DNA of 21,786 bases. Source: a virus. The position numbers and the translations under genes were made by a program. Location of the stretch: IMG/VR virus record IMGVR_UViG_3300047373_000207, positions 1-21,786 of that record; one strand, 5' to 3'. Below the pieces are notes generated by a model. It did no database searches, had not been told where the DNA came from, and saw only the letters and a list, made by a program, of their open reading frames with translations. Positions 1 to 21,786 of this stretch are shown piece after piece (position 1 is the stretch's first letter; each line of letters opens with the position of its first letter).

Positions 1-606
1 CATCTTAGGTAGTTCATCTCCTGGTGTTGCTGCCAAACGCAAGTGCAGTGATGTAGCGCCATAAACAACAGACCTCTGGCCGCTGTGAGCTTGCATACCA
101 GATAGAGGGTCTATAGCCGTAGCTGTTAGGCGCAATCCAGATACCATGAATGACTTGCTAAGTATCAAATCATCAAGCAATGCATAGTTATGTATAGCGA
201 CAGGCCACTGATAGTCTTTTTTTGCAATCAGTGTATTATGTCTGTATTTTAAGGGAATGATTAACAGCTGACTTTTGTGGTGTTTACTAAACAACTCTAG
301 CGTGTCGAAAAACTTTTGATTTAATGTGCTGTTATTTGTTGCAGATGTAATCAAAAATGACTTATACTTCTTCGCAGCTTTTATATCTAAGTTGCTTGGA
401 CACTCTACATCATTCGTTTTATACTTAGGATTATGTGGTTCTAACTTTATGCCTAAGATACTTTGTGTGTTGCTTTTGTGTTGACGCATCGCACGTTCTG
501 TATTTGTGCTAATACCAGCCTTCCGCATAGCATCAGCAAGTGATGTGCTGTTAGGCCAAACTTCTGCTATTTTTCTGGCGCGTTCAATACTTGTGTGTGT
601 TTTCAT
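1..606 (-). CDS. Phage protein of unknown function, C-terminus cut off by the window edge
   Basis: An open frame starts with ATG at 606 and stays open for 202 codons to base 1, so the C-terminus is missing. The start overlaps the stop of the holin-like gene as TAATG, which supports both the frame and co-translation. Residues 5-40 (around RKIAEVWPNSTSLADAMRKA) read like a small helix-turn-helix. After a linker, residues 82-120 look like an alpha/beta core: a strand (FLITSA), a helix (LNQKFFDTLELFSKHH), then a strand (SQLLIIPLKYRH). A segment with TAIDPLSGMQAHSGQRSVVYG follows at 164-183. I recall similar 'ITSA...IPxxY...PLSG' proteins in other podovirus-like genomes, but no function I can state safely. 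Late-operon position beside lysis genes suggests a virion, packaging or regulatory role; this is inference. Existence of the gene is near certain and its function is unknown. Confidence 0.8.
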   Translation of the reverse strand, partial: MKTHTSIERARKIAEVWPNSTSLADAMRKAGISTNTERAMRQHKSNTQSILGIKLEPHNPKYKTNDVECPSNLDIKAAKKYKSFLITSATNNSTLNQKFFDTLELFSKHHKSQLLIIPLKYRHNTLIAKKDYQWPVAIHNYALLDDLILSKSFMVSGLRLTATAIDPLSGMQAHSGQRSVVYGATSLHLRLAATPGDELPKM

Positions 607-1181
607 TACCCAGTTCTTTTGTAATGCTCATCTTCATAGCTAGTATTTTGACCTCTGCTACCAAACCACCAGCCAACTACCATTGCCGTCATGTTAACAA
701 GCGCCAAGTCAAACGGATTTGCAAGCATCTGGTCAAACGCTGTGCCAATCAATGCTACTTGGTCATTCAAGTTAGTTACATTATGCGTTAGCTTATCTGT
801 AATAGCGTAGTATTCGCTAGTGCGTATGCTAGTCATTAAGACTAAATACCAAGTAATGCCGGGGCGCGTTATTGATCGCATAAAGTTAGCAATGTCGCCT
901 AACATTGACTTGCCCCATCTAATCTTACTCAGATTGTTTTCAGCGTCTTGCGAGTTGGTAAATGCAGATATGTTGCCAGCAATTTCGGTTAGTGCAATCT
1001 CTTGCTCAGTTTCTTCACGCTTTGCTTTCATTGACATTTCTGTTAGTGCTAACTCTTGCTCAAACTCTAAGCGCATACGCTCTGTTTCATGTTTAAACAT
1101 ATTGCGCTCATGCTTACGCTGCAAGAACGCGCCAAAGATACCAACGCCTGTTGATAGGATAGGGGATAAAATATCAATCAT
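606..1181 (-). CDS. 3TM holin-like membrane protein
   Basis: This 191-residue protein has a hydrophobic segment at about 4-20 (ILSPILSTGVGIFGAFL), a long charged helical stretch at 22-75 (RKHERNMFKHETERMRLEFE) with coiled-coil character, a second hydrophobic segment near 107-118 (PGITWYLVLMTS) and a third at 157-174 ending in WWFGSR. A mid-protein 'RP..TWYL' and a terminal 'WWFGxR' resemble the 3TM/GTA-type holin family. Such proteins form inner-membrane lesions that release or activate the endolysin. I chose ATG 1181 over a TTG at 1214 because GGAG lies 10 nt upstream and the overlap with the endolysin gene falls from 41 to 8 nt. It follows the M15 peptidase directly, which fits a lysis cassette. 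The long coiled-coil loop is unusual for a simple holin, so another membrane role is possible. Confidence 0.65.
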   Translation of the reverse strand: MIDILSPILSTGVGIFGAFLQRKHERNMFKHETERMRLEFEQELALTEMSMKAKREETEQEIALTEIAGNISAFTNSQDAENNLSKIRWGKSMLGDIANFMRSITRPGITWYLVLMTSIRTSEYYAITDKLTHNVTNLNDQVALIGTAFDQMLANPFDLALVNMTAMVVGWWFGSRGQNTSYEDEHYKRTG

Positions 1182-1581
1182 CTGACCAAAACTCCAATGA
1201 CTTATCACCGCCAAACCAATGTCTGCGGCGGCCTGTATCTATGTGCAAAAACGTCTGATAGTAGCCAAAGCCTGTAAACCCAGCAGACTTACACATAAAA
1301 TTCAATTCTTCTTTGTTGTGATTACGCAAAGATATATCTACAGCAAGTTTTCTGTGTTGGCTCATTGGCACACCGCCAACAGCTAAGTTATGCCTAAAGC
1401 ATCTGTGTGCAGAGTTTATATGTAAAGGCTTTTCTATCTTTGTGCGTACCCATTGCAGCTTGTCTAAAAACTCTGGGTCATGATAGTATTGACCGCAGTG
1501 CCTACATGATAGCTCTTTGGCGCTAAAGTTAGGCCATCGGTCACTATCCCAGTCGACCTTTATGTAATGTTTAGTTTTCAT
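1174..1581 (-). CDS. Endolysin, M15-family zinc peptidase
   Basis: This 135-residue protein matches the Peptidase_M15_3 pattern of phage endolysins that cut peptide cross-links in peptidoglycan. The N-terminus has FSAKELSCRHCG (19-30), the usual 'FSxxEFxCxHCG' opening. The catalytic core is SAHRCFRHNLAVGG (57-70), SQH (74-76), AVDI (80-83) and GFGYYQTFLHIDTG (104-117). The likely zinc ligands are His76, Asp82 and His113. There is no signal peptide, so export would need a holin, which is encoded next. ATG 1581 overlaps the upstream gene by 11 nt. An in-frame start at 1704 would add 41 residues unlike the family and bury over 130 nt in the upstream gene. The His-to-Asp spacing is one residue shorter than the usual SxHxxGxAxD motif, and the Gly is absent. 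Confidence 0.88.
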   Translation of the reverse strand: MKTKHYIKVDWDSDRWPNFSAKELSCRHCGQYYHDPEFLDKLQWVRTKIEKPLHINSAHRCFRHNLAVGGVPMSQHRKLAVDISLRNHNKEELNFMCKSAGFTGFGYYQTFLHIDTGRRRHWFGGDKSLEFWSDD

Positions 1582-1870
1582 TCTTAATAATGAGAGCAGT
1601 GAGGTCTTTATGGTTTTGCCGCATTTCAACGCCCAGTGACTCAATGCTGCGCTCAACTCTTTTAACCGATTCACGTACATCATCCTTCCTTGCAAAGTTT
1701 TCATTCATGTCATCTTTTAAGTTATCTATGCGCCCATGCGTTTTAGAATTATCATTACTGATTTTAGCTGAGACTTGTCTATCCCTAGCGATAACACCGC
1801 CAACAAACGTAACTAATAATGCACAAAAAGTTAATAATGTCTTAACATCTACGTTTGCCGGGTTTTCCAT
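1571..1870 (-). CDS. Small membrane-anchored coiled-coil protein, possible spanin or lysis accessory
   Basis: This 99-residue protein has a short polar N-terminus, one hydrophobic segment at about 11-28 (TLLTFCALLVTFVGGVIA), then a positively charged turn and a long charged helix to the end (for example RIDNLKDDMNENFARKDDVR and RVERSIESLGVEMRQNHKDL) with heptad-like spacing. That layout suits a single-pass inner-membrane protein with a coiled coil outside the bilayer, as in i-spanins or small lysis accessories. It starts 4 nt after the fiber stop and overlaps the endolysin start by 11 nt. No lipoprotein partner (o-spanin) was found within or beside it, so the spanin assignment is only a possibility. 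A holin or antiholin role is an alternative. The gene is well supported; the function is inferred from topology and position. Confidence 0.6.
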   Translation of the reverse strand: MENPANVDVKTLLTFCALLVTFVGGVIARDRQVSAKISNDNSKTHGRIDNLKDDMNENFARKDDVRESVKRVERSIESLGVEMRQNHKDLTALIIKNEN

Positions 1871-1874
1871 GATC

Positions 1875-4800
1875 TTAACTTTCTAGCGCTTCAAGGCGTG
1901 TTTCTAGTGCTTCAATCTTAGCAATCGCGTCTTGCAATGCAGACGTTAGCAATGGCACAAGTTTACTTTGGTCTATACCTTGGTAATCTGGCACTTGCCG
2001 TGTTGCCATAACTTTCTCTGTTGTTTCGCGCCAACGCTGACCTTCTTCAAGTTCATCTGGCTCTACAACATCTGAGCTATGTATTACTTCAGCAATAGCA
2101 GGGGTTAGCTCTTGTTGTTGTTCCTCATATGTAGCGTCAACGGCAGGCGTTAGTTCATTGCCATCTTCATCATAAGTTGCCTCAACAGCAGGCGTTAGCT
2201 CAACTTGTATTGTTTCATATGTTGCTTCAACTGCAGGGGTGTATATGTCACCTGTTGCTTCGCTTTCAACATACTGTTGGTCACGCATTGCATCTCTTTC
2301 GCCACTAATTGCTTCTGGTACTACCTCTTGCGCTTCATGTGCTATAAAGCCATCTACCCTACCGCCATCATTTACCCATTCAAAGTTTACAGGATTAAGA
2401 GCTTTAACTCTGTCAATACTACCTTGCATAGGCTGTATATCAGTCTTGAGCCTATAGTCTGAGCTAGTTACATAGGCAACAGAGAATGCAGACACATCTA
2501 TTCTACCTATTTCACCAGAAAGGTTTTCAAATCCTATATGGGTCTGAGTAGTGTTAACACTTCCTACAGTCTGCAAAGCCCTTGAAGAACCTACAACAGT
2601 AGATTCTATGAATCCACTACCTGCTGGACTAGCACCACCTACATTCAATGCATTATCTACATCTAAGTTACCTAGTACCTCTGCACCAGCAGATGTTGTA
2701 GCAAATTTACCCACACCATTATAGTATGAGGTAACACCTGCTCCAGGAAGTGCCTGTAACATAGCAGTGTTTCCGTTAGCATATAAGTATACACCTGTAC
2801 CACTATCAATAAAAAGCGAACCTGTGCCTACCTCCCTTATCCAACTGTTACTACCATCGTGATAGATTTGTAAATCGTCGGCTGTACCCATTAGTATATA
2901 ACTACCGTCTGGCAAGTCTATATTACCACCTACATCTAGATTGGCTGGTATATTAATGCCCGTACCACTAGTAATTAAGTTAGTAGTTGCACCACTTGCA
3001 GTTAATACTTTAATTTCACCAGTATTGGCTTGTAATCTTAAATCGCCACCACCGCCTGTGTATACTGACCTAGATGAGCTACCTAAATATATATTACCTT
3101 CGACGTGTAGCTTATCTGCACAAGTTGTATTGCCAATACCAACATTACCATTATGCTTTATACGCATAGCATGAGTTGAGTTAGGCTGAAAGTCAATTAC
3201 ATCTTGATTGTAAGTTGTAAAGTTCCACTCATTACTGCCTGAGTATTCTGATATTGCTCGTGTTGCGCCATCTCGCATATGTCTTACAATTGACTCACCT
3301 GTATCTGCGGCATCTAGCCTTAAATCTGCATCTACATCACCTGTACCTGATGCCTTAACTTGTATGGCAACATCAGAGTTAGCCGCGCCACGTACATCAA
3401 TCCTATAAGAAGGACTGAAAGTACCAACGCCCAAATTACCTACCGAATTAAGGTTCATTGACTTACTTTCAGTTGCGTCAATTTCCCATAATATGGAATT
3501 ACTTGTCTGCCATCTGAAAGGTTGTGTAGTGCTATCAGAAACAGGAGACTTTAATGTAAGTATTCTATTTTGTGCGCCTAAGTCTGCCTGTGCTGAGAAC
3601 ATTGATTGGTCAACACCATCTGTAAATAAATGCATTTTAGCAGTCGGTGCCGTAGTCCCTACGCCCAATCGCCCATAATTATCAATACGCATACGTTCAG
3701 TTACAACGTCATCTACACCACCATTATTTTGCAATGTACCGAATGCAATGTAGCTATCTGGCGTTGTGTCTGATGCGTGTGCCCTAATAAATGCAAGCAC
3801 CTCATTACCATCTTCAGATGTATCATTACCTTTAAAATCAATACCGCCAATTAACTCATTAGCACTAATAGATGTAATAGAATTTTCTAGTGTTAATGTT
3901 GAGCCACCGCTACTAGTAGCATTTACATTACCTGTTACATCTATACCAGTTGGTTTAACACGCGCTACTTCTGTTTCATTTACACCAAATACCAAATCAC
4001 GGGAGGTTGAGTTAGTGTATATATTAGCGGCATCAGCATCTAATGCGATAGCAAATCCATAACCATTACCATTAACATATAATTGTCCACTAGCACTAGA
4101 ATCCATACTTATATCAGTGTTACTGGTGATTTCGACAATACCTGTTACATCTATACCAGTTGATGTTGTTTCAAACTTCTTACTATTATCATAATATAAA
4201 TCAACGGAACCGTTACCATCTGCTGTCAAATATGTTTCAGTTCCTGCACCTGTTCTTAGTCGTAAACTTGTAGCATCTATAAATAAGTTACCTGTTCCTA
4301 CATCTCTAATATATGAGTTACTAGCATCGTGATAGATTTGTAAATCATCAGAAGCACCTAGTAATAATTTACCGTTGTCTGGCAAGTCTACATTACCTGT
4401 CACATCTATACCAGTGCTTTTAGCAACTAAAACATTGTTTTGCGAACCAGCACTAGAGTTGGCATCAATACTCGTAGTTACATTCGTATTTGTATCTACA
4501 AGAAATATTTCTGGGTCTGAGGATTCAAGTGTCAATTTACCTGTCATAGTGCCACCAGCTTTAGGTAGCGCAGCGTCAGCAGTAGTGCCTTGTGCAGAAG
4601 TAGCATAATCAGAAGAATCAAATGCTTTAACTTGTGCTAGGTTAGTAACCTCAGAGTCCATCAAGGCTCCTGCGGCTGTTACGTTAGCAGTATCTGTTAC
4701 ATCAGCAGATGCTTCTATGCCATCAAGTTTAGTACCATCAGCAGCTACGTCGCGGCCATCTACTGTGCCTGATAAAGTTACGCTCCCGGTAAAGTTTAAG

Positions 4801-5630
4801 TTACCTGTGCCTGTAATATCGTTGCTGTTTAAATCTAAATTACCGCCAAGTTGCGGTGTAGTATCGTCTACAACGTGTGCTATGCCGCTAGTGCCGCCTG
4901 TTGCAGATATAGTACCATCAGCCGCTATAGTTACATTTGTACCAGCTGTTAGTGAAGCAACAACATTTGTTGTATCTGTAACATCAGCTGCTGTTTCTAT
5001 TCCGTCTAATTTTGTGTGATCTGCATCTGTAAATGCATTTGTATCTGCGTTGCTTTCGTATGCTGTTTTAATCTGTGCCGCTGTCTGGTCTGCTGTTGCA
5101 CCCGGTTCTATTCCGCTTAGTTTGCTTACATCAGCGTCAGCAAAATTGTTTGTGTTTGCATTACTTTCATACGCTGTTTTGATTTGCGCGGCTGTTTGGT
5201 CTGCTGTTGCACCAGATTCAATGCCGTCAAGTTTTGTGCCGTCTGCTGATACATCACGCCCATCAATAGTACCTGTTATTGCAATGTTGCCTGTACCTGT
5301 GATATTCCGATTATTCAAATCAAGATTACCGCCAAGCTGGGGTGATGTGTCCTGCACAATAGCAGTAATGCCAGATGTGTTAGTTGCATTAGCCCACACA
5401 GTTCCATTGTAAACAAGTATCTGACCGCTTATTGCATTGTTAACTTGTACGTCTGTAATATTGCTAAGTATGTGATTGTGACCATTGTCTACAACAGTTA
5501 CTGCAATATCTATATCGCCTGTGGTGTAATCTAATGTACCACTACCTGTTGCTTCCCCGGTAAGGTTTGTTGTCAGGTTTGTGGGAATGGGTACAGGTGA
5601 ACCACCAGCACTATCTTCAGCTATTGGCAT
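1875..5630 (-). CDS. Large tail fiber with C-terminal S74 intramolecular chaperone domain
   Basis: At 1251 residues this is the longest product here and the likely host-recognition fiber. After an N-terminal attachment region (1-90), residues 90-360 hold modules such as SPQLGGNLDLNNRNITGTGN (twice), DGRDV(S/A)ADGTKLDGIE (twice) and a 37-residue direct repeat at 137-210. Residues 400-1040 hold beta-rich modules, including two copies of DDLQIYHD(A/G)SNS...VGTG(N/S)LFID and several TGIDVTGNV units. The C-terminus is a Peptidase_S74 chaperone: SDYRLK at 1057-1062 supplies the Ser/Lys pair, and in this family the chain is cut just before that Ser after trimerisation. GFIAHEAQEVVPEAI (1095-1108) and the closing helix DQSKLVPLLTSALQDAIAKI (1220-1239) also fit. 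A tandem repeat interrupts this domain at 1131-1175. The start has GGAGAG 5 nt upstream. It follows the DUF6321-type gene by 11 nt. Confidence 0.9.
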   Translation of the reverse strand: MPIAEDSAGGSPVPIPTNLTTNLTGEATGSGTLDYTTGDIDIAVTVVDNGHNHILSNITDVQVNNAISGQILVYNGTVWANATNTSGITAIVQDTSPQLGGNLDLNNRNITGTGNIAITGTIDGRDVSADGTKLDGIESGATADQTAAQIKTAYESNANTNNFADADVSKLSGIEPGATADQTAAQIKTAYESNADTNAFTDADHTKLDGIETAADVTDTTNVVASLTAGTNVTIAADGTISATGGTSGIAHVVDDTTPQLGGNLDLNSNDITGTGNLNFTGSVTLSGTVDGRDVAADGTKLDGIEASADVTDTANVTAAGALMDSEVTNLAQVKAFDSSDYATSAQGTTADAALPKAGGTMTGKLTLESSDPEIFLVDTNTNVTTSIDANSSAGSQNNVLVAKSTGIDVTGNVDLPDNGKLLLGASDDLQIYHDASNSYIRDVGTGNLFIDATSLRLRTGAGTETYLTADGNGSVDLYYDNSKKFETTSTGIDVTGIVEITSNTDISMDSSASGQLYVNGNGYGFAIALDADAANIYTNSTSRDLVFGVNETEVARVKPTGIDVTGNVNATSSGGSTLTLENSITSISANELIGGIDFKGNDTSEDGNEVLAFIRAHASDTTPDSYIAFGTLQNNGGVDDVVTERMRIDNYGRLGVGTTAPTAKMHLFTDGVDQSMFSAQADLGAQNRILTLKSPVSDSTTQPFRWQTSNSILWEIDATESKSMNLNSVGNLGVGTFSPSYRIDVRGAANSDVAIQVKASGTGDVDADLRLDAADTGESIVRHMRDGATRAISEYSGSNEWNFTTYNQDVIDFQPNSTHAMRIKHNGNVGIGNTTCADKLHVEGNIYLGSSSRSVYTGGGGDLRLQANTGEIKVLTASGATTNLITSGTGINIPANLDVGGNIDLPDGSYILMGTADDLQIYHDGSNSWIREVGTGSLFIDSGTGVYLYANGNTAMLQALPGAGVTSYYNGVGKFATTSAGAEVLGNLDVDNALNVGGASPAGSGFIESTVVGSSRALQTVGSVNTTQTHIGFENLSGEIGRIDVSAFSVAYVTSSDYRLKTDIQPMQGSIDRVKALNPVNFEWVNDGGRVDGFIAHEAQEVVPEAISGERDAMRDQQYVESEATGDIYTPAVEATYETIQVELTPAVEATYDEDGNELTPAVDATYEEQQQELTPAIAEVIHSSDVVEPDELEEGQRWRETTEKVMATRQVPDYQGIDQSKLVPLLTSALQDAIAKIEALETRLEALES
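2106..2240 (-). repeat. Three 45-bp tandem repeats inside the S74 domain
   Basis: Residues 1131-1175 of the fiber are three consecutive 15-residue units starting TPAVEATYETIQVEL, TPAVEATYDEDGNEL and TPAVDATYEEQQQEL, with a degenerate fourth beginning TPAIAEV. The DNA repeats with a 45-bp period, and units 1-3 share most bases in the TPAV(E/D)ATY part. The block lies between the conserved core of the chaperone domain and its C-terminal helix. Confidence 0.9.
5001..5222 (-). repeat. Two 111-bp direct repeats in the fiber gene
   Basis: Fiber residues 137-173 and 174-210 are two tandem 37-residue copies, each containing GATADQTAAQIKTAYESNA. The protein copies are close to identical over their first 23 residues, while the DNA copies differ at many third codon positions. 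The duplication is therefore old or under protein-level selection rather than a recent copying event. Confidence 0.9.
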
Positions 5631-5641
5631 TTAACTCTCCA

Positions 5642-5923
5642 TTACCATTTTACGCGGTTAGCCCAATAGGCTGCGCTTGATTTACCTTTTGCTATGTTCT
5701 TGCGATGTCTCGCTTTAAAACTAGCTCTCTTTTTCTTCATACGTTGGCTCTCACCAGACTTAGGTTTTCCTGCTGTACTAGCACCTTGCTGTCCAAAACG
5801 TATGATCTTCTCTTTGCTGTCATAACACGCTTTTACAACGTGCGACTTTGTTTTATGCCCAGGCGTACGTCTAGGCTTGTTGCACTTCATTTTGGCTTTT
5901 AGTATGGGTTTGCGGCTAATCAT
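5642..5923 (-). CDS. DUF6321-type small basic phage protein
   Basis: This 93-residue protein has about 29 Lys/Arg and only 3 Asp/Glu. The segments KCNKPRRTPGHKTKSHVVKA (13-32), KEKIIRFGQQGASTAGKPK (37-55) and SFKARHRKNIAKGKSSAAYW (68-87) match a conserved family I know from cyanophages and other marine phages as DUF6321, whose function is not established. The charge and the late-operon position suggest DNA or RNA binding or packaging inside the virion, but this is inference. It starts at ATG 5923, overlapping the stop of the 653-aa gene by the 4-nt ATGA, and the fiber gene follows 11 nt later. An internal Met at residue 12 could also start translation, but the ATGA coupling favours the first. 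Family recognition is from memory of motifs, not a search. Confidence 0.82.
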   Translation of the reverse strand: MISRKPILKAKMKCNKPRRTPGHKTKSHVVKACYDSKEKIIRFGQQGASTAGKPKSGESQRMKKKRASFKARHRKNIAKGKSSAAYWANRVKW

Positions 5924-7881
5924 TTGTTTCGATAACCACCAGTAAAAAGATTACTTAATGCATTTACACCTTTTTTGCGGACATTTTCTACAGCTAACCC
6001 TGTATTCATAGCTTCCTTGCTTATTGCTTCAGCTGTATTTGGTGGCACTGCATCTTGCCCGGTTTTTAATATTGTTTGTCTGCCCACTAAACCACCCGCA
6101 TATTTTAATAGTTTTATTGCTCTATTGCTAGTTACTCTACTTAACAATTTTTGTGCAACTTCAGGACTTTGGTCTGCTATCAACGCAAAGTTTTTGATTA
6201 TGTTTTCATCTAGTTTTACATTAGGATTAATTATTGCAGCTGCAGCATCTTCGTAACCTCTTTCTACTCTTACAGCACGTTTTGCACCAAATGCTAATTT
6301 TCCTCTTAATTTATTTGAAAGTGATTGCGCTGCATTTGTTACTAGTCGCTCATCAACTTTAGGATTTACTAATATATTACTTAACACACTAGATTGTGTT
6401 GTGGTTTTATTTAATCCATCAAGTATATTTTTTGTTGCGTCTTTACCAAATAATATTTCCATTTTTTGTTTTGTTAATGGGTTATTTAATTCTTTTATTT
6501 TTAATGGCAGATCAACATTTGTATTAGTAATTTTTGTAATTTCTTCAGCAAAACCACTTTTTATATTTTTTAATTCATCTGGTGATGCATTATCTATTAT
6601 TTGTGTAAATTCTTCTATTTTTGTATCGCTTTTATATATTTTTTTACCTGTATCTAAATTTGCAGTTGTGCTTTTACCTTTAGCAAATTTTTCATTAGCG
6701 CCACTATATCCAGATTGTTTTTCTAAATATTCTCTAAATTTGACCCTTGTTGCATTATCTATTTTGCCGCTATCGAGCATTTCATCTAATTGTAATTTCA
6801 TGTCTTGATATATATCATTTTGTGTGCCTTTTGGTACACGAATTGTAGTCGGTTGTGTTTTGCTAGCTGGCACTTCTATTAATGAATTTCCAGTTCCAGT
6901 TTGGTAATATTTATCTCCTAATTTTACATATTTTGTTAAATCTGGCTCTACAACAACATTTTCTACATTAGTACCAGAAGCTCTAGTTTTATACATATCA
7001 TTTTGTAATTTACGCAATGTAGGTGTTGTTGCTATTAATTCTTCAATATTTTTTGGATTTTTAATGTTTTTTTCTTTAATTAATTTTGCACGTTTACCAC
7101 TATCTCTAAAAGCTGCAAAACCTTCATTACCAAGTTCTATATTTGTATTTGCGCTTGCCCTTACACTACCAGAGTCTGTCGGTAGATTTTTATCAAGTAA
7201 TTCTACTTCTTCATCACGTATACGACTTCGCTCACCTTTAAATTTATTCTTTAATATTTGATTGCTTTCTGGATATTGTGCAAATACTTTTGCTGTATCA
7301 CCAATTGCTGGGTCGTACACTAATTTGTCTAAATTTGTATCAATTGGTTTAGTGCCTAATTGCTTTTTTATTATATCACCAGCTTCATTAAAACCTTTAC
7401 CAGCAGCCTTAAAACCCGGAATAAAAGATGCTGCATCTAATGCACTCATAGCTGTTTTACCAGCATCACCAACAGCATCCAATGCACGTTCGCTTGCATA
7501 TGGCAAATCACCACGCATTAAACCACTATATGCCTTAATTGTATTTTTACCCGCACTAAGTAAATTACCTGGTAAATTTATTGCGCTTTTTGCAGGCTGC
7601 ACAATTAGCTCACCGAGTGGATCACTTGCAATATCTAATGCTACATTACCTACAAGATTAGTCGCCATACTTGTCGGCATCATCGTTCCACCCCCGTACC
7701 TCATAGCTTGTGTACCTATATTTAGGGCATCGCGACTTGCATCAATACCACTTTGATATATGCCTTTAAGGCTTTTTTTGCCGTTGTTGTTTGTTGTTAT
7801 ATTATTATTTCTTTCTGCTTCTGTACGCAAAACTCTTGTTTCTGTACCATCTTCATTTCTTATTACTACATAATCACTCAT
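5920..7881 (-). CDS. Putative internal virion (DNA ejection) protein, 653 aa
   Basis: I do not recognise a named domain. The N-terminal 35 residues are polar (VVIRNEDGTETRVLRT, then Asn/Thr-rich). Residues 55-165 are rich in Gly, Ala and Ser with weakly hydrophobic amphipathic stretches (for example SMATNLVGNVALDIASDPLG and DAVGDAGKTAMSALDAASFI), a texture typical of ejected proteins that insert into membranes. The middle (170-560) is charged and Lys/Asn/Ile-rich, mostly predicted helical, and the C-terminus has another hydrophobic Gly-containing patch (LLKYAGGLVGR). It is the last of three large genes between the nozzle and the fiber, the place held by T7 gp16, although it is half that length and I see no transglycosylase motif. 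Base composition is very A/T-rich. It starts one nucleotide after the previous stop (TAACATG). The ejection role is inferred from position and composition. Confidence 0.6.
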   Translation of the reverse strand: MSDYVVIRNEDGTETRVLRTEAERNNNITTNNNGKKSLKGIYQSGIDASRDALNIGTQAMRYGGGTMMPTSMATNLVGNVALDIASDPLGELIVQPAKSAINLPGNLLSAGKNTIKAYSGLMRGDLPYASERALDAVGDAGKTAMSALDAASFIPGFKAAGKGFNEAGDIIKKQLGTKPIDTNLDKLVYDPAIGDTAKVFAQYPESNQILKNKFKGERSRIRDEEVELLDKNLPTDSGSVRASANTNIELGNEGFAAFRDSGKRAKLIKEKNIKNPKNIEELIATTPTLRKLQNDMYKTRASGTNVENVVVEPDLTKYVKLGDKYYQTGTGNSLIEVPASKTQPTTIRVPKGTQNDIYQDMKLQLDEMLDSGKIDNATRVKFREYLEKQSGYSGANEKFAKGKSTTANLDTGKKIYKSDTKIEEFTQIIDNASPDELKNIKSGFAEEITKITNTNVDLPLKIKELNNPLTKQKMEILFGKDATKNILDGLNKTTTQSSVLSNILVNPKVDERLVTNAAQSLSNKLRGKLAFGAKRAVRVERGYEDAAAAIINPNVKLDENIIKNFALIADQSPEVAQKLLSRVTSNRAIKLLKYAGGLVGRQTILKTGQDAVPPNTAEAISKEAMNTGLAVENVRKKGVNALSNLFTGGYRNK

Positions 7882-7882
7882 G

Positions 7883-10087
7883 TTATTTGCTTTCGTTTGG
7901 TGAATCTATTGGCCAGCTATTATTCTTTTTTAAATAATATTCTGCTAAATTCACAGGCGTTGCTGCAACAAATATTTTGTCACCTTGATTGTTTACAGCT
8001 GGCTTGCCATTTGCATCAAGTAATTGTATATTTTTTGTTTCACTGCTTAGTTTTAATTTTTCAAGCAAAGTATTTTTGTTTAACTTACGATTTCTATAAT
8101 CATTTGTTATCCAATTATTTTCATTGCCCTTTACCTTGCTACCTTTTGCTGTCAATGCTTCTAATTGCAAATATTTAGTAAATGCTTCATCAGGTGTAAG
8201 TCTATAATCTGATAATGGACTTGCAGCTAATTTAGCAAATCTTAATTCATTTTCACTTAATGCACCAAAAGTAACGCCAGATATTACATCTATTGTGTCA
8301 CTAGAAACAAGTCTTTCTATGTCTGCCTGTAAACTAGCAGCAGGTGTACCTCTTACAGCACCTAAATAGCTTGTAAAACCATATGCTGATGATAATTTAT
8401 CTTTAGATAATAAATCATAAAAATCACGTTCATATGCTTTTGCCGCAGCCTCTGCTGTTTCTTTTTTATTAGCTTCTTCTTTTTCTTTTTCATCCATTTC
8501 ATTTAATTTGCTGTAAGTAGTAAAGCTATATAAATTTTCTTTAATTGGATTTCCTGTTTGCATATCTATATAATTTTTACCATCATAAACTACATTGTAT
8601 CCAACACCACTTTCTGTAAACATTTCTTTTGGTTTACCTCTTGTTACACCAGATTTTGCTCTTTTAATTAAATTTTTTGTTCTGTTTGTCTCAGTTACTG
8701 TTTTTTCCAAGTTTGCTATCATCTGGTCTATCTCTAACTTATCCAGTCTATCTTTTGTGCCTTGATCTCTTATTTCAGCTTCAGTTGCTTCTCGTGTGTG
8801 TACTCCACCAAATTTTGTATCAAATTGTGTTGTACCCACCAATATACCATCATCGTTTTCGCTAAATATTACTTTTTTAGACTCTGGGTTAATGCCTAGT
8901 CTGTTCATTTCAATAGTAGTTTCAAGTGCCTCAATCTCTAAATCATTCATTTTCATAGTTTTATCCATTTGTGTTAAATCCGATGTAGAAACTGGGCCTA
9001 AATTTATTGGTTTTCCATATTTATTTCTGCCCTGATTAACCCATACACCATCTACAAGTTCTGGTGTAACTTCACCAACAATAGCGCGTTCACTTTCTTG
9101 TTGTGTTTTTTGATCATCAAGTAATGTATTTTTTCTTTCAATTAAATTGCTACGTCTAGCATCATAATCACTACGCATAGCATCTTCACTTGCAGCTTGC
9201 CTAGCTAACACACCTTGCATTACATTGCTCCCTGTACCCGGTATTGCAAATGCATCCGATGCTGCACCAGCTAATATTTGTATATAATCACCTAATTTAA
9301 GTTTACCTGATTTATATTCATTATTTAGCTCTGCGTTAATTTTATCTAATTCAGTTTTTTCTTGCGTAATTTCTGGTTTTTGTTTTTGTTGACTTAATAT
9401 TGAACCATTTAAATTATTAGGAGTAAAAGTTCTTACATTTTTTTCACCATCAAAATTTGTTACTTGTGTACCATCTACTTTACGTTCTAATGCTATATTT
9501 CGCTCTTTATTTATTTGGTTTTGCATTTGTGGTTTTATGTTTTGACTTCTGCTCTTTGCAGCATTTACAGCAGCATTTACATTACCATAACCTTGTAATG
9601 GTGTGCCTGTTATTGGATCAGTTATTTTACCATCTTGACCGATAACAGATTGTATTGCTTGTTCTTTGTTTAATATATTACCATTAGCACCTACTGTTGG
9701 TATATTGTAAAAAATACCATTTATAGGCTCTGTAATTGTTTTTTCAGAATAACTTTCGCCATTTTTATTGTATACAGGTCTGCCATATTGCGTAACTTGT
9801 CTATTAGATACTGTTTTAGGTGCTAAACCATTAAGTAAATCTGCCTTACGCGGTGTGTTTAATTTAAATTGTTCTGGCATAGTTATTTTATTGCCGTAAC
9901 TAAATGGTTGCTGTTGTGACATATTATTTGGCATTGTTTGCGTTTGTTCTGGCGGCATAGCAACAGGCTTTGTGTCCATCTGTGATGGTAGCTTTATGCC
10001 TAATGATGCTCTTAACCTACGTTCTTCGTCAGTTAATTGTCTATCATCTTTTGCAAATAAATTACCTAATATGTTAATGTTTCTCAT
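7883..10087 (-). CDS. Putative internal virion (core/ejection) protein, 734 aa
   Basis: This 734-residue protein has no domain I recognise. The N-terminus carries LTDEERRLRASLGIKLPSQ (18-36), then a Gln/Asn/Met/Pro-rich disordered region to about 240. A hydrophobic Gly/Ala patch follows near 267-290 (YIQILAGAASDAFAIPGTGS), then a long helical, charged part with coiled-coil character (for example EKEKEEANKKETAEAAAKAY). Length and position between a 308-aa and a 653-aa protein match the middle member of a T7-type internal core (T7 gp15 is 747 aa), but no sequence similarity can be claimed. It lies 13 nt after the 308-aa gene and one nucleotide before the next start. The gene is strongly A/T-rich. 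The upstream site AAAGAAAG is a weak ribosome-binding site. A tail or tape-measure-like role is a less likely alternative. Confidence 0.6.
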   Translation of the reverse strand: MRNINILGNLFAKDDRQLTDEERRLRASLGIKLPSQMDTKPVAMPPEQTQTMPNNMSQQQPFSYGNKITMPEQFKLNTPRKADLLNGLAPKTVSNRQVTQYGRPVYNKNGESYSEKTITEPINGIFYNIPTVGANGNILNKEQAIQSVIGQDGKITDPITGTPLQGYGNVNAAVNAAKSRSQNIKPQMQNQINKERNIALERKVDGTQVTNFDGEKNVRTFTPNNLNGSILSQQKQKPEITQEKTELDKINAELNNEYKSGKLKLGDYIQILAGAASDAFAIPGTGSNVMQGVLARQAASEDAMRSDYDARRSNLIERKNTLLDDQKTQQESERAIVGEVTPELVDGVWVNQGRNKYGKPINLGPVSTSDLTQMDKTMKMNDLEIEALETTIEMNRLGINPESKKVIFSENDDGILVGTTQFDTKFGGVHTREATEAEIRDQGTKDRLDKLEIDQMIANLEKTVTETNRTKNLIKRAKSGVTRGKPKEMFTESGVGYNVVYDGKNYIDMQTGNPIKENLYSFTTYSKLNEMDEKEKEEANKKETAEAAAKAYERDFYDLLSKDKLSSAYGFTSYLGAVRGTPAASLQADIERLVSSDTIDVISGVTFGALSENELRFAKLAASPLSDYRLTPDEAFTKYLQLEALTAKGSKVKGNENNWITNDYRNRKLNKNTLLEKLKLSSETKNIQLLDANGKPAVNNQGDKIFVAATPVNLAEYYLKKNNSWPIDSPNESK

Positions 10088-10100
10088 GTTATTGCTTTCT

Positions 10101-11027
10101 TTACTTGTAAGGTAATCCAGGTATTTTTATGCCAGACAATGCACTTGTTAACAAACCACCTATGCCCATACCACCTGACTCTGTAGTTGTTCTGTTGCTA
10201 TCAACTATTTGTGGTGTTCCACCAAGTATACCAAGTTCAATATTAGAACGTCTGTATGCGTCATCATATTGTCTAATAGCTTCATTATACATTGCATCTA
10301 ATTGTGCTTGCTCTAGCTCACGTTGTGTTTGTCCATATTGACTTTCTAAGCCATATGCACGTAAATCAGCGTCAGATAGTTGACCAGCCATATCAGCTAT
10401 TTGCGCTGCACTTCTAGCCCTCATATCTGCACCGCGTAATCCAGCAGATTGATTATATTGGTCTGCCGTAAGTTGTCTTTGTGCATCTGCTTGCACTCTA
10501 TTTGCAGCATCTTCATAACCCTGACTGCGTAACTCTGCGGCAGTTTTTGCAGCTATTTCTGTAAAATTACGTGTATTTTCAGCTTGCTGTATTGCTTGCC
10601 TTGAACCACCAAATGCAGATGCTTTAGACGCTTGTGCATCTATATTTTCAGCACTAGCCATTTCTCTGCGCTCTATATCGCTTAATGCGTTGCCAATAAC
10701 GTTTTCCATGTATGGGTTCATGTATCCGCTAATGTCAGCATCAGTAAAATTTTGGGATTGTATTTGATCTGGCGTGTATTGTGCGCCCTGTTGTGCCATT
10801 GTTAAGCCTTGTTCAACAAAACCCCGGTTGCTTACATTATTACCCATGTAATTTCCTAAAGCATTTGTTTCCATGTCACTTATACCAGCAACACGTTCGC
10901 CTGTGTATGGCGTATATGCTTGTTCACCAAAGCCTCTTGCATTTGATGCGGCAGTATTAATCATATTTTGTGTAAAAGGATCAACTGTATTATCTGTTGT
11001 TTCTACTTTTTTCTTTTTACTGCCCAT
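10101..11027 (-). CDS. Internal virion or structural protein, 308 aa
   Basis: The protein begins MGSKKKKVETTD and is largely alpha-helical with Ala, Gln and charged residues. Recognisable segments are YTPYTGERVAGISDMETNAL (38-57), YMNPYMENVI (102-111) and AFGGSRQAIQQAE (138-150). I recall this 'PYTGERVAG...YMNPY...FGGSR' arrangement from virion proteins of many marine podovirus-like phages. A glycine-rich hydrophobic tail ends the chain (GMGIGGLLTSALSGIKIPGL). Order after the nozzle and a gp13-like gene parallels T7 gp14, the small internal-core protein. I placed the start at ATG 11027 rather than 11039: GGAGG lies 5 nt before 11027, and the ATG overlaps the upstream stop as TAATG, whereas the earlier ATG overlaps that ribosome-binding site. 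Structural assignment is good; the exact virion location is inferred. Confidence 0.7.
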   Translation of the reverse strand: MGSKKKKVETTDNTVDPFTQNMINTAASNARGFGEQAYTPYTGERVAGISDMETNALGNYMGNNVSNRGFVEQGLTMAQQGAQYTPDQIQSQNFTDADISGYMNPYMENVIGNALSDIERREMASAENIDAQASKASAFGGSRQAIQQAENTRNFTEIAAKTAAELRSQGYEDAANRVQADAQRQLTADQYNQSAGLRGADMRARSAAQIADMAGQLSDADLRAYGLESQYGQTQRELEQAQLDAMYNEAIRQYDDAYRRSNIELGILGGTPQIVDSNRTTTESGGMGIGGLLTSALSGIKIPGLPYK

Positions 11028-11398
11028 TACAGCCTCCATATTAAGGTGTTGCCATGCTCAACAAAACCTAGTTTTTTTAATAATTTATTCCAACCTTTGC
11101 GATGACCAAATGTCATAATGTAATCACCGCCTAAATCTTTTACATATTTTTTTGCAGACACAACCAATGGATAAAAATCTTTTAAATTGCCTCCATAAAG
11201 CCATACATTTAGTCCAATAGTACCATCTGATTTATTAGCTATTTGTGTTATTGCAGCACTATTATTTGCTGGCCAATATTGCGCTTCTTTGTTTATTACA
11301 GCCTCTTTAACTTCTTCATATGTATGCTCATGCCCCGAACGCTCCAAAGCGTTTACGATTTGTTCTTTATGATTATCTATGTTTACAATGCCGTCCAA
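11027..11398 (-). CDS. GNAT-fold-like protein of the T7 gp13 type, TTG start
   Basis: The 123-residue protein ends with the pattern seen in many phage genes just before the internal-core genes: a strand (LNVWLYGGNLKDF, 74-86), a helix (VVSAKKYVKDLGG), a strand (DYIMTFG, 102-108), RKGWNKLLKKLGFVEHG (110-126 region), then a last strand. This 'GR.GW...L...GF' C-terminal half is acetyltransferase-like, and the T7 gp13 position (after the nozzle, before gp14) is the same. Such proteins probably help virion assembly; enzyme activity is not shown. There is no ATG in the first two thirds of the frame. TTG 11398 has GGAG 7 nt upstream, so it is the likely start, overlapping the previous gene by 16 nt. 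The stop overlaps the next start as TAATG. The gene is A/T-rich like its downstream neighbours. Confidence 0.65.
   Translation of the reverse strand: MDGIVNIDNHKEQIVNALERSGHEHTYEEVKEAVINKEAQYWPANNSAAITQIANKSDGTIGLNVWLYGGNLKDFYPLVVSAKKYVKDLGGDYIMTFGHRKGWNKLLKKLGFVEHGNTLIWRL
11033..11037 (-). promoter_or_regulatory. Ribosome-binding site deciding the start of the 308-aa gene
   Basis: The minus strand reads GGAGG CTGTA ATG, giving a near-perfect Shine-Dalgarno 5 nt from ATG 11027. The upstream in-frame ATG at 11039 overlaps this site and would place it inside the coding region. Confidence 0.8.
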
Positions 11399-11592
11399 GA
11401 CAATACTCCAGAGTTATCAATACTTGCGCTGTAACGTGTGCCGTTAGGACTTGTTAGTATTAATCTATTGTTTGCGTTTATATTTATATCTTCATTTATT
11501 TTGCGTGTTTGCGTCATTTCATATGTAATATTACGACGTGTTTCTATTTCATTTACTGCATCGTATGTTGGCATTGCATCAGGTAGCCTCAT
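11383..11592 (-). CDS. Small conserved phage protein, 69 aa
   Basis: The protein starts MRLPDAMPTYDAVNEIETRR and ends with a beta-rich part, NNRLILTSPNGTRYSASIDN (41-60), then GVLSWTAL. I recall short proteins of this kind (LP....YD..NE..TR at the N-terminus and 'LILTSPDGTRY...VDNSG' at the C-terminus) directly after the nozzle gene in many podovirus-like genomes. No function is known to me. The hairpin-like beta segment resembles a small domain that could sit on a fiber or tail component. It starts by a 4-nt ATGA overlap with the nozzle gene, with GGGAG 7 nt upstream, so synthesis is probably coupled to the tail protein. A structural or assembly role is inferred from position only. Confidence 0.7.
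   Translation of the reverse strand: MRLPDAMPTYDAVNEIETRRNITYEMTQTRKINEDININANNRLILTSPNGTRYSASIDNSGVLSWTAL
11406..11409 (-). promoter_or_regulatory. Ribosome-binding site for the TTG-started gp13-like gene
   Basis: GGAG lies 7 nt before TTG 11398, inside the end of the preceding 69-aa gene. No ATG exists nearby in this frame, so this site fixes the start. Confidence 0.65.
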
Positions 11593-13067
11593 CGTTTGCT
11601 CCCTGGTTTAACTTCAATACGCGGCACACCAAGCCTCCAATTAGTTGACTCTGCACCTATTGCCTTAACAAGCATCTGCCTTCCATGTACTCTTATTGGC
11701 ACAGGTTGCCGAGTTGCTGTGTAAGGGCCAAAACTACGCTCTGTGCCGTTAGGATACATTTTAGTTTTAAAAGTCATGCTAACGTCGCCCTGTGCGCTTT
11801 CATCAGGATATAAAAACGTAAGATTAGAGCTGTTTTCACCTGTACCTAATTCTACAGGGCCATGCTCAATAAAACTAACATCTCCATTGTGATCATAGCC
11901 AAACTCATGGTCATATATCTTGCCAGTAGCATCTACAGCTATTGGATATGGTAATGGCGCTTTGTCTGTCGCACATAATCGCGATAAACTGCCTTTATTC
12001 CAATGTCCTTCTCTATAGTCATAAACCACATATTTGTCATTTTCAGTGCTATCAGCACTAGGGTAAAACCACCAAACTTCACCAAATGATGCGTTATGCC
12101 AAGCAGTAACTTTGCTAATTTGCGCCCTGTTAATATCTTTAAACACTGCATCATGCACATCGCATTTTATAGGTTGGCTGTAACCTGTATAAACATAAAA
12201 GTTTTCATGTGACATCCAATATGCTGCGCCATCAGCCGTTGTCACCGCACCAGCAGATACTAAACCACCACCAGCATTATCTTGTGGAAATCCGTATACT
12301 AATGGCGGCCCTAAATATACAACGCGCCACACATCTTTGTCTGTAAATATAAGGCTACCACCTTTAACATTGACCGCATTTAATATTGTACCAGCTGTTT
12401 GTAGACTAAAGTTACCAGCTTGGTTATTAGCCGCTGCTGTCCATTGGTTTCTATCTTCTTGATCTGACCAAGCAACATCTCTTGGCACACCTCCTGCTCC
12501 AAGGCACATTACAATACGTTCTGGTGTTACTAATACTGCCCTATTACTTACAGGCGCATTTGTTACTTGTGTAGCATCAACATTAACATTTACATTCCAT
12601 TCGTACAATTTACCATCATCAGGCAATACGCCTAGTAATATTTGTCCAAAAGTATCTAATGACCACACACTTGCTGGATTTATAGTATTAGTTACAGCAG
12701 GGTTACTAACACCATACGGCCCACGACCATATAATCCTGTGCCATAACCAGCACCTGTATCTGCATCTGCTCTGCCTGTAGTCAATCCAGAAGGCGTTAT
12801 GTCTGTTACAGCACCACCTACAGTCATAGCGTACAAGTTACTATTAGTACCTATAGCGGCAAATATTTGATTACTGTTATCACGCCAAGATATTACACGT
12901 CTTGCCTTGCCGCTTACAGTTGTAGTTGTTCTTTGCCTCCAGCCGCCCATTGGCCCCAATGCACCAAACTGCCAGCGCACAAGGTTAGCATCAAAGTTAC
13001 GGCCTTTAGACTGATACTCTGTTCCGTTGGTGTATACACCTGGTGGTATGTTTAATGGTACTAACAT
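11589..13067 (-). CDS. Tail nozzle/tubular-like structural protein
   Basis: This 492-residue protein begins LVPLNIPPGVYTNGTEYQSK and soon has RWQFGALGPMGGWRQ (31-45), a pattern shared by podovirus tail-tube or nozzle proteins of the P22 gp10/T7 gp12 class (a gp10-type name is 'packaged DNA stabilisation protein'). The middle repeats beta strands consistent with a propeller-like body, including VWSLDTFGQILLGVLPDDGK (133-152) and the aromatic MSHENFYVYTG. The C-terminus has ERSFGPYTATRQPVPIRVHG and closes with WRLGVPRIEVKPGSKR. In the virion it would extend the tail below the head-tail adaptor and hold the packaged DNA. It overlaps the preceding Ig-like gene as TAATG and the next gene as ATGA. 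The class is well supported by several motifs and gene order; the exact homologue needs a profile search. Confidence 0.75.
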   Translation of the reverse strand: MLVPLNIPPGVYTNGTEYQSKGRNFDANLVRWQFGALGPMGGWRQRTTTTVSGKARRVISWRDNSNQIFAAIGTNSNLYAMTVGGAVTDITPSGLTTGRADADTGAGYGTGLYGRGPYGVSNPAVTNTINPASVWSLDTFGQILLGVLPDDGKLYEWNVNVNVDATQVTNAPVSNRAVLVTPERIVMCLGAGGVPRDVAWSDQEDRNQWTAAANNQAGNFSLQTAGTILNAVNVKGGSLIFTDKDVWRVVYLGPPLVYGFPQDNAGGGLVSAGAVTTADGAAYWMSHENFYVYTGYSQPIKCDVHDAVFKDINRAQISKVTAWHNASFGEVWWFYPSADSTENDKYVVYDYREGHWNKGSLSRLCATDKAPLPYPIAVDATGKIYDHEFGYDHNGDVSFIEHGPVELGTGENSSNLTFLYPDESAQGDVSMTFKTKMYPNGTERSFGPYTATRQPVPIRVHGRQMLVKAIGAESTNWRLGVPRIEVKPGSKR

Positions 13068-13531
13068 TAACTAAAACTCACTGTAACTGTATCTGAATTA
13101 ATTACGTTGTTATCGGCATCTGTTACTTGACATCTGTAAACAGCATTGCCACCAGATAACGCATAATTAAAACCAAATCTTGTAGTGTACTGCGTTGGCA
13201 GTTGTGGGAATAGATTTATACTACTCACAGTGCCAGATACATAAAACCATTGATATGTAAATGGCGCTTTCCCGCCTGTAACTGTTACGGCTGTGTAACC
13301 AGTGCCGGGGCTACTTGTAACACCTGTGTAACTACCTATTGATGAGTTGTATGATGTAGAACCAGACAATGTTGTTTGCGTTAGTGTTGCTTCAAATGCA
13401 GTAGAAACAACTTCCCATGCACTACCATTCCATCTCTTTACACCACTGTTAGGTTCTACCCACGCACTACCATTGTAATACTTAGCTGTTGCGTCTGCAA
13501 ATGCAGTGCCGTTATAAGTTTTAATCGCCAT
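13067..13531 (-). CDS. Ig-like virion surface protein, 154 aa
   Basis: The first 45 residues hold three short 'YNG/WNG-S/T-AW' units (YNGTAFADA, YYNGSAWVEP, RWNGSAWEVV), a motif common at the base of phage fibers and decoration proteins. Residues 50-154 form an Ig-like or PKD-like domain: GKAPFTYQWFYVSG, later NAVYRCQVTDADNNVINSDT and a final VTVSFS strand. The W and C residues in those positions follow the usual Ig core pattern. Such domains in phages are generally displayed on the virion surface and bind carbohydrates weakly. It starts by a TAATG overlap with the fiber-like gene and ends by a TAATG overlap with the nozzle gene, so all three are probably coupled. Whether it sits on the head, tail or fiber cannot be read from the sequence. 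Confidence 0.7.
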   Translation of the reverse strand: MAIKTYNGTAFADATAKYYNGSAWVEPNSGVKRWNGSAWEVVSTAFEATLTQTTLSGSTSYNSSIGSYTGVTSSPGTGYTAVTVTGGKAPFTYQWFYVSGTVSSINLFPQLPTQYTTRFGFNYALSGGNAVYRCQVTDADNNVINSDTVTVSFS

Positions 13532-14067
13532 TATGCCGTTGTATCAAACCAAATGTCATCTGTTAGTGGACTTGTAGGCGCTGTATTGCCTACAGTTATT
13601 GTTCTGCCATTACCGCTTGCGTGCGCTACTTTACTGTCTAATGCAGCTTGTAAACCTGTTGTTTTTGCTATTGTAAATGTACCATCGGCTACTGTTGCTA
13701 ATGTTGTAGCTAAAGAAAAGTTACCAGTACCATCAAATGCTACGCTTCCTGTTACTGCGCCTGTCAGTGTTACTGTTCTGGCAGTAGACCATTTATCTGC
13801 TGACGCTGCATTGCCTGTGACAGCGCCTGTTACGTTGCCTGTTACGTTACCTGTAACATTGCCTGTTAAATTGCCAACAAATGTCGGCCCTGTAACTGTT
13901 CCTGTAAATGTAGGGCTTGCTAATGGTGCTTTACTGTTAGCTAAATTTTCATTAGTTTTTACTTGTGCATCAATTGCTATTTGCGTGTTATTTAAATCAC
14001 CGCCCCATGTATCTTGTGCAGTACCTGGTGTATTATATGTCCAGCCATAATTTGTTGTTGTAGGCAT
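13531..14067 (-). CDS. Short repeat-rich tail-fiber-like protein, 178 aa
   Basis: The N-terminus, TNYGWTYNTPGTAQDTWGGD (5-24), is the typical opening of many phage tail-fiber-like proteins. Next come PLASPTFTGTVTGPTFVGN (48-66), the tandem GNLTGNVTGNVTGNVTGAVT (65-84) and SADKWSTARTVTLTGAVTGS (89-108) with FDGTGNFSLATTL, all standard fiber collar-repeat motifs. The C-terminal 'APTSPLTDDIWFDTTA' is a short end motif often found in such proteins. It is far shorter than the 1251-aa fiber and has no S74 domain, so it may be a short spike, a collar fiber or an adaptor for the next Ig-like protein. It follows the adaptor gene by one nucleotide and overlaps the Ig-like gene as TAATG. Fiber character is clear; attachment site and partner are unknown. 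Confidence 0.8.
   Translation of the reverse strand: MPTTTNYGWTYNTPGTAQDTWGGDLNNTQIAIDAQVKTNENLANSKAPLASPTFTGTVTGPTFVGNLTGNVTGNVTGNVTGAVTGNAASADKWSTARTVTLTGAVTGSVAFDGTGNFSLATTLATVADGTFTIAKTTGLQAALDSKVAHASGNGRTITVGNTAPTSPLTDDIWFDTTA
13810..13875 (-). repeat. Tandem (GNVT)-type repeat in the short fiber-like gene
   Basis: Residues 65-86 are consecutive four-residue units: GNLT, GNVT, GNVT, GNVT, GAVT, then GN. On the DNA this is a 12-bp period with mainly third-position differences. Copy number of such units often varies between related phages. Confidence 0.85.
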
Positions 14068-14068
14068 A

Positions 14069-14680
14069 TCAATAGTATCCTGCTGTTGCGTTTATCATTT
14101 GTGGTTTAGTTCCTGACATTCTGCGCTTATCTTGGTCATTCAATGCTTTAACAGCATCTTCAAACAATGCACTCCATACAGGTAATCTGCTATCGTCATT
14201 TAAAAATGGTGCAGCGTGTAATAATGTGCCATACAAGTATATTTGCGGTGATTTACTCAATAACCAATTTGTATCTACATCATTTACCAAAGGCGTTACT
14301 TCAGCCAAGTACCTCATAATGCCAATGGTAGCATCCGGGGGAAACGGATAGAATAATAGTTTAGTGCCTTGTATAGAATAAAATCTAGGTATACCTGAGT
14401 CAGCACCTATTCCATCTAATGAGTTGTGTGGTACATATTGCAATGGATATTCAGAGCTTTTCATCTGTATATTACGCATTTCTAAAAAGTTTGTAGGCAA
14501 TGTTGTTTGCCCTACGTTTATAGTAAACTCAGTGTATTCTTCCATCTCAGATACATTGACTTTGCGATTAACGCTTTCTTCATTCATTTTAATAAAATTA
14601 GGTATTTGTGCAGTTAAATCATCACGATTTAACGTGTCATTTATAACTGTTTTTAATTCGCCTAGATTTGCAAATGCCAT
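14069..14680 (-). CDS. Head-tail adaptor, SU10/gp4-like
   Basis: This 203-residue protein starts MAFANLGELKTVINDTLNRD (1-20), then QIPNFIKMNEESVNRKVNVSEME, the helical opening of the podovirus adaptor family ('L...I..WLNR.DL..QIP.FI...E..INR.LR...ME'). A beta-rich middle follows (TLPTNFLEMRNIQMKSSEYP; later PRFYSIQGTKLLFYPFPP), and the second half has LSKSPQIYLYGTLLHAAPFL (141-160) before a final helix. In this family the protein forms a ring under the portal and provides the binding surface for the tail nozzle. It lies between the capsid-associated small genes and the tail genes, where an adaptor is expected. It starts 2 nt after the previous stop, with AAGGTG 6 nt upstream. The assignment rests on motif pattern, length and order. 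Confidence 0.78.
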   Translation of the reverse strand: MAFANLGELKTVINDTLNRDDLTAQIPNFIKMNEESVNRKVNVSEMEEYTEFTINVGQTTLPTNFLEMRNIQMKSSEYPLQYVPHNSLDGIGADSGIPRFYSIQGTKLLFYPFPPDATIGIMRYLAEVTPLVNDVDTNWLLSKSPQIYLYGTLLHAAPFLNDDSRLPVWSALFEDAVKALNDQDKRRMSGTKPQMINATAGYY

Positions 14681-14682
14681 AA

Positions 14683-15012
14683 CTACACCTTAAACTGCGC
14701 TACTCGCAATGCCTGAAACTCATTACTGTTTAATTTTTCTACAACACGAGGCCAATGATCTTGATTAAATACATCAATGCCCTCTGTTGCTTTCCAATGC
14801 TGTATTAGACCTAATGGTATTGTGCCAACTTTAACTAAATCAGCTTTACCTAATGTGCCTTTAGCATCATATTGTTGTCTTTTATTGTTATCTAATATTT
14901 TAGTAACATCTTGTTCTGTTTTTACATACATTTCATCTGTTGCGCTATCAACTGCTAGGCTGTGCTTCATTCCTGTTGCTGCATCGTATGAAAATGGTTT
15001 AAAACTACTCAT
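14683..15012 (-). CDS. Conserved small head/connector-region protein, 109 aa
   Basis: After a polar N-terminus (MSSFKPFSYDAATGMKHSLA), residues 33-56 read DVTKILDNNKRQQYD followed by GTLGKADLVKVGTIPLGLIQ (52-71 region), then WKATEGIDVF and a C-terminal VEKLNSNEFQALRVAQFKV. The sequence 'D..K.LD.N.R........ LVKVGTIP..LI..W....GI......D......KLN...F..LR' is one I recall between coat and adaptor genes in many podovirus-like genomes. No function is firmly known; a role in head completion or connector assembly is suggested by position. It starts at TAACATG, one nucleotide after the upstream stop, with AGGGA upstream. It is well supported as a gene, less so in function. Confidence 0.7.
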   Translation of the reverse strand: MSSFKPFSYDAATGMKHSLAVDSATDEMYVKTEQDVTKILDNNKRQQYDAKGTLGKADLVKVGTIPLGLIQHWKATEGIDVFNQDHWPRVVEKLNSNEFQALRVAQFKV

Positions 15013-15013
15013 G

Positions 15014-15232
15014 TTAATCCCTTGCTACTACCAAATCGTTTTCTTCTAATAACTTAGCTTGCGCTGCATTTGTTTTAAATATGTCGCCTTTTTTATAACA
15101 TATTTCACTACCATCAGCATTTGATTTACCAGTTCTTATTTGCGCTATACCGCCTTTTTTAGTGACAATGCATTCAATGCCGTCATCTTTTTGTATTTTT
15201 GCTTTAATTTTTGGTGCTTTTGCCTTTGGCAT
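15014..15232 (-). CDS. Small Lys-rich protein of unknown function, 72 aa
   Basis: The N-terminus is basic (MPKAKAPKIKAKIQKDDGIE). The rest is a probable small beta domain (CIVTKKGGIAQIRTG, then SEICYKKGDIFKTN) ending in a helix and AKLLEENDLVVARD. The last 25 residues resemble small head proteins that start with 'KGD.F..' and finish 'A..L...G.V...D', which often follow coat genes and cement or complete the head. This is inference from size and place. AGGAG lies 6 nt before ATG 15232, and the gene is preceded by the only sizeable spacer of the window, so its translation is likely to be initiated on its own rather than by coupling to the capsid gene. The next gene begins one nucleotide after its stop. 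Confidence 0.65.
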   Translation of the reverse strand: MPKAKAPKIKAKIQKDDGIECIVTKKGGIAQIRTGKSNADGSEICYKKGDIFKTNAAQAKLLEENDLVVARD

Positions 15233-15250
15233 ATTTATCTCCTAATTGTA

Positions 15251-15272
15251 GGGGCTGGCAAATGCCAACCCC
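15251..15272 (-). promoter_or_regulatory. Hairpin in the spacer after the major capsid gene
   Basis: On the transcribed (minus-sense) RNA the arms GGGGUUGGCA and UGCCAGCCCC are separated by UU. All ten positions pair, with one G-U wobble and six or more G-C pairs. It starts 16 nt after the capsid stop and ends before the AGGAG of the next gene. There is no U-run after it, so a classic intrinsic terminator is unlikely. A transcript-stabilising or partial stop structure that keeps capsid mRNA abundant, like the Tphi element after T7 gene 10, is the likely role. Confidence 0.6.
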
Positions 15273-15288
15273 CATTCGTTACCTAATA

Positions 15289-16248
15289 CTAGGTTAAGTC
15301 TGCGGCTACGCCTAGACCTTTTTCGTTTTTCACGATAAGTGTCATATCACCAAGGATTTGACCTTTTTCGTTGTCACCAGTTTTGGATAGTTCTTCATAA
15401 CGTGGTGAACGTAATGTACCTAAAGTACACATGGATGGGTCTACAAATAGAGCATCGCGTGTTAGGCCATACTGTACTGGTATTATAGTTAGTTTGCCGT
15501 GGTTAGACAGATAAACGTCTGCACCGCCAACAACTACGCCTTCATTCATTCCGTTGATTTCATAGCGGTTAGCTGCAAGTCCAGCAAATCCAGCAAATAT
15601 TGCTTTATGAGCAGCACTCATGTAGATTTGTGAGAATGTAGCGCCATTGTTAAATCCAGATTGAATTACGGCATCCATGATGTCTTTAGTGAAAGTACGC
15701 TGTGTACCATTTGTAGCAGCAGCACAATCTGTTCCGCTATATCCACCATTAGCACCGCCTGAACCGCGTGACACGTTTGAAGTTGCCCATGCTAATGCAC
15801 CAGCAGCTTTACGCCCAGTTGAACCTGATTCTTCAGATGAGGCAAAGTTACCAATAAAACGAGCTTCAAAGTCACGCTTTAGCTCAATACCTTTGATAAG
15901 CTTTTGTCTAGCCATTTCTGACGCTACGCCAGCTGAGTCAACAGCTTCTTGTATGCCAGCTACAACTACCGCACGCTTTTTTGTTTGTACGCGGTTAGCA
16001 ACACGTGTTCTTGTGTTAGCTTCAAATGATGTAGTATCATCACCATCAACTTGTGCTGAAGCAGCATCTGGAGTTGCTAGTGTTTCTGTTTGCCACTCAT
16101 GACGTGTAGCAGTAACTTTTACGCCACCGCCTTTGATGTTTGAGCAGAATGGTGTTTTCTCAGGAGCAACGCGCTCGATAAGGTTTGAGAGGTCTTCTCT
16201 GTTGCCAGCAACACCTGCTGGTACGATTGTGTTTGTTGGTGCAGCCAT
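15289..16248 (-). CDS. Major capsid protein, SU10/DUF5309 type
   Basis: The 319-residue protein begins PTNTIVPAGVAGNREDLSNL (4-23) then IERVAPEKTPFCS, the usual N-terminus of SU10-type HK97-fold coat proteins ('GNREDLSDLI..I.P..TPF'). It continues with HEWQTETLATPDA (51-63), NRVQTKKRAVVVAGIQEAVD (86-105) and a run of small-residue loops (SSEESGSTGRKAAGALAW). RSPRYEELSKTGDNEKGQIL (276-295) and GDMTLIVKNEKGLGVAADLT end the chain, again typical. It makes the icosahedral shell from scaffolded procapsids. It follows the scaffold, has the strongest ribosome-binding site of the window (AGGAG, 8 nt upstream) and a higher G/C content than the ejection genes, as expected for the most abundant protein. 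A hairpin follows its stop. Confidence 0.92.
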   Translation of the reverse strand: MAAPTNTIVPAGVAGNREDLSNLIERVAPEKTPFCSNIKGGGVKVTATRHEWQTETLATPDAASAQVDGDDTTSFEANTRTRVANRVQTKKRAVVVAGIQEAVDSAGVASEMARQKLIKGIELKRDFEARFIGNFASSEESGSTGRKAAGALAWATSNVSRGSGGANGGYSGTDCAAATNGTQRTFTKDIMDAVIQSGFNNGATFSQIYMSAAHKAIFAGFAGLAANRYEINGMNEGVVVGGADVYLSNHGKLTIIPVQYGLTRDALFVDPSMCTLGTLRSPRYEELSKTGDNEKGQILGDMTLIVKNEKGLGVAADLT

Positions 16249-16256
16249 CTTAATAT

Positions 16257-16261
16257 CTCCT
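16257..16261 (-). promoter_or_regulatory. Strong ribosome-binding site of the capsid gene
   Basis: The minus strand reads AGGAGATATTAAGATG, placing AGGAG 8 nt before ATG 16248. It lies in the spacer just after the scaffold stop, so capsid translation probably starts independently. Confidence 0.8.
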
Positions 16262-16269
16262 GTTGATAG

Positions 16270-17241
16270 CTAACTCGATAGCAATAACGCTACAGCATCA
16301 TCTAATGAATTAGACTTATTGAAACGTTTTGCAGCACGAGCTTTTCTTAATGAATTTGCATTACCCGCTGATTTGCCTTTTGACTTGATTGTCTTAGGCA
16401 CAGGTTTTGCGCTAGTTTTTGAAAGTTTTTTCTGACTATTGCGGTATTTAATACCATCATAAGCCAAAGCTAACATTCCTGGCTTTGCAAACCTAAGTTC
16501 TTCTGGTGTAGCTCCTAAATCCAACAATGTCTTAGTCAATGTTTGTTGTATTTCCGGGCCTTTAACAGCATCCAGTAAATCTGGAAATAGTTTAGGTACA
16601 TTTGCAAAGTTTTCTTGCAGTATCTGTTGTTCGTATTCTTTTTGTGCATTGACCGCAGATTCTTTATGAACCTCTAAGGCTTGCGACTCAGCTTCAAACA
16701 ACGCTTTGTTTTGCAAGTATTCTGATGGGTCTCTTTGCGACATAGCTACCCAATCAATGTTGTTCCAACGTTCATCAAACAATCTATCTAATGTTGCTGT
16801 TTCAGTTTGCACTGACTCAATAACATTATTTAACTGCTCCATACGTTGCACTGACTGTTTAGTTACTTCAGCCGCAGCTTGTTGCGCTCTAGTTGTTTCA
16901 GCTTGTGACCGCTTAACTTCATCTGCAATAACAGACTGTGCTTCAGCAGGCAGTGATGAAAAAACATCTTTTGCGCCATCAGTCCAGAATTGGGGTGCAT
17001 CGATTGACGGAACATCTTCTTCCGCTTCAACTTCCTCAACTTCTTCATCTTCAAGGTTGACCTCGCTATCGTCAGGCTCCTCGTCGTCGTCGATGGCTTC
17101 TGGTTCACCATCTAGTTCAGTATCTTCTGTTTCTACTTCTTCTACAGCATTTGTAGTTTCTGCTTCTTCAGGCTTTGGCGGTTCTAACTGTGTTAGCTCG
17201 CTTACGGCTTGGTCGATACTTAAGGGGGCTTCATTACTCAT
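16270..17241 (-). CDS. Capsid scaffolding protein
   Basis: This 323-residue protein has an extremely acidic N-terminal part (20-76, runs such as DDDEEPDDSE and EDEEVEEVEAEED), then PQFWTDGAKDVFSSLPAEAQ (83-102), a motif of podovirus scaffolds ('W..... AFA.LP.EAQ..I'). A long helical, Gln/Ala/Glu-rich rod follows (103-265). The C-terminus is strongly basic (KKLSKTSAKPVPKTIKSKGK, then KARAAKRFNK). An acidic head, helical middle and basic tail are characteristic of scaffolds, whose basic end docks on coat protein during procapsid assembly and which leave before packaging. The gene lies directly before the major capsid gene. Its ATG 17241 has GGAG about 8 nt upstream, embedded in the end of the 80-aa gene. 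No protease domain is visible, so it is probably released intact or cut by an unseen protease. Confidence 0.85.
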   Translation of the reverse strand: MSNEAPLSIDQAVSELTQLEPPKPEEAETTNAVEEVETEDTELDGEPEAIDDDEEPDDSEVNLEDEEVEEVEAEEDVPSIDAPQFWTDGAKDVFSSLPAEAQSVIADEVKRSQAETTRAQQAAAEVTKQSVQRMEQLNNVIESVQTETATLDRLFDERWNNIDWVAMSQRDPSEYLQNKALFEAESQALEVHKESAVNAQKEYEQQILQENFANVPKLFPDLLDAVKGPEIQQTLTKTLLDLGATPEELRFAKPGMLALAYDGIKYRNSQKKLSKTSAKPVPKTIKSKGKSAGNANSLRKARAAKRFNKSNSLDDAVALLLSS

Positions 17242-17244
17242 TTC

Positions 17245-17487
17245 TTAGACTCCTTCTTGGTTGATCTTATGAGTGTCAATGTAGTTGTTTAGTTTACGTG
17301 GAATCTCACGGCACACATTGATAAGTGCTATAAGTTCACGTCGTTTATCTTCATCTTTTGCACCTGTTTTTAGTAGTGCTTCGTATGCTATTTCTTCCAT
17401 GTTTTTTAGTGCTGTGGTTGTCAGCTTTAATTCACGTTTTGCTTGTGTAGCGTTCGTGCTTGCTTCTGCGCCATTTATTGTTGTCAT
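17245..17487 (-). CDS. Small helical protein between portal and scaffold, 80 aa
   Basis: I do not recognise it. The protein is almost entirely helical by composition: NATQAKRELKLTTTALKNME (12-31), EIAYEALLKTGAKDEDKRRE (32-51), then LIALINVCREIPRKLNNYID (52-71). No transmembrane segment or enzyme motif is visible. It starts by a 4-nt ATGA overlap with the portal gene and ends 3 nt before the scaffold start, so it is translated in series with both. Small helical proteins at this spot are present in many podovirus-like genomes and may assist portal or scaffold assembly; here that is inference from place. Small size and charge would also allow a DNA- or RNA-binding role. Confidence 0.6.
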   Translation of the reverse strand: MTTINGAEASTNATQAKRELKLTTTALKNMEEIAYEALLKTGAKDEDKRRELIALINVCREIPRKLNNYIDTHKINQEGV

Positions 17488-19535
17488 GTTATAAGGCTAC
17501 CACCTGGTCTAAATGATGATACTTCTTGTTTATATTGCATTTCCATTTCACGCATCTGCACAGCAAGTGCTGTTTCGCGGTCAATTTTCTCACGCTGTAA
17601 AGTATCGTTTGCAGCCATTTTTTCACGTTCTAATTGCATTTTGCTGTCTATTTCGTATTTTTTAAGTTCCATCTCTTGCTGTTTAGCTTGCGCTTCCATT
17701 TGCAATTTTATCTGTTCGCTGTTATCTTGCGGCTCTTGTCCTTGTTCACCCATGCCAGGTTGCGGTGCAGGGAAAAACATTTCAGGTGCTTTTATACCAG
17801 CTTTGGTAGCGTATCGTATTAATGCAGCGTGTATTGACTCAGGCGTTGCAAGTGAACCTTGAGGCGCACCGCCTTGCTGACTAACAATTGCAGCTTGCAG
17901 ATTAATGACTTCTTTAGCTAACAATGCTTCTTGTTGTTTGCCACCAGCGCCAACACCAATCTCAATAGTCATATCGTTACGTCTACCCCATTTTGTAGGG
18001 TCTACTTGTGTCCACTTACCTCTTAGCCTTACATAATCAGCTTCTGTTGCATAATCTTTGATAAGACAATGTATTCCTAGCATCATATCTTTAATTCCGC
18101 CTTCGGCAAAGATACGTGCCATTAGCCTTGTACGTTTTTTGCCTTCAGAAAGCATTGTAAGCGCCCCTGAGGCCGTTTCGTGCAATGTGTCAGCCTTTAT
18201 GCCTGTTTCACCGCGCATGATGCCTGTACGGCGTTCTGCCATGACATTTGCTGTTTCAAGACCTGTCATGTAATCAAAACCACTGCCAGCCAGTCTGACT
18301 GGTCTTACGGCACCGCCATTGCGTGATCGTATCGGCGCACCGGGCGTATTGTTGAGCAAATCAGATATAGTGTTTTCATTTGCACCATCTTCTGACACTT
18401 CCATGCGTTGATTGAGGCTAAATGACAGTTCATCTAGCATATGACGTTGTATGCCTGTTTTTACACGCTGTACTTCAATTAATTTGTCAGCTAATGATAA
18501 ACCATAAAATTTATGTGGCATTGGGTATGGACATATACTAGAGTATTGTATATAGTCCGCATCTTCTATTTCCAAGATAACTGACGCATCATCATTAGTT
18601 ATAAGCCGCTTTATTTGGCCTTCAACACGTATGTAATGCTCTAAAACAGTAACTTGCTCCATAACACCTATAGAATTGTTAAATTGGTCATCTTCAGTGT
18701 CAAGACTACGTGCATCAGTAACAGTTTCATTGTCACCAGCGTCAATATTAGTTAAATTAGCTACTTTATCAGGATCATAACCTTTTTCTAACAAATCTTG
18801 CTTACGTGTTTGTATTTGTGCTACGCAATATGTTGTATCGCGTAATCTTACAGTATCTTTTGCTACTGCAAATCGTTCAGCAGGTATGGTTTCTACTTTT
18901 ACACGGCCTTTTGTAGTAGTTTTTGTAAATTCAGCGCCTGTTATAGTTATTTGGCCATCTTCACGTTCTTCTGTTTCACCAGCTGTTAATTCATAGCCGT
19001 TTTCAAGCATTGACATATAACCAAAGCCATCAATCTGCTCATATGTTTGTTTGTCGTCGTAGCTATCTTCTTCCCAATACCAACGAAATATACCTGTTTT
19101 TAGCAATAATGCTTCTTTGATGCCGTCATATAGCACCTGGAAGCCGTTGTTTTGCTCAAAAAACACATGATTTATGTAATCTGTTTCTTGTTGTGCAGCT
19201 TCCTCATCTTCTATTCCTACAGGCTGAAATACAGCAACATCTTCACCTGACAGTATTTCTACAAGATCAGGCAGTATAGATTCAACATTGTCAGCAATAT
19301 CTGTACTCACAGTCTTACTACGCTGTCCAAATACAGATACATCAAACACATCGCCATTATAATAACGTAATGCTATTTCACGACTGTTTGTTAGGTCACT
19401 GTCATGTGACATACCAATAGATTGCTCAAACTCAGCACGTACCATAGATAGTACATCGTCATTGCCAGCATCATCAACGCCATCAGCAGTGTTGTTTTCA
19501 TCGTCGTCAAATATGTCTGCGTTATATTCTTGCAT
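17484..19535 (-). CDS. Portal protein, P22-like
   Basis: The 683-residue protein opens with a disordered acidic part (NADIFDDDENNTADGVDDAG), then EIALRYYNGDVFDVSVFGQR (53-72) and SKTVSTDIADNVESILPDLV (73-92), the usual start of the P22/HMO-2011-type portal core ('S..V...I...VE...P.L...'). IFRWYWEED and AERFAVAKDTVRLRDTTYC follow, and later HKFYGLSLADKLIEVQRVKT with GIQRHMLDELSFSLNQR, the stem helices. Its C-terminal 90 residues are Gln/Glu/Lys-rich (KLQMEAQAKQQEMELKKYEI) and match the coiled-coil barrel of long portals. It forms the 12-subunit ring through which DNA enters and leaves. It overlaps the terminase stop as TAATG, with GGAAG 9 nt upstream. It overlaps the 80-aa gene as ATGA. Confidence 0.88.
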   Translation of the reverse strand: MQEYNADIFDDDENNTADGVDDAGNDDVLSMVRAEFEQSIGMSHDSDLTNSREIALRYYNGDVFDVSVFGQRSKTVSTDIADNVESILPDLVEILSGEDVAVFQPVGIEDEEAAQQETDYINHVFFEQNNGFQVLYDGIKEALLLKTGIFRWYWEEDSYDDKQTYEQIDGFGYMSMLENGYELTAGETEEREDGQITITGAEFTKTTTKGRVKVETIPAERFAVAKDTVRLRDTTYCVAQIQTRKQDLLEKGYDPDKVANLTNIDAGDNETVTDARSLDTEDDQFNNSIGVMEQVTVLEHYIRVEGQIKRLITNDDASVILEIEDADYIQYSSICPYPMPHKFYGLSLADKLIEVQRVKTGIQRHMLDELSFSLNQRMEVSEDGANENTISDLLNNTPGAPIRSRNGGAVRPVRLAGSGFDYMTGLETANVMAERRTGIMRGETGIKADTLHETASGALTMLSEGKKRTRLMARIFAEGGIKDMMLGIHCLIKDYATEADYVRLRGKWTQVDPTKWGRRNDMTIEIGVGAGGKQQEALLAKEVINLQAAIVSQQGGAPQGSLATPESIHAALIRYATKAGIKAPEMFFPAPQPGMGEQGQEPQDNSEQIKLQMEAQAKQQEMELKKYEIDSKMQLEREKMAANDTLQREKIDRETALAVQMREMEMQYKQEVSSFRPGGSLIT

Positions 19536-20851
19536 TATATTGCACTTCCGTAGTTAGGCATTATCAGTGGTTTTGCTTTACGTCTAACAAATCTATCTGA
19601 CATTATTGCCATTAATCCAAAACTATCAGCGTCATGTGATGACCAATCGTGATTAGGCCCAAGTCCTATTTCACGACCATCAGCAGGGCGCTTTTCGTGA
19701 TACCAACCTAATGATACTCGGCCAGCTTGTGTTTTTTCTCTAACAAACTTACATTTAGGTAGTATGCGTCTTACAGCTTCAACACGTTGCATTGCTGCGC
19801 CTTTACCTTGGTTTGTTAATGGTTTTAACACCTCAAATCCACCATCTCTCCAATGATCTTCTATTCTTTTACCTGTCCAACTATTCTCATTAACACCATC
19901 ATGCGGCAGTTGCATAATAGCGTGAGGCCATCTTCTACGCATCTCATTGATGTGATAACTAAGTACCTGACCTTGTGCTATGTAATGGTCAAGTATATGT
20001 ATCCATTCACCTACAAACTGCGCTAACCAAATAGTATAACTATCAGCTTTAGCACCAGAGCCGCCAATATCGTGAAAGCCATATACAGGCAGTGCCGGGT
20101 CAATAGGTAGACTATCAACTATGCGTTTATCACGTTCAGCTTGCGCTAGTAGTTTAGAAAAATATGCGCCTTCATGCACGCTGGCATAGTCGCCTTCCCA
20201 TATCCATTCATAACTATCGGGTCGTTTTTCTTGGTCTTCTACACGCTGATTAGCTAATCGCGTTTTGTTAAACCAAGGGTTATCCTTCCAGTTCATTTGT
20301 ACTATTTTACTGCTTTCAGGCGGTTCTTGCCTAAAGCGTTGGTCTGTAGCACTACCTTTGCGTTCTGGGTTCCATGTTACCCATATTTCAGAGCCTTCTT
20401 CACGAATTGTAGGGAGTAGTTTACTCCAAGCTAATTCGCTTACAGGTTCTGCTTCGTCAATCCAGCACAGCATAATACGCGCTTTTGACTTAATACTTTC
20501 AAGGTTATGTCTTAGTCCGCTAAAGCTATAATCAACACGCCCTGGCATCTTAGGGTTAGTTCTTATAAACTTTTCGCCTACCTCATAACATTGTGATAAC
20601 CATTGATTGCCTAATATAGCTGCTTTTACCTCAGCAAAACTACTGTCATTCAAACTGTTTAACTGCTCACGAGCGCAAAGTATTTGTCCACTTTCACCAT
20701 TACTTGCAAGCATTGCGCCTCTTACAGCCGTCATCATGGCAAAGCTACGTGTTTTAGCACTGCCTCTGCCGCCATATGCGCCCCTAAAATCAGCTTTACC
20801 TTCAAACACAGGTATAAGCTTAGGCGGTAATTCTATGTTAATCGCTGTCAC
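19535..20851 (-). CDS. terL: Terminase large subunit
   Basis: This 438-residue protein has both halves of a DNA-packaging motor. The ATPase has Walker A GGRGSAKT (27-34), Walker B IMLCWIDEAE (126-135, Asp132 and Glu133) and the coupling motif WVTWNPE (157-163). The RNase H-like nuclease has three acidic sites: YGFHDIGGSG (Asp261), LPHDGVNENSWTG (Asp318) and WSSHDADSFGLM (Asp407/Asp409). The length and 'YGGRGSAKT' style fit the PBSX/Terminase_3 group. The start is GTG 20851: an in-frame stop lies 5 codons upstream, and no ATG occurs before Walker A. It overlaps the upstream gene by 14 nt, and no clear Shine-Dalgarno is seen, so it may depend on coupling. Its stop overlaps the portal start as TAATG. 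Confidence 0.92.
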   Translation of the reverse strand: MTAINIELPPKLIPVFEGKADFRGAYGGRGSAKTRSFAMMTAVRGAMLASNGESGQILCAREQLNSLNDSSFAEVKAAILGNQWLSQCYEVGEKFIRTNPKMPGRVDYSFSGLRHNLESIKSKARIMLCWIDEAEPVSELAWSKLLPTIREEGSEIWVTWNPERKGSATDQRFRQEPPESSKIVQMNWKDNPWFNKTRLANQRVEDQEKRPDSYEWIWEGDYASVHEGAYFSKLLAQAERDKRIVDSLPIDPALPVYGFHDIGGSGAKADSYTIWLAQFVGEWIHILDHYIAQGQVLSYHINEMRRRWPHAIMQLPHDGVNENSWTGKRIEDHWRDGGFEVLKPLTNQGKGAAMQRVEAVRRILPKCKFVREKTQAGRVSLGWYHEKRPADGREIGLGPNHDWSSHDADSFGLMAIMSDRFVRRKAKPLIMPNYGSAI

Positions 20852-21125
20852 TTTTTGGTGCTGTCAATTCTATTTTATTTATTATTTTAAATGGCTCACC
20901 GCTATCATCATTAGCCACTTGCATTGGCAATACCTTGCCTAGCAACGTCATAAATGCGGCAGGATTTTCTTCTGCACGTTCACGTAAATACTTAACAAGA
21001 CCATCTTTACCGCCACCTGTTTTGATCGCAGCTTGCAATATTGCATCTTTTAACAATGCAGTTTGCTTATTGGGTGTACCTTTTTGTCGGCCACCTGTTT
21101 TCTTATGTCCCGGCTTAAAACCCAT
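20838..21125 (-). CDS. Putative terminase small subunit (DUF5681-like N-terminus)
   Basis: The 95-residue protein starts GFKPGHKKTGGRQKGTPNKQ (2-21). This matches the 'KPG...GGRPKGSPNK' motif of DUF5681 and of small-terminase-like DNA-binding proteins. A helical part follows (TALLKDAILQAAIKTGG, then LVKYLRERAEENPAAFM) with LLGKVLPMQV, and a polar C-terminus. Position immediately before the large terminase supports a role in recognising packaging DNA. ATG 21125 has GAGG about 7 nt upstream and overlaps the previous gene by 11 nt. Its own stop lies 14 nt inside the large terminase frame. It is shorter than many small subunits (often above 120 aa) and no full HTH is visible, so the assignment rests mainly on the motif and neighbourhood. 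Confidence 0.7.
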   Translation of the reverse strand: MGFKPGHKKTGGRQKGTPNKQTALLKDAILQAAIKTGGGKDGLVKYLRERAEENPAAFMTLLGKVLPMQVANDDSGEPFKIINKIELTAPKSDSD

Positions 21126-21681
21126 TTCTTTGCCTCAATTCTGCATCAGATATTGAACCCATACCTCTTATTTGATTGTTTAATGTTTGTTGTTGCATCA
21201 TGCGATTATAGTTGTTAAATGCATTATTATTGCCTTCGTACGGCATATAATCTTGCATAATAGGCTGTTTATCAGGCATTGTAGGCATACTGTATTGTGG
21301 CATTTTAGGCTCTACAGGCTCTACATTGTTAGTTAACATTGGCTGTGGTTGCTCATATTGTCTAACAGGCTGCATTTGATTAGGTATTTGTTGTTGTGTT
21401 ACAGGCATTTGTTGCATAGGTTGTGGTATCTGTGGCATTTGTGCAACACTAGGTGCTGTTTTAATATATTCTGGCACAGAATTTTGCATTATAGGTTGTT
21501 TTGGCGTAGGTTGCATAGGGCGTTGTTGTATAGGTTGTTGTTGGCTCATCATACCGCCATTACCACCAGATCGCCTTACAGCACGCTGCAAAGGTGCAAA
21601 TCCCATGTTATTTTGCCTACCACCATTGGTTAGGTTGCCATTGGGTCTATTAAATCTATCTAAGCCAGGTCTACCAAACAT
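21115..21681 (-). CDS. Met/Gln/Pro-rich disordered protein of unknown function
   Basis: I do not recognise a family. The 188 residues are low complexity from about 44 to 170, with repeated units such as QQQPIQQRPMQPTPKQPIMQ and QMPQIPQPMQQMPVTQQQIP. Only the ends look ordered: MFGRPGLDRFNRPNGNLTNG at the start and QIRGMGSISDAELRQRNGF at the end. No signal peptide or transmembrane segment is present. It precedes the small terminase candidate and overlaps it by 11 nt, so it is co-expressed. Low-complexity proteins here may be assembly aids, minor virion proteins or linkers; nothing in the sequence decides. The upstream ribosome-binding site is weak. Codon use appears like that of its neighbours, so the frame is coding rather than a chance ORF. 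Confidence 0.65.
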   Translation of the reverse strand: MFGRPGLDRFNRPNGNLTNGGRQNNMGFAPLQRAVRRSGGNGGMMSQQQPIQQRPMQPTPKQPIMQNSVPEYIKTAPSVAQMPQIPQPMQQMPVTQQQIPNQMQPVRQYEQPQPMLTNNVEPVEPKMPQYSMPTMPDKQPIMQDYMPYEGNNNAFNNYNRMMQQQTLNNQIRGMGSISDAELRQRNGF

Positions 21682-21687
21682 AATATA

Positions 21688-21786
21688 CTAATACCCAGGT
21701 ATCTTATAACCGCTTGATTTACGCTTACTAGAACGCTTTCTACACTTACCCATCTTCTGACAGGTCTTAGGACTGGTACATGACTT
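21688..21786 (-). CDS. End of a small basic Cys-containing ORF, cut by the right edge
   Basis: A minus-strand frame is open from the window edge to TAG at 21690-21688 and gives 32 residues including CTSPKTCQKMGKCRKRSSKR, very rich in Lys, Arg and Ser with three Cys. It ends 6 nt before the next start. It may be the C-terminus of a larger gene, or a 21-aa peptide beginning at an internal ATG (MGKCRKRSSKRK...). Spacing and direction agree with the operon, but so little is visible that I place only modest confidence in it. Confidence 0.35.
   Translation of the reverse strand, partial: KSCTSPKTCQKMGKCRKRSSKRKSSGYKIPGY

Follow-up and report, generated by a model that had tools for sequence, protein, structure and literature searches.

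The C-terminal chaperone of a viral tail fiber carries a 15-residue sequence several times in tandem, which raises the question of what such a repeat is in the folded domain and how it came to be there. The window, that is the whole stretch of DNA analysed, is a virus record of 21,786 bases with an SU10-type portal and major capsid protein and a Terminase_3 large subunit (Pfam). Its portal has 294 weak matches among phage records, each below 60% and reaching 34-36% at best among the matches listed. Judged by the named phages with the most similar chaperones, the virus is probably of marine origin. The features discussed here are collected in Table 1. Two further observations concern other genes of the window. 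A short protein of the structural block (13531-14067) has a GNVTGNVTGNVTG repeat, with a tandem 12-base repeat at 13809-13875. Downstream of the fiber, an open reading frame on the minus strand (1174-1704) has an HxxxxAVD motif and a late FLHID motif; by these it resembles a small M15-type peptidase, possibly a lysis or tail enzyme.

Table 1. Features of the fiber gene and its chaperone, with fiber residue numbers and window positions
Feature	Residues	Window position	Strand	Basis
Tail fiber gene with C-terminal self-cleaving chaperone	1251 aa	1875..5630	-	Open frame; Pfam Peptidase_S74 at 1057-1107
Pfam S74 stretch, opens with Ser1057, Lys1062 inside	1057-1107	2310..2462	-	Pfam; alignment
Predicted antiparallel beta-hairpin (tentacle)	1115-1214	1989..2288	-	AlphaFold strands
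Repeat unit 1, TPAVEATYETIQVEL, rising arm	1131-1145	2196..2240	-	Self-comparison; unit alignment
Repeat unit 2, TPAVEATYDEDGNEL, carries the turn (DEDG, 2160-2171)	1146-1160	2151..2195	-	Self-comparison; model
Repeat unit 3, TPAVDATYEEQQQEL, returning arm	1161-1175	2106..2150	-	Self-comparison; unit alignment
Degenerate fourth unit, TPAIAEVIHSSDVVE, start of returning base	1176-1190	2061..2105	-	Self-comparison
Loop of about 16 residues, IHSSDVVEPDELEEGQ, lengthens the returning arm in the window's class		2037..2084	-	Mostly unpaired, between strands 126-133 and 143-148 (domain numbering)
Predicted C-terminal helix, expected trimer coiled coil	1221-1250	1881..1970	-	Modelled helix 165-194 (domain numbering); T5-like position

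The fiber belongs to the S74 family: the PF13884 profile matches it at 43.9 bits, against a cut-off of 22. As a domain boundary this match is misleading: it stops about a quarter of the way into the chaperone (51 of 195 residues). Ser1057 and Lys1062 have the spacing of a serine-lysine dyad, and both columns (S1 and K6) are invariant in 65 aligned sequences. The same spacing is found in the solved relatives K1F (S911/K916) and MyRF (S587/K592) (PMC8326128; here and below, papers are cited from excerpts of their text). The chaperone is fused to the fiber in one frame, so it is not a protein of its own as are A5 gp9 and V22 gp27. The fiber as a whole is acidic, with 126 D/E versus 49 K/R.

The tandem repeat, three units and a degenerate fourth at 2240-2061 on the minus strand, is real. 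When the protein is compared with itself over 45 positions at lags of 8 to 30, the maximum is 24 matches, at lag 15, versus 14 at best in 1000 shuffles of the domain. Pairwise, units 1-3 are identical at 10-11 of 15 residues and 29-33 of 45 bases, and the fourth unit shares just 3-4 of 15 residues with the others. Because the copies have diverged, the 15-residue array was not reported by a DNA-level tandem repeat search of the window. Among 11 alleles pN/pS is 0.126 in the repeats (0.016 in unit 3) and 0.222 in the chaperone body; by these ratios the repeats are evidently under purifying selection. A sequence-only reading had placed the array after the S74 core, before the final helix and within the part expected to be cut off. 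This agrees with the Pfam match and the modelled helix on either side of it and with its position downstream of Ser1057, and the acidic character seen by that reading is borne out as well (25 D/E versus 5 K/R in the predicted hairpin, residues 59-158 in domain numbering).

The domain of 195 residues was modelled with AlphaFold as one chain, together with 64 relatives. The single-chain model has a mean pLDDT of 93.3, no residue below 70 and a pTM of 0.57. It predicts an antiparallel hairpin of about 100 residues (domain residues 59-158, turn at DEDG 98-101), followed by the helix. The predicted strands (59-67, 70-75 and 81-90 on one side, 111-120, 126-133, 143-148 and 151-158 on the other) mirror each other about the turn, with i+j close to 201. 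Strand 81-90 is thus opposite 111-120, and therefore unit 1 (75-89) would pair with unit 3 (105-119). By arithmetic on the sum of 201, units 2 and 3 would have their TPAVEAT stretches opposed, Val93 to Val108. In the model of a seven-unit relative the strands are also mirrored about the turn, in an outer half that is unreliable (pLDDT below 50 across most of residues 92-165). On these models, the repeat is most likely the middle and outer part of a beta-hairpin tentacle of an S74-type intramolecular chaperone. A strand spans about 3.3 Å per residue; on this basis, or scaled from T5, we estimate the window's hairpin at roughly 105-140 Å.

Structure searches hint at the same family. The top three VIA rows among solved structures are all S74-type chaperones, with low scores: MyRF (7dc3, Z 5.6, rmsd 4.1, 88 residues aligned), K1F endosialidase (3gw6, Z 4.4) and T5 (4uw8, Z 4.1); the next row has 2.7. 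K1F (3GW6) is also the best Foldseek match among solved structures, with an E of only 0.015. Among predicted viral structures there are 18 matches at E up to 0.001, one of which, named 'intramolecular chaperone auto-processing', has an E of 9.7e-9. In sequence searches of solved proteins, the 65-sequence profile reaches E values of about 0.2, with MyRF and with the distal subunit of a long tail fiber (6f45). With the plain domain as query the hits were two SusD-like proteins at E about 0.7, which we take as chance.

Of the solved relatives, T5 pb1 (4UW8) has a lysine five residues after the serine, a side hairpin, and a tentacle directly before the C-terminal coiled-coil helix (PMC4690869). 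The idea of the sequence-only reading that the repeat interrupts the S74 fold is thereby contradicted. That reading had itself named an ordinary part of the family fold as the finding that would speak against it, and since the T5 tentacle is at the same position, this is the case for position; length and repeat build are unusual. The T5 tentacle has 40 residues and about 50 Å, and the excerpts of PMC4690869 mention no tandem repeat in it. Compared with the roughly 100 residues modelled here, the window's tentacle is therefore an extreme form of an already known part, unusual in length and repeat build only. The tentacle of K1F is long and touches the shaft (PMC8326128); it is about 20 Å longer than that of T5 (PMC4690869), and no repeat ladder is described for K1F in these excerpts. 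MyRF, in contrast, is without a tentacle, the corresponding strands of its ICA domain (7DC3) forming a 'donut' (PMC8326128). In Alteromonas phage A5, the hairpin tentacle of gp9 is extended by an insertion relative to V22 gp27. This chaperone is, however, separate from the fiber, and the excerpts of PMC10579305 describe forms of about 88 Å and 16 Å and no tandem units.

Relatives came from viral contigs (four scans), bacterial genomes (one scan, 16 loci) and phage records (two protein searches). The sequence-only reading had pointed to similar acidic insertions in marine phage fibers, and the repeat does recur in related phages, mostly marine by their named kin. Eight phage isolates had their chaperone ends read by eye, and none of these eight has the 15-residue array. 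Roseobacter phage CRP-7 and Pelagibacter phage HTVC100P have the same chaperone frame with a short hairpin, which reads EEYEVTPAVLDDDGNVVTEAVMGTRSVPD in CRP-7 and is closely similar in HTVC100P; their arms, like those of MEP401, are of the 12/15 type and differ from the window in being without the array. P-SSP2 is short in a different way, S-PRM1 and S-TIM5 are of the TEWDG type, and two Sinorhizobium phages have long, unrelated tentacles.

How the hairpin grows can be read from the lengths of its two arms. The first was measured as the distance between a conserved KDxM-like motif and the turn, the second as that between the turn and a conserved YQGIDQ-like motif. Distinct tails were counted, since many of the loci derive from a contig already represented: 306 of 336 loci could be parsed (truncated loci are among the other 30), giving 180 distinct tails. 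Before counting, 30 tails were set aside, 28 with no or two turn motifs and 2 without an anchor. The 150 used have exactly one turn motif; choosing the turn nearest the middle would favour symmetry.

The arms are matched in 142 of the 150 distinct tails, which fall on two length lines. In the window's class, in which the loop gives a difference between the arms of 19-20, the pairs (distinct tails in brackets) are 23/43 (19), 23/42 (2), 37/56 (2), 38/58 (13), 53/73 (6) and 68/88 (3). The plain class, without the IHSS loop, has shorter pairs of 0/3 (7), 12/15 (32), 15/18 (14) and 21/25 (8) and longer ones of 24/28 (16), 27/31 (4), 36/41 (13) and 45/51 (3). Here each added segment lengthens the returning arm by about one residue more than the rising arm, perhaps as from a bulge.

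Eight tails are off the lines. L108 (65/61) is a long irregular form. By eye, L211 (7/27), L216 and L226 (both 7/26), L214 (31/19), L220 (30/18) and L245 (40/28) have another tentacle type, in which DxxG is not necessarily the turn. The value for L222 (100/3) is a parsing error across several S74 copies. L222 (IMGVR_UViG_3300020438_001001) is itself unusual: one open frame holds several S74-like chaperones in series, with short shaft stretches between them; every copy has a core and a QSIDQSK-like end of its own. L245 (CALGUV010000097.1, a Microbacteriaceae MAG) has a small TPAVEATYDEEGNELTPAADAVYE stretch inside a TEWNG-type tentacle, as would result from insertion of the module at another place.

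For the on-line pairs r is 0.9997, with slopes of 1.07 and 1.01, a fit due partly to the selection of this set. With L108 kept, r is 0.88 in the window's class, and 102 of 20,000 permutations are as high. Keeping the off-line pairs in the plain class gives an r of 0.70 (69 of 20,000 permutations as high), and keeping the misparsed L222 as well gives -0.05. The matched lengthening of both strands suggests that the repeats are held in register.

In the window's own lineage the growth follows the repeat unit. The arms of 38/58, 53/73 and 68/88 correspond to 3, 5 and 7 units, with 15 residues more per arm at each step. The sequence-only reading had asked for unit copy numbers to be compared between strains, and among the relatives they do vary: 20 distinct parsed tails have 3 (n=11), 5 (n=6) or 7 units (n=3), and none of the 20 has an even number. 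TPAV units are present in 11 of the 13 tails of 38/58; the other two, L032 and L116, are equal in length and different in sequence. Queried with the seven-unit form, viral contigs gave no longer array among the parsed loci (80 kept of 485 confirmed), and phage records gave 60 matches, none covering 80% of the query. An assembly artefact is thought unlikely, as the 3-, 5- and 7-unit forms are each found in separate contigs. S74 fibers with 3 and 5 units (L006 and L011) lie at the two ends of one 36.7-kb contig (IMGVR_UViG_3300021185_002194); they are either separate genes or variants from two strains that the assembly placed at its ends.

The origin of the units can be followed in the seven-unit alleles. 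In all three, 35-40 of 45 bases are identical between units 2 and 3, and 36-38 between units 5 and 6; across the two pairs the count is 18-22 of 45. With identity high within and low between the arms, the step from five to seven units looks like two separate tandem duplications, in which each arm copied a unit of its own and both gained the same number. The outermost left and right units, first and last of the arrays, are identical at 27-35 of 45 bases, so copying was not confined to single arms, and this older outer pair may stem from a single unit. As the alleles share history, there are few independent growth steps: at least two additions of 15+15 in this lineage (3 to 5 and 5 to 7), and more in the other class.

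Further, hairpins appear to move between chaperones. In L040 and L044 the hairpins are 99.1% identical and the chaperone bodies 78.7%, and in L022 and L026 the values are 96.7% and 77.0%. Exchange of hairpins between chaperone bodies is strongly suggested by these comparisons, and the ladder may rest on few original growth events. The shafts are mosaic too (window and L002-L027, near-identical contigs aside): close chaperones have the last 50-150 residues before the chaperone in common, and in the pairs listed shaft identity is down to background level by 50-150 residues ahead of the cut.

Taken as a whole, the explanation we consider fairly probable is a tentacle ladder kept in register that serves as a generic clamp around the folding trimer. 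Each 15-residue unit would be one strand segment with a TPAVEAT node, and across the DEDG turn the rising and returning arms would place their units opposite each other. A unit gained in one arm would be kept only with a partner in the other; we propose that this need to keep register is why arrays have 3, 5 or 7 units. Three such arms would embrace the nascent fiber tip and the lower shaft while the trimer folds. By analogy with T5 and K1F (PMC4690869), we infer that the trimer forms through the C-terminal helices, that Ser1057 cuts once the triple helix has formed, and that the chaperone is then released. Like hairpins occur on unrelated shafts and so the contacts should be generic, either polar or by backbone pairing; in T5 the contacts between chaperone and fiber are polar, and one sheet is shared by the two (PMC4690869). 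Such contacts would be independent of any particular shaft sequence, and an acidic hairpin beside an acidic fiber would favour release. A longer arm would then be a stronger or slower-releasing clamp, not a ruler for the tip; that longer arms hold longer is suggested by the retention of A5 gp9 compared with V22 gp27 (PMC10579305). A part in maturation, more plausible than one in host binding, is also what the sequence-only reading had favoured. The more specific proposal, that matched duplications extend the reach of the folding clamp and that it is an exchangeable cassette on unrelated shafts, is put forward tentatively.

The same hairpin might also have no function in its length above a minimum, having drifted by paired duplication and recombination, filtered by register alone. 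We find this possible, if on balance doubtful. On a tree of the chaperone bodies made without the hairpin (21 rows, 276 columns; 1 of 18 branches starred, support elsewhere weak), the four length classes require 11 changes, no improvement on shuffled labels, which average 9.9 and do at least as well in 200 of 200 shuffles. The starred branch (99/99) splits the rows into two sets, each with all four classes. In line with such drift, closely alike shaft ends occur with the short 15/18 hairpin and with 3-, 5- and 7-unit forms. The recurrence of long forms in several separate contigs speaks against it, and so does the purifying selection on the repeats, although such selection would also be expected here for strand-forming residues.

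An unlikely reading, drawn by analogy, is that the cut long-armed chaperone would stay on the tip as a transient cap over the receptor-binding surface. The authors of PMC10579305 propose transient caps, and there A5 gp9 (about 88 Å) is retained on its fiber more than V22 gp27 (about 16 Å). In T5, however, the chaperone is released, and a mutant bearing it did not inhibit infection (PMC4690869).

More improbable still is a hairpin length matched to the length of the fiber tip that it folds, even though A5-like Alteromonas fibers pair an extended hairpin in the separate chaperone with a duplicated fiber knob (PMC10579305). Fibers alike in their last 100-166 residues have 3 and 5, or 3 and 7, units: L017 (3 units) and L023 (7 units) are 92% identical across the 166 residues upstream of the cut. 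Conversely, the window and L004 are alike in the last 50 shaft residues only, yet have 3 units each. By these two comparisons hairpin length is evidently not set by the neighbouring shaft sequence, and a simple ruler is rejected as far as the adjoining shaft is concerned. Finally, the first picture, in which a flexible acidic insertion breaks up the domain and modulates its cleavage or trimerisation, fits the excess of acidic residues, but is very improbable given the confidently predicted strands, the matched arms and the hairpin at the same position in T5 and K1F (PMC4690869, PMC8326128).

The S74 tentacle itself is known; what is new is the growth pattern of the hairpin. Among the matches listed from the open-licence literature none joins tandem repeats with S74 tentacles, which does not prove absence; PMC8432352, PMC9128512 and PMC12220804 contain both terms, in their excerpts in another sense. 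The seven-unit hairpin, of about 160 residues, is estimated to be longer than the tentacles in the literature compared, as far as its excerpts give them. In these tails nature offers a single beta-hairpin at a series of lengths, each step adding one pair of facing units while the chaperone stays otherwise similar. Such a series lets one ask how a trimeric fiber's folding, cleavage and release depend on tentacle length, and also how strand pairing filters the expansion of a repeat.
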